A DNA stretch of 60,217 nt from Planctomycetaceae bacterium. GTDB lineage: Bacteria > Planctomycetota > Planctomycetia > Planctomycetales > Planctomycetaceae. Positions 1 through 60,217 of the stretch are shown here, one piece after another. Where the stretch lies: assembly GCA_021732995.1 (NCBI GenBank), contig JAKFWA010000125.1, forward strand, positions 1 through 60,217, written 5' to 3'. Numbering within the stretch: the stretch's first letter is position 1; every line of letters begins with the position of its first letter. A model generated the notes under the pieces. It was not told the origin of the DNA. It searched no databases and worked only from the letters and a program-made list of their open reading frames with translations. A program made the position numbers and the translations under genes.

Positions 1-3000
1 CGGCTCCACCACCGACGGCTGTGAAGTTGACAGTGACGCCAGTGATGTCGCCGTTGTTGTCACCGGAAGCGGTGTTATCCCATTGGACGGTGATCGTATC
101 ACCGACGATGTAAGTCCCGCCGGTGCCCGATCCCGTCGATGTCACGGAGATGTTGGCATCGGTGACGACTGGAAGCTGATTGTCGACCGAGAGGTTCGAA
201 TCGTCACCGGTGCTCGTGATGTTGCCCGCATTGTCAGTGGCGCGAAGGATGGCGTTGTAGGTCGTGCCGTCCACGTTGCCGGCCACAAGTTCATAGCTTG
301 CGGTCCAGATACCGCTGTTGTTGGTGGCAGTCACTTCACCACCGCCGAACGCCGTGAAGTCGATCTTCACGCCATTGACGGTGTCGGTGTTGTTGTCACC
401 AGTGCCGGAGTTGTCCCATTCTACAGTGACGGTATCGCCAACGACATATACGCCGCCGGTGCCGGAACCCGTGGAGGTGACAGTGATCTCGCCGGCGCTC
501 ACGGTCAGCGGCTCGTTATCGAGTGACGAGTTTGTTGTATCACCAGTCGTCGCATTCTGGCCGGATTCATCAGTGGCCGTGATGCTGACGTTCAGATTGT
601 TGGTGTCGATGACACCGGTGGTGATGACATACTTGGCGGTGTAGATGAAGCCCGTATGAGCAGCGGCTGAGGCTGCCGGGCCACCGAAGGCGGTGAAGTC
701 GACTTTGACCGAGGTCAGGTCACTGTTGTTGTCGCCAGTCGCGCTGCTATCCCAAGTCACGGCGACGGTGTCGCCGATCTTGAACGTACCGGCGAGACCC
801 GTCGCGCCAGTGACGGAGATATTGCCATCCGTAATTACCGGAATGACAGTATCAATCGAGAGGTCGCTCGTGTCAGCCGTCGTTGTGACGTTGCCGGCAT
901 TGTCTGTGGCGCTGACAGATGCATTCAGATTGTTGGCATCAATAGTGCCAACCTGGAGCACGTAGCTCGCGGTCCATTTGTCACCGGTATTCGACGCGGC
1001 GACGGCGGCGCCGCCACCGAAGGCCGTGAAGTTCACCGTCACGCCTGCGACGGTATCGGTGTTGTTGTCACCGCCAGCGGTGTTATCCCACTCAACGGTG
1101 ATGGTATCACCGGAAATGAATACCCCATTAGTACCGGTTCCCGATGAGGTAACACTGATGTTGCCATCCGTGACCGTGGGCGCGACGTTGTCGACGGTGG
1201 CGTTGGTGGTGTCGGCGGTTGTGGTGGGCTGTCCGGCGTCATCGGTGGCCGTGACGCTCACGTTGCGGTTGGTGCCGTCAATGGCTCCGGCGGTGATGAC
1301 GTAGGTTGCGGTCCAGGTGCCTGAGCTGTTGGAAGCCGCGATGGCCGCTCCGCCGCCGAACTGCGTGAAGTTGACGGTCACGCCGCTGATGGTGTCGGTG
1401 TTGTTGTCGCCACCGGCGGTGTTGTTCCAGGTGGCGGTGACGGTGTCGCCGATCTTGTAGGCCCCGCCAGTGCCGGAAGCTCCACTGATGGTGATGTTGG
1501 CATCGGTGACGGTGGGCACCTCGCTGTCCACTGAGAGTCCGGTGGTGTCAGCGGTGGTGGTGTCCTGTCCGGCGTCGTCGGTGGCGGTTACGGAGACATT
1601 CAGGCCCGTAGCGTCGATCGATCCCGACGTGACGACGTAGCTGGCAGACCACTTGCCACTGGAGTTGGTGGCGGCGACGGCCGCTCCACCGCCCACCGAA
1701 GTGAAGTTGACGGTGACGGTATCAATGTCGCCGTTGTCGTCCCCGGACGCGGTGTTATCCCATTGGACGGTGATGGTGTCGCCGACGATGTAGGTACCGC
1801 CGGTGCCGGATCCTGTGGACGTGACGGAGATGTTGGCGTCGGAGACGGTTGGTTCCTCGCTATCGACGGAGACGCTGTCGTCGTCGGTGGTGGTGGTGAG
1901 GTTACCGGCGTTGTCTGTGGCCGAGACCTTGGCGAAGAGGCCAGAGGCATCGATGGAGCCCGCGAGGACGGTGTAGCTGGCGGACCAGACGCCGGCGGTG
2001 TTCGTGGCGGTGACGGCGGAGCCGCCACCGAAGGCCGAGAAGTCGATGGTCACGCCGCTGACTGTGTCGGTGTTGTTGTCGCCGGAAGCCGAGTTATCCC
2101 ATTCGACGGTGATCGTATTCCCGACGATGTACTCACCGCTGGTGCCTGAACCGGTCGAGGTGACGGAGATGTTGGCGGCGGTGACGGTCAGCGGCTCGTT
2201 GTCGACGGTGGCGTTGGCGTTGTCAGCGGTGGTGGTGGCGTTGCCACCGTCATCGGTGGCCGTGACAGACACGTTGAGGCTGGTGCCGTCGACGCTGCCC
2301 GAGGTGATGACGTAGGTGGCTGTCCAAGTGTTGCTGCTGTTGGTGGCCGCAACGGCCGCTCCACCGCCGAAGGCTGTGAAGTCGACGGTGACGGTCGCGA
2401 TGTCGGCGTTGTCGTCACCGGTGGCTGAGGTGTTGTTCCAGGCGACTGTGACGGTATCGCCAACCTTGTAGGTGCCGCTGGTGCCGGTGGCTCCGCTGAT
2501 GGAGATGTTGGCGGCGGTGACGGTAGGCGACTGGCCATCGACGGAGAGATTGGTGGTGTCGGCGGTGGTGGTGACGTTGCCGGCGTTGTCGGTAGCGGTC
2601 ACGGAGGCGTTGAGGTTGGCCGCGTCGATCATGCCTTCGGTGACGACGTAGCTGGCGGTCCACTTGTCGCTGTTGTTGGTTCCGGCGACGGCGGCTCCGC
2701 CACCGAAGGCGGAGAGGTTGAAGGTCACGCTGCTGACAGTGTCGGAGTTGTTGTCACCTGTGCCGGCGGTGTTGTCCCATTCGACGGTGATGGTATCACC
2801 GACGTTGTAGACTCCACCGGGTCCCGATCCGGTGGACGTGACGCTGATCTTAGCGTCAGACACTGTGAGACGCTGATTGTCGACAGTGAGACCGGTTGTA
2901 TCGGCCGCGGTTGCGGAGTTGCCTGCGTTGTCGAAGACCGTGACCGACGCGTTCAGGCCCGTGGTATCAATGGAGCCTGACGTGACAGTGTAGATGGCGG

Positions 3001-4885
3001 TCCAAACATTTCCGGCTTCCGTCGCGGCAACGGCTGCACCGCCGCCGAAGGCACTGAAATTCACCGTTACAGAGCCGATCGTGTCGGTATTGGCTTCGCC
3101 CGAACCACTGTTGTCCCAGGATACCGTAATTGTGTCGCCGATCTTGGATACGCCGCCCGTGCCGGTACCTGTGCTCGTCACGCTGATGTTGCCATCCGTG
3201 ACTGTCGGAGCCTCGCTATCAACGGTGGCGTTTGTGCTGTCGGCCTTTGTTGTCTGGAGACCGGCATCATCCGTCGCTGTGACCGAGACGTTGACGTTTG
3301 TTGTGTCGATCGCGCCAGAAGCAACGACGTATTTCGCAGTCCACGTGCCTGATGAATTTGTCGCGGCGACCGCAGCGCCACCGCCGAAGCCTGTGAAGTT
3401 GACCGTGACGCCTGTCAGGTCACTGTTGTTATCGCCCGCTGCGGAGCTGTCCCATGTTGCTGTAACTGTGTCGCCAATCTTGAACGCACCGCCGGTGCCA
3501 GTGGCTCCGCTGATACTGATATTACCATCAGTCACCGTTGGAGCTTGATTATCCAGGGACAGGCCGGTGGTATCAGCGGTTGTGGTCTTATTGCCTGCGT
3601 TATCTGTCGCGGCCACCGAGACATTCAGTCCCGTGGCGTCGATGGTTCCTGAGAGGACTTCATAGCTGGCGGTGTAGATGCCAGCGGCTTCAGACGCCGT
3701 GACCAGGGCGACGGCTCCGAAGGCGCTGAAGTTTACTGTGACGCTCGCCAGTGTGTCGGTGTTGTTATCGCCAGTGGCCGAGCTGTCCCATTGCACGGTG
3801 ATGGTGTCACCTGGGACATAGGTGCTGTTGTCGCCGCTCGGCGATGAGGTGATTGTGATCTTGGCATCCGTCACGGTCGGTGAATCGCTATCGACAGAGA
3901 GGCCAGTTGTGTCACCCTGCGTAGTGGCGTTGCCAGCGTCATCAGTAACTGTGATTGAAGCGTTGAGCCCCGTGGCATCCACTGAGCCTTCGACAACGGT
4001 GAAGCTCGCAGTCCACTTGCCACTCGCCTGAGTCGCCGCGACGGCCGCACCACCACCGAACGCGCTGAAGTTGACGGTTACCGAAGAGATATCCGCGTTG
4101 TTATCACCGCTGGCGGAATTGTCCCATTCCACGGTGATCGTGTCACCCACCTTGTAGGTGCTGCCTGTGCCAGTCGGAGTTGATGTGATCGAAATCTTGC
4201 CATCAGTGACAACCGGAGCCTGATTGTCGGCTGACGAGTTCGTTGTGTCGCCTGCGGTTGTGAGGTTACCAGCGTCGTCAGTGGCCGTGACCGACACATT
4301 CAGATTCGTGGTGTCGATGGCGCCGCCGGTGATGACATAAGTGGCGGTCCAGGTATTGCTGGAGTTGCTCGCCGCAACGGCTGCTCCACCACCGAACGCG
4401 GTGAAGTTGACCGTCACACCGGCGATGTCGGCGTTGTTATCACCACCCGCGGTGTTGTTCCAGGAGACCGTGACCGTATCACCGATCTTGAAAGTACCGC
4501 TGGTTCCCGTCGCTCCCGATACGCTGATGTTAGCATCTGACACAGTCGGCGAGTCGCTATCAACCGTGACGTCGTTATCATTGGTCGTTGTGACGTTTGT
4601 GGCCTTGTCCGTGGCGGTCACAGAACCGTGTGCCGTTGTGGTATCGATACTACCTTCGACGATGACGTATTTCGCGGTATAGACGCCGCTGGCTTCGGAT
4701 GGCGTTTGCACTCCGCCGCCGAAGGACGTGAAGTCGATCGTAACGGTGTCGATGTCGGAGTTGTCGTCACCAGCGCCGGATGAATCCCACGACACTGTGA
4801 CTGTGTCACCCACGCGGAAGGCTCCGCCTGTTCCTGTTGCGCCTGTGGTGGAAATGTTGCCTGCGGTGATTGTCGGGGGGGTCGC
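1..4885 (-). repeat. At least 15 in-frame tandem repeats of 333-339 bp
   Basis: The conserved Trp codon of the repeat (TGG on minus) lies at plus positions 80, 416, 752, 1088, 1427, 1760, 2099, 2438, 2777, 3116, 3452, 3788, 4124, 4460 and 4787. The spacings are 327, 333, 336 or 339 bp, all multiples of three, so copies differ only by whole codons. The copies are clearly related but have diverged in DNA sequence. The WNNT-type and WDN-type copies alternate only loosely, so this looks like an old expansion rather than a recent one. The repeats continue to the window edge, and the true copy number is unknown. Confidence 0.9.
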
Positions 4886-5665
4886 GTCGACTTCAATTGT
4901 CGAATTAGCGCTGGTCCCGGTGTTGCCAGCCTTGTCCAAGACGCGTGCGCGGGCTTTGTAGGTACCGTCGTTCAACGGTGTGGTGGGGCTGAAAGTCGCC
5001 TTGCCGCTGTTCACCGTGCCGACTGCGTACCCGGCTTCGCCCGCATCCAGGAAGTCGTTGTCATCGTTCAGATCGATATCGAGGAAAGCAGACGTTCCAT
5101 CGGTCACGCCCGTGAATGCATCGGAAGCGTCTACGGACACCTGCGGAGTGTTGTCGTTCGTCAGTGTGGGAGCGGTCAAAGAGACGGTGGGAGCAACGGT
5201 GTCGATGGTCAACGTGATGGTGGTGGGAGTCATCTGACCACTCTGGAACGCTTCGAATGAGTACGTTCCGTCACCGTCGGTGAGCTCGACACCCAGGCTG
5301 AATGTGGAACCGCTTACGGCCGCTCCGTTGAGGAACGCGACCTGCTGTGGCGATCCGAATGTGCCAGCAGGGTTAGCTGTCTGATTGATCGTCAACGACA
5401 CACTGGGGGTGTTGGTACCTTGCAATGTGACGTTGGCTGTATTTGTGATGTTGTCTGTGCTGGAGTCGCCGTTGTCGGGCGTGATACCCGTAAAGGTCGC
5501 GGACAACAGTGAGCGTTCTTCGAGAGACTCACTCGAAGGGATCGAAGCGCAGGCGATGAACTGCGATTGAATCACTGATCGCTTCTTGCGACGCAGCTTG
5601 GGTTGCCCTTTGGCCTGAGCTTGGCTCTTCAGGAACAGTTCCGCCAACCTTCGGATAAACAACAT
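1..5665 (-). CDS. Giant extracellular Ig-like repeat protein with LEPR-XLL N-terminus (partial)
   Basis: The reading frame is open from an ATG at 5665 to the window edge, so 1,888 residues are visible and the C-terminus is missing. The ATG has AGGAG seven bases upstream. The N-terminus is basic (LRRKKRS) and is followed by LEERSLLSA, the LExR-LLSA motif found at the start of many giant planctomycete surface proteins and thought to be a sorting signal. Two Ig-like segments follow (residues about 55-260). From about residue 260 the protein is a series of repeats of 111-113 residues, each with GDTxTVxWDN, GDNNxD, an FGGG turn and a TDxAGN strand. These look like beta-sandwich domains with acidic loops that could bind calcium; that is inference. 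I translated the visible frame and saw no stop. The likely role is a stalk, adhesin or cell-surface layer. Long plus-strand frames across this stretch are shadows. Confidence 0.9.
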   Translation of the reverse strand, partial: MLFIRRLAELFLKSQAQAKGQPKLRRKKRSVIQSQFIACASIPSSESLEERSLLSATFTGITPDNGDSSTDNITNTANVTLQGTNTPSVSLTINQTANPAGTFGSPQQVAFLNGAAVSGSTFSLGVELTDGDGTYSFEAFQSGQMTPTTITLTIDTVAPTVSLTAPTLTNDNTPQVSVDASDAFTGVTDGTSAFLDIDLNDDNDFLDAGEAGYAVGTVNSGKATFSPTTPLNDGTYKARARVLDKAGNTGTSANSTIEVDATPPTITAGNISTTGATGTGGAFRVGDTVTVSWDSSGAGDDNSDIDTVTIDFTSFGGGVQTPSEASGVYTAKYVIVEGSIDTTTAHGSVTATDKATNVTTTNDNDVTVDSDSPTVSDANISVSGATGTSGTFKIGDTVTVSWNNTAGGDNNADIAGVTVNFTAFGGGAAVAASNSSNTWTATYVITGGAIDTTNLNVSVTATDDAGNLTTAGDTTNSSADNQAPVVTDGKISITSTPTGTGSTYKVGDTITVEWDNSASGDNNADISSVTVNFSAFGGGAAVAATQASGKWTASFTVVEGSVDATGLNASITVTDDAGNATTQGDTTGLSVDSDSPTVTDAKITITSSPSGDNSTYVPGDTITVQWDSSATGDNNTDTLASVTVNFSAFGAVALVTASEAAGIYTASYEVLSGTIDATGLNVSVAATDNAGNKTTTADTTGLSLDNQAPTVTDGNISISGATGTGGAFKIGDTVTATWDSSAAGDNNSDLTGVTVNFTGFGGGAAVAATNSSGTWTAKYVVASGAIDTTNVNVSVTATDDAGLQTTKADSTNATVDSEAPTVTDGNISVTSTGTGTGGVSKIGDTITVSWDNSGSGEANTDTIGSVTVNFSAFGGGAAVAATEAGNVWTAIYTVTSGSIDTTGLNASVTVFDNAGNSATAADTTGLTVDNQRLTVSDAKISVTSTGSGPGGVYNVGDTITVEWDNTAGTGDNNSDTVSSVTFNLSAFGGGAAVAGTNNSDKWTASYVVTEGMIDAANLNASVTATDNAGNVTTTADTTNLSVDGQSPTVTAANISISGATGTSGTYKVGDTVTVAWNNTSATGDDNADIATVTVDFTAFGGGAAVAATNSSNTWTATYVITSGSVDGTSLNVSVTATDDGGNATTTADNANATVDNEPLTVTAANISVTSTGSGTSGEYIVGNTITVEWDNSASGDNNTDTVSGVTIDFSAFGGGSAVTATNTAGVWSASYTVLAGSIDASGLFAKVSATDNAGNLTTTTDDDSVSVDSEEPTVSDANISVTSTGSGTGGTYIVGDTITVQWDNTASGDDNGDIDTVTVNFTSVGGGAAVAATNSSGKWSASYVVTSGSIDATGLNVSVTATDDAGQDTTTADTTGLSVDSEVPTVTDANITISGASGTGGAYKIGDTVTATWNNTAGGDNNTDTISGVTVNFTQFGGGAAIAASNSSGTWTATYVITAGAIDGTNRNVSVTATDDAGQPTTTADTTNATVDNVAPTVTDGNISVTSSGTGTNGVFISGDTITVEWDNTAGGDNNTDTVAGVTVNFTAFGGGAAVAASNTGDKWTASYVLQVGTIDANNLNASVSATDNAGNVTTTADTSDLSIDTVIPVITDGNISVTGATGLAGTFKIGDTVAVTWDSSATGDNNSDLTSVKVDFTAFGGPAASAAAHTGFIYTAKYVITTGVIDTNNLNVSITATDESGQNATTGDTTNSSLDNEPLTVSAGEITVTSTGSGTGGVYVVGDTVTVEWDNSGTGDNNTDTVNGVKIDFTAFGGGEVTATNNSGIWTASYELVAGNVDGTTYNAILRATDNAGNITSTGDDSNLSVDNQLPVVTDANISVTSTGSGTGGTYIVGDTITVQWDNTASGDNNGDITGVTVNFTAVGGGA

Positions 5666-6286
5666 CTTCAGACTCCTCGATGGGCGCTTCAGAACGAAGC
5701 CTTCCCAGAATTTCGCGCCAGCAACTTGCTCCCACAGCAGCGGTTGGCCCGAATGACGAATTGACCCGACTACGCAATTGGCCCAATTTATCTTGCAAGT
5801 TTGCTGCTACCGTTATTGGGCGCAGTTTCAGCATGCTCGATTTAATCAGCATTATCGGTTTTAGAATCTTGAGGCCTACAAACCGGTTACCCGGAGAATT
5901 CGAAACTTGCTGAAGTTCAGGCTTCACCGCAACCGTCCGGCGAGACACCAGATTGACTGGGTAAAATGGGACGCCGTTGCGGTCGTCCGCCCGCACCTCA
6001 GGGATCTTTAACACGTCAGTCTTGGCAGCTCGTCGCGAAAAGTCACAAGATCCTCAAAATTCCTCTCAAGCTCCGGTTTGTTCGTCCGGAAGTGGTGAAG
6101 TTGCGTTTTCTTCAGGAGGGCGGAACTGGCGTCGGTGCCCAAGTCGTCGGCCCCTGCGGAATTGAGCCATCGATGGCTGGTGCGTGGCGCTAGGATGATA
6201 CAGTCGCTAAGGTTGTCGCCCGCGGAGCTGCAAGAGCTGCTGCTACGACCGCATTACCCTCGACAATCGTTATTTGCGAGAACGCC
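5666..6286. other. Intergenic region between divergent genes, no gene seen
   Basis: This 621-bp stretch separates the giant repeat gene (minus) from the sulfatase (plus). It must hold both promoters. Short frames exist in several phases, but none has a recognisable protein, a good ribosome binding site and a matching start together. I could not fix a promoter with confidence; TTGACC at 5760-5765 is a possible -35 box without a good -10 partner. Confidence 0.5.
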
Positions 6287-7744
6287 ATGCGCTCCACGCT
6301 GTTCGCGCTGTTGGTCGTTTTGGGGTTCGGACAGGCGTCAGCCGCCGAACGGTTGAACGTGCTGTTCATCATGGCCGACGACTTTCGGCCCGAGGTGGCG
6401 AGCTACGGCTCTCCAGCCTGGACGCCGAACCTCGACCGGCTGGCGAAACGCAGCGTGCAGTTTGACCGTGCGTACTGCCAGCAGGCCGTCTGCAATCCCT
6501 CGAGATCGTCGCTTCTGACGGGGCGCCGGCCTGACTCGCTCAGAATCTGGAGCAACGGGACTCATTTTCGGGATCCGAATCCGGATGCCATCACGCTGCC
6601 AGGCTGGTTTAAGGAACACGGCTATCAGGCTCGGTGCGTTGGCAAGATTTTTCACAACTGGCACACGAAGATAAAGGGCGATCCGACTTCGTGGAGTGCT
6701 CCCGAATTCCTGCACTATGCCAATCACGGCGATGACCGACCGCAGGTGGAAGGAAAACTGCCGGAGAATCTGGCGACACTGAACACGAAGAAGTACGGCG
6801 CGAGCCCCCTGTGCGAATGCCTCGACGTGCCTGACGAATCCTATTTTGATGGACGCGTCGCTGCCGAAGCGGTGCGCGTACTGAAAGACGTCAAGGACAA
6901 GCCGTTCTTCCTGGCGGTGGGGTTCTGGAAGCCTCACGCCCACTTCAACGCACCGAAGAAATACTGGGATCTGTACGATCGAGCGAAGCTTCCGAAGCTG
7001 AATTCGACTCGGCCCGCTGGCACTGCAGACATCGCGTTTCACGACAGTCGCGAGATTCAGGGGATCGCGCCCAACCGAGTAAGTTTCTCACCCGAACAAG
7101 CCGCCGAGATTCGCCACGGCTACTTTGCCAACATCAGTTACATGGATGCGCAGCTCGGCAAAGTCTTGAAGGCTCTGGATGACAGCGGCGTGGCCGATCG
7201 GACGATCGTGCTGTTCATCAGCGATCACGGTTATCACATCGGTGAGCACGATCAATGGGGCAAGACGTCGAACTTTGAGTTAGATGCCAGGGTGCCGATG
7301 CTGGTCGCCGTTCCCGGGATGGCCACAGCCGGGCGGCGCACGGAATCCTTCGCAGAATTGATTGATCTGTTCCCAACTCTGACTGAACTTTGCGGGCTGC
7401 CTCAGCCGCCGGGGCTGCAGGGCATAAGTCAAACTGCCGTGCTGAGAGATCTCGGTCGATCGGTGAAGAACGCTGCGTTTACCCAGCATCCGCGGCCTGC
7501 GTACTACGATCGCGAACCGAGCGGTCAGCCTCAGGCGATGGGTGTGAGCGTGCGGACTTCAGAAGTCCGGTACACCGAATGGCGCGACTGGAAGACGGGC
7601 AGTGTGGTCGCTCGCGAGCTCTATGCGGCGAGCGACGAACCGGCGGAGTTGCAGAACGTCGTTGATAGCTCGCGTCTGGCGGAAGCACAGCGAGAAGCCG
7701 AGCAACTGCTTCGAAATCAGTTCCCGCCGCAGGCGCACGAGTGA
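6287..7744 (+). CDS. Secreted sulfatase, iduronate-2-sulfatase-like
   Basis: The 485-residue protein starts with a signal peptide (about 1-20, cut near SAA). The mature part opens with LNVLFIMADD, where D31-D32 are metal ligands of the alkaline phosphatase/sulfatase fold. The activation motif C-x-P-S-R is present as C69-N-P-S-R73, so Cys69 should be converted to formylglycine by a sulfatase-modifying enzyme encoded elsewhere. The GWFKEHGY and VGKIFH segments and the DHGYHIGEH motif are those of the iduronate-2-sulfatase/choline-sulfatase branch. It probably removes sulfate esters from polysaccharides outside the cytoplasm. The ribosome binding site is weak. It ends 21 bp from the convergent MFS gene, whose substrate could be a sugar or uronate released by such enzymes; that link is inference. 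Confidence 0.92.
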   Translation: MRSTLFALLVVLGFGQASAAERLNVLFIMADDFRPEVASYGSPAWTPNLDRLAKRSVQFDRAYCQQAVCNPSRSSLLTGRRPDSLRIWSNGTHFRDPNPDAITLPGWFKEHGYQARCVGKIFHNWHTKIKGDPTSWSAPEFLHYANHGDDRPQVEGKLPENLATLNTKKYGASPLCECLDVPDESYFDGRVAAEAVRVLKDVKDKPFFLAVGFWKPHAHFNAPKKYWDLYDRAKLPKLNSTRPAGTADIAFHDSREIQGIAPNRVSFSPEQAAEIRHGYFANISYMDAQLGKVLKALDDSGVADRTIVLFISDHGYHIGEHDQWGKTSNFELDARVPMLVAVPGMATAGRRTESFAELIDLFPTLTELCGLPQPPGLQGISQTAVLRDLGRSVKNAAFTQHPRPAYYDREPSGQPQAMGVSVRTSEVRYTEWRDWKTGSVVARELYAASDEPAELQNVVDSSRLAEAQREAEQLLRNQFPPQAHE

Positions 7745-7765
7745 CGACAATTCGTTGCGCCGCGT

Positions 7766-9106
7766 TTACTCCTGAGGCGGTGATTTGCGTTGCCCCAAAT
7801 TCCACAACAGGAGCAGCGCCGCAAGCCCTACTGCCGGAGCTAATCCGACCCAGAAAATGCCGTCGCTGTAAGACTGCGTTTCTTTGACGTGCTTGCCGAC
7901 CAGCGACTGCATTTGAGACGTCATGATCCACGTGATCAGAGAGAGCGTGCCGGTCACCTTGCCCTGATGGCGCGTCGACAGCTCTTGTGACAAAGAATAA
8001 TAGATCGGGAACAGGCCCAGCGATCCGGCCCCGATCAACAGCAGAATGCCCAGCAGCAGCGGACTTTTCCCCTGAGTGGCGGCGATGGTGCTGAGTCCCG
8101 TAAGCCCGGCGCACAGAGCGAACGCAAACACGCGGGCTCGATGCACGTCGTGACCGCGTGCCGCGAGCCATTTCGTCAGCGTGCCGATGGCCAGACAGCC
8201 CACATCTGTGGCGATGTAATAGGCCATCGTGAAGTACCGCACGTCGCTGGCCTGATACTTGTGAAAATCCTGCAGCAGCAGCGGCAGCCACGCCCGGAAG
8301 AAATGCCAAGGCAGATTGATGGAGATGACGACCGCTACGAGGGCGGCGTAACGCAGGGGGAACTGCGCCGTGTGAGATCGATCTGAGGGCAAGTCATCGT
8401 TCGCAGAGGGGGGTAGGGGGGCGAGGTTGATCCCTCGAACCATCCACAACCACGGCACAATCCACATCAAACCCGCGATGCCGACCACAACATAAGGCTG
8501 TCGCCACGTGCCTGGCTCAGAAGTGACCAGAGCCTGCACGATAAGCGGCGTGAAGATGGCGCCTAACGACGCGCCACTCTGCAGCACGCTGTTGCCGAAG
8601 GGGCGATTCTCGGCTGTGAGCAATCTTTGAGTGGTGACGAGAGCGCAAGGCCATTGTCCCGCTTCGAAGAGTCCCAGAACGATGCGGCAGACCAGAAATC
8701 CGAAATACGCGCAGTCGGCGGGATCGTCGGGATTCACTGAGCCGGGGCGAATGCTGGCTGCCAGCGGAGCCAGGAACGTTCCGATCCGATCTGCAAACCC
8801 CGTTGCGACGCCCGCCAATGACCAGCCCAGCAGCACAAGCGGATAGAGCCATCGCACGCTGATCCGGTCTGCTAGAAAGCCCGCCAACAGCCCGCCGATC
8901 GCGAAGGCGTAACCAAAGCCGGCTTCCAGATTGCCGTACTGTTCTTCGTTGATGCCTAGCTCGTCCTTGATCGTTTTGATGGTCAGGGACAGCGTTTGCC
9001 GATCCATGTAGTTCAGCATCAGTGCCAACAGCAGCAGGCCGCACACCCACCATTTGCCGAGTTCCCGAGCGCGACTTTCAGTTTGTTGCAAATGGCTTGG
9101 TTGCAC
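7766..9106 (-). CDS. MFS transporter, anion:cation symporter (hexuronate) type
   Basis: This 446-residue protein has about 12 hydrophobic helices and the N-terminal NYMDRQTLS signature followed by GYAFAIGGLLAGFLADR (MFS motif A region). These features match the ACS family (ExuT, GudP and related carriers of organic anions such as hexuronates). A long periplasmic-side loop lies between helices 3 and 4 (around PGSVNPDDPADC), which is common in planctomycete members. The start is GTG at 9106 with GAGGAG five bases upstream. It is convergent with the sulfatase and divergent from the glycosyltransferase. The substrate cannot be read from the sequence. Confidence 0.85.
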   Translation of the reverse strand: MQPSHLQQTESRARELGKWWVCGLLLLALMLNYMDRQTLSLTIKTIKDELGINEEQYGNLEAGFGYAFAIGGLLAGFLADRISVRWLYPLVLLGWSLAGVATGFADRIGTFLAPLAASIRPGSVNPDDPADCAYFGFLVCRIVLGLFEAGQWPCALVTTQRLLTAENRPFGNSVLQSGASLGAIFTPLIVQALVTSEPGTWRQPYVVVGIAGLMWIVPWLWMVRGINLAPLPPSANDDLPSDRSHTAQFPLRYAALVAVVISINLPWHFFRAWLPLLLQDFHKYQASDVRYFTMAYYIATDVGCLAIGTLTKWLAARGHDVHRARVFAFALCAGLTGLSTIAATQGKSPLLLGILLLIGAGSLGLFPIYYSLSQELSTRHQGKVTGTLSLITWIMTSQMQSLVGKHVKETQSYSDGIFWVGLAPAVGLAALLLLWNLGQRKSPPQE

Positions 9107-9356
9107 GCGAACTCCTCATTCCGGGTGGCAGGCATCACGGTGGCAGCGAGGCCGTGAAACTGTAATCCACCGGGCTGGCGGCGACATGCCCGGCGGCTCG
9201 GCTGGCCCGACTGCTCGTCAGATGCAGCCTGTGGTGAATCGCGTCCGCCCGGCCCGTTCAGAGCGGTCTAGGCACCTGTTTTTGTCTTCTGCTATAGGTT
9301 CCTTTCGAACTGGTCGTTCTGGGCGGCCGGTTGCCGTTCCAGGGAAGGAATCGCTG

Positions 9357-10571
9357 ATGCAGACTGAATCGCCGCGACCACGGCTGGTGTATGTGACGAC
9401 TCACGGCGTAAGCGCTCTGGGCTTAATGCGTGGCCAATTGGCTCTGATGCGCGAACGAGGCTTCGAGGTCATCGTCATCGCCAGTCCCTCCGCGGAGCTC
9501 GACGCGGTGGCTGTTCGTGAAGACGTGCAGACCGTTGGTATTCCGATGGAACGGGAAATCAGCCCGCTCGCTGACATCCGCAGTTTGTTTCACTTGATTC
9601 GAGCATTGCGTGACCTGAAGCCGGACATCGTCAATGCTGGTACCCCGAAAGCCGGAGTTTTGGGCATGCTCGCCGCGTTAGTGGCGCGAGTTCCAGCGCG
9701 TCTCTATACCTTGCGCGGGCTGCGGCTTGAGACTACTCGCGGCATCAAAGCGTTCATTCTCAGTTGGGCTGAACGAGCCGCAGCGTTCTGTGCTCAGCGC
9801 GTGATCTGCGTCAGTCATAGCTTGCGTGAGGCCTACCTGAAACGCCGTCTGGCGGGAGCCAAGAAGTGCGTAGTTCTGGCTTCTGGTTCGTCCAACGGAG
9901 TGAATGTCCGGCGGTTTCAACTGACCGACGCCCAACGTGTCGAAGCTCGCGCACTTCGAGACCGGCACGGAATTCCCGCTGATGCCCCGGTGGTTGGTTT
10001 TGTCGGACGGCTGACTCGCGACAAGGGCATCGTTGAACTCTACGACGCATTCAAGCAACTGAAGGCTGACTTTCCTGAGCTGCATCTGGTGCTGGTGGGT
10101 GACTTCGAAACCGGCGATCCTGTTCCGCCTAAGACGGTATCGGGACTGCAATGCGATCCGAATGTCACGGTCACGGGTTTTGTGTCGAACACAGAGCTGT
10201 ACTACGAATGCATGACGCTATTGGCATTCCCTTCTTATCGCGAGGGGTTCCCCAATGTGCCGCTCGAAGCCGCCGCGTCGGGGCTGCCGGTGGTGGGCTT
10301 CAACGCTACCGGCACTGTTGATGCGGTGGTGGATGGCACGACCGGGACCATTGTTCCTTGCGGCGACACCAGCGCGCTGGCGGCGGCGATTCGCCGCTAC
10401 CTCACCGACGATCTGCTGAAGTTCCGTCACGGCGATGCAGGCCGGCAGCGAGTAGCTCGCGAATTCCGCAACGAAACGGTCTGGAACGCTCTGATCGACC
10501 TGTATGTGTCGGTCCTGCCTGCAAATCGTCGGCCAGAAGCTCCGGACTCTGCCGCAACGAAGGTGGCCTGA
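9357..10571 (+). CDS. Glycosyltransferase family 4
   Basis: The 404-residue protein has the two-domain GT-B layout. The N-terminal half (TTHGVSALGLMRGQ, then LRDLKPDIVNAGTPKAG) binds the acceptor. The C-terminal half has VGRLTRDKGI and the E-x7-E region (REGFPNVPLEAAASGLPVV) that holds the nucleotide sugar. It should transfer a sugar from an activated donor to a lipid-linked or polysaccharide acceptor at the inner face of the membrane. I chose ATG 9357 because AAGGAA lies just upstream and family similarity starts here; the open frame runs back to 9054 but that part overlaps the start of the MFS gene and is not protein-like. It stops 15 bp from the convergent TPR gene. Confidence 0.88.
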   Translation: MQTESPRPRLVYVTTHGVSALGLMRGQLALMRERGFEVIVIASPSAELDAVAVREDVQTVGIPMEREISPLADIRSLFHLIRALRDLKPDIVNAGTPKAGVLGMLAALVARVPARLYTLRGLRLETTRGIKAFILSWAERAAAFCAQRVICVSHSLREAYLKRRLAGAKKCVVLASGSSNGVNVRRFQLTDAQRVEARALRDRHGIPADAPVVGFVGRLTRDKGIVELYDAFKQLKADFPELHLVLVGDFETGDPVPPKTVSGLQCDPNVTVTGFVSNTELYYECMTLLAFPSYREGFPNVPLEAAASGLPVVGFNATGTVDAVVDGTTGTIVPCGDTSALAAAIRRYLTDDLLKFRHGDAGRQRVAREFRNETVWNALIDLYVSVLPANRRPEAPDSAATKVA

Positions 10572-10586
10572 TCGCGGCGCGACGGT

Positions 10587-13424
10587 TCACTTCTTGTCGA
10601 GTTCTTTCAGGACACGACGCTCGCGTTCTGCGCGCTTGTTGTCGCCGAGCTTGCCGTAGGCCTCGGCTAGTCGCTCGTGAGCGTCACGGTCGAGAACATC
10701 GATCTGGATGGCTTCCAGAGCCCAGCGCTTTGCGGCTTTATAATCGTCTTTGGCCGCGGCCAATTCCGCTAGCTTCAGCCGGATAGTGGCATCTTCGCCA
10801 TCGAGCCGCGCAAGTTTCTCCAGCGTCTGGCCGAGCTTTTCCTTCTCGCCGAGCTTGATGTAGGCGGCGGCGAGCCCTTTCAACCATTCCTCAGACTCTG
10901 TCAGTGCGACTCGGTCGGCGCGGAACTTCTCGATACCCAGTTCATAAAGCTTCGCTGCGGTGGCGAATTCACCCTCCATCAACTCGACCTTGGCGAGCAG
11001 TCCAAGCACACGAGAGTCAGGTTGTTCCTGATTCAGCGCGTTGGTCAAGATTTCGCGAGCGAGTTGCGTATGCCCATTTTGAACTTCCAGTTCCGCGATA
11101 ACGACTGATGCCTGAGGTTCTTTGGCCGACTGCTTCAGGACGTTCTCGGCCAACTCGCGCGCCTGCTTGGTTCGCTTGGCTTTGAGCAATCCCTGTGCGT
11201 ACGCCGCGCCCGCTTTGGTGTTCTCTGGAGCGGCCAGATGCTCCTTCTCCAGTTCCGCCAGCGACTTGGTGGACTCACCGCTCAGAGCGTCCATTTCCGC
11301 GACCAGGCGAGACAGGAACTCGCGATAGCCCTTGTCGAATTCGTCAACGGATACACCGAACACCTGCGGAATCGCATCGTTCGTCGAAACGTTGCGACGG
11401 TAAGCATCCAGTAGTTTCGCAATCGTCCCCTCGCCGAATTTCTCAATCATGTACTGTGCATAGAGCCGGCTCTGGCAGTACGCGAATTGCCAGTCGAGCG
11501 GGCTCTCGGGGCGCACGAAGACGTGATTGAGTTCGTCCAGCTTCCACAGTTTGCCCGCAGGCACTCGTTCCAACAGCAGCTTGTTCCAGATAGCCGGTCG
11601 TTCGATGTTCTCGCTCGTGACCGCCAGGGCTTCGGTGAACCAGTGAGGAATGTTGAAGCCCGTCTGTTGCAGAGTGACGATATGCACGAACTCGTGCTTG
11701 ACGACGCGAGCCCAGTTGTAGGGCTTGTCGACTGCCGTGGGTGATGCCATGGCGACCATCATGCCGGTCGAGGCACCGATCGTCTGAATCCACGGAAGGC
11801 CGACCATGCGGGCACTGAACCACTCGTGCGCCGACAATCCTTTGGCGTCGTTATAGATCTCAAACGTGGTGCGAGTTGGTGGTTCAAATCCGTAGAGCTT
11901 GACCAAATCTCCGTAGATCTCTTCCAAGTGCTCGGCGAGGTATTCCGCCAGAATGTGATCGGCTTTGGAATCCGCCCGGATCACGAAGTGGTCGGTCGTG
12001 ACTAGAGAATAATTCTCCAGCACGCCGAGCACTTTTCGCATATTACTGACACGCACATGATACGGATCCGATTTAAAGGCGGCGTCGAGTATCAATTTTG
12101 CTTTGTCGGTGCGGCCGGTCTGCATGTAGAGCATGCCGAGCGACGTCTTGGGTTCCGCAAGTTGCGGCATCACGCCAATGGCTTTCTGCAGGATGCGCTC
12201 AGCCATCGCAAACTTGCGGCGACTGGAGAGCCGGTCACCCAGAATCGACAGGAACCGTCCGGGACGCGGATTGCGAGCACCAAGCTCCATCACCAGTTGT
12301 TCCAGTCGCGAGGGATCCTTCAGTTCCACTTCCGCGATGTTGTCAATCTTGTCGACAAGTTGACTGAGGCGCCGTTCAATGTCTTCGATGCGATCCACGG
12401 CGGTCGTACGGCAGTCGATCAGGTAATAGCACGCCGCCAATCGGGCCAGCGTGCCTTGCTCGGCGGGATTAACGATGAGGGCCGCCTCGACGGCCTTTAG
12501 TCCCTCGGACAGTTCGCCGTTGGTCAGATGCAGATCGCACTGCAGTTGCAGGGCACGTACGGATTTTGGTTGCGCGGCGATTGCTTGCTTCAGAAATGTT
12601 TCCGCGTCGTCGAGGTCATGCTTCTGCAACGCCGCATCACCTAATGCGACCAGCACGTCCACGGCATGCGGGTTAATCGTAAGAGCCTGCTTCAGATCAG
12701 GCACCGCTTGAGCGCGGTTGTACTTCTCCAGCAGCAGTGATCCAGACAGGAAATGAGCCTGCCAGCACAGAGGGTCTGCTTTGGCGGCGTCAGGGCTCAG
12801 CGTGTTGACCAGGAATGTGAAGATGTCAGACACGCCGTGCCAGCGGGCGTATTCTGCCGAGCCTTCACCAACCAGCAACAGCGTCTTGGCATCCGCGGGC
12901 TGCTTGCGGTTGTAGTAGCGGACGAACCAGCGAAAGGCTTCATCAGCTTCCTTGATTTGCCCGCGTTCGACGAAGAGCCTCGCTTGCTGCAAGCGGGCCG
13001 CGACATGCTCGGCATCGATCTTCAGTGCGGCCGCAATGGCTTGCTCAGCGTCCGCATAGCGACCCACGGCGAAGAGCAGTTCCGCCTCGCGAGCCAGGAC
13101 ATCAATGTCGTCGCCTTTGATTTTGAGGAACGCCTCGACTGCCGCTAAGCCAGCCGCGTGCTCCCCTTGTTCCAGTCGAGCGCGACTCAGCCCCAGCACG
13201 GCAGCGGCGGATTTCGGGTCGGCTTTGGCGAGGGTCTCATACGCCTCTGCCGCTTCTTCGTACCGACCGCGCTGCAAGTGCTCGTAAGCCCTGCGCAGTG
13301 CTGCGATTCCATCGTCAGCAAACGTCTCTGCAGCCATGAACAGCAGCGCGATCGTCGGAGCAAGGCTCCTCAAACAAGACCGGAACACGAGCAACCCTTT
13401 CCCGCGAGCCGCGTGTCTCAGCAC
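10587..13424 (-). CDS. TPR-rich exported protein with peptidase MA-like metalloprotease domain
   Basis: The 945-residue protein has a likely signal sequence (APTIALLFMAAETFA, ending near residue 37). TPR repeats fill residues about 40-470 and again about 740-940. Between them is a gluzincin-type domain with H577-E-F-V-H581 and a third ligand E598 in WFTEALA, the pattern of the peptidase MA-like family. It is probably a zinc metalloprotease or a zinc-binding scaffold in the periplasm; the substrate is unknown. The start is GTG at 13424, inside the end of the VOC gene (7-base overlap GTGCTGA), which suggests translational coupling. All active-site residues needed for zinc binding and catalysis are visible. 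Confidence 0.87.
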   Translation of the reverse strand: MLRHAARGKGLLVFRSCLRSLAPTIALLFMAAETFADDGIAALRRAYEHLQRGRYEEAAEAYETLAKADPKSAAAVLGLSRARLEQGEHAAGLAAVEAFLKIKGDDIDVLAREAELLFAVGRYADAEQAIAAALKIDAEHVAARLQQARLFVERGQIKEADEAFRWFVRYYNRKQPADAKTLLLVGEGSAEYARWHGVSDIFTFLVNTLSPDAAKADPLCWQAHFLSGSLLLEKYNRAQAVPDLKQALTINPHAVDVLVALGDAALQKHDLDDAETFLKQAIAAQPKSVRALQLQCDLHLTNGELSEGLKAVEAALIVNPAEQGTLARLAACYYLIDCRTTAVDRIEDIERRLSQLVDKIDNIAEVELKDPSRLEQLVMELGARNPRPGRFLSILGDRLSSRRKFAMAERILQKAIGVMPQLAEPKTSLGMLYMQTGRTDKAKLILDAAFKSDPYHVRVSNMRKVLGVLENYSLVTTDHFVIRADSKADHILAEYLAEHLEEIYGDLVKLYGFEPPTRTTFEIYNDAKGLSAHEWFSARMVGLPWIQTIGASTGMMVAMASPTAVDKPYNWARVVKHEFVHIVTLQQTGFNIPHWFTEALAVTSENIERPAIWNKLLLERVPAGKLWKLDELNHVFVRPESPLDWQFAYCQSRLYAQYMIEKFGEGTIAKLLDAYRRNVSTNDAIPQVFGVSVDEFDKGYREFLSRLVAEMDALSGESTKSLAELEKEHLAAPENTKAGAAYAQGLLKAKRTKQARELAENVLKQSAKEPQASVVIAELEVQNGHTQLAREILTNALNQEQPDSRVLGLLAKVELMEGEFATAAKLYELGIEKFRADRVALTESEEWLKGLAAAYIKLGEKEKLGQTLEKLARLDGEDATIRLKLAELAAAKDDYKAAKRWALEAIQIDVLDRDAHERLAEAYGKLGDNKRAERERRVLKELDKK

Positions 13425-13915
13425 GTCTCGCCATGTGGTTTCTGACCAGCCGCCATCTGCGCCATCATGGCCGCCAGACGTTGCTTCTGGTCCTCTTCGG
13501 AAACATCTTCCTTATGAGTCGCGATGCCCCACTGGTGACCATAAGGATCGCTAACCCGGCAGAGGCGATCTCCCCAGAACATGTCGGTGGGGGGCATCAT
13601 CACCTGACACCCCGCCGCCGTGGCCTGAGCGAAAACCGCATCCACATCCTCAACATAAACGTGCAGCGACGCCGTGCAACACCCAATTGACTGCGGCGAC
13701 TTCAATCCAAACCGAGGATTCTCGTCCGCCATCATGATCGTCGAGTTCCCGAGTTTCATCTCGGCGTGCACTGTCTTGTTGTCGGGGGACGCCATCCGCG
13801 ACTGAGTCCGCGTGCCAAACGCCTTCTCGTAGAACGCCAGCGCCTCCACAGAATTGGCCACGACGAGGTACACCGAGACAGAATTGCATCGATCAGGAAT
13901 CGCCTTGACGGACAT
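13418..13915 (-). CDS. VOC family protein (PhnB-like glyoxalase fold)
   Basis: The 165-residue protein has the paired beta-alpha-beta-beta-beta units of the vicinal oxygen chelate fold: VSVYLVVANSVEALAFYEKAFG, then MKLGNSTIMMADENP, and a second half beginning SLHVYVEDVDAVF and ending DPYGHQWGIATH. This is the PhnB/bleomycin-resistance-like subgroup often annotated as glyoxalase. The substrate is unknown. The start ATG 13915 has TTGGAGAG upstream; the 40 extra residues possible at the N-terminus do not resemble the family. The gene overlaps the next one by seven bases. The C-terminal tail (EEDQKQRLAAMMAQMAAGQ) is typical of this subgroup. Confidence 0.85.
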   Translation of the reverse strand: MSVKAIPDRCNSVSVYLVVANSVEALAFYEKAFGTRTQSRMASPDNKTVHAEMKLGNSTIMMADENPRFGLKSPQSIGCCTASLHVYVEDVDAVFAQATAAGCQVMMPPTDMFWGDRLCRVSDPYGHQWGIATHKEDVSEEDQKQRLAAMMAQMAAGQKPHGETC

Positions 13916-14083
13916 AGATGCTCTCCAAGTCATAACGAAGGATTTCAGATTGGAACGGCCGTTACCGCAGTGGCTCCGGTAGATCGTATCCGCTCCCGCT
14001 GGTTTACTCTGTAAAGCAACGCCGCAATAACTCATCCATCGTGGATGCGAATGTATCTGTCCTTCCGGTGTGAGGCTCTGTTC

Positions 14084-15409
14084 ATGCGTTGCTTCGCCTT
14101 GTTTGCTGCGGCATTACTCGTACCTTTGATGGTCTCGGCAGCCGATTGGCCACAGTGGATGGGGCCCAACAGAGATGACGTGTGGTCCGAAGCGGGCATC
14201 GTTGCTGAATTTCCATCAGGCGGTCCCAAGTTCCTGTGGCGCAAGCCAATTCAAGGCGGATTTGCGGGTCCGGCTGTCGCCGACGGCAAGGTTTATGTCA
14301 CAGACTACGAGAGGACAGCGGGCGACAACAAACCTGCCCCGACCAAGCGCAACGAATTGCAGGGTAAAGAACGTGTGCTGTGCCTCGACGCAATCACGGG
14401 CGAGCAACTCTGGAAGCACGAATACGAATGCCCTTACACCGTCAGCTATCCGGCCGGTCCGCGCTGCACTCCGACGGTCGACGGTGCATTGGTCTACACG
14501 CTGGGAGCGATGGGGGATTTGTTCTGTCTTGATGCTCAGTCGGGGCGCGTTGTCTGGTCGAAGAATCTGCCTCAAGCGTACCGGGCACCAGTGCCGCTGT
14601 GGGGTTATGCGGGACACCCTCTGGTCTATGGTGGGTCCCTGATCTGCGCCGCCGGAAACAAGGGCAGTGCTGTCGTTGCGTTTGACAAGCTGACGGGCCA
14701 GGAGCAGTGGAAGGCACTCAGCGCCAACGAGATTGGCTATAGCCCGCCCACTCTGATTAAGGCGGCTGGCATCACGCAGCTACTAGTCTTCAACGGAGAC
14801 GGAGTGAGCAGCCTGAATCCTGAGAACGGCACGCTCTACTGGTCTGAACCCCTCCGCACCGCGTTCTCGATGGCCATCATGTCTCCCTGCACCGACGGTG
14901 AATTCCTCTTCGCTGGCGGGCACAGTGGCGTCTCCATGGGCTGGAAACTCGATCCTGACAAACCGGCTGTCACCAAAGCGTGGCAAGGATCGCGCAATTC
15001 GGGTTTGGCGCCCGTGAGTGGCACACCGTTCGTTGAAAATGGAGTTGCCTACGGGATTGATGGCAGCGGCTTGTTTCGAGCCATTCGCATGGCCACGGGA
15101 GAGCGCCTCTGGGCCACCTCCAAACCCGTCAATGGCCAGGACAATGAGCGGCGAGGGGCGGTTGAAGGAGCCACTTTCGTCACCAAGAACGGCAACCGCT
15201 TCTTCATCTTCGGTGAAAATGGCGACCTCGCCATCGCGCGACTGTCGCCAGAGGGCTATGAAGAAGTCAGCCGCACCAAGCTGCTCGATCCCGTTGGCGT
15301 AGGACTCGGGCGGAATGTCGTGTGGAGTCATCCTGCCTACGCCAATCAGTGCGTGTTCGCACGGAATGACCAGGAGATTATCTGTGCGTCGTTAGCCGCG
15401 ACTCCATGA
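14084..15409 (+). CDS. Exported PQQ-like beta-propeller protein
   Basis: The 441-residue protein begins with a signal peptide (about 1-19) and then DWPQWMGPNRDD, the usual N-terminal strand of planctomycete PQQ-like propellers. Repeated blades with GKVYVTD, LCLDAITGEQLWKHE, FCLDAQSGRVVWSK and AFDKLTGQEQWKA follow, each with the G-x-x-x-W signature of PQQ-type (BamB-like) repeats. No quinone-binding or catalytic residues of true alcohol dehydrogenases are evident, so a binding or scaffold role is more likely than catalysis. I chose ATG 14084 because it starts the hydrophobic signal directly and has GTGAGG upstream; a start at 14045 would add 13 residues before it. Confidence 0.86.
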   Translation: MRCFALFAAALLVPLMVSAADWPQWMGPNRDDVWSEAGIVAEFPSGGPKFLWRKPIQGGFAGPAVADGKVYVTDYERTAGDNKPAPTKRNELQGKERVLCLDAITGEQLWKHEYECPYTVSYPAGPRCTPTVDGALVYTLGAMGDLFCLDAQSGRVVWSKNLPQAYRAPVPLWGYAGHPLVYGGSLICAAGNKGSAVVAFDKLTGQEQWKALSANEIGYSPPTLIKAAGITQLLVFNGDGVSSLNPENGTLYWSEPLRTAFSMAIMSPCTDGEFLFAGGHSGVSMGWKLDPDKPAVTKAWQGSRNSGLAPVSGTPFVENGVAYGIDGSGLFRAIRMATGERLWATSKPVNGQDNERRGAVEGATFVTKNGNRFFIFGENGDLAIARLSPEGYEEVSRTKLLDPVGVGLGRNVVWSHPAYANQCVFARNDQEIICASLAATP

Positions 15410-15412
15410 TCT

Positions 15413-16333
15413 TCATTGTTCGATGTTTTGCGTGATCATCCCGTAGTGTTCGGGATGTCGGCTGCGAGGATTGAAGACGCCTTGCTTGTAGGTCTGGCAG
15501 GCATCCAGATCGCATTGATGCACGACCAACTCGTCCCGCAGGGTGGTTGATTCGGCGACTACTTCGCCGGACGGTGCGACAATCATACTTCCGCCGATTT
15601 GATCAACACCCTCTTCATTACCGGCCTTGGCGGCGGCAACGACCCACATGCCGTTTTGATAGGCACCCGCCTGCAGACTGAGTCGATGATGGAAGTCTGC
15701 CAAACGATCGGTTTCTGGATACTCGGGATAATGACGAGGTGTGTTGTAACCCATTAGCACTAGTTCACAGCCTTGCAGACCGAGCATCCGATAGGACTCA
15801 GGCCAACGCCGGTCATTGCAGATGAGCATTCCAACTTTCGCGCCGAAAGCTGAAAAGACTCGGAAGCCAAGGTCGCCCGGTTCGAAATAACGCCGCTCCA
15901 GATTTTGAAACGGATTGCCGGGGCGATGTTCGCAATGACCCGGCAGATGAACCTTGCGATAGTGGCCGACGATTCGCCCGTCACGCTCAACAAGAACCGT
16001 CGAATTGAATCGTCGAGTCTGTTCGCCATCGCAGACGAGCTCGGCGTAGCCCAAACAGAAACCCACCTTCAGTCGCGCAGCCTCGTCAAACAACGGTTGC
16101 GTCTCAGGATTCGGCAACTCTGTTTCAAAGTACGAGTCGATCTCCGCTTGATCATCAATCCACCAATGGGGAAAGAACGGCGTGAGAGCACACTCCGGAA
16201 AGACGACCAGCTGACAGTTGCGATTGGCTGCCTGACGCAGGAGTTCGATCAGGCGTGATAGGACTTCCCCTCGCGAACTCGTACGAGGAATTGGTCCCAA
16301 TTGAGCAGCAGCAATCGCCAGGAGTCGCGACAT
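15413..16333 (-). CDS. N-carbamoyl-D-amino-acid hydrolase (carbon-nitrogen hydrolase family)
   Basis: The 306-residue protein has the length and the landmarks of the known Agrobacterium D-carbamoylase. The nitrilase-superfamily triad is at exactly the expected positions: E47 in VVFPE, K127 in YRKVHLPG and C172 in MLICNDRRWPE. YNTPRHYPEYP and FHHRLSLQAGAYQNG are also D-carbamoylase segments. It should cleave N-carbamoyl-D-amino acids to the D-amino acid, CO2 and ammonia in the cytoplasm. I see no hydantoinase or racemase nearby, so a role outside the hydantoin pathway is possible. Start ATG 16333 has GGA seven bases upstream. It is convergent with the PQQ-like gene with a gap of three bases. 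Confidence 0.88.
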   Translation of the reverse strand: MSRLLAIAAAQLGPIPRTSSRGEVLSRLIELLRQAANRNCQLVVFPECALTPFFPHWWIDDQAEIDSYFETELPNPETQPLFDEAARLKVGFCLGYAELVCDGEQTRRFNSTVLVERDGRIVGHYRKVHLPGHCEHRPGNPFQNLERRYFEPGDLGFRVFSAFGAKVGMLICNDRRWPESYRMLGLQGCELVLMGYNTPRHYPEYPETDRLADFHHRLSLQAGAYQNGMWVVAAAKAGNEEGVDQIGGSMIVAPSGEVVAESTTLRDELVVHQCDLDACQTYKQGVFNPRSRHPEHYGMITQNIEQ

Positions 16334-16503
16334 CGATTCGTCCTCTCAAAGGAGACGGGCCACGGTCGGCGAGAAGATACGCCGTCAGCCGCGCCAACCG
16401 GAACTCAACGCCGCTGGGAAGTATCCATTCGTCTCGGGTTCTTTCATTGGCTACCATCTCATCCCCGTCTTTCCCTCCATTGCAGCCGCCAGAGAGACCT
16501 CGC

Positions 16504-19002
16504 GTGCGATTCCGTGCCCCCGATTGTTCGATTGATACCGCGCGGGCGGTGATCTCGTGCGTAGTTTCTTTATTGCTCATTGAATTGTTGCCAGCTGCCG
16601 AGCCCACATTTCAGGCGGAAATTCGACCCATCGTGCAGGCGCGGTGCGTGAAGTGTCATGGTGCCGAGGAGAAGTCGGGTAACATCGACTTCTCCGCAAT
16701 CAACGACGATCTCACGGCGGCACGACAACGCAAGCTCTGGCGGAAAGTGGTTGCGCAGCTTGAAGCGGAAGCGATGCCGCCGAAGGATGCTCAGCAACTG
16801 ACAGGTGAGGAGAAGCGACTGCTGCTCAAATGGATGAAGCGCACGTTTGAGGTCGTCGATTGTGACGATCCGGCCAATCGCGATCCTGGCCCAACGGTGA
16901 TCCGGCGGCTGAGCTTGTCGGAGTACAATCGCACGATTCGCGATCTGCTGGGGTTTGAATTCGATGCCGCCGCGACAGTCGGTATGACCAGCGACACGGG
17001 CGAAGGCAACAGCTTCGGGAATCTGGCAGCCGCGCTGGAGATGCCCCCGGCCTTGCTCGAAAAATACTTCGCGGCTGCGGATCAAATTCTCGACCGGTTC
17101 TTTGGAACCGAACTGAGTTCCACAGTCGATGGTCGCATTCAGGAACAAGCTCGAAACAGTCGCGAGCAGATGTTTCTGCTCAAGCCCGGCGAGTGGCGAA
17201 AGGCGGACTACGAAGTCGCGCCGCCGCAAGGCATGGCCGCACGGGATGCCGCTCAAGCATTGATTACGTCGTTCGCGCGGCGCGCGTATCGCGGACAGAG
17301 TTCGCCCGCTGACGTGGAGCGCCTGATGGCGATCTTTGATCGCGCCACCGCGTTGAAGAAGAGTTACGCCGATTCAATCCGCGTGATGTTGAAGGCGGTG
17401 CTAGTCTCTCCCAAGTTTTTGTATCGCATCGAGCAGAACGCACTGCTGGGAGGGCAAGGCTCCGGCCGAACCGAGGTCCAGAAAAGTGCAGATGGCATCA
17501 AGAACGGCTCAGCGGGAGCTTCGCCCTCCCAGCGTGTCGGCGATCACGAACTGGCGGTGCGGTTGTCGTACTTCCTCTGGTCGAGCATGCCGGACGACGA
17601 GCTGCTGGACTTGGCAGATCGTGGGCGACTGACAGCAACTGGTGCCTCAACTGAATCGGTGAAGTTCAGCGGCAAGACCATCTCTGCCCCTGGATCAGAA
17701 TCGTTTCAGGGCAATAACCGCGACAAGGTGTTTGACGGTGATCTGCTGACGCAACTCGACGGCCCGGACGGCAATAGTCATTGGATCGGGCTCGACTTGG
17801 GTGAAGCCAAACCGATCAGTCGTATCCGTTTCGCGGGTCGAGTGGCTTACGAACAGCGCCTGGTCGGCGGCAAGTTTCAGGCATCGAACTCGCCCGACTT
17901 TAGCAGCGATGTCGTCGACTTGCTGGAAGTTAAACAAGCACCGGCACGGGGGTGGGTGACTCACGACTTCGATCAAGCCGTTGAGCGGCGATATGTCCGC
18001 TACGTGCCACCGAAGAATTCGTTCGGCAACATCGCCGAGATCGAAGTGCGAGGCTCTGGTTCGGGAACGATACTTGAACAACAGGTCCGACGGATGCTGG
18101 CTGATCCTCGCGCGCGATCGCTTACCGACAACTTCGCAGTTCACTGGCTGCAGATTCACAAGCTGCCGGTTGCGCGACCCAGCACTGAATTCTTTCCTGA
18201 GTTCAATGCGAACATCCGACAGGCGATGTTCGACGAGACGACCCTATTCTTCGACACGCTGCGCCGCGAAGACCGCAGCGTGCTGGAGTTACTCGACGCC
18301 GACTACACTTACGTCAATGAAGAGCTGGCGAAGTATTACGGTCTACCCGACGTGAAGGGGAAAGAACTGCGGCGAGTCAGCCTCAGGCCCGAAGATCGGC
18401 GCGGCGGGTTGCTCGGCATGGGCAGCGTATTGGCGGTTACATCGCACACGTCGCGCACCAGTCCGACCATGCGTGGCAAGTGGATCCTGGAGGTCATGTT
18501 CGGCACACCCCCTCCACCACCACCGGCCAACGTCATTCAGATCAAGGAAGAGCCCGGCAAGAAGAAACAAGACGCCCAGACATTTCGAGAGAAGCTGGCA
18601 CAGCACGCTCAAGATGCCTCTTGTGCCGGCTGTCATCGCAAGATGGACCCGCTCGGCTTCGCACTCGACAACTACAACGCCGTCGGCCGCTGGCGCGACA
18701 AGCTCGGCGACCGCGATCTGGATGTCAGCGGCGAACTGCCAACCGGTGAAAAGCTGACCGGCGCCGCCGACCTGAAGCGAATCGTCCTGAGCAGAAAGGA
18801 TGAGTTCGTTAAAAATCTCACCGAGCAATTGCTGACATACGCCCTCGGCCGAGAGTCGGAAGACTTCGACGATTGCCCCGTTCGCCAGATCGCTACTCAG
18901 CTCAAGGTCGATGACTACCGATTTTCAACGCTGGTGATGGAGATTGTGAAGAGTTACCCGTTTCAGTACCGACGCTTCGGTGAGGCAAAGCCGACGAAGT
19001 GA
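16504..19002 (+). CDS. Exported c-type cytochrome of the DUF1587/DUF1595/DUF1592/DUF1588/DUF1585 type, with inserted discoidin-like domain
   Basis: The 832-residue protein has an N-terminal hydrophobic segment, a first heme site C48-V-K-C-H52 (PSCyt-type), DUF1587 (RRLSLSEYNRTIRDLLG), DUF1595, DUF1592 (starting LSYFLWSSMPDDEL), DUF1588 (with a second CAGCH near residue 707) and DUF1585 at the end. DUF1592 is split at about residues 383-520 by a domain like F5/8 type C (discoidin): KVFDGDLLTQLD, WIGLDLGEAKPISRIRF, RRYVRYVPP. An 87-bp palindromic repeat also adds 29 in-frame codons at 315-343. It is probably a surface redox or polysaccharide-related protein; the true function of the family is unknown. 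The start is uncertain: GTG 16504 or GTG 16549. It forms an operon with the next three genes. Confidence 0.85.
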   Translation: MRFRAPDCSIDTARAVISCVVSLLLIELLPAAEPTFQAEIRPIVQARCVKCHGAEEKSGNIDFSAINDDLTAARQRKLWRKVVAQLEAEAMPPKDAQQLTGEEKRLLLKWMKRTFEVVDCDDPANRDPGPTVIRRLSLSEYNRTIRDLLGFEFDAAATVGMTSDTGEGNSFGNLAAALEMPPALLEKYFAAADQILDRFFGTELSSTVDGRIQEQARNSREQMFLLKPGEWRKADYEVAPPQGMAARDAAQALITSFARRAYRGQSSPADVERLMAIFDRATALKKSYADSIRVMLKAVLVSPKFLYRIEQNALLGGQGSGRTEVQKSADGIKNGSAGASPSQRVGDHELAVRLSYFLWSSMPDDELLDLADRGRLTATGASTESVKFSGKTISAPGSESFQGNNRDKVFDGDLLTQLDGPDGNSHWIGLDLGEAKPISRIRFAGRVAYEQRLVGGKFQASNSPDFSSDVVDLLEVKQAPARGWVTHDFDQAVERRYVRYVPPKNSFGNIAEIEVRGSGSGTILEQQVRRMLADPRARSLTDNFAVHWLQIHKLPVARPSTEFFPEFNANIRQAMFDETTLFFDTLRREDRSVLELLDADYTYVNEELAKYYGLPDVKGKELRRVSLRPEDRRGGLLGMGSVLAVTSHTSRTSPTMRGKWILEVMFGTPPPPPPANVIQIKEEPGKKKQDAQTFREKLAQHAQDASCAGCHRKMDPLGFALDNYNAVGRWRDKLGDRDLDVSGELPTGEKLTGAADLKRIVLSRKDEFVKNLTEQLLTYALGRESEDFDDCPVRQIATQLKVDDYRFSTLVMEIVKSYPFQYRRFGEAKPTK
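17446..17532. repeat. 87-bp inverted-repeat (REP-like) element inside a coding sequence
   Basis: Left arm 17446-17472 and right arm 17506-17532 are inverted copies of 27 bases that match at about 22 positions, separated by 33 bases. The arms begin with CTGGGAGGGC and end with GCCCTCCCAG. The element is 29 codons long and keeps the frame of the cytochrome gene. It encodes LLGGQGSGRTEVQ, a spacer, and GSAGASPSQR. I recall similar GGGAGGGC-type palindromes as common interspersed repeats in planctomycete genomes, but could not check that here. It lies in a loop before DUF1592. Confidence 0.7.
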
Positions 19003-19325
19003 AACTTAATTTTAGGCAGTTCATGCCTTGGTACTCACCGAAAGACCCGACTCCGCGCGAGCAGTGCCCCTGCTGTGGCTACGTCACGCTTCCCGAGCGT
19101 GGGATGAGCCTGATCTGCCCGGTCTGCTTCTGGGAGGATGATGCGTTCGTCGGTAACCGTTTGGACGAGCGTTCGCTCTGCAATAAGCTGACCCTGCGTG
19201 AAGCTCGGGCAAACTTTGAAGCTATCGGAGCTTGCGACCGAGAGGGGCTGAAGCATGTTGCGCAGAGAGACAAACGCTCCAGCTTCATCCTGAAGCCCTA
19301 CCCAGAGGAGCTTGCAGGCCCTTAA
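18999..19325 (+). CDS. CPCC family cysteine-rich protein
   Basis: The protein is 108 residues long with GTG start at 18999 overlapping the stop of the cytochrome gene by GTGA, which suggests coupling. An alternative ATG at 19023 would give 100 residues. The motif C23-P-C-C-G followed by C40-P-V-C-F-W-E-D-D is the signature of the Cys-rich CPCC family, probably a small zinc ribbon. It has no signal peptide, so it should be cytoplasmic even though both neighbours are exported. The function of the family is unknown. Its position in this operon is unusual and may be an insertion. Confidence 0.8.
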   Translation: MKLNFRQFMPWYSPKDPTPREQCPCCGYVTLPERGMSLICPVCFWEDDAFVGNRLDERSLCNKLTLREARANFEAIGACDREGLKHVAQRDKRSSFILKPYPEELAGP

Positions 19326-19378
19326 CGCAACTATTGGACTGTTAAACATGAGCAGAACCAAGACGAATTGGAGATAGC

Positions 19379-20839
19379 GTGCAGCCTTCTCGTATTTCTC
19401 GCCGTAGCATGTTGCGTGGTACCGGAGCTTTGTTGTCTCTGCCGTTCTTCGAATCGTTGTTCCCGGCGCGGGTTGCTTCGGCTGCAGGCGCGGCGGTGAA
19501 GCCACCGGTGCGGTTGGGCATCTTCAGCGTCACGGGTGGAACGGTCCTGGAATCGTGGAAGCCCAAGGAGGCCGGGCCGCTCACGAAACTGCCTTCAATC
19601 TTGCGGTCGCTGGAGTTCGCGAAGGACGACATCACCGTTGTCTCGGGGCTGTGTCATTCCGGGCGGTCGGACAACCTGAATGCACACGAGCATTGTTCGC
19701 TGCTGCATCTGACCGGGGCGAGTTCCGTCAAGAAGGAAGGCGGCAAACTATTCGCTAACATTTCAGTTGATCAGGCTGCCGCGCAAGTGCTGGGTAGAGA
19801 AACATTGCTGCCGTCGCTGGAGATCGGGCTGAATGGCGGCGAGAAGAATTACTCGTTCCGGTCGCGAGACTCCGTCGTACCGTATGAAGGCAATCCGCGA
19901 TTGATCTTCGATCGCATGTTCCGCGGTCGCCAGCCTGTGGTACCGAACTGGAAACGTCGCGCTGAAGTAGGGGCTGCCAATAGTTCAACGCCGTTGAACA
20001 ACGAGTCGCTCGACCGCAGCGTGCTGGATCTGGTGCTCGGCCAGGCTAACGATCTACGGCGCGGCCTGGGGCGCAGCGACCAGCACAAACTCGACCAGTA
20101 TCTGGATTCCGTGCGCTCCGTCGAAAAGCGAATCGCCTTCATTGAGGCTCGGCAGCGACAGGACGCTCTCGATTCCGTCGGTCCCGGTTTGTCGACTCTG
20201 AAGCTACCCGAGTCCTTGCCGAAGCTGGGCACTCCGATCTGGGAGATCACCCGGCCGATCGATCAGGACCCGTCGCGACATGCGGATTACATTCGGCTGC
20301 TGGCGGACATGCAGGTGCTGGCATTCCAGACGGACACCACGCGCGTCGTCACCGTTGCGGCCGGCAGCGACGAAAGCATGTTCCCTGGCGTGGTGACAGT
20401 CGGCTACGAACGGCACTGCCACACGTTGGAGCATCAAGGCAACGCCTCGCGACCCGAGGACGCTGATCCCATCGCACGCGAAGCCTGTCGCCAGATTCAC
20501 GCCTGGTACACGCAGCTCTTCGCCGAGACCGTCCGCAAGCTGCGTGACATCGACGAAGGCGGCAGCTCGCTGCTCGACAACACGCTGCTGATGTTTACCT
20601 CATACATGGCCGATGGTGGTCACGGCCGCGACGATTATCCGGTGGTCCTAGCCGGGAAAGCAGGCGGTGCTCTGAAGACCGGACGGCATCTGGCATTCGA
20701 CAAGAAGGCCCCGATGTCCAACCTGTACGTCGAGATGCTTAATCTCTTTGGCATCCCCACAACGTCTTTTGGCGACAGTGAGACGTCAAGATTCGCCGAC
20801 AGCTTGAACAGCCGATTGCCAGGGTTGATCCTGTCATGA
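19379..20839 (+). CDS. DUF1552 domain protein, Tat-exported
   Basis: The 486-residue protein starts with a twin-arginine signal (SRRSMLRG then a hydrophobic stretch to about residue 35). The body is DUF1552: LGIFSVTGGTVLESWKP, the NAHEHCSLLHLTGA block, SLEIGL, and the C-terminal DNTLLMFTSYMADG and HLAFDKKAPMSNLYVEML segments. DUF1552 proteins are the usual partners of DUF1592-type cytochromes in Planctomycetes, and their fold resembles the alkaline phosphatase/DUF1501 group. The biochemical role is unknown. The start is GTG 19379 with TTGGAG six bases upstream. It overlaps the next gene by ATGA. Confidence 0.9.
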   Translation: MQPSRISRRSMLRGTGALLSLPFFESLFPARVASAAGAAVKPPVRLGIFSVTGGTVLESWKPKEAGPLTKLPSILRSLEFAKDDITVVSGLCHSGRSDNLNAHEHCSLLHLTGASSVKKEGGKLFANISVDQAAAQVLGRETLLPSLEIGLNGGEKNYSFRSRDSVVPYEGNPRLIFDRMFRGRQPVVPNWKRRAEVGAANSSTPLNNESLDRSVLDLVLGQANDLRRGLGRSDQHKLDQYLDSVRSVEKRIAFIEARQRQDALDSVGPGLSTLKLPESLPKLGTPIWEITRPIDQDPSRHADYIRLLADMQVLAFQTDTTRVVTVAAGSDESMFPGVVTVGYERHCHTLEHQGNASRPEDADPIAREACRQIHAWYTQLFAETVRKLRDIDEGGSSLLDNTLLMFTSYMADGGHGRDDYPVVLAGKAGGALKTGRHLAFDKKAPMSNLYVEMLNLFGIPTTSFGDSETSRFADSLNSRLPGLILS

Positions 20840-21729
20840 ACAACAACGTGCCATCATCACTCTTCGTTGCCGTTGGCCATCGCGGCTTGCGGACGGTATC
20901 CGTCGATGGGAAGGAATGGACCCATCTACAGACGGGCAAGGAAGGTGAGACCTATCGCGCGGTGAGCTTCGGGAACGGCCGCTTCGTCGGAGTAGGATCG
21001 TTTGGTGGCGCGAACATCATCGCCTCTACGACCGATGGTATGACGTGGCACACCAGTTCGCGCGACGCTCGCTATGTCAGCTATCTGCGCGGGCTGGGTT
21101 TTGGCAAAGGGATGTTCCTGGGACTGGGCGGGGATCCAGGCGCGGTGGGGGCTTCAAGCCCCTTCATCATGACATCGGAAGACGGGCAGAAGTGGAGCGA
21201 TCCGACTCCCATCTCCGGCAAGAACATGCTGCGTCGAGTCTGCTTTGGAAACGATCGCTTTGTGGCGGTCGGTGATCGCGGTCGTCGCGCGGCATCGCCT
21301 GACGGAAAGGACTGGACGGACGCGCCGAACGTCAAAGCCATCGACACGCTGATTGATGTGACTTTCGGTAAGGGCGTCTTCGTAGGAGTCGGTCTGCACG
21401 GTTTGCGGATGAGTAGCGAAGACGGCGTGAAGTGGTCCGAACGATTGGTCGGCGAAGAGGGCGAGCACATCAACTCAGTGATTTGGACGGGTGAGCGTTT
21501 CGTCGCCGTTGGTCAGGGAGCAACCTACATCTCGGCTGATGGTTTGAAGTGGGAACGCATTCCGAACACGAACGCTCCACTCATCGCGGTCTACGGCCAG
21601 AACCAATACATCGGCAGCAATTGGCGCGGACGCATTCTGCAATCCACCGACGCGATTACTTGGAAAGACACGTTTCAGGCTGAACACCACATTGAAGCCA
21701 TCGCGTTTGGCCACGCTGACACACCTTAA
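20836..21729 (+). CDS. BNR/sialidase-like beta-propeller protein
   Basis: The 297-residue protein consists of six or seven repeats of the form FVAVGxxGxxxxSxDGxxW, for example VAVGHRGLRTVSVDGKEW, VGVGSFG, VAVGDRGRRAASPDGKDW and VGVGLHGLRMSSEDGVKW. This is a BNR-type propeller of Asp-box-like repeats. It lacks a clear signal peptide. The start overlaps the DUF1552 stop by ATGA, so both are translated from one message. The third blade carries an extra loop (GDPGAVGASSPF) built on a perfect DNA palindrome. A binding role next to the DUF1552 and cytochrome proteins is inference; catalytic sialidase residues are not seen. Confidence 0.75.
   Translation: MNNNVPSSLFVAVGHRGLRTVSVDGKEWTHLQTGKEGETYRAVSFGNGRFVGVGSFGGANIIASTTDGMTWHTSSRDARYVSYLRGLGFGKGMFLGLGGDPGAVGASSPFIMTSEDGQKWSDPTPISGKNMLRRVCFGNDRFVAVGDRGRRAASPDGKDWTDAPNVKAIDTLIDVTFGKGVFVGVGLHGLRMSSEDGVKWSERLVGEEGEHINSVIWTGERFVAVGQGATYISADGLKWERIPNTNAPLIAVYGQNQYIGSNWRGRILQSTDAITWKDTFQAEHHIEAIAFGHADTP
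21148..21162. repeat. Perfect 15-bp palindrome inside the propeller gene
   Basis: GGGGCTT-C-AAGCCCC reads as a perfect inverted repeat with a one-base centre. It encodes VGASSP, a loop not seen in the other blades of this protein. It may be the core of another palindromic repeat family or chance. Confidence 0.45.
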
Positions 21730-21814
21730 CCAGTTACATCGTGCCGCTCTGAGTGCCGTCGGCTTTACGCTGCAGGATGCTGCGACCGTCTATGAGTACT
21801 CAAGGCGAGACCCG

Positions 21815-23242
21815 CTAAGCCAGAATCTCCGTGGCAACGTTGCCGTAGACGTCGGTGAGTCGAAAATCACGGCCACCGTAGTTGAAGGTCAGACGCTCGT
21901 GGTCCAGACCCAGCAGGTGCAGGATCGTTGCGTGCCAATCGTGGATGTGGACCGGCTTCTCAACCGCTTCGTAACCGAATTCGTCGGTCGCTCCGTACGA
22001 AAGTCCGCGCCGGACTCCACCGCCAGCCATCCAGATTGAGTAGCCCTTGTTATTGTGGTCCCGCCCGGTACCACTTTGAGCATAAGGCGTGCGGCCAAAT
22101 TCGCCCGCCCAGATGACGAGCGTGTCATCCAGCAGTCCGCGTTGTTTGAGGTCGCTCAGCAGAGCTGCAACCGGCCGGTCGGTCGCGAGGCAACTCTTGG
22201 CGAGTTCGTCCTTCAGCAGAAAGTGATGATCCCAGCCCACCGGGGCCGTGATCTCGACGAAGCGCACCCCGGCCTCGACGAGCCGCCGCGCCAAGAGGCA
22301 TTGTCGTCCGAAGCGATCGGTGGGAAGCCCCGAGCCGATTCCGTAGAGCTTGAACATGGACTCGGACTCCGCCCGCAGGTCGAGCACGTCGGGGACTTCG
22401 TCCTGCATGCGGAATGCGAGTTCAAACGACTCGATCGCGCCTTCGATCTCGGGATGATAGACGTCGCGCTGCAGCTTGCGTTGATTGAGGCTGCGGATCA
22501 AATCCAACTGGTCTCTTTGCTGCTCACGTGAAAGGTTCTGATTGGAGATATTCTTGAGCGGCGGTCCAGGTTCCTGATCACGGCGCAGCAGTGCCGCATA
22601 GAATCCAGGGATTTGGTTGGTGCCGACTCGCGTGCCCTGATTGATGGCAGGCAGGAATCCGCTGCCATAGTTCCGCGCGCCGCCATTGTCTGAGGGTGGA
22701 TTCAAGGTTACGAAACCCGGCAGGTTGGTGTTCTCACTTCCCAGCCCGTACAGAGTCCAGGCTCCAACTGAGGGTCGCACGAATTGAAAGCTGCCGCAGT
22801 GCATCTGCAAGAATGCCTGGGAATGGTTCGGCAAATCGGTGTGCATGCTGCGAATGACGCACAACTCATCCGACTGCGTTGCGAGTTCGGGCAACAGTTC
22901 GGACATCCACTGTCCCGATTCGCCGTGTTGCGCAAACCGGAACGGTGAACCAAGCAACCGTGCGCCGCCCCGATCCCGGCCAATCGGCGACGATGCTCCC
23001 GAGCCCTGATTCAGCGTGGGCTTGTAGTCCAGCAGGTCGACGTGTGACGGGCCTCCGTTCATTGTCAGGAAGATCACTCGCTTGGCTCGCGGTGGGAAAT
23101 GGGTGGATTGAGGAGCGAGTCCAGCGTCACGAGCTGCCGCTTCTTGAGCCAAACTCGCAAAGGCGAGGTACCCAAATCCGGCGCCGCTTGCTTTGAGCAT
23201 CTGGCGGCGAGACAGATATGAAGAGTTGGGCTGAGATCGCAT
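21815..23242 (-). CDS. DUF1501 domain protein, Tat-exported
   Basis: The 475-residue protein begins with a twin-arginine signal (SRRQMLKASG). The DUF1501 body is clear: VIFLTMNGGPSHVDLLDYKP, LLGSPFRFAQHGESGQWMSEL, VIRSMHTDLPNHSQA, GWDHH, VIWAGEFGRTPYAQ and GRDHNNKGYS. DUF1501 has an alkaline phosphatase/sulfatase-like fold; its substrate is unknown. ATG 23242 was chosen because GAGGAA lies upstream; an earlier TTG at 23290 would add 16 residues before the Tat motif. It lies 80 bp downstream of the DUF1549/DUF1553 gene on the same strand, the standard planctomycete pair. Confidence 0.92.
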   Translation of the reverse strand: MRSQPNSSYLSRRQMLKASGAGFGYLAFASLAQEAAARDAGLAPQSTHFPPRAKRVIFLTMNGGPSHVDLLDYKPTLNQGSGASSPIGRDRGGARLLGSPFRFAQHGESGQWMSELLPELATQSDELCVIRSMHTDLPNHSQAFLQMHCGSFQFVRPSVGAWTLYGLGSENTNLPGFVTLNPPSDNGGARNYGSGFLPAINQGTRVGTNQIPGFYAALLRRDQEPGPPLKNISNQNLSREQQRDQLDLIRSLNQRKLQRDVYHPEIEGAIESFELAFRMQDEVPDVLDLRAESESMFKLYGIGSGLPTDRFGRQCLLARRLVEAGVRFVEITAPVGWDHHFLLKDELAKSCLATDRPVAALLSDLKQRGLLDDTLVIWAGEFGRTPYAQSGTGRDHNNKGYSIWMAGGGVRRGLSYGATDEFGYEAVEKPVHIHDWHATILHLLGLDHERLTFNYGGRDFRLTDVYGNVATEILA

Positions 23243-23322
23243 GGCGAGTTTCCTCGGGTATTGTCGGCGGGTAGGCGACGTGGATGGCAAATGATCTTGA
23301 TGTTGACTGCTCTGGCCGAGTG

Positions 23323-25821
23323 CTAATCCAGATTCCTGAACTCGGCGGTAGCAAGCAGGGCCTGACAGTAGTTGACAAGGCGTTTTCGATACGAACTGTC
23401 AGGATCCAGTGAGACCTCTTCCTTCGCGAAAAAGTTCGTAGCGAACCGGGTTTCTTCATCGTCAGGGGTGCGGCTGAAACACAGCAGAAACGCGTGACGC
23501 AGGCGTTTATCGTGAGTATCGGCTTCTCGAATGACGCGCCCCGCGAGCGTGGTGGCACGGGCTTGCACAAACGAACTGTTCATCAGATAGAGCGCTTGCA
23601 CGGGGACGTTGGTGGTCTCGCGATCGCCAGTTACGAGGCTCGGCTCCGCGAAGTCGAACAGATCAAGCACATCCGGCAAGCGATCTCGAAGAACTGGCAG
23701 GTAGACAGACCGATGGTGCGAGCCATCAAGATCAGCCGGGATGCTTGGATCTAGTCCAATCAGAGAAATCGGTCGATCACCAATTTTCGTTCCGACGAGG
23801 GAGCCGATTGGTCGAGTCGTATTCAGTTCTTGAGCCACACTTAGCATCGCGTCGCGGATCGCCTCGGCGTCCAGTCGTCGCTTCGAAGCTCTCCAGAGTA
23901 GTCGGTTCTCTGGATCGACTCGGAACGCATCGGCTCGATACTCAGACGATTGCCGATATGTGCGGGACAGGACGATCTCGCGCACCAGTTTTTTGATCGA
24001 CCAACCATCCGATTTGAACTTCAGCGCGAGCATGTCGAGTAACTCTGGATGGCTCGGTCGCTCGCCGCCGAAGCCAAAGTTATCCGTCGTGCTGACCAAA
24101 CCTGTTCCCAAGAGGTGGCGCCATACTCGATTCGCCATCACGCGGGCGGTCAGGGGATGATCGGGATGCGTCAACCAACGGGCGAACTCCAACCGCCCGC
24201 TGTGCTTGGCGGGAACAGGGGGCGCGTCTGCGACTTCGATGACGCGGGGAAATCCGCGTGGAACGGGCTTGCCGGGGCGAGCAATTTCGCCGCGTTCAAA
24301 AAGCGGCGAATTGGTGACGCGCTGTCGGTCGAGGACTCCCATTGCCAGCGGCAAGGCGTCGCCAGATTCGTCAACCTTCTCGAGCTGCCCTTCGATTCCA
24401 CCGCTTGTCCAGAAGATCCGGAGGGCGTCGCGCAACGAGAATACCTTCTCTGCGTCCCCGCCGGTCAGACTTGCCTTCATGGCTGCCGCCATACCATCCT
24501 TTTGCTCCTTCTTGAGCGCCTCAAGTTGTGCTTTAAGTTGATCTGCGCGTTGCTTCCCGATGCCGGCATGCAGGATCGGCAGGTTGGCGCCGCGCGGCAG
24601 TTGCAGCGGGTCTCCACCAATGCGGTTTGAAGGGGAGACTGCTGTTCCGAAATACGTTTTGGTACTCGCGAAGATCCCGGCCAGTGCGTAGTAGTCCTGC
24701 ATCGAGAACGGCTCGAACTTGTGATCGTGGCAGCGGGCACATGCGACCGAACTCGCCATCACGGCTCGCGTCACGGTGTCGATCTGTTCGTCGACAACAT
24801 CCGCTCCAAACTGGAGCAGATTCATCTCATCAAGGTTCTTCGGTCCAATTGCCAGAAAGCCCGTCGCGATGAGCAACCGGGCCCGCTCGGCGTCGCCGTC
24901 GTAGGGGAGCAAGTCGCCCGCGACCTGCTCGATGATAAATCGGTCAAACGGCAAATCAGCACTGACGGCGTCGAGGACATAATCGCGATATCGCCACGCA
25001 TAGGGGAATGAGATGTTGGCCTCTTTGCCGCTGGACTCCGCAAACCGCGCAACATCCAGCCAGTGTCGCCCCCAGCGTTCGCCAAACAGGGGAGACGCGA
25101 GCAATTCGTCCACCTCTTTTGCGAGAGCGGCATCCAGCCCTGCCGTTTCGATGTGCTTCCGAAATGTCTCCATCGCACTCGGCGAAGGAGGCAGGCCGAC
25201 GAGGTCGAAATGGAGACGCCGCAGCAACGTCGCTCGCTCGGCGTCGGGGGAAGGTGCGAGCTCCTTGGCTTCCAGACTGGCCAGTACGTACTGGTCCAGT
25301 TCGCGTTTCGCCCAGCCCGAGGTTCTTGTCATCGGGATGGCTTGAGCTACCGGTGCGCGGTAGGCCCAGAACTTTCGTCCCGCTTCGAGCGTCACGGGTG
25401 GCGCCGCTTTACTCGCCGGATCGTCTTCGCGCGGGTCAACAGCTCCGGAATTGATCCATGCCTTGAGGTCATTGATGACAGCGTCTGGAAGCTTAGCCTT
25501 TTTGGGCGGCATCTTCAGATCAGGATCGCTGTGAGAAATCGCCGCCAGCAGCAGGCTCTTGCTCGCATCGTTGGGAACCACTGCCGCACCGCGATCGCCG
25601 CCCGCGCGAAGGCCGTTCCGCGAATCGACCCTTAAGCCGCCTTCCGCTTTTCCGCCACTCGCGGAGTGGCACTGATAACAGTGCTGTACCAGTACGGGAC
25701 GAATCTTGGACTCGAAGAACGCAGTCGCATCCGGAGACTCTGCCCCCACTGCGCGCGAGTTACTGGTGATCATCAGAACCACCATGACGGACAGCACCAC
25801 TCTTTGAGCGACTCGAGACAT
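23323..25821 (-). CDS. PSCyt1-DUF1549-DUF1553 surface cytochrome protein
   Basis: The 832-residue protein has a signal peptide (about 1-27), a heme-binding C48-Y-Q-C-H52 in the PSCyt1 domain, DUF1549 (about 165-375) with the conserved C361-A-R-C-H365-DHKFEPF motif, and DUF1553 (about 530-800) with HPLTARVMANRVWRHLLG and SKRRLDAEAIRDAML. The middle (about 430-480) is a charged helical stretch. The family is specific to Planctomycetes and some relatives; it is proposed to act in surface redox chemistry or polymer breakdown but is not characterised. ATG 25821 has GAGGG upstream; TTG 25833 is an alternative. It is followed by DUF1501. Confidence 0.92.
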   Translation of the reverse strand: MSRVAQRVVLSVMVVLMITSNSRAVGAESPDATAFFESKIRPVLVQHCYQCHSASGGKAEGGLRVDSRNGLRAGGDRGAAVVPNDASKSLLLAAISHSDPDLKMPPKKAKLPDAVINDLKAWINSGAVDPREDDPASKAAPPVTLEAGRKFWAYRAPVAQAIPMTRTSGWAKRELDQYVLASLEAKELAPSPDAERATLLRRLHFDLVGLPPSPSAMETFRKHIETAGLDAALAKEVDELLASPLFGERWGRHWLDVARFAESSGKEANISFPYAWRYRDYVLDAVSADLPFDRFIIEQVAGDLLPYDGDAERARLLIATGFLAIGPKNLDEMNLLQFGADVVDEQIDTVTRAVMASSVACARCHDHKFEPFSMQDYYALAGIFASTKTYFGTAVSPSNRIGGDPLQLPRGANLPILHAGIGKQRADQLKAQLEALKKEQKDGMAAAMKASLTGGDAEKVFSLRDALRIFWTSGGIEGQLEKVDESGDALPLAMGVLDRQRVTNSPLFERGEIARPGKPVPRGFPRVIEVADAPPVPAKHSGRLEFARWLTHPDHPLTARVMANRVWRHLLGTGLVSTTDNFGFGGERPSHPELLDMLALKFKSDGWSIKKLVREIVLSRTYRQSSEYRADAFRVDPENRLLWRASKRRLDAEAIRDAMLSVAQELNTTRPIGSLVGTKIGDRPISLIGLDPSIPADLDGSHHRSVYLPVLRDRLPDVLDLFDFAEPSLVTGDRETTNVPVQALYLMNSSFVQARATTLAGRVIREADTHDKRLRHAFLLCFSRTPDDEETRFATNFFAKEEVSLDPDSSYRKRLVNYCQALLATAEFRNLD

Positions 25822-25985
25822 GACAACCCTCAACCTATCAAACGCATCCGATTTACCTGCTTATGATCGTTAAATAGTCAGACGGATCAATATCGCAAGC
25901 GTTGCATCGCGTGTTTAGACCGCATGAACTCCATGAACTGCCGAGCCGATAGTGATCTTGGGTAGGAGCGGTCTCTGCCGTTCGA

Positions 25986-27005
25986 TCAGCCGCCCGCCAC
26001 TCCTTGAGTGTTCACGAAGAGAGAGAACATCGACGTACTGCCGCACATGAAGAGACGGTTGCGATGACGGCCGCCAAAGCACAGGTTGGCACAACGTTCG
26101 GGAAGGTCGATGCGTCCAATCAGCTTGCCTTCTGGATTAAAGATCGAGACCCCATCAAGCCCCTCTTTGCCCATCCCCCATCCGACCCACAAGTTGCCGT
26201 CAACATCGACGCGCAGGCCATCTGGAGTTCCATCCTGCTCGGCGGTGATCAGGGTGCGGCTGTTCGACAACTGAGTTCCGTCCTTGCTGACATCATAGAC
26301 GCGAATCGCTCGCGGTGAGACTCCAGCTTCAACGACGTAGAGTTTCGACTCGTCCGGAGAGAATGCGAGGCCATTCGGACGGTCAACATCGGCGGCGACG
26401 ACGTTGATCTTCTTTGTCGAGGGGTCCCAGCGATAGACGTTGGTCGGTAGATGAGGCTTGGCAATTTGTCCTTCGTAGAATCCGAGGATGCCGAACGGCG
26501 GATCCGTGAACCAGATCGAATCGTCGGTCTTACAGACGACGTCATTCGGAGAATTGAGCGGCTTGCCCTCGAACTGATCCGCGATGACCGTAATCGAACC
26601 GTCATAGTCTGTCCGGGTGACGCGCCGGGTTTCGTGCTCACAGGTGAGCAGTCGCCCTTGCCGGTCACGCGTGTTGCCGTTCGAGTTATTCGACGGCTTG
26701 CGAAAGACGCTGACCGCGCCGGTTTCTTCCTCCCACTTCATGATGCGATTGTTGGGGATGTCGCTCCACAACAGATATCGCCCATCACCAAACCAGACCG
26801 GGCCTTCGCTCCACCGCAGGCCCGTCGCGATTCGCTCAACTTTTGCCAGGTTCAGCCGGTACTTGGAAAAACTCGGATCAATGACCCTGATCCGCGGATC
26901 GGGATAGCGTGGGCTTGGCTCCCAGTCTGGTTTTGCGTGTGAGTTGATGGCCAGGATCGCCAGTGAGCTACTTGAGGCGAGGAATGCTCTGCGACTCATG
27001 ATCAT
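25986..27005 (-). CDS. SMP-30/gluconolactonase family protein, Tat-exported
   Basis: The 339-residue protein has SRRAFLASSSS near the N-terminus, a probable Tat signal. The six-bladed propeller shows the family metal site: E67 in WSEGP, the Asn of NSPNDV and the Asp of DGTPDGLRVD. Other family segments are LLWSDIPNNRIMKW and GLAFSPDESKLYVVE. It likely hydrolyses a sugar lactone outside the cytoplasm or is a related calcium-dependent hydrolase. ATG 27005 and ATG 26999 are both possible starts; the ribosome binding site is weak. Confidence 0.88.
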   Translation of the reverse strand: MIMSRRAFLASSSSLAILAINSHAKPDWEPSPRYPDPRIRVIDPSFSKYRLNLAKVERIATGLRWSEGPVWFGDGRYLLWSDIPNNRIMKWEEETGAVSVFRKPSNNSNGNTRDRQGRLLTCEHETRRVTRTDYDGSITVIADQFEGKPLNSPNDVVCKTDDSIWFTDPPFGILGFYEGQIAKPHLPTNVYRWDPSTKKINVVAADVDRPNGLAFSPDESKLYVVEAGVSPRAIRVYDVSKDGTQLSNSRTLITAEQDGTPDGLRVDVDGNLWVGWGMGKEGLDGVSIFNPEGKLIGRIDLPERCANLCFGGRHRNRLFMCGSTSMFSLFVNTQGVAGG

Positions 27006-27210
27006 GGTGAATGCTTCTTCCGCAGGTTAGCTTGAACGCGATTAGCTGCTCTCGGCTCCGTGATGGTATCTCAGGATCACGGGTCCGAGGTTCCTCTTCG
27101 TCGCTCGGCGTGTACTTCATGCGATCGGCATCGACAACAGTGATCGAGCCTTTCGACATGAGATGACCGATTGGTGGCGACTATCGATCTCTCGATTCAG
27201 CAGGTTGAGC

Positions 27211-28050
27211 ATGAACAAACTCGGTGGAGTACTTCTCGTTGCTTTGTGCTTGCTCGCGCCTCAGGCATTGGCCGCCGATCTATCCGGAACGCTGGTGGTC
27301 GCTCACCGTGGTCTGTTGCTGCATGCTCCAGAAAACACACTGGCGAACTTTAGGGCGTGTCTGGAACTGCGACTCGGTTTTGAGTTCGACGTTGAACGAA
27401 CCAAGGACGGCCATCTGGTTTGCATTCATGACAATACGGTGGACCGAACGACCAACGGCAAAGGTAAGGTCGCAGATCTGACGCTGGATGAGATTCGTCG
27501 GCTCGATGCGGGGAGTTGGTATGACCAGAAGTTTGCCGGTGAAAGAGTGCCGACCGTTGATGAAGTCCTGAAGCTGGTTTCCGGTTACAAACAGCACGAG
27601 GTATTGATCGCGGTCGACCTCAAGGCTGAGCAAGTCGAACAGAATGTTGTGCGTCTCGCCGAGAAATATCAGGTGTTGTCGCGGCTGGTGTTCATTGGAA
27701 GGACGATCTCCGAACCGGAAGTGCGGGATCAGATCAAAAGAACTTCCCCTCGGGCTGAAGCTGCGGCTGTGGCGAACAACTCCGAAGAATTTCCCAAAGC
27801 GCTCGCCGCGAGCAATGCGGATTGGGTTTACTTTCGCTTTCTTCCGACGGCGGAGCAGATCAAGTCGGTGCACGCCGCAAAGAAACGCGCTTTCATTGCC
27901 GGGACAACCGTGAGTGGTCACGGCCCAGGCAACTGGAAGCAGGCTGCTGACGTTGGCATGGACGGCATACTCACCGACTACCCGCTGGAACTCGGAGCGA
28001 TACTTCGTCAGCGAAAGAGCAGCGTGCCTTCCAGTCCTTCACTGAAGTGA
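27211..28050 (+). CDS. Exported glycerophosphodiester phosphodiesterase
   Basis: The 279-residue protein has a signal peptide (about 1-22) and the GDPD catalytic core: H32-R33 in VVAHRG, E41-N42 in APENT, E58 and D60 in FEFDV as calcium ligands, and H73 in CIHDNTVDRT as general acid/base. It should split glycerophosphodiesters to glycerol-3-phosphate and an alcohol in the periplasm. The second half keeps VPTVDEVL and the final GMDGILTDYP segment. ATG 27211 begins the signal directly and has AGG upstream; the frame runs back to 27163. It is divergent from the SMP-30 gene. Confidence 0.9.
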   Translation: MNKLGGVLLVALCLLAPQALAADLSGTLVVAHRGLLLHAPENTLANFRACLELRLGFEFDVERTKDGHLVCIHDNTVDRTTNGKGKVADLTLDEIRRLDAGSWYDQKFAGERVPTVDEVLKLVSGYKQHEVLIAVDLKAEQVEQNVVRLAEKYQVLSRLVFIGRTISEPEVRDQIKRTSPRAEAAAVANNSEEFPKALAASNADWVYFRFLPTAEQIKSVHAAKKRAFIAGTTVSGHGPGNWKQAADVGMDGILTDYPLELGAILRQRKSSVPSSPSLK

Positions 28051-28258
28051 CCGTTCCAGCGATCCGCTTAAGAGATGAATTCGGTGGCAGACGCTCGCGT
28101 TACTACCAAGCCCGCTAGCTTCGAGGGGAGCAATGCATTCGCATTCATGGATGGCTGCAGGCTGAGTTTCGTCGCGGACTCTCAGTGAGTTAAATGCTGC
28201 CCACGCTCCAGTTTCTTGTGGTAGCCGTGAACATTCTCCGCTCCTGTAGATCATCACC

Positions 28259-31200
28259 ATGAAGTACCTGCTGCTCGTTCTGAGTATTGTTCTGTTAACT
28301 CCGATGAACGCGCTGTGTGCGGCCGACAAACCGCCGATTGGTGTGCCAGTCACCTATGAGTTGCCGACCGATGGGCCTCTGCCGAAGACCTATCTTGTCA
28401 CGCTGGGGATCGTGGATGCGAAGAATCCGGCTTGGATCGTCAGCCAGTTTGCGTGCGGAGTTGCCCGCACAGTAACGGCAGACAACAAGGGCAAGTTCTC
28501 TGAAGTCTGGGATGGGCTCGACGACAACTTCATGCCCGTACCGCCGGGCGATTACGCGGTGCGGGGCATCTACTCGCCGGCGAAGAAATGGCAGGTGGAT
28601 GGGGAATGGCACGCCGTCACTCCGAAGTTCGCGGGCGGGGCATCGCCGTGGTTGCCATCACCCGAAGACTGGCGGAAGCCGGAACCGTTTGGTGGAGACC
28701 CCGTCGGCGCGCCGATGCGCGATGTAGCTGTGGGGCCCAATGGCATCGCTGCCTTCTACTACGAGTATCTGGAGAACGGCACGAACTTGCCGATGTTTGA
28801 TCTCAATAAGCCGGTAGGGAACGATCAGTTCCTGCGTGCGTTCAATTCAGGTGGAGCAGGGGGAGGCACCAGCGTCGCGACGGATGGTGAGAGCGTCTGG
28901 GCGTTTTCAACGGATGGGGGCCCGAAGTACGTCTACCGCGCCGACGGGAAGTCGTTCGGCGTCAGTCACGGAGCGAACCGCTCGAACGCTTATCTGCCTA
29001 CTGGTTGGGTGACCGCGATGGCGGCTTGGCGAAATTCGAAGGCGGGTGCATCGTTCGTCTATGTGGCTCAACGGGGAAAGATTGATGAGTCCAAGGGCGA
29101 GCATGGGCATCACAACTATCGAGAAAGCACGACCGAACTCATCAATAAGCTGACCGTCCACGAGGGCGCCAATGGCAAAGTTGCAGCCGAAGTTCCACTG
29201 GCCGGGGTGGTTGGACTCGCGGTGCGGGGGGATCAGCTCTACGCGCTGCAGACTGATGGTGATCGCATCTTTGTGAGCAGTGCGACCATTACCAACGGAA
29301 TCCCGGGAACATGGGAACGCGTCTTCAACGTCCCGGCAAACATCACCCCGGCGGATCTGGAAGTCGACAGTCGCAGTCGGTTCTATGTGAGCGATCCCGC
29401 CGCCAACAAAGTCTTTCAGTTCGACGCGCAGGGCAAAGTGACGCGCACCTTCGGACGTTCGGCCGCACAGAAGCCCGGTTCTTATGACCCGCAGAGCTTC
29501 ATGGCTCCGGAGAAACTGGCGACATGGAAGGATGCGAGTGGCGAGGACCGGCTGATCGTGGTCGAACAGGCGGGGCCGAATCGAGTCAGCGAGTGGAGTG
29601 CAGACGGAATGCTGCTGCGCGAGTTCATGTCCTTGCAGACACATGCCAACGACGGCTACGCCTTTGATCCCGAGCATCCTGATCACGTTTATCTGCCGGG
29701 CAAACGCGGTTGGATGACGCGATTCAAGGTGAATTACGCCACGCGCGAATGGACGGTCGATGCGGTCTGGCCTTACGAGGATAAGGATCCGCTCGCCGGT
29801 CACCTCGATCGAGTGCAGTTCATTCGCACTCAGGGACGCGTTTATCTTGCTGGACGAAGATCCTTCACCATCTATCGCTTTGATGGCGACAAGCTGCTGC
29901 TCTCCGCTGGGATCATCCGCGTTCGTAAGGACCCCAAGCAGCAACCAACTCACGCACTCTGGCACGATGCGAATGGCAACGGTCGAGTTGATGATGAGGA
30001 ACTGGCACCGACACAGTTACCGGGTTCGATTCTCACCTATCACGGCCAGAACTGGCTGGAAGACTTGTCGCTGCTGGCGCCAGCTCAGGGCGGACAGGAT
30101 GTCTGGCGGCTCGCCCCTGAAGGTTTTGATTCGCACGGGAATCCCATCTTCAAGAGTTGGACCAAGGTGTTGACCGACCCGGTTTTCGCCGCGCGATCCG
30201 CAGGCAAGGCGGACTCGTTGCACGGTGGTAACGAACTCGCTGAGCGGTTCGTCAGCGACTGGATGGGCGCTGATGGATCTCTGGAATCAGGCTTCTATGT
30301 GCAAGCCCGCGGCGGCAAAAACTTCAGCGCCAACGAAGGGCCGCAGCACAAGATTACGCGTTATGTGCCTGATGGTCGTGGCGGCTATGTGATGAAATGG
30401 CGCACCGGCCGCAGCGCGTTGGAATGGATTGCTCGTCCAGGCGAGATGTATGGCGCGATGCGGATTCAGCGTCCAATCAATGGCTTGCTGAGCGTTGTTG
30501 ATCAGTCACGCTGCGGGATTCTGCTTTACACGGATGACGGCCTTTACGTTGACACACTGTTCCCCGATGGCCGCCGACTCAATCAGAAGGAAGCTGGTCT
30601 GTATCCGCAGCCAGGTGAGTTCTTTGCCGGTCAGGTTGTGCCGAATCGCGACAATGGCCGCATCTATTTGGCGATGGGCAAGTACACGCCGTTGCTCTAC
30701 GAAGTCGAAGGCTGGTCACTGCGCGAGAACCCGGTGCGTCGCATCGAGAAAGTGCAGTCCGTCGTCAGCATTGCTGCGTCGCAGATGGCCTCACCGCCAG
30801 AGAACGCGCTGTCGCTGCGTGGTGGAGCAGGTGGTGCGAAGCTGGCCCGGTTTGCTCCGGGCCTCGGTGAGCCCGCGTTCGATGGCTCGCTCGCTGGGTG
30901 GGAGTCATGCGAGCCCATCACCTTCCAAGCTGAGAAAGATCAGAAAGTGGAAGTGCGTTGTCTCTATCAGCCCGATCGCCTGCTGTTGCGCTGGCACGCG
31001 CGGCTTGGCACCAAGTTCGCGCCGAAGCCGCTGCCAGCTTTGGAACGAGTCTTCACTCACGATCAGTTAGCGGACACGCTTTCGTTCTATCTTCAAAGCG
31101 ACAAGGCCGCGACACCTGCTGCTGGACCTGCCGGTCGACCCGGCGATGTGCGGTTTGTTTTCGGTCTCTTTCAAGTTCCTGGCGGCGAGACCAAACCGAT

Positions 31201-32188
31201 CGCCGTCGGCATGCACACCGAATGGCAGGGACGAGGTAAACCCAATCCGCAGGTCTACCGAACGCCCGTTGGTGAAGCGAAGTTCGCTCATGTTGGCGCG
31301 GTTGAGGGAACGCAGCTCTCTCATCGAATTGACGATGACGGCAAAGGCTTTGTGCTCGTCGCTGCGATCCCGCGTGCTGCTCTGCCGCGACTGAGCGATT
31401 CGCTCGCCGGTGGCTTTCGTACGCTGGTGAACTTCGAAGCAACCTTCGGAGGTCACAACAAGTTCTGGTGGGCTAACTCGGATGGTTCCGCCAGTCGCGA
31501 AACGTTCGACGAACCCACCGAAGCACGGCTCTATCCCGGTTCGTGGACGCCGGCCGAATTCACGGGGCTCGATCAGGGCATTGTCGTTCGTCATTGGCAA
31601 CTGGCTGGACCTTTCGGCGGTCCCGGTGCAGAAAAGTTCAAGTCCGATCCCAACGGTGTCATCGCGGGTACGAACATCGAGATGAAGAAGGCGGTGCGTG
31701 AGTTCTGTGAGGCCGCGAAGTATCCACCCGACGATGCGAAGGTGGATCTCAAAGCGGTCTTCACCGGCGATCAGTTGCAGGGCTACTGGTCGGATCCTCG
31801 CCGCGTCGCATGGAAGGCGGCGACGATTGAATCTCTCGACACGCGAGTCATCTGCGGCAGCGGTGGTCAGGTCTGGTATGGAGCGACTTGGGTCTACGCG
31901 CCATCGCAGGTGACGCTTGATGCGGAGTTTCACAGTCATCCCATGACGGAGCTGCGCTGGACGCTCAACGGCCAGCCGGTCCCGCTGAAGTCGTCGGATT
32001 ACAAGGAGAGTGGAAAGGGGCTGACTCGTGTAGCCAGCCAGCGCCTCTCACTTCGTGAAGGATGGAACGAAGTCCGGTTCCGTGGCTACTGCTACGGCTA
32101 TCCTCCCTTCCGAGTTGGCCTCGTGCTGCAAGGTGATGAGAAGCAACTCTGGCCGCTCAAGCTTTCAGCAACACCACCCGCCAACTGA
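28259..32188 (+). CDS. Giant exported propeller protein with FlgD-like Ig, EF-hand-like loop and CBM9-like domain
   Basis: The 1,309-residue protein has a signal peptide (about 1-21). An N-terminal Ig-like domain resembles FlgD-type domains (TYLVTLGIVDAKNPAW, VPPGDYAVRGIYS). NHL/YVTN-like propeller blades follow (about 130-800). D570-A-N-G-N-G-R-V-D-D-E-E581 is a good EF-hand-type calcium loop. Residues about 860-1090 look like a CBM9/DOMON-like sandwich (DGSLAGWESCEPI, LLRWHARLG). The C-terminus (about 1095-1300) is another beta-rich domain. There is no known catalytic site. It is probably a surface or periplasmic glycan-binding protein. There is no strong ribosome binding site. The next gene is a distant paralogue 39 bp downstream, so they likely share a transcript. 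Confidence 0.75.
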   Translation: MKYLLLVLSIVLLTPMNALCAADKPPIGVPVTYELPTDGPLPKTYLVTLGIVDAKNPAWIVSQFACGVARTVTADNKGKFSEVWDGLDDNFMPVPPGDYAVRGIYSPAKKWQVDGEWHAVTPKFAGGASPWLPSPEDWRKPEPFGGDPVGAPMRDVAVGPNGIAAFYYEYLENGTNLPMFDLNKPVGNDQFLRAFNSGGAGGGTSVATDGESVWAFSTDGGPKYVYRADGKSFGVSHGANRSNAYLPTGWVTAMAAWRNSKAGASFVYVAQRGKIDESKGEHGHHNYRESTTELINKLTVHEGANGKVAAEVPLAGVVGLAVRGDQLYALQTDGDRIFVSSATITNGIPGTWERVFNVPANITPADLEVDSRSRFYVSDPAANKVFQFDAQGKVTRTFGRSAAQKPGSYDPQSFMAPEKLATWKDASGEDRLIVVEQAGPNRVSEWSADGMLLREFMSLQTHANDGYAFDPEHPDHVYLPGKRGWMTRFKVNYATREWTVDAVWPYEDKDPLAGHLDRVQFIRTQGRVYLAGRRSFTIYRFDGDKLLLSAGIIRVRKDPKQQPTHALWHDANGNGRVDDEELAPTQLPGSILTYHGQNWLEDLSLLAPAQGGQDVWRLAPEGFDSHGNPIFKSWTKVLTDPVFAARSAGKADSLHGGNELAERFVSDWMGADGSLESGFYVQARGGKNFSANEGPQHKITRYVPDGRGGYVMKWRTGRSALEWIARPGEMYGAMRIQRPINGLLSVVDQSRCGILLYTDDGLYVDTLFPDGRRLNQKEAGLYPQPGEFFAGQVVPNRDNGRIYLAMGKYTPLLYEVEGWSLRENPVRRIEKVQSVVSIAASQMASPPENALSLRGGAGGAKLARFAPGLGEPAFDGSLAGWESCEPITFQAEKDQKVEVRCLYQPDRLLLRWHARLGTKFAPKPLPALERVFTHDQLADTLSFYLQSDKAATPAAGPAGRPGDVRFVFGLFQVPGGETKPIAVGMHTEWQGRGKPNPQVYRTPVGEAKFAHVGAVEGTQLSHRIDDDGKGFVLVAAIPRAALPRLSDSLAGGFRTLVNFEATFGGHNKFWWANSDGSASRETFDEPTEARLYPGSWTPAEFTGLDQGIVVRHWQLAGPFGGPGAEKFKSDPNGVIAGTNIEMKKAVREFCEAAKYPPDDAKVDLKAVFTGDQLQGYWSDPRRVAWKAATIESLDTRVICGSGGQVWYGATWVYAPSQVTLDAEFHSHPMTELRWTLNGQPVPLKSSDYKESGKGLTRVASQRLSLREGWNEVRFRGYCYGYPPFRVGLVLQGDEKQLWPLKLSATPPAN

Positions 32189-32227
32189 CTCAACCGAATC
32201 ATCGACACATCTCCAAGGAATACCTGC

Positions 32228-35200
32228 GTGAGACTTCACTTCATTATTCTGATCGCTTTGCTTGTTGTTCCTGTCGGAGCGGTGTTGAGAGCGGATGATG
32301 GCCTTGCGGCAATTGGGGGAACGGCACTCGACAAGAGCACGTTCAGTCAATGGCTGGACGGTCGGGAAACGCCGATCTCTGAAGCCGAGGCCAAAGGTGG
32401 TCCGATGGCTGTTGTGTGGACTGCTCGGACTCGACCGGAGTTTCGGGGCGTGAGATTCGGTGAAGGACGAGCGGCCGGTGTCCGGCATCTGCGAATCGGA
32501 TTCTCAGAAAGCATCACCGTTGGCAGCGTGCTGGTGCGTGGTGGCGGAACCTTAAGCCTTTTGAAGGCCGATAAGGTCTACCCCGGCGACTTGGCGGACG
32601 ATTCGCAGTGGGTACCGGCGGAGCGATTGGTGAGTGGCAGCGCCTCGCGGCTGGAGGTCGACAACGAAGGGTATGCGCTGTGGGTACTTCCCGAGAGAAT
32701 GAAGACGCGAGCGCTGCGGTTCAGTCACGTTCCGCAGGCTGGCGATCGCGAGATGGCGGGCTGGCTCGGTGGAGCGTGGATTCTCGAATCTCGGTTGGGA
32801 AATGTCGCACCACAGGCGATCGCTCAGTCAGTCGCACGTGATGACGTCAGTGCGAAGCTCGTGGACGAATCGAATAACCGTCAGTGGCAGACGTGGGACA
32901 ACGGCGAAAAGGGAGCCGTGCAACCAATCTCGGGTGAGCACCCTGAGTTTGTCACTCTGAACTGGCCCAAGCCCGTCGCTCTGGATGGCATCTGCCTGTT
33001 GTGGACGGGTTTTGCCGAGGTCGAAGTTGAAACTCTCGCGGGCGGCAATTGGAAACGAGTCGCCAGCCGCGATGGCATGGATTCGCTCTACCCGCTCGCG
33101 CTGGGACCGCACTGGATCGGGTTTGAAAAGACGACCACGCAGTCTTTGCGATTACGAATTATCAAGGGAGCCAAGTCGGGGCATCCCCATCTGACGGACA
33201 AGGTGAAGGAAGGCCGACGAGTCTGGCTGGGCGAAGTGATGGCCGTTAACTCGTTGGCCAAGGATGCCTCGCTGGCGAGTCTCGTACTACCGAAAGTCGC
33301 GGAGGAACCCCCGCCGATTCCGGTCAAGTTTTCGCTTCCGGAAGCGGGTGTTGTCACGTTGGTCATCGAGGACCAGCAAGGGCGTCGCGTCCGCAACCTC
33401 GTCAGCGAAACGCCGTTCCCCGCAGGTGACAACATTGCCTGGTGGGACGGTAGCGACGATCTGCTCCGCGATCCCGAAGCGGCGCGGCATGGCGTCTATC
33501 ACATTCCGACTCGACCCGTCTCGCCGGGCAAGTACACAGTTCGTGGCCTGTGGCATCAGCCTCTGAAGCTGAGGTACGAATTCAGCATCTACAACGCGGG
33601 AAAACCGGCTTGGGTGACCGCCGATAACACGGGCTGCTGGCTGACGACTCACACGCCGCCCACCAGTATTGCCGTGGTGCCGGGTTCGCGCACCTCCGAT
33701 GGAAAGCCGCTGGTGTTCATGGGAGCCTTCGTGGCCGAAGGTGGGCATGGACTGCAATGGCTCCGCGAGGATGGTACGAAGCTCGGCGGGCAGGGCTGGG
33801 TTGGCGGAACTTGGACCGGTGCTCCAACGCTGACCGTGGATTTTGGTCCGCAGGCCATCACCGATCATCTCTGCTATGTCGGTTCAAGTTGGGAAGGCGA
33901 ACTGCGACTCACGGCCAAGACGCGTGGCCTTACCGATCAGCCAGTGCTAAAGCTGAAACTTGGCGACGAGTTCGACAAACGTAAGAAGGGCGTTACTGAG
34001 CCACCTGCCTTGGATGGTTTTGATGGCGGCGAGAAGATCTTCGTGCTGGGAGGAATTGCCGCCCGCGATGGTAAGTTGATTTGTTCGCTCGTGCGTCAGA
34101 ACGAGCTGCTGGTTGTGGACATTAAGGCAGGGAAGATTGCTTCCCGTATCTCGCTGCCGAATCCACGTGGCCTGGCGTTTGATGCTCAAGGTCGATTGCT
34201 GGTACTCAGCGGCAAGCAGCTTGTGCGGTTCGCAACCGTGACAAGTAAGCCCGAGGCGATTGTCGCCACCGGTCTTGATGATCCGCGGCATCTGGCGGTG
34301 GATGGGAAGGGCAACCTTCTCATCACGGATCGGGGCTCCGCGCATCAGGTGAGGGTCTTCAGCGACTCCGGCAAGCTGTTGAGCCACATCGGTAAGCCGG
34401 GCGAGCCAACGATCGGGAACTATGATCCGCAGCACCTCAATAATCCGAACGGCATCGCAGTAGATTCGCAGGGGCGCGTGTGGGTGGCGGAAGCCGATAA
34501 CTATCCTCGTCGAGTGTCGCTCTGGTCGCCGAAAGGGGACCTGTTGAATGCGTTCTATGGCCCCACTGAATACGGTGGCGGTGGAGTCCTCGATCCGCAG
34601 GACAGCTCTCGGTTCTTCTACAAGGGGATGGAGTTCAAGCTCGATTGGAAAGCGGGAACCGATCAGTTGACGCGAGTCTTCTGGCGTCCCGATCCGCTGC
34701 TCGAGGCGCACTACGGTCACTATTCACCCGACACGCCGCTGTATCCAAACCTGGCATCCAAACAGCGCTACTTCACCAGTTGCTACACCCATACGCCTAC
34801 CAACGGCGACAACGTCGCCTTTATTTGGCTCGACGGCGCGAAGCGAACGCAACTGGTCGCAGCTCTCGGCAATGCACACGCCTGGCCGATCTTGCGACAG
34901 CCAGAGTTTCGCAAGGGCTGGCCTGCAGGCACGAAGCCTGAAGATGAGAACCCAAAGCCGGATCAGCTTGCAACATTCTCGTGGACCGACAGCAATCGCG
35001 ATGGTCGACCTCAGCCGGACGAAGTGAAATTCCTTAAGGAGCGTTCGGCCGGTGTCACTGTGATGAATGATCTATCGGTCGTGGTGGCTCTGTTGGGCGA
35101 CAAGAACGTTCGTTTCGCTTCAACGATCGACTCTGACGGACTGCCTCGGTACGACCTTACTCGTCCGGATGATCTTGGGCCTGCAGGAGGTCGAACTCCC

Positions 35201-36517
35201 TCCAGTGGTGGCAATCAATCACTCACCGAGTCTGGTGGTTGGACGATTACAACCAATGCGCCGGAGCCGTTCTCGCCCTATGGTCTGGGCGGTAAGTTTC
35301 GGGGTGAACCGCGCTGGAGCTATCCCAGCCCGTGGCCCGGTCTGCACGCCAGCCACGAGGCTGCGGTTCCCGATCAGCCCGGCATGGTTGTTGGTCACAC
35401 ACGATTGCTTGGCGGCTGGGTCAACGGGCAGGCGGGTCCGATGTTCTGCGTCAACGGCAACATGGGGAACATGTACCTCATCACTGCTGATGGCATGTTT
35501 GTGAGCACGTTGTTTCACGATATCCGCCTGAAGCCGAACTGGGCGGCACCCGTTGCTACGCGAAACATGGACGTGACGGATGTGTCACTGCACGACGAAA
35601 ACTTCTGGCCGAGTATCACGCAAACTGCAGACGGCCGCGTCTTCCTGGTCGACGGTGCGCGCACGAGTCTCGTGCGCGTGGACGGGCTGGATACGCTGCG
35701 CCGTTTGCCGGAAAGCTCGTTGACGGTTACGCCCGATGATCTGCAGAGGGCTCGTGAATGGTTCGCGCGCGCCGAGTCGCGACGTCAGCAGCAGCGCGGT
35801 TCCGGAGTGCTCGCGGTGTCTCGTCGCAAGACCGCACCTCAAGTGGATGGCAAGCTCGACGACTGGCCAACAACCACCGAATGGGCCTTTATCGACCGTC
35901 GCGGCACGAAGGCAAATTTCAATAGTGACTCGCGACCGTACGAAGTGAGCGCCGCAGTCGCGTTCACCGATACGCATCTCTTTGCTGCCTGGCGCACGAC
36001 GGAAAAGAATCTGTTGACCAACAGTGGTGAAACGCCGCTTGCGTTGTTCAAACACGGCGGCTGCCTGGACATCATGCTGGCTACCGATCCAGCAGCGGCA
36101 CCCGACCGGGCGGCTCCTGTGGCCGGCGATCAGCGGCTGCTTGTGACCCAGGTGAAAGGTCAAACGCGCGCCTTGCTCTATCGTGCCAAGGTTTCAGGTA
36201 CGAAGACGCCCGTAGCATTCAGCAGCCCGTGGCGGAGCTACTCGATTGATGTTGTTGAAGACATCAGTCAGCACGTCGCGTGCTCAACGGATGGGGCTGG
36301 CAACTATGAAATCGGGGTTGCGCTGCAAACCCTTTACTGGCAGCCGCAGCTCGGGAAAACCTACCGCGCGGACATCGGCGTGCTGCGAGGCTCCAACGGC
36401 CAGACGACCCAGCGCGTGTATTGGAGCAACAAAGCCACCGCCATCACCGCCGACGTTCCCAGCGAAGCCGAACTCACCCCTCGACTTTGGGGCCAGTGGA
36501 AGCTGATCGGCGAATGA
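32228..36517 (+). CDS. Giant exported NHL-propeller protein with discoidin-like, FlgD-like and CBM9-like domains
   Basis: The 1,429-residue protein starts at GTG 32228 with AAGGAA upstream and has a signal peptide (about 1-21). Two discoidin-like stretches lie at about 55-190 and 225-345. A FlgD-like Ig domain (IPVKFSLPEAGVVTLVIEDQ, SPGKYTVRGLW) spans about 355-460. NHL repeats (NNPNGIAVDSQGRVWVAEADN) lie near 680-770. D921-S-N-R-D-G-R-P-Q-P-D-E932 is an EF-hand-like loop in the same relative place as in the upstream gene. A CBM9-like domain (APQVDGKLDDWPTTTEW) covers about 1200-1425. The domain order suggests it is a paralogue of the upstream protein that gained N-terminal modules. Its function is unknown; binding to glycans is inference. 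Confidence 0.78.
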   Translation: MRLHFIILIALLVVPVGAVLRADDGLAAIGGTALDKSTFSQWLDGRETPISEAEAKGGPMAVVWTARTRPEFRGVRFGEGRAAGVRHLRIGFSESITVGSVLVRGGGTLSLLKADKVYPGDLADDSQWVPAERLVSGSASRLEVDNEGYALWVLPERMKTRALRFSHVPQAGDREMAGWLGGAWILESRLGNVAPQAIAQSVARDDVSAKLVDESNNRQWQTWDNGEKGAVQPISGEHPEFVTLNWPKPVALDGICLLWTGFAEVEVETLAGGNWKRVASRDGMDSLYPLALGPHWIGFEKTTTQSLRLRIIKGAKSGHPHLTDKVKEGRRVWLGEVMAVNSLAKDASLASLVLPKVAEEPPPIPVKFSLPEAGVVTLVIEDQQGRRVRNLVSETPFPAGDNIAWWDGSDDLLRDPEAARHGVYHIPTRPVSPGKYTVRGLWHQPLKLRYEFSIYNAGKPAWVTADNTGCWLTTHTPPTSIAVVPGSRTSDGKPLVFMGAFVAEGGHGLQWLREDGTKLGGQGWVGGTWTGAPTLTVDFGPQAITDHLCYVGSSWEGELRLTAKTRGLTDQPVLKLKLGDEFDKRKKGVTEPPALDGFDGGEKIFVLGGIAARDGKLICSLVRQNELLVVDIKAGKIASRISLPNPRGLAFDAQGRLLVLSGKQLVRFATVTSKPEAIVATGLDDPRHLAVDGKGNLLITDRGSAHQVRVFSDSGKLLSHIGKPGEPTIGNYDPQHLNNPNGIAVDSQGRVWVAEADNYPRRVSLWSPKGDLLNAFYGPTEYGGGGVLDPQDSSRFFYKGMEFKLDWKAGTDQLTRVFWRPDPLLEAHYGHYSPDTPLYPNLASKQRYFTSCYTHTPTNGDNVAFIWLDGAKRTQLVAALGNAHAWPILRQPEFRKGWPAGTKPEDENPKPDQLATFSWTDSNRDGRPQPDEVKFLKERSAGVTVMNDLSVVVALLGDKNVRFASTIDSDGLPRYDLTRPDDLGPAGGRTPSSGGNQSLTESGGWTITTNAPEPFSPYGLGGKFRGEPRWSYPSPWPGLHASHEAAVPDQPGMVVGHTRLLGGWVNGQAGPMFCVNGNMGNMYLITADGMFVSTLFHDIRLKPNWAAPVATRNMDVTDVSLHDENFWPSITQTADGRVFLVDGARTSLVRVDGLDTLRRLPESSLTVTPDDLQRAREWFARAESRRQQQRGSGVLAVSRRKTAPQVDGKLDDWPTTTEWAFIDRRGTKANFNSDSRPYEVSAAVAFTDTHLFAAWRTTEKNLLTNSGETPLALFKHGGCLDIMLATDPAAAPDRAAPVAGDQRLLVTQVKGQTRALLYRAKVSGTKTPVAFSSPWRSYSIDVVEDISQHVACSTDGAGNYEIGVALQTLYWQPQLGKTYRADIGVLRGSNGQTTQRVYWSNKATAITADVPSEAELTPRLWGQWKLIGE

Positions 36518-36581
36518 TTTTGTGTGCGTCGTTGCCGGTCTCCCGACCTCGCTACGGCGGGGGTTACACTCGCGGAATCAC

Positions 36582-38072
36582 CTAGGTTCCACAGAATGTT
36601 CGGTAGGTACTCTCGTCAGACGGAGGTTGTCGATACGCAGCCGCGGCTGCTTCGGAACCAAGCTCGTAGGGCTTAGTCACTGCATCCAGCAGTCGCTGGA
36701 ACACCGAGAGGTCGTCGTGGTCCTCCGCTGCCGCGAGTGCTTCCTCAACACGGTGGTTCCGGGGGATGACGGCCGGGTTGAGGGCCCTCATCGCCGTGCG
36801 GGCTGAGGAGTTCGGCCGCTCCTCTCTGCTGAGCCGGAGCTGCCACTGCGTGTGCCATGCCCGGAAGCTGGCGTCCTGGTACTGGTCTCCGGTTGGGTAC
36901 TCAGCCTCCGATAGATCGCGGAAAGTGTTCGTGAAATCAGCCTCGTTTTCCTGCATCCAAGCCAGAAGCGACTCGGCTAATTCCTGGTCTCCAGCCTCAA
37001 TCCTCTCAAGACCGAGCTTCGCCCTCATTCCTGCCAGCCAGTGTTGCTTGTGTAGAGCCGGGAATTCGTTGAGTGCCTCTGCCGCCAAAGCAACTGCCTG
37101 GTCCTGCTGAGGAGCCAAGAGGGGTAACAGTGATTCGGCGAATCGCGCCAGGTTCCACTGTGTAATGGCGGGTTGGTTGCCATAGCCGTAACGACCGCCG
37201 CTATCGATCGAACTGTAGACCGTGTCCGGATGGTAGGCATTCATGAATGCACACGGGCCATAGTCAATGGTTTCACCGGAGATCGCCATGTTGTCGGTGT
37301 TCATCACTCCGTGGATGAACCCAACGAGTTGCCACTGGGCAACGAGCTTTGCCTGCCGCTCCATGACCGCCCGAAAGAACTCCAGGTACCGATTCGGTAA
37401 GTTCACAAGTTCCGGATAGTGGCGGCCGATTGCATAATCTGCGAGCACTCGCAGGTTCGCTTCGTCCCGTCTGGCTATCAGGTACTCAAACGTCCCAAAC
37501 CGAATGTGACTGGCCGCCACTCGAGTGAGGATTGCTCCCTTCTGCGCGGTCTGCCGATAGACCGGTTCGCCAGTCGCAACAACGGCCAGGCTGCGCGTGG
37601 TTGGTATACCCAGAGCGAACATGGCCTCGCTGATGATGTACTCACGGAGCATTGGGCCAAGAGCGGCCCGGCCATCGCCACGACGCGAAAACTGCGTCTG
37701 CCCGGCGCCCTTCAACTGAATGTCGACGAGTTGCCCGGACGGTAAACGATGCTCGCCCAGCAGAATCGCGCGGCCGTCACCAAGCATCGTGAAGTGGCCG
37801 TATTGATGCCCGGCATAAGCCTGTGCGATCGGCTTGGCACCACTCGGCAGATCCTGTCCCGCAAATAGCGATGCAATGGCGTCTGGTGACAATCCATTGA
37901 AGTCGAGGCCTAATTTTTGGGCCAGTTGATGATTCAGGATTACCAACCGAGGCGCTTTGACAGTGGCCGGTTTCGCAGCAGCGAAAAAGGCATCAGGCAA
38001 CCGCGAGTAAGTGTTGTCGAACCGCCATCCAATCGAATTCTGCTCGGCCCCAGCCGCGTTCAAGTCTGCCAT
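36582..38072 (-). CDS. selO: Protein adenylyltransferase SelO
   Basis: The 496-residue protein is a full-length SelO (YdiU) pseudokinase. Residues matching the characterised Pseudomonas enzyme with a constant offset of eight are all present: K121, E144, R184, D260-N261 in NTDN and D270 in IDYGP. SelO transfers AMP from ATP to protein hydroxyl groups and is linked to redox stress. The last residues are F-C494-G-T496, a Cys three from the end, at the place of selenocysteine in animal SelO. Start ATG 38072 has GGAGGAG upstream. It is convergent with the giant gene and divergent from the next gene. Confidence 0.95.
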   Translation of the reverse strand: MADLNAAGAEQNSIGWRFDNTYSRLPDAFFAAAKPATVKAPRLVILNHQLAQKLGLDFNGLSPDAIASLFAGQDLPSGAKPIAQAYAGHQYGHFTMLGDGRAILLGEHRLPSGQLVDIQLKGAGQTQFSRRGDGRAALGPMLREYIISEAMFALGIPTTRSLAVVATGEPVYRQTAQKGAILTRVAASHIRFGTFEYLIARRDEANLRVLADYAIGRHYPELVNLPNRYLEFFRAVMERQAKLVAQWQLVGFIHGVMNTDNMAISGETIDYGPCAFMNAYHPDTVYSSIDSGGRYGYGNQPAITQWNLARFAESLLPLLAPQQDQAVALAAEALNEFPALHKQHWLAGMRAKLGLERIEAGDQELAESLLAWMQENEADFTNTFRDLSEAEYPTGDQYQDASFRAWHTQWQLRLSREERPNSSARTAMRALNPAVIPRNHRVEEALAAAEDHDDLSVFQRLLDAVTKPYELGSEAAAAAYRQPPSDESTYRTFCGT

Positions 38073-38306
38073 TCCGCTCCTCCGCTGACACCAGGAAGAA
38101 CCTCAGTGTAACCCGCGAGTGAAAGCAAAGAGAGGCTGGAAGCAGCCTCGACTCAAACGGTTGACGTCGAACTGCAATTGCGAACATTAGGCCGTTGACG
38201 GAGCAGCAGTTCGTCGCCAACGTGTTCGAAGTCACTATGAGCAGACGTCGTGGCCGACTGGAGTTGGCTCGCACATTGCCAAACATAACTGTTCGGTCAG
38301 CTTACT

Positions 38307-39074
38307 ATGATGACCTTGAAGCACTGGTGCCTGACGATCGTCTTTACCGCAATCACTCGGTTTGCCACCGCACAGCCGGTTGAAATTCCACGCCACCCAG
38401 ATCGCACACTCGAAGCGAGTGCCTGCTTTCTCGGCTATCCGAACGCCATGCTCTTTCACACTGCGTTCCACGGCCAGAATACAACGCGCTATCTACTACT
38501 CAAATCGAGCCTTCGTTCTGAGGTTGTGGCGAAATGGTTAGACCTGAGCGAAGAACAAATCAAGAGAATTGAAAACCTCGCTCCGGCGAATACCCAAGGT
38601 GCTCGCGGAGTCGATCCCAACGACTCTGTGGATGAGCAGGTGGTCGATCGTGAATACTTTGCATTCCTGACGGAGTTGCAGATGAAGCGACTCGATGCGC
38701 TCGCCATCCGCTTCGATGGCCTTTCTGCTCTGACTCGACGCAGTCTCAAACGCGAACTTCAGATCAACGACGATTCGCACGCAGCGATCTGCAAGTTCGT
38801 GGCAAAAATGCGTAATGATATCGTTCTGCCTAGGTTTCGCGTGAACTTCGCCGCCACCTTGCCCAACGACCACGAGTATCGAGAAGTAGATTTTGCGGCC
38901 AGACTTCACGCTCACACGAATCTCTCAATACTCCAATTCTTGGGCGAAGATGAACGCAAACGACTTCACGCTTTTCTAGCGACGCACTCAAATAATGAGG
39001 CAATTATAGCAATCGAGAATCTGGCCCCACTTCCGCAAGGTTTATCGGCTCTGCATGAGTTACGCAAAAAGTAA
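38307..39074 (+). CDS. Exported protein of unknown function
   Basis: The 255-residue protein has a hydrophobic N-terminus (LKHWCLTIVFTAITRFATAQP) that fits a signal peptide cut near residue 22. The rest is mostly helical and charged, with two similar stretches, LRSEVVAKWLDLSEEQIKRI and FLTELQMKRLDALAIRF, that resemble the helical Spy/CpxP-like LTxxQ pattern seen in several planctomycete exported proteins. I do not recognise a family. The start is ATG 38307 or the next ATG. It is divergent from selO and convergent with the esterase gene. Confidence 0.6.
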   Translation: MMTLKHWCLTIVFTAITRFATAQPVEIPRHPDRTLEASACFLGYPNAMLFHTAFHGQNTTRYLLLKSSLRSEVVAKWLDLSEEQIKRIENLAPANTQGARGVDPNDSVDEQVVDREYFAFLTELQMKRLDALAIRFDGLSALTRRSLKRELQINDDSHAAICKFVAKMRNDIVLPRFRVNFAATLPNDHEYREVDFAARLHAHTNLSILQFLGEDERKRLHAFLATHSNNEAIIAIENLAPLPQGLSALHELRKK

Positions 39075-39161
39075 TGGGCCATCAATGCTGGGGCGACCGG
39101 TGTCTGAAGTCGCAAGAGTTCGGCTACATGTTATTTCGGCTTTGATCGACCACTGAGCCGC

Positions 39162-39179
39162 AGTTCGGAAGGCCGAGCT
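39162..39179. repeat. Hairpin between convergent genes (REP-like or terminator)
   Basis: AGTTCGG at 39162-39168 and CCGAGCT at 39173-39179 form a seven-base stem with one G-T pair and a loop AAGG. There is no T-run on the plus strand after it. It lies in the 114-bp gap between two convergent genes, ten bases from the esterase stop. It could stop transcription from either side or be an interspersed repeat. Confidence 0.4.
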
Positions 39180-39188
39180 ACCGCGAAG

Positions 39189-41147
39189 CTACTTCGTGTT
39201 CAGCTTGTTCTCGGCATCGGAACCGAGCCAGCGGGGGACTGGTGGCATCTTGCCAGCGTCTCGGCCACCGTAGTTGGCTGTGAAGTGGCCGCCAAAGGGA
39301 TCGATCACCATGCGGCACTCGGTTTTTTCTGGTAGGGCGTTGATGGCTGTCAGCACCCCTTCAACAGGGCCGGTGAAGTCGAACAGAGCAAGATAGAACT
39401 TGACCGGTGCGTGGACGCGGTGAGCGAAGCACGGGGGATCGAAGTAACGAATTACTTCGGCCACTTGTTTGGGATCTGATCCTGCAGGCGCACGTGGGCC
39501 CCAGGTGGTGAGTCCCAGCACCGTCCAGTCGATTCGCATCATGGCGATGGTGTTACCGGTCACACTGGTAACGGGTCTCAACCCGGCCAGGACCAGCGAC
39601 AAGCCACCGCCCTGGCTGCCTCCGCGCAGATGGACGTTGCCATTACACAGCCGATGCTTGCGAATAATGTCGTAGCAACGGACAAGGCAGGTATAGCTAT
39701 ATCGCAACATAGTGGTCTCACGCTTGGTGATGCCACTGGTCATGTAGTCAAAGTCGCTTTTCGCGGGGTAGTTCGTGATGTCGCCGCCATGCACTGCGGC
39801 AGCGATCCACAATTCGCCGTTGGCGGGTTGCGCCTGACCCGGTTGATAGACACTCACGGCTGGGCATTGGACTGTGGCATCGACTTGTTTGTCCGCCTTG
39901 GGTTCATAGAGCCACGCCCATGCCCAGCGGCCTTCCCATGCGCGGAACTTGGCGAGATAGACCTTACCGGCGGTTGTTTCCTTCTCCGGTAACTCGGTCA
40001 GCGTGAGGTCGAGCGGAACCTTTTCCAGCTCCGCGAGCGTCTGATCCCAGAACTCATCAAAGCCTTCGGGCGGCTTGACTGGTGCGACTTTCTGGGGCTG
40101 ATACAGGAATCCGATTCGCTTGGCGTACAAATCTTTCTCGCCATCGCTGACGATGATGTTGCCGATGTAATGACCGGGCTCAGCGGGTTGAATCGCAAGG
40201 TCTAGTTTGAGTGCCGTTGCTCCCGCCTCAATGTTGAGCGGAACTTCAGCCGTTACCTTCTTGTCTTTGAAGACGTAGTTGTGGCCCTCGAATCGCAGCT
40301 TCCCTTTGAGCGACTGACCGTAGTAAGCGGCGATCTGCACAGGAAACACAATCGGTCGATTCTCCGGGAACAAGTGGTCCGGATTGGGCGAGGTGATCGA
40401 CAACTCGACGGACCCTCCAACGTCAACCTTCGGATGGATCTTGATCTGTCGCAGGATCGGCTTAGACAGTTTCGACATCTCGGCGAATAACAGAAAATCG
40501 CCGCGCCGCGTTGTCTGGACGTTGGGGCGGACGTCGTTAAAGCTCGCAATCCAGAAGCTGTTCTGGAACTCGACGCCGGCTCCATTCTGCGCGATGAAGG
40601 TGTAGTTGCCCGGTTCCGGATTTCCCTTCCCGGGCCAGCCGAGATCTCCCTGCTGCAACGCATCGACCACTCGATGCAATTTGGGAGACATCCAGAAATC
40701 GAGATTGCCGTTGGGGTAGCCCTCGTTCAGAGCGTAGCTGGCTCCCTTGGGAAAACCTCCAAAGGCGACAGAGAAGGCAGACTCTTCAAACGTGTAAGTC
40801 AGAACCCAACCGTCACCTTGGGTCTTCAAAGCGTTGCCTTCGATCGTCACCGGTCCCGTCAGCAGGAACGTCGGAGTCCAACTGCGATGATGACTGGCAA
40901 AGACCGCCGGGACATCCACGACAGCTCCGTTGATGTTCAGCTTGCGTTCCTGCGCGAGAAATTCCTCGCCCGAAACGACCAGTGAAGTTATCGCGCCGGT
41001 GGCATCCAGCTTCGCCTGATAGGCGGCCGTCTTGACCTCGAAACCTTTTCCATCAGCGATCGGCGCAACGACAACTTCGGCCCGAACGATCACTGCGTTC
41101 AGCAGCAAAGAGAACAAGAGAACCACGCGGAGCGAAAGACAACGCAT
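39189..41147 (-). CDS. Exported acetyl xylan esterase / cephalosporin-C deacetylase-type hydrolase
   Basis: The 652-residue protein has a signal peptide (about 1-23). Residues about 24-350 are beta-rich and unlike known enzymes. The C-terminal part (about 355-640) is an AXE1-type alpha/beta hydrolase: PPEGFDEFWDQTLAELEKVP at its start, nucleophile S511 in GGSQGG, an acidic residue in LFDFTGP and the final His in PFGGHF. It should remove acetyl groups from plant or algal polysaccharides. The N-terminal extension is longer than in typical members and may bind the substrate. ATG 41147 has GAGGAG upstream. It lies about 120 bp downstream of the oxidoreductase gene on the same strand. Confidence 0.85.
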   Translation of the reverse strand: MRCLSLRVVLLFSLLLNAVIVRAEVVVAPIADGKGFEVKTAAYQAKLDATGAITSLVVSGEEFLAQERKLNINGAVVDVPAVFASHHRSWTPTFLLTGPVTIEGNALKTQGDGWVLTYTFEESAFSVAFGGFPKGASYALNEGYPNGNLDFWMSPKLHRVVDALQQGDLGWPGKGNPEPGNYTFIAQNGAGVEFQNSFWIASFNDVRPNVQTTRRGDFLLFAEMSKLSKPILRQIKIHPKVDVGGSVELSITSPNPDHLFPENRPIVFPVQIAAYYGQSLKGKLRFEGHNYVFKDKKVTAEVPLNIEAGATALKLDLAIQPAEPGHYIGNIIVSDGEKDLYAKRIGFLYQPQKVAPVKPPEGFDEFWDQTLAELEKVPLDLTLTELPEKETTAGKVYLAKFRAWEGRWAWAWLYEPKADKQVDATVQCPAVSVYQPGQAQPANGELWIAAAVHGGDITNYPAKSDFDYMTSGITKRETTMLRYSYTCLVRCYDIIRKHRLCNGNVHLRGGSQGGGLSLVLAGLRPVTSVTGNTIAMMRIDWTVLGLTTWGPRAPAGSDPKQVAEVIRYFDPPCFAHRVHAPVKFYLALFDFTGPVEGVLTAINALPEKTECRMVIDPFGGHFTANYGGRDAGKMPPVPRWLGSDAENKLNTK

Positions 41148-41266
41148 ACGGACTCCTCGATGCTGTGCTTGTCGGTGAAACCTCTGCCGTGAACGAGCGA
41201 GAAGAGCGGGAACGGGATTGCCTGATTGACGACCACCCCGTTCCCGATTTCATGCCGCAGACGACA

Positions 41267-42637
41267 CTACATGTTGATCTCGAACCCCTTGCGGCTTTCG
41301 CGGCCGAGGAACGAGTTCGCTTGAGCGTCGCCAACGATTTCTCGCTTAACTGGGTCCCACTTCACTTCGCGGCCCAGACGCATCGCGATGTTGGAAAGGT
41401 GGCAGATCTCCAGCATGCGGTTGTGTGACCAGACGTCCGAGATCGGTTGCTTCCGAGCCTTCATGCCTTCGATGAAGTTGGCCGTGTGGTTCGAGCTGAC
41501 TTTGCCACCGTAGACCTTTTCGACCGCGCCTTCCGGCAGAGGCTTGTCCTTCAGGTCTTCCACTGGCTTGCCAGCGAGCTTTCCGCGGTTGACGAAGAAC
41601 CGACCCTCTGTGCCTTCGAACAGAATGCCGTTGTCGCCTTCGCTGGTGATGATCAACTCGACGTTGTTAGGCATGTCGGCGCGAATCGTGAACTGCGTCG
41701 CCGCGTTGTATTGATCGCTGACCGTGGGATGGCCGTCCTTGTATTCCACCGGCAGTTTGTAATCGACCGGCGTGACCTTGCTCGGCCCCGTTTCTGTGGC
41801 ACCGAGTGCCCAGCATGTGATGTCGACGTGGTGAGCTCCCCAGTCGGTGAGCTTGCCGCCGGAGTACTCGTGCCAGTTGCGGAACGAGTAGTGGCAGTTG
41901 CTGTAGAGCGGCACGCCACCGCCGTAGCCCTTACGCATTTCCGGCAGTTCCCGATAAGGAACCTTAGCTGCGGGGCCGAGCCAGAAGTCCCAATCAATGT
42001 GTCCAGGAGCTGCCACCGCTGGGATGACGGGCGAGGCTTCCATGCGGTCGATACCGCAGGTCACCTTCTTCACTGTGCCGATGCGACCGTCTCGGATGAG
42101 AGCGATCGCCTTCAAGAAGCGCTGATCGATCTCGGTGCGCTGCATCGTGCCGACCTGGAAGACTCGGCCGGTCTGCTTCACGATCTTCTCGATCAGCTTG
42201 CCTTCGTCGATCGTCAGCGTGAGCGGTTTCTCGCAGTAAACGTCTTTGCCCGCGAGCATCGCTTCGACTGCGATCTTCGTGTGCCAGTGGTCGGGGGTGG
42301 CGATCATCACCGCGTCGATGTCTTTGCGATCCAGAATCTTGCGGTAGTCCTTGTAAGCATCCGGCTTCTTGCCCTGAGCCTTCTCTACCTTGGCGACGTT
42401 TTCCGTCAGCACATTGGCGTCAACGTCAGCCAGAGCCGCGAAATTAGCGTTGCCGAACGACTTGCTGGTGATCGCCCAGCCTTGATTGCGCAGACCAATC
42501 GTCGCGAAGACCGGACGCTCGCTGGGTGTTTGATAGCCGAAGGCCCAGTTGGCTGACGGCAGGAAAATACTTGCCGTTCCCGCAGCGGCGACGCCTTGCA
42601 GGAACTGACGACGCGATGTTCGTTGAGCTGTTGTCAT
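41267..42637 (-). CDS. Gfo/Idh/MocA family oxidoreductase, Tat-exported
   Basis: The 456-residue protein starts with a twin-arginine signal (TSRRQFLQGVAAAG). A Rossmann-type domain follows, with ATPDHWHTKIAVEAMLAGKDVYCEKPL; the EKP motif is the family marker and its Lys is the usual catalytic residue. The C-terminal half (GGKLTDWGAHHVDITCWALG, HTANFIEGMKARKQPISD) is that of the large planctomycete exported subgroup. NAD(P) would have to be bound before Tat export. The substrate, likely a sugar derivative, is unknown. The first residues after the signal (IGLRNQGW) replace the more common GxGxxG loop, so cofactor binding may be altered. Confidence 0.9.
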   Translation of the reverse strand: MTTAQRTSRRQFLQGVAAAGTASIFLPSANWAFGYQTPSERPVFATIGLRNQGWAITSKSFGNANFAALADVDANVLTENVAKVEKAQGKKPDAYKDYRKILDRKDIDAVMIATPDHWHTKIAVEAMLAGKDVYCEKPLTLTIDEGKLIEKIVKQTGRVFQVGTMQRTEIDQRFLKAIALIRDGRIGTVKKVTCGIDRMEASPVIPAVAAPGHIDWDFWLGPAAKVPYRELPEMRKGYGGGVPLYSNCHYSFRNWHEYSGGKLTDWGAHHVDITCWALGATETGPSKVTPVDYKLPVEYKDGHPTVSDQYNAATQFTIRADMPNNVELIITSEGDNGILFEGTEGRFFVNRGKLAGKPVEDLKDKPLPEGAVEKVYGGKVSSNHTANFIEGMKARKQPISDVWSHNRMLEICHLSNIAMRLGREVKWDPVKREIVGDAQANSFLGRESRKGFEINM

Positions 42638-42951
42638 TTGAAGGTCTTTCCAAAGAAAACGCGTGGACCGCTGGCAGGCAGTTTATGGTTTACGGCTGCC
42701 TGAGGTGAGCTTGTCAGACGACTCGAAAGGCCGCGTTCAGCGGGCGCTGACAAAGAGCGATTTCAATCACCGACTCTTCGTGAATCCTAACTCAAGTTGT
42801 CAGTCGCTTGCAGTCTGTCCGCTGAACCCATGGACGTTTGCCTGCGGCGTCAGTGCCTAGCAGTGCCTAGAAGATTTGAGCCGCGCTGTTATTTTCGTAG
42901 CTCGTTGTCGCGGTGGACTCCGAAAACATTCGGCAAACAGGAGAGGTCCCG
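42638..42951. other. Intergenic region between divergent genes
   Basis: This 314-bp stretch separates the oxidoreductase (minus) from a small exported protein (plus). It holds a direct duplication CAGTGCCTAG-CAGTGCCTAG near 42851-42870. I saw no gene. Both promoters must lie here but none could be fixed. Confidence 0.5.
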
Positions 42952-43563
42952 ATGCTTCGTATTCTTGTTCTTGGTCTGCTGATGTCCGGAACCGTTTTGC
43001 TCGCGGATGAGCCGAATACTTATAAGCTCGCTGCCCCGGAGGGCTGGAGTGGAGAAACCATTTCGCTTCCGCCGCAATTCGCTCCGGACATGAAGCTGAA
43101 AGGCTCCGAGCACATCCGGTTCGCGCCCGGGATGATGAAGGCCTCTTCAGAGTCGTTCTTCAGTTACGCCTTTGTGTTCGAACTGCAGCCTAAGCCAGCC
43201 TTGACGGAAGCCGTCATCAAAGAGGAGTTCCTGACGTACTATAAGGGGCTGTGCAAGGCGGTTCTGAACGGAAAGGGCCCCGACGTTGATCCGTCTGAAT
43301 TCAAGATTGAGCTGCAGCCAGTGAAGGCTGAAGGTCAGCGTGCCTCGGAAGAAAACAATGCAAAAACCCCGACACAGTATGTCGGAACCCTGAATTGGGT
43401 TGAGCCATTCGCTACGAAGAAGCCGCAGAAGCTGAACCTCGAAATCTGGACTTGGACCAGGAACGACCAGAATTACATTTTCGCATGCGTCTCCCCTCAA
43501 GCACGGGACGCGGGGATTTGGAAGCAGCTGCGAGAAATACGTGACAATTATTTGAAGAAGTAG
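42952..43563 (+). CDS. Small exported protein of unknown function
   Basis: The 203-residue protein has a signal peptide (MLRILVLGLLMSGTVLLA) followed by a mature domain starting YKLAAPEGWSGETISLPP. The pattern of one domain with LNWVEPFATKKPQKLNLEIW near the end resembles small planctomycete lipoprotein-like or lipocalin-like exported proteins, but I do not recognise a family. ATG 42952 has GGAGAGG upstream and is the first residue of the signal peptide. It precedes the M28 peptidase by 47 bp and may be in its operon. Confidence 0.72.
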   Translation: MLRILVLGLLMSGTVLLADEPNTYKLAAPEGWSGETISLPPQFAPDMKLKGSEHIRFAPGMMKASSESFFSYAFVFELQPKPALTEAVIKEEFLTYYKGLCKAVLNGKGPDVDPSEFKIELQPVKAEGQRASEENNAKTPTQYVGTLNWVEPFATKKPQKLNLEIWTWTRNDQNYIFACVSPQARDAGIWKQLREIRDNYLKK

Positions 43564-43610
43564 CGTGCGCTGCCCTCAAGCTGTTTTGAAATCTCGATGA
43601 GGAAACTTCT

Positions 43611-45221
43611 GTGGCGTATCGATTTCTTCCGCTGCTCGTGATTGTGTCGTTGGCTTCCGTGTCACTCGCTGGCGAGATCTCAGCAGACCGTATCAAGTCC
43701 GCGGTTGCCCAACTGGCCAGCGACAGGCTGGAAGGTCGCGAGCCGGGGACCAATGGCGAGATCCTCACGACGGAGTACATCGCCGACGAGTTCGAAAAGG
43801 CTGGTTTGAAGGCGATTGGAGATCGTGGTTCGTACCTTCAGCCGGTGCCGCTGGTGCGTGTCATCACGAGTCCGAGGTCGACGCTTCAGGCTGTGAAGCT
43901 TGGCACTGTGCTCGACATTGCCTGTGAGGATGGCTTCGCAGGCGTGAGTCAGACGCAAACTGGAGCCGAAGAATTTGATGCCGAGGCCATCTTCGTCGGG
44001 CACGGCATCACCGCTCCGGAATACGGTTGGGAGGATTATCAAAAGGCGGACATAAAGGGCAAAGTTGTCGTCCTCTTCACGAATGAGCCGCCGTCGAGCG
44101 ATCCCCAGTTCTTCGGCGGTACCGCTCTGACTTACTACGGGCGCTGGTCTTACAAGTATGAGGAGGCGGCGCGGCGAGGTGCGAAGGCTTGCTTCATCAT
44201 CCATACGAATGAGACCGCGGGTTATCCGTATTCGGTCGTGCGGCGGCTCGAAAGTGCGCAGCTCAAACGAGAACCCGATCAACCTGTGCTCGCTTTTGCG
44301 GGCTGGCTTTCAAGGGCAGCAGGTGACGAGCTGCTAGCGCTGTCCGGCCGCACCGTCGAAGGCGCTTTGAAAGAAGCGGACGCCAAAGGGTTCAAACCGT
44401 ATTCCCTCGGCGTAAACCTGAAAGGCAGCATGCCGACGCGCGTTGAGAACTTCGTCAGCAACAACGTGGCCGGTTTGGTGGAGGGCAGTGATCCGCAGTT
44501 GAAGTCTGAGGCCATCGTCTTCACGGCGCACTGGGATCATCTGGGTATCGGTCGTCCGGTGCTCGGTGATGCGATTTATAACGGAGCGGCGGATAATGCC
44601 ACCGGCTGTGGACTTCTGCTGGAATTGGCACGAGCATGGTCGACTCAGTCACCGAAGCCTAAGCGCTCGGCGATTTTTCTTTCCGTGACAGCGGAGGAGA
44701 AAGGGCTGCTCGGTTCCAGGTACTACGCGCGAAATCCGCTCGTTCCACTGAGCAAGACCGCACTCAATCTGAACGTCGACATGATCCTGCCGCTGGGTGT
44801 GCCGGAATCTGTTGTTGTTACAGGCGCCAATCGAACGACGGTCTGGCCGACGGTTCAGGCGGCAGCGGCGAAGAATCATCTTGAGATTGAAATCGACCAG
44901 AGGGCGCATCTGGGAATCTTCTATCGCTCCGACCATTTCTCGATGGCACGGGCTGGAATTCCGGCATTCTCCGTTGCCTCCGGAATGAAGATCACAGGCA
45001 AGGCTAGTGACTTCGCCCGCAACGCTCACAAGGATTTCAACGATAGGGCCTACCACTCGCCGCAGGATGAATTCCAGCCGAACTGGGATTTCTCCGGCTT
45101 CGTGAAGCTGGCCGAGTTCATGCTGGACGTCGCTCGCGAGGTTGCGAACGCCGACCGGTTGCCGACGTGGAACATTGGCGATGAGTTCCGGGCCGCACGT
45201 GACAAGCAACAAGCGAAGTAG
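43611..45221 (+). CDS. Exported M28 family zinc aminopeptidase with PA domain
   Basis: The 536-residue protein has a signal peptide (about 1-20). A PA-type insert lies around residues 125-290. The dinuclear zinc site of family M28 is complete: H307 in AHWDH, D328 in GAADNATG, E362-E363 in TAEEKG, D390 in LNVDM and H482 in RAYHSPQD. It should cleave N-terminal residues from peptides outside the cytoplasm. Start GTG 43611 has GAGGAAAC upstream. The next gene starts 135 bp downstream. Confidence 0.92.
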   Translation: MAYRFLPLLVIVSLASVSLAGEISADRIKSAVAQLASDRLEGREPGTNGEILTTEYIADEFEKAGLKAIGDRGSYLQPVPLVRVITSPRSTLQAVKLGTVLDIACEDGFAGVSQTQTGAEEFDAEAIFVGHGITAPEYGWEDYQKADIKGKVVVLFTNEPPSSDPQFFGGTALTYYGRWSYKYEEAARRGAKACFIIHTNETAGYPYSVVRRLESAQLKREPDQPVLAFAGWLSRAAGDELLALSGRTVEGALKEADAKGFKPYSLGVNLKGSMPTRVENFVSNNVAGLVEGSDPQLKSEAIVFTAHWDHLGIGRPVLGDAIYNGAADNATGCGLLLELARAWSTQSPKPKRSAIFLSVTAEEKGLLGSRYYARNPLVPLSKTALNLNVDMILPLGVPESVVVTGANRTTVWPTVQAAAAKNHLEIEIDQRAHLGIFYRSDHFSMARAGIPAFSVASGMKITGKASDFARNAHKDFNDRAYHSPQDEFQPNWDFSGFVKLAEFMLDVAREVANADRLPTWNIGDEFRAARDKQQAK

Positions 45222-45356
45222 AAGCTCATCGCGATGATGCGCAGATGGCTTGAGCTGACCTGCTTTGCGACTGATCGGCCGAGGCTTACGATGGTTGTGA
45301 ACCTGCTGGCAACGCAGCGGCAATCATTCGCAATCCCTATGAAAAGGAACCATCAG

Positions 45357-45938
45357 ATGCGGCGACTCGTTTCAGCGTGGGCGTTGGTACTGGGACTCGG
45401 AACTGCGGTATGCGGTAACGCCGCCTATTCCGCCGATGAGTATGCGTATGACGGAGTGCACTCTTCCGTCAGCTTCAAGGCGCGGCATCTCGATATCAGT
45501 TGGATTCATGGTCGATTCAACGAGGTCGAAGGGAAGTTCTCGCTGGACCGGGAAGATCCGACGAAATCAACGTTTGCCCTGACGATCAAAGCCGACAGCG
45601 TTGATACGGCCAACAAGGCTCGCGACGAACATCTGCGGCAGCCGGACTACTTCGACACCAAGCAGTTTCCGACCATCGAATTCAAAAGCAAGAGCGTGAA
45701 AGTCATCAAAGACGGCTTTGAAGTCACCGGCGACTTCACGATGCACGGCACGACCAAGAAGGTCACACTGAAACTGATGGGCGGGAAAGAGCACGAGTTC
45801 AAGAATGGCGTCAAACGCGTCGCGTTTTCGACGGAACTGTCCCTCAAACGCAGCGACTTCGGCTTTGACAAGAACGCCATCGGACCGATCGGGGATGAGG
45901 CGCTGATCATCATTGATTGCGAAGGCATGCGGAAATAG
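45357..45938 (+). CDS. YceI family exported lipid-binding protein
   Basis: The 193-residue protein has a signal peptide (about 1-28) and the YceI beta-barrel signature: DGVHSSVSFKARHLDISWIHGRF is the first hairpin, then ADSVDTANKARDEHL and PDYFDTKQFPTIEFKS, and the last strand SFGFD-type segment LKRSDFGFDKN. YceI proteins bind polyisoprenoid chains in the periplasm. ATG 45357 has AAGGA nine bases upstream; the frame runs back to 45234 but the extra residues do not fit a signal. The next gene starts three bases after the stop. Confidence 0.92.
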   Translation: MRRLVSAWALVLGLGTAVCGNAAYSADEYAYDGVHSSVSFKARHLDISWIHGRFNEVEGKFSLDREDPTKSTFALTIKADSVDTANKARDEHLRQPDYFDTKQFPTIEFKSKSVKVIKDGFEVTGDFTMHGTTKKVTLKLMGGKEHEFKNGVKRVAFSTELSLKRSDFGFDKNAIGPIGDEALIIIDCEGMRK

Positions 45939-45941
45939 CCG

Positions 45942-46904
45942 ATGCCCGACCCGGTGCTGTATCTCAAGTCCATGGGCGTTGCGGCCATCGTCAGTGCGAT
46001 CGTGGTACTGGCGATGGCGATGCTGCGGCGAACGGTGAGTAGCACGCGGCTTACTTCCGCTTGCGTTCTGGCGATGGGACTGGGGCTCGCGCTGGGGTGC
46101 AACGTCTTGGAGATGCGATGGACCTGGCCACCCGTGAAGGGGCTTGATCGTCTTTTGATGATCGTCATTCCGATGGCTCTCGGCATCGAATTGATTGCAG
46201 GGCTGGAAAAACTGCCGCAGTGGGTAGCGTGGTTCTTGCGATTGAGCCTTGCCGCAGTTGCTCCGAGGATTCTCTTGCATGGCTCTGTGTTCTTGACTGG
46301 GTCTGGCAGCGATTGGACGCTTTGGGATGGTGGTGTCGCTGTACTGATCTGTGGTGCGTTATTGGCATTTACCTGGGGACTACTTGGCTGGTTGTCTCGG
46401 CGTTCGGGGGGAATCTCGATTCCCTTCGCTCTGAGCCTGACGACTCAGTGCGCTGGCCTGACCGTCATGCTGGCTGGTTATCTCAAGGGAGGCGCAACGG
46501 CGTTTCCGCTGGCTGCGACCATCATCTCGACGGCGATCGCGACTAAGCTGGTCACGATGCGCTCTGGAACCTCCGAGAAACTCGGCTTAGCCGCGATCAT
46601 CGGAGTCGGAGTGATCGGCTTGTTCGGCGTGTTGATGATCGGTCGGTTCTTTGGTCGACTCTCAACCGGTAGCGCAGTAGTGCTGATGCTGGCTCCTGTG
46701 CTGTGTTGGGCGACCGAGTTGTCGTTCCTGCGACGTCGAAAACCGTGGATGGTGGGCTCGCTCCGCTTGGGGCTGGTTGCGATTCCGCTGGTGGTGGTCC
46801 TCGCTGTCGCGAAACGTGACTTTGATCGAGACATGGCGCCATTACTGGGAGAAATACCGACGCGCGATGGCGTTGTTGATACCCTGATTCGAAGGAACCT
46901 CTGA
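45942..46904 (+). CDS. Polytopic inner-membrane protein of unknown function
   Basis: The 320-residue protein has about nine hydrophobic helices (for example 12-28, 40-55, 69-86, 96-110, 130-150, 160-185, 190-205, 216-236, 245-262 and 275-290) with few polar residues between them. No known transporter or enzyme motif is visible. It is three bases after YceI and two bases before the aldo/keto reductase, so the three are very likely co-transcribed. The C-terminus (DFDRDMAPLLGEIP) is soluble. Confidence 0.7.
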   Translation: MPDPVLYLKSMGVAAIVSAIVVLAMAMLRRTVSSTRLTSACVLAMGLGLALGCNVLEMRWTWPPVKGLDRLLMIVIPMALGIELIAGLEKLPQWVAWFLRLSLAAVAPRILLHGSVFLTGSGSDWTLWDGGVAVLICGALLAFTWGLLGWLSRRSGGISIPFALSLTTQCAGLTVMLAGYLKGGATAFPLAATIISTAIATKLVTMRSGTSEKLGLAAIIGVGVIGLFGVLMIGRFFGRLSTGSAVVLMLAPVLCWATELSFLRRRKPWMVGSLRLGLVAIPLVVVLAVAKRDFDRDMAPLLGEIPTRDGVVDTLIRRNL

Positions 46905-46906
46905 CG

Positions 46907-47815
46907 ATGGAACGCCGAATACTGGGACGCACCGGGCTGGCCGTCACGCAGCTCGGTTATGGCAGCATGGGGTTGCGCGGGCCGCTGACTTGGGGCGTGC
47001 GAGTGGTGAGCGATCAGGACGCGGACCGGTTTCTCAACGCGGTGTTGGATGCGGGTATCAACTTCATCGACACGTCGCCGGACTATGGGGTCAGTGAGGA
47101 ACGGATCGGCCGCTACATAGGCTCACGCCGTGGTGAGTTCTATCTCGCTACCAAATGCGGATGCGTCTACACGCAACGGGAAGATCACCTCGAACTCGAT
47201 CACGTCTGGAAGCCCGACGTGATTCAGAGAAATCTGGAAACAAGCCTGCAGCGGCTGCGTACCGACTATGTGGACGTATTGCAGTTTCATGGCGGCGACG
47301 CCGAAACGTTGCAACGCGAAGGGCTGATCGATGTCGTCACAAAGCTCCGGGATCAGGGTTTGGTCCGATTCATCGGCGTTTCAAGCTCATTGCCGCATTT
47401 GCCTGCTCTGATCGACCTGGGTGTGTTCGACACGTTCCAGATTCCGTACTCGTGCCTGGCGCCGCAGCATCATGATCTGATCTGCCGCGCCGCTGAATCG
47501 GGAGCTGGAATTATTCTCAGAGGCGGCATCGCACAAGGTGGCCCGGATGCCGAAATTCAGCGACCAGCACTCAATGAGATCTGGGACAAAGCCCGCCTCG
47601 ACGAGCTGCGCCCGGACGGCATGTCGCGTGCAGAATTCATCCTGCGATACACACTCGCGAATTCGTACTGCCACACCGCAATCATCGGCACCTGCAATCT
47701 CGCCCATCTGGCCGAGAACCTGGCGGCAGCCAATCGCGGGCCGTTGCCGCAGGAACTTGTTTCAGAGATCTCCGCGCGAGTTGACGGAGTTCTCACCGCG
47801 CAACCGGGGAACTAA
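46907..47815 (+). CDS. Aldo/keto reductase
   Basis: The 302-residue protein has the full catalytic set of the family: D55 and Y60 in FIDTSPDYG, K83 in LATKCG and H128 in LQFHGG. The start MERRILGRTGLAVTQLGYGSMG and the later GVSSSLP segment are those of bacterial aldo/keto reductases that use NADPH. The substrate is unknown. ATG 46907 has AAGGAA upstream. The last 23 bases overlap the end of the triheme cytochrome gene on the other strand. Confidence 0.92.
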   Translation: MERRILGRTGLAVTQLGYGSMGLRGPLTWGVRVVSDQDADRFLNAVLDAGINFIDTSPDYGVSEERIGRYIGSRRGEFYLATKCGCVYTQREDHLELDHVWKPDVIQRNLETSLQRLRTDYVDVLQFHGGDAETLQREGLIDVVTKLRDQGLVRFIGVSSSLPHLPALIDLGVFDTFQIPYSCLAPQHHDLICRAAESGAGIILRGGIAQGGPDAEIQRPALNEIWDKARLDELRPDGMSRAEFILRYTLANSYCHTAIIGTCNLAHLAENLAAANRGPLPQELVSEISARVDGVLTAQPGN

Positions 47816-48962
47816 GCGAAGAATAGTACTGTGCCACGTCATCAATCTGCTGCTGGTTCAATCCGGCTGAAACTCGCAGCATGAGATGGGAATAGGCAGT
47901 TCCTCCACGCTGGTGTTGCTGGAATAGAGTGAGCTGCAGAGTGAGATACTCGGCGTACTGGCCGGCGAGCAGTGGGTAGTTGCGGTTGCGAGGCGTCTCG
48001 CCGGGGCCGTGGCAGTCGACGCAGGCGGGGACATCTTTGTCGGGGATGCCTTCGTGCGCGATGGTTTGACCGCGCTCGATGGCCGATGTGGTTCGATCTC
48101 GCGCTGCGGCGGGCGATGCTGGTTTTTGCTGCTCGTAATACTGTGCCAGTTGCTGGATTCGTTCGGAACTTATTCCCGCGGCGATCGGTTCCATGATCCC
48201 GCTGTGGCGGTCCCCGCGAGCATAGGCTTTCAGGGACTCCGCCGTGTACTCGGCGCGCTGGCCCGCGATTCGGGGAAAGGCGGCAAGTTCTCGTCCGTTG
48301 CCGCCGAGCCCATGACAAGGTGCGCAGCTCTCAACCACGATGGTCGACGTACCTGGTTCCAAGGCTGTCAGCGACTCGTGCTGTTGGGTGGTTCGCGACG
48401 CGCCCTTCACCAACTGCTGATACTCCTCGGCATCCAACTCCGGAAATGCCAGCAGAAACGCGACGACCGCCCATACCTCGTCGTCACGTTGCTGCGCTGG
48501 CCAGGCGGGCATGCCTGTGAACTTGATACCGTGCTTGACCATGTAAAACAGCTCTTCCGGCTTCCACCGAGTGACCGTGTCCGGAAGGTAGGGAGGCACA
48601 GGTTCCATGCTGTGCGCGATTCTCGGATGGTGCAGTTCAGGGCTGCCATGACACGGTCGACAACCGATTTCATAGTGTCCGGCGCCCTTTAGAATGAGCG
48701 ATCGATCGTCCAGCGGCGGAGCTTTTAAACCGAGAGTGTGGGTTGCGACTGATCGCTCCTTCGAGAATTGCAGGAACCAGCGCGTGATCGCCCAGTGTCC
48801 CGAACTGGCCTTGATGGGAATCACGCCGGAAGCCGCGACGAGTACACCTACGATACCGAGCGCCACGCAGAATACTGTAATTGGTAGTATCCAGTGTCTC
48901 AGAAGCGATCGCGCATCGCCGCTTCCCTCAGCGCTGGCTACTTTGAACCAGTTACGGATCAT
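47793..48962 (-). CDS. Membrane-anchored triheme cytochrome c
   Basis: The 389-residue protein has one N-terminal membrane helix (about 25-48) and three heme c sites: C101-R-P-C-H105, C213-A-P-C-H217 and C314-V-D-C-H318, each with later Met residues for axial ligation. The first domain resembles cytochrome c families that feed oxidases; the last two resemble cytochrome c4-like diheme units. ATG 48962 has AGGAGAAG upstream and overlaps the ctaG stop by ATGA. It is the last gene of the oxidase operon and probably passes electrons to the CuA/heme c of subunit II. Confidence 0.9.
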   Translation of the reverse strand: MIRNWFKVASAEGSGDARSLLRHWILPITVFCVALGIVGVLVAASGVIPIKASSGHWAITRWFLQFSKERSVATHTLGLKAPPLDDRSLILKGAGHYEIGCRPCHGSPELHHPRIAHSMEPVPPYLPDTVTRWKPEELFYMVKHGIKFTGMPAWPAQQRDDEVWAVVAFLLAFPELDAEEYQQLVKGASRTTQQHESLTALEPGTSTIVVESCAPCHGLGGNGRELAAFPRIAGQRAEYTAESLKAYARGDRHSGIMEPIAAGISSERIQQLAQYYEQQKPASPAAARDRTTSAIERGQTIAHEGIPDKDVPACVDCHGPGETPRNRNYPLLAGQYAEYLTLQLTLFQQHQRGGTAYSHLMLRVSAGLNQQQIDDVAQYYSSLSSPVAR

Positions 48963-49591
48963 GGTTCTTCTCCTGCGTTCAGCGAGGTGCGCTGTACTAA
49001 GCTCTGTGTCAGCCACAGTCCGCCGGCGAGGTACGAGATACCTCCGACGAGCAGCATGATGGCGCCTCCGAGATGCTGGTCATCAAGCGGCGTAAAGGCT
49101 GAATGGTGATGGGCATGATAGAAGAGCGGGCGCGGCGCGAGTGCCAACAACGCCCCCAGCAGCGTCATATGCATGGATGTCAGCAGTAAGCCGATCACTC
49201 CCGCGGCACGACGTGATCCGGCGTACGCGGAATCTCCGCCGAAGGCTGATAACCACATCATCAAGCCAGTCAGCAGGAATGTGGCTTGTTCTGTGATCAA
49301 TCCCGGCGTGGTATGACGCGCTGCATGATGCAGCGCGGGGGCATGCCAGGCCCAGACTGCGATCAGTTCGATGATCGATGCCGGAATCGGAGCAAACAAC
49401 GTCGGTGTATGACGCACCGGGTCGAACCTTGATCCCGCGATTCCGAACGCCAACAGCGGAGCTGCAACCGCGACCACGCCCATATGCATCGTCATATGGG
49501 CCCAGAACGTGTGCTGTCCCAGTTGCGGCAATGGCGCAATCCACACCGCGACAAGTGAAAGCAGTCCAGAGATCAACAGGCACGACCGCAT
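48959..49591 (-). CDS. ctaG: Cytochrome c oxidase assembly protein, CtaG (caa3) type
   Basis: The 210-residue protein has about six membrane helices and the conserved His pattern of the caa3-type CtaG family: QHTFWAHMTMHMG near the N-terminus, WHAPALHHAARH in the middle and YHAHHH later. These histidines are thought to help deliver copper to subunit I. The ATG at 49591 overlaps the preceding stop (TGATG) and has GGAGAG upstream; GTG 49600 is less likely. It also overlaps the following cytochrome gene by ATGA. Confidence 0.9.
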   Translation of the reverse strand: MRSCLLISGLLSLVAVWIAPLPQLGQHTFWAHMTMHMGVVAVAAPLLAFGIAGSRFDPVRHTPTLFAPIPASIIELIAVWAWHAPALHHAARHTTPGLITEQATFLLTGLMMWLSAFGGDSAYAGSRRAAGVIGLLLTSMHMTLLGALLALAPRPLFYHAHHHSAFTPLDDQHLGGAIMLLVGGISYLAGGLWLTQSLVQRTSLNAGEEP

Positions 49592-49968
49592 CAGTAACAC
49601 TCTCCAAAGAAAAGGGCGACCAGCGAAACAAACAGCACCGCCACTCCGCTCAAAGCCGATAGCAGCAATGTGGCAAAGCCGAGAAAGCGGTGACGGTCTT
49701 CGGGGGTATCAGCGTTGTGCGGGAGCTCTGCATCACCGAAGCGATGTCGCCCACAGCCAATCCAACCGACTATCCCGATTCCGGTGAGTGCCACTACGGA
49801 ATAGACCACGATCGCCAGGCGAACCGCTGTGAGTGAACCGCCGAGTCCGGCGAACTTCTCGCACCAGATAGCGGCGCTGGCATAACACAGCACGAAGTGC
49901 GCAGCCCAGATCGAGGGCGAAGCCGTTAACAGCCAAAGACTCTGATGTTGTTCGGCAGTCTGTGACAT
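49591..49968 (-). CDS. Small oxidase-cluster membrane protein
   Basis: The 125-residue protein has three membrane helices (about 18-35, 48-70, 95-120). The N-terminal SLWLLTASPSIWAAHFVLCYASAAIWCEK is the kind of sequence I associate with a small membrane protein that accompanies fused cox subunit I-III genes in proteobacteria. It may be a small extra subunit or an assembly factor. It starts one base after the stop of the subunit I-III gene and ends in the ctaG start (TGATG). There are no heme or copper motifs. Confidence 0.78.
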   Translation of the reverse strand: MSQTAEQHQSLWLLTASPSIWAAHFVLCYASAAIWCEKFAGLGGSLTAVRLAIVVYSVVALTGIGIVGWIGCGRHRFGDAELPHNADTPEDRHRFLGFATLLLSALSGVAVLFVSLVALFFGECY

Positions 49969-49969
49969 G

Positions 49970-52531
49970 TCAGTCCACCAACGGAAATCCAGCGATGACG
50001 GCGACGGTGATGCCGGCCGTCAGCGCTGTGAAGTGCCAGTAAAGGGTCACGTTGACGATTTCGACGTCGCGTCGAGCCGTCATTTGCCCGGCCAATTTCC
50101 TGGCCAGACAGTAGAGTTGCATAATGATACCCACCGCAACATGACACACCGTCCACAGCACCAGCACCCAGACCGTTGCCGGGTATACATGAGACTTGGG
50201 ATCCAGTCCGGTGAGCCACGGTCCCGCAACAAGGGCCGCGGAACCGGCTGCCGCGAGTACTATTGATGTCAACAACCCGGTATAGAATGCCGCAGAATTG
50301 CCGCTTCGATTCCAGCGGCGAGCGAAGACGGTCAGCGCCCAAGCTGCGAGTAGCATTCCGCCCCCGAGTGTCGGCCAGAAGACACCGGGACCGGGCGATG
50401 GCTGCGGGGGGAAGTCGTCGTGAATGGTCCAGAAGAAAAAGTACCCGAAGACGAGTGATATAAATGCGGTCAAATCGGCGAGCATCGTAATAAAGACGGA
50501 CCACCAACTGATCGACGCCGGACCAGAAACGTAGATTGGCAACGTCAGTCCGAGCCCGACATACTTCTCGTCTTTTTCTGGCGTGCGCGCGGTACCTGTC
50601 CACAGCCAGTAGCAGAACACGGCGACTGCCAGCAGCAGGCTTGAGACTGCCGGCCACCACCAGTGATATGTTCCCAGTATGAAAAACCCGCCAAGTGAGA
50701 AGGCCGCGATCATCGGGATGAACGACGAGCCAGGCAGCCGCGCACATTGCTGAGGTACCGCGTCGATGACTGACGTGACCAACGTCTCACGTAAACCTTC
50801 TTCGGCGTCGGGTAAATAGAATCGACCTTCATCGACGTCACGCTGCAGGTTCGGTTGATCCCACAACGGATAGCAACTGTCGATCTCCGGAATCGACCGC
50901 ATGCCCCAAGGTTTGCCAGGCATCTCCTGCAGCCATTCCAAAGTTCCCGCTCCCCACGGATTCATTTCCGAATAGGGTTGTTTTTGTTTCAGGCGAATCA
51001 CGTCCCAGACGACAACGGCGATTCCCGCCGCGAGAATGAATGCGCCCACTGTGGAGATCAGATTGAGTGTGTTGAGACCCGCATCGGCTGGATAAGTGAA
51101 GACTCGTCGCGGCATGCCGCGCAAGCCCGCAAGGTGCATCGGCATGAAGGTGATGTTAAAGCCGATGAAGGTCAGCCAGAACGCGATCTTTCCCAGACGG
51201 TCCGACAGCTTCTTGCCGTCGAACAAGGGGTAGAAGTAATACAGTCCAGCCAGCATCGGAAAGATCACGCCGCCGATCATGACATAGTGCAGATGGCCGA
51301 CGATAAAGAACGAGTCGTGCGCCTGAAAATCGAAGGGTACCAGTGCGACCATGACGCCGGTCAGGCCGCCGAGCACGAAGATCATCAAGCTGCCGAGCGC
51401 GAAGAGCATTGGCACCGAGCGTACAACTCGGCCTGCCGCCAGCGTGGCGATGAAACAGAAGATCTGCACTCCCGTCGGGATTGCGACCGCCTGCGAAGCC
51501 GCTGAGAACAATCCCAAAGAAATGCCCGGCAGACCTGTGGTAAACATGTGATGGACCCACAGACCGAAGCTCAGGAACCCGGTGCCAACCGCCGAGAGCA
51601 CCACCCAGCCATAGCCCACAATCGGTGTCCGCGAGAACGTGGGCACGATCATCGCAATCAGGGCTACTGACGGCAGGAAAACGACATAGACCTCGGGGTG
51701 TCCGAAGAGCCAGAACAAATGCTGCCACAGCAGAGGATCACCGCCGCCGGCGGGATCGAAGAACGGCCATCCAAAGGCCCGCTCGATTTCCAGAAGCATG
51801 CTACCTGTGATCAGCGGCGGAAATGCAAAGAGCATCATCGACGCTGCCACCAGCACGTACCACGCATAAAGCGGTATCAGATTGATTCGCATTCCCGGCG
51901 GGCGGCACTTCAGGGTTCCGACGATCATCTCCACCGCCGCCGCGATTGCCGCGACTTCAATGAACGAGAAGCCCAGTAGCCAGATATCTGCGCCGATGTC
52001 TGTTTGGTACTTGGAAGTTAGTGGCGGGTACATGAACCACCCGCCGCGAGGAGCCGCATCGAAAAAGATCGCTCCGCACAGAAATATTCCGCCGAGCAGG
52101 TAGCACCAGAAACCAAATGCAGAGAGTCGCGGAAATGGCAGATCTCGCGCACCCAGCATTTGAGGCAGTAACAGCACCGCGATTGCCTCGAAGATCGGGA
52201 TCGCGAACAGAAACATCATTACGGAGCCATGCACCGTAAATGCCTGATTATAGACCTCGGCAGACAGGAAATCGTTATCCGGTACAGCGAGTTGGATTCG
52301 CATTAATAATGCCAGCACACCGGCGAAGAGAAAAAACACAAATGCGGTGGCCGTGTACCAGACTCCGATATCTGAATTGTTGACCGACGACCAATATCGC
52401 CAGCCGCCGGGAGTCTCCCAGATTTTCAGCAGACGTTCCTCCTGAGCACGTTGAACCTCCTTTGGTGGCGCCTCTGCGAGCGGTTGCGCGTCTCGTTTTC
52501 CGGCCTCGTGAGCTTCTCGGTGTTCGCTCAT
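49970..52531 (-). CDS. Cytochrome c oxidase fused subunits I and III (caa3 type)
   Basis: The 853-residue protein joins subunit I (about 1-550) and subunit III (about 640-850). Subunit I has all heme-copper ligands: H101 (heme a) in TVHGS, H278-P-E-V-Y282 for CuB with the cross-linked Tyr, H327-H328 for CuB, and H413 and H415 in GHLHY. D130 in ARDLPFPR and E280 fit a D-channel. At the K-channel position the usual PTGIK reads P352-T-G-V-Q356, so the lysine is glutamine. ATG 52531 overlaps the subunit II stop by ATGA; the open frame before it overlaps subunit II and is not used. The enzyme reduces oxygen to water and pumps protons. Confidence 0.94.
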   Translation of the reverse strand: MSEHREAHEAGKRDAQPLAEAPPKEVQRAQEERLLKIWETPGGWRYWSSVNNSDIGVWYTATAFVFFLFAGVLALLMRIQLAVPDNDFLSAEVYNQAFTVHGSVMMFLFAIPIFEAIAVLLLPQMLGARDLPFPRLSAFGFWCYLLGGIFLCGAIFFDAAPRGGWFMYPPLTSKYQTDIGADIWLLGFSFIEVAAIAAAVEMIVGTLKCRPPGMRINLIPLYAWYVLVAASMMLFAFPPLITGSMLLEIERAFGWPFFDPAGGGDPLLWQHLFWLFGHPEVYVVFLPSVALIAMIVPTFSRTPIVGYGWVVLSAVGTGFLSFGLWVHHMFTTGLPGISLGLFSAASQAVAIPTGVQIFCFIATLAAGRVVRSVPMLFALGSLMIFVLGGLTGVMVALVPFDFQAHDSFFIVGHLHYVMIGGVIFPMLAGLYYFYPLFDGKKLSDRLGKIAFWLTFIGFNITFMPMHLAGLRGMPRRVFTYPADAGLNTLNLISTVGAFILAAGIAVVVWDVIRLKQKQPYSEMNPWGAGTLEWLQEMPGKPWGMRSIPEIDSCYPLWDQPNLQRDVDEGRFYLPDAEEGLRETLVTSVIDAVPQQCARLPGSSFIPMIAAFSLGGFFILGTYHWWWPAVSSLLLAVAVFCYWLWTGTARTPEKDEKYVGLGLTLPIYVSGPASISWWSVFITMLADLTAFISLVFGYFFFWTIHDDFPPQPSPGPGVFWPTLGGGMLLAAWALTVFARRWNRSGNSAAFYTGLLTSIVLAAAGSAALVAGPWLTGLDPKSHVYPATVWVLVLWTVCHVAVGIIMQLYCLARKLAGQMTARRDVEIVNVTLYWHFTALTAGITVAVIAGFPLVD

Positions 52532-53580
52532 TTCAGGCCCTTCAGATAGACGGCCATCGCATTCACGTCGTCGGAACGCAGCATGTCGAATTTCGGCATG
52601 TAGGCACCGGGCTTGATCTTGTCCGAGTCGGCAATCCACCGGCGCAGATGAGCTGAATCGTTGGGCCATGATGCGGCTGCAATGCTCAGGCGACTGCCCA
52701 AGTGAGTGAGATCAGGGCCAACGACACCGGCTGCGTTCGTCCCGCGCACGGTGTGACAGGCGCCGCAGCCGTTCGCGAGAAACTGCTTCTCACCACGTTG
52801 GGCGAGCGGGTTATCGGGAGGGGCGGCTGGCGTCGCCTGATGTGCCAACCAGCGGTTGAACTCTTCCTTTTCTTCGACCACGACGTCGAACTTCATCAGT
52901 GCGTGCGAGGTTCCACAGTATTCAGCACAGACTCCACGAAACAGGCCGGTCTTAGTCGGGGTCACGGCCAAACGTGTCGTTCTGCCAGGTATCAGGTCCA
53001 TCTTTCCGGCCAGCGACGGAATCCAGAACGAGTGGATGACGTTGTCGCTTTCCAGAAGAAACTGCACCGGTTCTCCGACCGGCAGATGAATTTCGTTCGC
53101 CAAGATAATTGGCTGTCCCTCGGCGGGCTCGTAGCGAACGCGCCACCACCACATTTCCCCCGAGACAACGACTTTCAGGCTACCGGAGGGGGCGGGGGCA
53201 ACGAGTCCGGGGAGTGCGCTCAATCCAAACACCAGCAGGATCGATAAGACGACCGTTGGCAAAATCGCCCCGCAGCCGACGATGATGAAAGCTTCTCGCC
53301 GTCGGTTGAACGATTCGGGGTGAGTTCGGACGCTGTGCCAGGTCAGTGCCATCACGCCGAGCCAAACCACAGTCGTGCCAGCAACCATCCACCAAAAGAG
53401 ATTCTCGATACCAGCGGCCTCAACACCGGCCGGATTCAAGGCTGATTGAATACGACTGTGCCCATCAGGCAATAAAGCTACCGCGCTGCCGGGCAAGGCT
53501 ACCTCTGCACGCTTCGCCCCCGAATCCCGTTGGCTTGGCGGCTCAATCCCTCGACACAGTTCGCGCAGATGATGAGTCAT
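52528..53580 (-). CDS. Cytochrome c oxidase subunit II with fused cytochrome c (caa3 type)
   Basis: The 350-residue protein has two membrane helices (about 62-82 and 97-120), a cupredoxin domain with the complete CuA site (H183, C218, E220, C222, H226, M229) and a C-terminal cytochrome c domain with C272-G-A-C-H276 and a later axial Met (M328 in AYMPKF). It accepts electrons from a soluble or membrane-bound cytochrome and passes them to subunit I. It is the first gene of the operon. There is a long N-terminal region (1-60) without a clear lipobox. The ATG 53580 has AAGG upstream. Confidence 0.94.
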   Translation of the reverse strand: MTHHLRELCRGIEPPSQRDSGAKRAEVALPGSAVALLPDGHSRIQSALNPAGVEAAGIENLFWWMVAGTTVVWLGVMALTWHSVRTHPESFNRRREAFIIVGCGAILPTVVLSILLVFGLSALPGLVAPAPSGSLKVVVSGEMWWWRVRYEPAEGQPIILANEIHLPVGEPVQFLLESDNVIHSFWIPSLAGKMDLIPGRTTRLAVTPTKTGLFRGVCAEYCGTSHALMKFDVVVEEKEEFNRWLAHQATPAAPPDNPLAQRGEKQFLANGCGACHTVRGTNAAGVVGPDLTHLGSRLSIAAASWPNDSAHLRRWIADSDKIKPGAYMPKFDMLRSDDVNAMAVYLKGLK

Positions 53581-54341
53581 GGCCTTGATTGCCTGCGTGT
53601 CGCCCGGTTTTCTATTGCCTGAACGCGGATTCGGATTCAGAGCTACGCAAATGGGGGGCCACGAGATCAGCCGCGGTTCGATTCCTCAAAGAGCATCCCT
53701 ATTGGTCGTCTGGCCTTCTAGCTACTGCAGGCACATGGTGCGTCATGCAACACGCAACGCCCTCTGCCTCGGTTGCGACCACAATTGGGTCGTACGCTCA
53801 CTAATGCTATGAGCGATTCTGACGTAATCCGCAGATGCGGACTTTGGCGCGATTCAGGCATGGTGGAAGCCATCAGATGCGGATACACTAAGTTTGATTG
53901 CTTCAGATTTGTGAAGTGATCGATCTGGTCGGAAGCAAGCGAGTAACGCAATCCTTCACGGGATTCGTTTTCCGGCCAAGCGGGAATCTGGCAGACACGG
54001 ACACATCTGCTCCTGTGCTTTGATGGCACTGGCTTCCGCACATTTCTGCTGCCGACCATCGGTTGTGTTAACCGCTCTGGAAAAGCCGCCGGCGTCATAA
54101 CGGACGCAAGGGATTCTGAGACTTTCTTGTTTGTCCAGAATTACGGTCAGAGCGGCAAATGCGACTGCCAGAATGATGCCTGTGGACCCCCTCCGCGGTC
54201 CCGACAGCATGCTCAAGCGTCTCGCAGTCTCTGGGATGATGTTTTCTGCTGGTGCCGGAGTCTCGGGAACTGCCAGTCACAGGTGTCTCGCACCCGACTT
54301 TTGCACCGTCAGATACTCTTTGCATAAGGAGGATCGAACCT
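53581..54341. other. Intergenic region without a convincing gene
   Basis: This 761-bp stretch lies between the oxidase operon (minus) and the small RNA-related island (plus). It must contain the oxidase promoter. A minus-strand frame starting at 54216 or 54210 encodes about 85 residues with one hydrophobic stretch (GIILAVAFAALTVIL) and several Cys, but has a poor ribosome binding site and no recognised relatives, so I do not call it. The plus frame at 53589-53804 is also unsupported. AAGGAGG at 54326-54332 belongs to the next gene. Confidence 0.5.
54326..54332 (+). promoter_or_regulatory. Strong Shine-Dalgarno for an ATC start
   Basis: AAGGAGG is complementary to the end of 16S rRNA over seven bases. 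The next nine bases lead to ATC at 54342, which starts a conserved-looking ARNQNTFAKRQRE sequence. No ATG, GTG or TTG lies at a usable distance in this frame, so the site decides for an ATC start. Confidence 0.65.
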
Positions 54342-54524
54342 ATCGCACGTAACCAAAATACATTCGCCAAACGTCAGCGCGAGATGGAAAAAAAAGAAAA
54401 GGCCGAAGCCAAACAGGTGCGGCGCAATCAGAGGAAAGAAGCCGCTCCTGAATCGGGTGCTTCGCAATCTCAAGGTGGCGCGCCGATCGAGGCGAGTCCA
54501 ATTGAGCATGACGCTGATAAATGA
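54342..54524 (+). CDS. Small basic protein of the ARNQNTFAKRQRE type, probable ATC start
   Basis: The 60-residue protein reads (M)ARNQNTFAKRQREMEKKEK and then a Lys/Arg-rich helix, ending in a Ser/Ala/Pro-rich tail. I know short conserved proteins beginning with this kind of sequence and with a normal ATG; the function is unknown but the charge suggests RNA or ribosome binding. Here the codon at the expected Met is ATC, nine bases after AAGGAGG. The first in-frame ATG (54384) has no binding site and would remove the conserved end. The cold-shock gene begins 108 bp downstream on the same strand. Confidence 0.72.
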   Translation: MARNQNTFAKRQREMEKKEKAEAKQVRRNQRKEAAPESGASQSQGGAPIEASPIEHDADK

Positions 54525-54531
54525 AATTCAC

Positions 54532-54548
54532 GTCGTCAACTTGACGAC
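54532..54548. promoter_or_regulatory. 17-bp perfect inverted repeat upstream of the cold-shock gene
   Basis: GTCGTCAA at 54532-54539, a central C, and TTGACGAC at 54541-54548 are perfect inverted copies. It lies between the stop of the small basic gene and the cold-shock start 85 bp further on. It could be an operator for a dimeric regulator or a hairpin in the leader (7-bp stem, 3-base loop). TTGACG in its right arm could also be a -35 box, but no good -10 follows. Confidence 0.45.
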
Positions 54549-54632
54549 AGATACCCTGTGCGTGGTCGGAGTTGAGTGAGTGTTTCACACGCAGATGGCC
54601 GCACAACTGTTTTGAGAGAACCGGATAGAAGA

Positions 54633-54830
54633 ATGGCTGAAGGCACGATCAAAAGAATTACGGACAAAGGTTTTGGGTTCATCGAAGACGGCACCGGGAA
54701 GGACATGTTCTTCCACAGTTCCTGTCTCGAAGGCGTGGGCTACGACCAACTGCGAGAAGGCCAGCGCGTCTCGTACGAAGTTGGCCAGGGGCCGAAGGGT
54801 CCGCGCGCAGAGAAGGTAAGGATCATCTGA
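54633..54830 (+). CDS. Cold-shock domain protein (CspA family)
   Basis: The 65-residue protein is a complete single cold-shock domain. It has RNP1 as K12-G-F-G-F-I17 and RNP2 as M25-F-F-H28, and ends PKGPRAEKVRII. It binds single-stranded RNA and DNA as a chaperone. The leader before it is about 108 bp and holds an inverted repeat, consistent with leader-based control seen in other csp genes. The ribosome binding site is weak (GGATAGAAGA). Confidence 0.93.
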   Translation: MAEGTIKRITDKGFGFIEDGTGKDMFFHSSCLEGVGYDQLREGQRVSYEVGQGPKGPRAEKVRII

Positions 54831-54899
54831 TCCTTCTGTGCTCTGCAACCAGAGAGTGTTACGCAGCACCGGGTGTCGGACAGGCCCCCGGTGTTTCTA
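54818..54899 (+). terminator. Two hairpins after the cold-shock gene, probable terminator
   Basis: The first hairpin, AAGGATC at 54818-54824 with GATCCTT at 54829-54835 and loop ATCT, spans the stop codon. The second, CACCGGG at 54867-54873 with CCCGGTG at 54887-54893, is followed by TTTCTAT. The second has the form of an intrinsic terminator with a short T-run; the first may protect the message end. Confidence 0.5.
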
Positions 54900-54959
54900 T
54901 TACCCAGCATGGCAACGATCGCCAGTTGCTCGTCGCCTGACTTATGGGAAGAACTCCTG

Positions 54960-55241
54960 ATGGAGCATAAGAAACCAGTTCCACTGTTCACACGCTCGAA
55001 GCGCGCGGCTTGTCCTGTTTGTGGACAGACCAGCTATTCGCTGGGAGGGATGCATCCGCAGTGTGCGATCAAGCAGGCGGATAGAAAACGTCTTAAGGGG
55101 ATCACAACACCCTGTGACGCACCTTCCGTAGCCCAGACGGTCATCCCCGTCGCACTTCAGAAAAGCTGTCCTGAGTGCAAGGCGTTACTTCACGTGCGTG
55201 AGAAGGCATGTGCTTGTGGGCATACATTCGTTGGTGAGTAG
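54960..55241 (+). CDS. Small zinc-ribbon protein
   Basis: The 93-residue protein has two Cys clusters. The N-terminal one is C18-P-V-C21 with M-H32-P-Q-C35. The C-terminal one is C70-P-E-C73 with C84-A-C86-G-H88, a zinc-ribbon spacing. The linker is basic (ADRKRLKG). I do not recognise the family; binding to nucleic acid or ribosomes is inference from zinc ribbons and the RNA-related neighbours. ATG 54960 was chosen because GGAAGAAC lies upstream and residues before it do not look conserved. It is convergent with the next gene. Confidence 0.72.
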   Translation: MEHKKPVPLFTRSKRAACPVCGQTSYSLGGMHPQCAIKQADRKRLKGITTPCDAPSVAQTVIPVALQKSCPECKALLHVREKACACGHTFVGE

Positions 55242-55283
55242 ATCTCGTGCCCAGGCTGATGGCCGCGCTGGCGCTTGCAGTGT

Positions 55284-55637
55284 TTATCCTTCACCGCCAA
55301 TGTCGAGCCCAAACGAATTGTCGGGATCAATGTGGTCGACGAGGTCATCGTCGGGCCGGCTCCCCGGATACGCGTTCTTCACGGTATCAAAGAGAGCTTT
55401 CGCGCCTTCGAAGTCGATGATCCCATTCGCCAGCATTCCACACTGGATGAATCCAATCCAGCGATGGAGTCGGACGTCCGGCCAGCCCTCAGCGTTCTGG
55501 ATGATGCGCTCCGACATCCATAAGAGATGCCGAGGATGAAGAACCTGCGGCAAGTCAGGTTTGAGATCGGCTGAGTCGTGAATTCTGGCTCTGCATTGTT
55601 CGGCCATCGCTGTAATGAGTGGAGCGGAGTCGTTCAT
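55284..55637 (-). CDS. Conserved-looking protein of unknown function
   Basis: The 117-residue protein is soluble and mostly helical, with LHPRHLLWMSERIIQNAEGWP and RLHRWIGFIQCGMLANGIIDFEGAK as the best-formed parts. The pattern of a helix followed by WIGFIQG-like text recalls small proteins of phage and plasmids, but I cannot name a family. ATG 55637 has GAGAG upstream; ATG 55643 is too close to it. It is the last gene of the minus-strand set that starts with the IscA-like gene. Confidence 0.65.
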   Translation of the reverse strand: MNDSAPLITAMAEQCRARIHDSADLKPDLPQVLHPRHLLWMSERIIQNAEGWPDVRLHRWIGFIQCGMLANGIIDFEGAKALFDTVKNAYPGSRPDDDLVDHIDPDNSFGLDIGGEG

Positions 55638-55691
55638 GTCCATTCTCTCGTTTTGAATGTGTGGCGATGGGCAGTTTGAAGCGTTCAATTT

Positions 55692-56357
55692 CTACTGCGA
55701 AAAAAGTGCTTTGCTGCTGAGGTCCTCGGTGGCGGCCAGATCGGCGGCTCGGGCCGAGTTCAAACCGCCGCAGATCCCCGGTTCCTTCAGAAAGTGCTCA
55801 GCGACGAGTTCGGCGATGAACTCGTTGGCGGTGGGATTTGGGTGCTGGCAGTCGGGAAGAAGTTCACTCAGGAATCGTTCATCTGCGAGCCTTGAGAAGA
55901 GGTCAATGAAAGGCAGCTCTGAGCTGGCGGCAAATGACCGTGCCGCATCGGCGTAGCTTCGCAGGAGTGCGGAGCACCTGGCGTCTGCGCGTGGCGGCGG
56001 ACTCGCGATGATGGGAATCGCTCCATTGAGCACGCATTGACTGACAAGGGTCTCAAGTGCTTCGCGAAAATCCTCAGTAGAGGTGGTCGAGTTCGCGCCA
56101 GCGGGAACGGCGTCGTTTGCGCCCAGAAGAATCAGCACGTAGTCCGCGTTATGGCGGCCCACCATTCGCTCGAAGCGACGCACCGCGTAACTCATGTAGA
56201 CGCCATGCAGGGCGCTGACGATCAGTTCGACATCAATGCCCTCACGATCCAGCAGCCTTTTCAAATAGCTGGGGTAAGTCGTTTGGGGCGTCACTCCGGT
56301 TTCTCGGCACCCGACAGTAATTGAGTCACCCAGCAGCACGATGCGCGGCTTATTCAT
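55692..56357 (-). CDS. SGNH/GDSL hydrolase
   Basis: The 221-residue protein has the four SGNH blocks: S12 in LGDSITVG, G52 in ALHG, N81 in LLGAND and the D169-C-Q-H172 dyad near the end. This is an esterase or acylhydrolase of the GDSL family, cytoplasmic since there is no signal peptide. The ATG at 56357 lies inside the end of the RRM gene (8-base overlap), so translation is probably coupled. The substrate is unknown. Confidence 0.9.
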   Translation of the reverse strand: MNKPRIVLLGDSITVGCRETGVTPQTTYPSYLKRLLDREGIDVELIVSALHGVYMSYAVRRFERMVGRHNADYVLILLGANDAVPAGANSTTSTEDFREALETLVSQCVLNGAIPIIASPPPRADARCSALLRSYADAARSFAASSELPFIDLFSRLADERFLSELLPDCQHPNPTANEFIAELVAEHFLKEPGICGGLNSARAADLAATEDLSSKALFSQ

Positions 56358-56679
56358 CACTCTGAAGTGCTCCGAACATGGCCAGTGCACTCTGTCGGTT
56401 TGCATTGGTGGAGCCATCATGCTGGGCTCCTTCGGGGCGTGCCTGGGCTTCGTTAATCGTCAGCGATCTGCCGCCCATCACGGTGTGCGACAGATGAGCA
56501 ATCGCATCCTCGGCGTCTTCCATCGACGGCATTGTCACGAAGGCGAAACCGCGAGGTTTATTTGACCCCTGTTCTGTTTTGATTTGCACGGAGGAAACTC
56601 TGCCGTGGCGCTCGAACAGAAATCGGACTTCCGATTCCGTCGCTGTGTGCGGCAGATTTCCCACAAAGATTCTTGTCAT
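56350..56679 (-). CDS. RNA-binding protein with one RRM domain
   Basis: The 109-residue protein is a single RNA recognition motif with RNP2 I4-F-V-G-N-L9 and RNP1 R43-G-F-A-F-V-T-M50, followed by a Gln/Asn-containing tail. Bacterial RRM proteins of this size are often cold-induced and bind single-stranded RNA. AAGAGAAA lies upstream of the ATG. It overlaps the SGNH gene by eight bases and lies 37 bases after the IscA-like gene. Confidence 0.93.
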   Translation of the reverse strand: MTRIFVGNLPHTATESEVRFLFERHGRVSSVQIKTEQGSNKPRGFAFVTMPSMEDAEDAIAHLSHTVMGGRSLTINEAQARPEGAQHDGSTNANRQSALAMFGALQSDE

Positions 56680-56716
56680 CAGTTTCTCTTAATTTTCTTG
56701 TCTAGTTTTGGATCGA

Positions 56717-56980
56717 TTAGCGGCTGATTTGCTGCAGGCGAAGCCGCGCACCGCGTTTGGTCTCCGGCGCATCAAGCGTTCGTCCGGAAAGCTGTCTGAC
56801 AACTGCAGGTGCCATCAGCAGCACTGGGCTGCCATCAATCACGTGGTCTTGCGCTCTCTGAATGCCTCGATGGCACTTCACTCGTCCACCGTCGTGAACG
56901 AGCCGAACGACCTTGATATCCGGTCGCGTGGACTGCAGTTCTGAAAGGCGCGCCCAGGCGGCATCGGTGATCTTCAGCAT
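56717..56980 (-). CDS. IscA/HesB-like small protein without the cysteine set
   Basis: The 87-residue protein begins MLKITDAAWARLSEL, as in A-type iron-sulfur carriers, and ends with VIDGSPVLLMAP, LSGRTLDAPETKRGARLRL, which matches the end of the HesB fold. The three cysteines that bind the cluster are missing: only C36 remains and the CxC near the C-terminus is absent. It therefore probably does not carry iron-sulfur clusters. ATG 56980 has GGAGAA upstream; the longer frame from 57154 adds an unrelated stretch. Confidence 0.68.
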   Translation of the reverse strand: MLKITDAAWARLSELQSTRPDIKVVRLVHDGGRVKCHRGIQRAQDHVIDGSPVLLMAPAVVRQLSGRTLDAPETKRGARLRLQQISR

Positions 56981-57874
56981 TTCGGTTCTCCATAAGCATT
57001 GAGGGGGCTGATTCGTGCGGTGAAATCGCGGCGTTTGGTGCGTCGGGCGGCGAATTGCCGAACATAACCCTTGCAGGTTGTTAACAGCAGCGTGAGCGTG
57101 CTTCTCGAAACCGGGCTGGCATTTCCAGAAATCCGAAGTCTCTTGAAGGTCCATTCAGGGCACGTTTTCAGCGAAATACGACGCAGTCCAACGGAGCGCG
57201 AACGCGATTCGTCTCGACTCCGACCGCCACGAAGTGGACGGTTCGGCAGACATTGCCGGGACGTGCCGTCAGACAACTCGACGCAGCAGTTGAAGAAGAA
57301 AAAGAGCAGGCGTCTGACCGATCACCAGCATCCCGAAGCGGTGAATGAATTCATGCCGGCGGAAGGCTGGAACCGACCGAATTGCTTGCAAATCAGCAAC
57401 AAATCGGTGCGGGAAGGAAGACGTCAACAAAAGACGCAGCATGTCAGGCTTAAGCCGATGGGGAAAACTGAAGCCTTAAACCAGTTCTAAGGCCAGCCCG
57501 CCGACTGTCGATGAGAGAGCAAAGGACTCGCTTTTTCGAGTCGCGATAGTCTCAAAGACTCAGACTGAACAGCACATTGCACAGCGCTAATTGCGCTTCA
57601 ACTCGCTTAAGTGTACTCGATCATCGTCACTTACGCTGCGCGGATCTACCAGAATTAGTGTCAAAGTTCTGTCTCCGGTCGTAAAGCATGCGACTAGCTA
57701 CGTTTGGGCTACGCTCTTTTTTCTCCCGCACACCCATGCCAGCTTGGAGTCGGAGACACAAGATTTCCAACGGCGTTGTGTCAGCCCGACTCGATCGCGG
57801 AGTGAATTGGTGCTGTGGGTTGCGAAAACGACCGGCGACGAGATTTGGAAGTTCCAGCCACTTTGTCGTGGCAG
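56981..57874. other. Long intergenic region without a convincing gene
   Basis: This 894-bp stretch lies between the IscA-like gene and the methyltransferase end. One plus-strand frame (57071-57490, 139 codons) has a basic segment but no known relatives and no good ribosome binding site. A short hairpin (GACTCG, CTTTTT, CGAGTC) lies near 57520-57540. I see no RNA gene or repeat. Confidence 0.5.
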
Positions 57875-58738
57875 TTACGTCGTCGCCAGTACCAACTCCT
57901 CCGCGTTATTGGGCGGACGAAGTCCATCTGTTCTGTCGGCGAAATAGAGTTGGGCAAGCGTAGAGGCTGACACGTGCTGAGCTGCCTTGAATCCGGTTTC
58001 GTGAACCAGAGCCAGCATTTCGGCTGGTGTGAAGAAGCTGATGAAGGGTGTTCCGCTGGCTCGTGCCCCTTCGATTGCACGCTCAATTCCAGGACGCACT
58101 TCGGGGTCTGCCAGTTCGACCGGCAAGAGGAACGAGATAACGAGCGTCGAGCCCGGCGCAAGCGATGCAACCTGGCGCAGCATGGCCGTGATCGCGTCTC
58201 TGGTGAGGTACATGCTGACGCCGGTGGATGCTACGACTGCCGGCTGCTTGCTGTCGAAGCCGGTTTCCATCAGTCGATGCCACCACGAGTCACCCGCCTC
58301 GAAGTCGACCGGCACGAGTCGCAGCCACTGCGGAATGCCAAAGCCGAGTTCGATCAGCCGCTGTCGCTTCCAGGCTTGAGGGCCGGGCTGATCGACCTCG
58401 AAGACAGTCAGGCGAGACGCGGTTTCTGGCCTGCGCTGGGCGAAGGTGTCGAGCCCTGCGCCGAGAATTACGTACTGGCCGACGCCGCGAGCAACTTGCT
58501 CCTCGACCAGGTCTTCAATGAATCGCGCGCGAGCCAGGATCGAGGCTCGGAAAGGCATTGTGAAGGGACTCATATCCGGGCGGTTGCGCCAGCCAGCATC
58601 AGGGGCAGCCAGCTTCAAACCAATATCATCATCCAGTACGTGCGGCGGCTGATCGACTTCCAGGTGCAGTGCCCGCCAGAGAGCGACTCGCACCGCGGTG
58701 TTGTCAGGTGCTGCAATCGGCTTCTTCTCGACGTTCAT
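57875..58738 (-). CDS. Class I SAM-dependent methyltransferase, leucine carboxyl methyltransferase (LCM) family
   Basis: The 287-residue protein has V90-I-L-G-A-G-L-D-T98, the SAM-binding loop of the LCM family, preceded by a region for the substrate (SPFTMPFRASILARARFIEDLV) and followed by VFEVDQPGPQAWKRQRL. Bacterial members are mostly uncharacterised O-methyltransferases related to PPM1. It is divergent from the AraC-type regulator, which may control it. The start is ATG 58738 with a weak binding site. Confidence 0.88.
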   Translation of the reverse strand: MNVEKKPIAAPDNTAVRVALWRALHLEVDQPPHVLDDDIGLKLAAPDAGWRNRPDMSPFTMPFRASILARARFIEDLVEEQVARGVGQYVILGAGLDTFAQRRPETASRLTVFEVDQPGPQAWKRQRLIELGFGIPQWLRLVPVDFEAGDSWWHRLMETGFDSKQPAVVASTGVSMYLTRDAITAMLRQVASLAPGSTLVISFLLPVELADPEVRPGIERAIEGARASGTPFISFFTPAEMLALVHETGFKAAQHVSASTLAQLYFADRTDGLRPPNNAEELVLATT

Positions 58739-58893
58739 GTTTTCTGGTCTCGGTTAGCTGCTCGCTGGCCCAGTCGTCGTGCTCGGCGCCTGTTCGATTC
58801 ACGCGGGTGGCTGCAAGAGGCGCGACTCGTCGCGGCGAACTTTCTTGGATCGATCTGCCGAGTTGAAGCGGCTTGGAATAGAATCCGGTCAGT

Positions 58894-59718
58894 ATGCTCT
58901 ATTCCTCATACATTCCATCGCCGCCAGTGAGCGACTTCGTCGACTGCTTCTGGCTGTGCGCTGATAAGCCGCTGCATACCAGGGAACGGATCCTTCCGAG
59001 CGGAACCTTCGAACTGGTCATCAATCTCGATGCTGATGAAGTGCGAGTTGTCGATCTCGGGCGGCCGGGAGGATTCAACCGTTTCTCCGGGGCGGTTGTC
59101 TCTGGTACTTATGCCGGCCCGTTCGTGATTGATCCATCGCAGCACGAGCTGATGATGGGAGTTCACTTTAAACCCGGCGGGGCGTTTCCGTTATTTGGTG
59201 CGGTTGTCGGTGAACTGGCAAATACGCACATTGCTTTAGACAACCTTTGGGGGCGATCTGCTGGCGTGATTCGCGAGCGACTTTGTGCGGCTCATACGAA
59301 CGCGGAACGTTTCCTCTTGATGGAGAACATCCTCAGCTCTCGGCTGCTGACTTCTCCGCGACATCATGCTGCAGTTTCGATGGCCCTCGACTTGCTTGTG
59401 CGAAGCGGAACTCAAGCATCGGTTCAGAACGTCGCCCGGCAGATTGGTCTCAGCCAGCGCCGGTTCATTCAAGTGTTTACCGAGCAAGTGGGTCTTACTC
59501 CCAAGTTGTTCTCGCGCATTCTCCGCTTTCAGCAGGCGCGTCGGCTCGCGGGACAGAACTCCAGACCTGATTGGGCGGATCTGGCGTTGTCCTGCGGGTA
59601 CTTTGATCAATCGCATCTGATCCGGGACTTTGGGCAATTCTCAGGAATGAGTCCCGCCCACTATCTCCGGCGCCAGAGCGACCGGGTGATGCACAATCAT
59701 GTTCCGATAGGGGAGTAG
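58894..59718 (+). CDS. AraC family transcriptional regulator
   Basis: The 274-residue protein has an N-terminal domain of the DUF6597 type (SSYIPSPPVSDFVDCFWLC, RILPSGTFELVINLD) and a C-terminal pair of helix-turn-helix motifs (SVQNVARQIGLSQRRFIQVF, WADLALSCGYFDQSHLIRDF, then GMSPAHYLRR). It should bind DNA as a dimer and respond to a small molecule. The 155-bp gap to the divergent methyltransferase gene is a likely target. The VOC gene downstream on the same strand may also be under its control. Confidence 0.92.
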   Translation: MLYSSYIPSPPVSDFVDCFWLCADKPLHTRERILPSGTFELVINLDADEVRVVDLGRPGGFNRFSGAVVSGTYAGPFVIDPSQHELMMGVHFKPGGAFPLFGAVVGELANTHIALDNLWGRSAGVIRERLCAAHTNAERFLLMENILSSRLLTSPRHHAAVSMALDLLVRSGTQASVQNVARQIGLSQRRFIQVFTEQVGLTPKLFSRILRFQQARRLAGQNSRPDWADLALSCGYFDQSHLIRDFGQFSGMSPAHYLRRQSDRVMHNHVPIGE

Positions 59719-59913
59719 GTCAATTTCCTCCAATACGGGGCTGATGCTCGAGTTATCTTCACCCCGGCGAGCCTGCGAGATCGAAGGCTGACAGGCTAAC
59801 GACCGCGTCAGTTGATCGTGATTCAGTTACCGGGTTCAAGCCGCTGACCGCCCCATCGCCTTGATACGACGAACGGGTGCGCGGAACGACTAAGACAAAA
59901 GGACGACAAGCTC

Positions 59914-60217
59914 ATGTCTACCGTCAGCATTCGTTACATGATTGACGACGTACCCGCCGCCATCGCGTTTTATACCACGCACCTTGGCTTTGCTCTCAGC
60001 GAAGATGCCAGCCCCGCATTTGCTGCCGTCACGCGCGACGGCGTGCGTCTTCTACTCAGCGGGAAGGCGAGTTCCGGTCGCCGTCCGATGCAGGATGGTC
60101 GCGAGCCCGTTCCCGGCGGATGGAACCGCATCCATATTCAAGTGGACGATCTGGCCGCCGAAGTTCAGCGTCTCCGTGCCGCGGGCCTCGTTTTCCGCAA
60201 CGACATCATCACCGGAC
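59914..60217 (+). CDS. VOC family protein (partial, cut by window edge)
   Basis: The first 101 codons are visible and the frame is open at the edge. The sequence SIRYMIDDVPAAIAFYTTHLGF is the first beta-alpha unit of the vicinal oxygen chelate fold, and HIQVDDLAAEVQRLRAAG is the start of the second. This is the glyoxalase/bleomycin-resistance/dioxygenase superfamily; the metal ligands can only be judged with the complete protein. ATG 59914 has AAAGGA upstream. It follows the AraC-type gene with a gap of about 195 bp in which I see no other gene. Confidence 0.85.
   Translation, partial: MSTVSIRYMIDDVPAAIAFYTTHLGFALSEDASPAFAAVTRDGVRLLLSGKASSGRRPMQDGREPVPGGWNRIHIQVDDLAAEVQRLRAAGLVFRNDIITG

Follow-up and report, generated by a model that had tools for sequence, protein, structure and literature searches.

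A REPIN-like element in frame within a planctomycete DUF1592 gene and a divergent RAYT clade as its candidate mover

The window, by which is meant the whole 60,217-nt stretch of DNA analyzed here, is contig C59 of a 9.39-Mb draft genome in 135 contigs from a member of the Planctomycetaceae (GCA_021732995.1; G000 below). The forward strand contains an open reading frame at 16255..19002 for a DUF1592-type planctomycete cytochrome c protein, an assignment drawn from its domains (DUF1592, 1588, 1585, 1595, 1587, cytochrome c and F5/8 type C) and from three orthologues (L072, L073 and L074). Read from a GTG, it specifies 915 amino acids; the true start is uncertain. An AlphaFold model of the protein, with a mean pLDDT of 37, was not used. 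In the linker that follows DUF1595 (residues 241-301) and precedes the F5/8 domain (389-504; numbering from 16531) lies a palindromic segment on the same strand at 17446-17532 (LGGQGSGRTEVQKSADGIKNGSAGASPSQ), and this segment is just as a preliminary description of the sequence had it: 87 nt, 29 codons, with arms that agree at 22 of 27 positions. The frame stays open through all 29 codons, leaving the predicted protein intact, as that description also held. The residue span it assigned, 315-343, depends on the start chosen and becomes 306-334 when counted from 16531.

The arms (17446-17472 and 17506-17532) can be extended to 17445-17473 and 17505-17533, where 24 of 29 positions agree. No other inverted repeat of at least this quality with a gap of 3-60 nt occurs in the window, and none appeared in 20 first-order Markov simulations of it. 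As DNA, the copy folds with z = -3.5. The left REP-like arm, at 17448..17472 on the plus strand, consists of a GGAG foot (17449-17452) and a hairpin (17453-17472); it is the more decayed of the two and is read in frame as GGQGSGRTE. The right arm, inverted at 17506..17530 on the minus strand, is read on the coding strand as GSAGASPS and has an A-T variant at the first inner-stem pair. The spacer between them (17473..17505, plus strand) differs in length among copies of the element, and the core that the window copy has in common with other copies runs from TGGGAGGG to CCTCCCA at 17447-17531.

Comparison with relatives defines what the host gene gained. The segment is absent from all three orthologues (from G073, G075 and G052; 77, 71 and 56% identical), the outcome that the preliminary description had proposed looking for. 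Six loci akin to the host protein, from a scan of genome contigs, are 27-46% identical and were unusable as orthologues. Between the conserved motifs Y-R-[IL]-E-x and V-x-D-x-E-L-A there are 33 codons in the window and 12, 12 and 11 in the orthologues, a net gain of 63 nt (21-22 codons), not 87 nt. The 29-codon in-frame element thus stands, and a net addition of 29 codons does not: the figure is 21 codons, or 22 relative to the third orthologue. What remains of the host linker is 17437..17445 (plus strand; codons N, A and L) and 17533..17535 (plus strand; codon R, preceding V-x-D-x-E-L-A), 12 nt in all against 36 nt in the two closest orthologues. Since 29 codons came in for a net gain of 21-22, about eight of the original linker codons are absent. 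With part of the linker missing, the event is not a plain insertion: at the time of insertion or later, some of the host linker was replaced or lost. No target-site duplication is obvious by eye, at an empty site that is inexact because the linker is partly missing.

The arm is a multi-copy repeat in G000, a second property singled out for checking by the preliminary description. The 15-mer at its core, GGAGSYTCGCCCTCC, occurs 83 times exactly (43 on the plus strand, 40 on the minus strand; none for the reversed control), and a 20-mer with up to three mismatches has 111 matches (control, none). Sixty sites were examined from among the matches listed, one of which (C11:47527) has four mismatches and may be a chance match. 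At 45 of these the arms form an inverted pair, with the GGGAGGG ends always outwards in G000. Commonest are pairs whose arms, mostly perfect, are separated by about 16 nt; one such copy folds with z = -11.6. Copies within a genome have spacer sequence in common, as at C37:60501 and C34:51896 in G000 and likewise in G075. Several intergenic G000 copies (for example L011, L016 and L020) also have common flanks, GCAGTTCG and CGAACTGCG; this sharing indicates that some copies lie within a larger composite repeat.

The structure of the arm can be read from its variants. Across 479 sites, from all loci examined except six distant ones, the consensus is GGAG / GGC GA GGC TCCT GCC GA GCC, a foot followed by an imperfect hairpin whose stems are backed by double changes. 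At positions 10-19, G-C (365 sites) and A-T (86) stand against A-C (10) and G-T (5); one of the collecting seeds had the A-T pair, and A-C and G-T were equally allowed. Positions 11-18 give 455 G-C, 10 C-G, 5 A-T and 9 others, and there the C-G pair was unseeded. The third pair of the outer stem, positions 7-22, is equivocal (C-G 445 and T-A 9 against C-A 8, C-C 8 and T-G 4), and an alternative GGCTC/GAGCC stem is broken by the A variant (88 A-C). The sites share descent, and these counts are not of independent events. A single arm folds no better than its shuffles (z = -0.27), and the case for a REP-like hairpin is therefore the covariation. The foot is nearly constant (G 472, G 469, A 473, G 468), under a site filter that tolerated no more than one mismatch among the four leading bases and so favors constancy.

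The family has several characteristics of REP sequences: a short imperfect hairpin in many copies (covariation over the 479 sites, 111 matches in G000), a mostly extragenic location (four of the 60 G000 sites lie in genes, judged by open frame and codon score) and, in its inverted pairs, the arrangement of a REPIN or BIME. The GT[AG]G tetranucleotide 5' of the hairpin is lacking, its place being taken by GGAG.

A candidate transposase was found through an 800-nt interval between arms, and in G272 a 160-amino-acid RAYT is encoded in this position. In that genome a 283-codon ORF, possibly cargo, separates the RAYT gene from the arms that follow (L270:2800-3651). A profile of the corresponding clade separates its members, at 180 bits or more, from a next group at 107-133 bits and from the remainder below 60, and the grouping is by score; one member, in G198, is split between two frames of about 112 bits each. 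Nineteen clade genes were counted. Their sequences have an HUH motif (HxH) and a predicted catalytic tyrosine (Y...NP), as expected of a RAYT: H74, H76, Y131 and N135 are invariant in 15 of 15 aligned rows, and P136 is nearly so. The profile matches the E. coli TnpA-REP protein 4er8 (E = 3e-12). Unlike known RAYTs, these proteins have scores near or under the cut-offs of Pfam and NCBIfam: PF01797 (Y1_Tnp) matches only 10 of 15 members at E 0.01, the G272 protein reaches 20.8 bits where the cut-off is 23, and NCBIfam REP_Tyr_transpos matches five of five members tested, one of them above its cut-off. The finding of no arms at 34 loci collected with PF01797 was initially read as evidence against a RAYT; it is largely a failure of sensitivity of the Pfam model.

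When arms with up to four mismatches are counted, 15 of the 19 clade genes have them within 400 nt on each side, and two more have them on one side only (L315 and L320, the latter at a contig end). By contrast, no arm lies within 400 nt of any of 34 other Y1_Tnp loci, comprising the four G000 matches and the best 30 of a longer list from 14 of 16 high-copy genomes, several of them cut by contig ends; one, L150, has an arm pair more than 1 kb away. The difference, 17 of 19 against 0 of 34, has p = 5e-12 in a comparison that covered Y1 transposase loci. The two clade genes without arms, L316 (G074) and L343 (G098), have nearby other repeats or hairpins beginning GGAGGGC, for example GGGAG-GGCTCTGG-TCCT-CCAGAGCC, which is what joint divergence of hairpin and enzyme would produce. 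Inspection by eye of the next-scoring RAYT group found GTAG or GTGG-type repeats beside the gene at four of six loci, repeats without such a foot at L345 and none at L344.

The distribution of clade and arm across genomes is consistent with this pairing. In a sample of the class, the exact arm occurs in 14 of 15 genomes with a clade gene and in 112 of the 382 others (p = 7e-7), an association favored by the construction of the profile from high-copy genomes. Among the clade genes newly found by the profile, two of three have flanking arms, one set being three-mismatch variants. No clade gene was found in 15 genomes with zero copies (G088 has only a 43-bit match). The gene is present in only 14 of 46 genomes chosen for at least 10 copies, and was not found in the high-copy genomes G126 and G128 (332 and 344 copies) and G227 (919). 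In G000, a draft of 135 contigs, no match to the clade was found at E 1e-8; the best profile match, at 46 bits, is a different RAYT on C53, and four other Y1_Tnp matches have no arm nearby. The flanking of an HUH-Y1 transposase gene by REPs is thus seen in other genomes only, and the copies of G000, lacking a clade RAYT, look orphaned. They probably are, with a gap in the draft possible, and the enzyme may have been lost from this lineage. Four RAYT-type genes of G000 outside the clade (L123, L124, L125 and L126, on C17, C53, C38 and C100) have inverted repeats of their own on both sides, several with GTAG, so that the orphan system is one of several REP/RAYT systems in this genome.

Of the 170 family genomes 84 contain the exact 15-mer, as do 126 of 397 sampled from the class; copies number from 0 to 919. 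The reversed control gives one or two matches in some genomes (e.g. G183, G218, G271 and G416), so that genomes with one to three matches are not all real. At least 10 copies are found in about 60 genomes of eight families, by hand count. The arm is nearly constant among many genera, and spacers and arrangement differ: there are arms on their own, pairs spaced about 75-80 nt apart (G075) and tandem blocks (G012). The blocks of G012, e.g. C11:80604-80995 and C2:137608-137940, run in one orientation and then the other with a period of about 36-43 nt. At L176 (G128, C4), the arms lie within a direct repeat that has many CAGTGGTCAGTGAAC and CAGTATTCAG units.

The window copy is one of several within genes. 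The four intragenic sites of G000 all lie in genes with a Pfam match: besides the window gene on C59, these encode a ThuA, F5/8C and DUF7133 protein (C4), a Ser/Thr kinase (C18) and an FG-GAP protein (C66). Two more, C2:34908 and C48:469, have an open frame with poor codon scores and were excluded from the count. The C4 gene has a match in 68 of 170 family genomes, and its inserted peptide is absent from all 19 relatives aligned, including the same-genus G001, in a linker that is variable and so less exact. Against G001 the insert is 28 residues and the net gain only eight (our own count on the alignment). In other genomes, 12 of 143 scored clusters were flagged as intragenic, seven further clusters at contig edges having been excluded from scoring. 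Eight were accepted (L191, L193, L194, L284, L285, L300, L307 and L308), among which L193 and L194 have good codon scores without a Pfam match, and L308 has Pfam domains with low codon scores. Dropped were L282, L292 and L303, with no Pfam match and weak scores, and L283, where the element lies ahead of an MFS domain, possibly upstream of the true start. The accepted host proteins include UvrA (L284), an NtrC-type regulator, a matrixin-like protein and an acyltransferase E2. In at least seven of the 10 Pfam-matched proteins (window, C4, L191, L284, L285, L300 and L308) the element lies between two domain matches.

Two reading frames predominate in these 12 genes. The right arm is read as GSAGASPS in seven of eight cases (one-sided binomial against 1/3, p = 0.003) and the left arm as REGEAPAEP in seven of nine (p = 0.008), the left arm of the window copy being an exception; these p values are uncorrected for choice of frame, and the two arms of one element are not independent. 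With the four dropped rows put back the bias is weaker, the right arm giving GSAGASPS in 8 of 12 (LGGSLALP in three, ARQEPRPP in one) and the left arm the EGEAPAEP frame in 8 of 11. Stop codons are not the cause, because by inspection the consensus arms are free of stops in any frame; the bias may instead reflect selection for harmless hydrophilic peptides. That copies are in frame is partly a matter of ascertainment, since an intragenic copy is recognizable only if its frame is open. The proposal that the family can give rise to protein segments is supported by these in-frame copies, which are a small minority of the sites in G000.

Several other accounts of the 87-nt segment were weighed. 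The preliminary description likened it to the palindromic elements of Rickettsia, and such an element, or an ordinary MITE with the arms as terminal inverted repeats of a cut-and-paste transposase, would also explain inverted ends and in-frame entry into a gene; Rickettsia palindromic elements, in PMC10969869, are likewise palindromes read as peptides in unrelated proteins. The likeness in in-frame insertion stands, and it is a likeness by description: nearly half of those elements are in ORFs according to the same source, against four of 60 sites here. The account is quite unlikely given that the arms are also found one at a time and as tandem blocks and that each contains a covarying hairpin; at the window copy no target-site duplication was visible by eye. 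Its other difficulty, the bracketing of a RAYT clade by arms in the comparison of Y1 transposase loci, makes a REP/REPIN moved by a RAYT the closer relation. The suggestion of a mobile REP-like family is supported by the many copies of the arm and by the lack of the segment in the orthologues. The same bracketing weighs against arms kept by selection as host signals of the uptake or terminator type. Inverted uptake sequences in Neisseria provide a precedent for such signals, and the near-identity of the arm across many genera and the mostly intergenic, paired sites of G000 would suit them; the common spacer sequence of copies within a genome and the range of copy number within the class would not, leaving this reading very improbable. 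Finally, the segment could be native linker, its palindrome having arisen by chance or having been selected as an RNA structure in the host gene. Such linkers do vary in length and sequence, and the left arm is decayed, but the right arm recurs at many other sites of G000, the orthologues are without the segment and simulation produced no comparable palindrome, so that a native origin is extremely unlikely.

The best explanation, which has high probability, makes the 87-nt segment one copy of a mobile, REPIN-like element that entered the DUF1592 gene in frame, with the RAYT clade as its likely mover. The resemblance to REP/BIME/REPIN and RAYT systems extends to the short imperfect hairpin with internal mismatches, the 4-nt foot, the high copy number, the mostly intergenic inverted pairs and the bracketing of an HUH-Y1 transposase gene. 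The element would work like a REP/RAYT system and falls outside the canonical REPs in its foot, GGAG in place of GT[AG]G. It also differs in spread: REPs are species-specific according to PMC6006769, whereas a near-identical arm is found here across many genera. PMC6006769 describes a mainly planctomycete class 3 of TnpA-Y1, which, like the present clade, consists of Y1 transposases flanked by high-copy hairpins; its members have Y----Q and a CnGA foot, whereas the clade has Y...N(P) and GGAG, a tetranucleotide absent from the available text of that paper. The same paper reports that REPs within tnpA-REP genes preserve frame. A RAYT gene of G373 (L320:91-603; true start uncertain) resembles these in having an arm in frame near its N terminus, read as REGEAPAEL. 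Insertion of REPs in frame is itself a known phenomenon: REPs and REP dimers inside ORFs, including insertions in uvrA, encode 20-30 amino acids according to PMC3733652, and one copy here is likewise in a UvrA gene (L284). That paper mentions GTAG repeats in the PVC superphylum and sorts REPs by GTAG or CGTC tags, with no word beginning GGAG in its available text. GSAGASPS was not found in the open-licence literature, nor was the arm 15-mer or another account of this repeat among the open-licence matches listed; within the literature searched, the GGAG-foot family, its RAYT clade and its wide spread are new.

By analogy with known systems, the two inverted REP-like hairpins would form one long hairpin when single-stranded, and the divergent RAYT (TnpA-REP, an HUH single-strand transposase), the likely mover, would recognize the GGAG foot and hairpin and move the element as single-stranded DNA. 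According to PMC8266576, when a GTAG foot is altered, cleavage is lost in some systems and redirected in others. A copy would have entered the interdomain linker of the DUF1592 gene, which, with no stop in the arms and 29 codons added, would have stayed open and gained a Gly/Ser-rich stretch, some eight codons of old linker being lost at or after insertion. The peptide is presumably translated and tolerated in the DUF1592 protein.

More tentatively, the class may share a single REP/RAYT lineage in which the guide changed from GTAG to GGAG along with the transposase, and whose stop-free arms repeatedly seed linkers in unrelated proteins, mostly in two frames (REGEAPAEP and GSAGASPS). Mobile DNA would then be a recurrent source of linkers. 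We consider this reading as a whole somewhat less probable than its converse. The present results connect an insertion in a planctomycete protein with an established type of mobile element and with a specific candidate transposase. They open the questions of how a RAYT adopts a different guide sequence yet keeps its hairpin and of whether protein linkers regularly arise from mobile repeats, and they suggest that REGEAPAEP and GSAGASPS in planctomycete proteins can be scars of insertion rather than conserved motifs.
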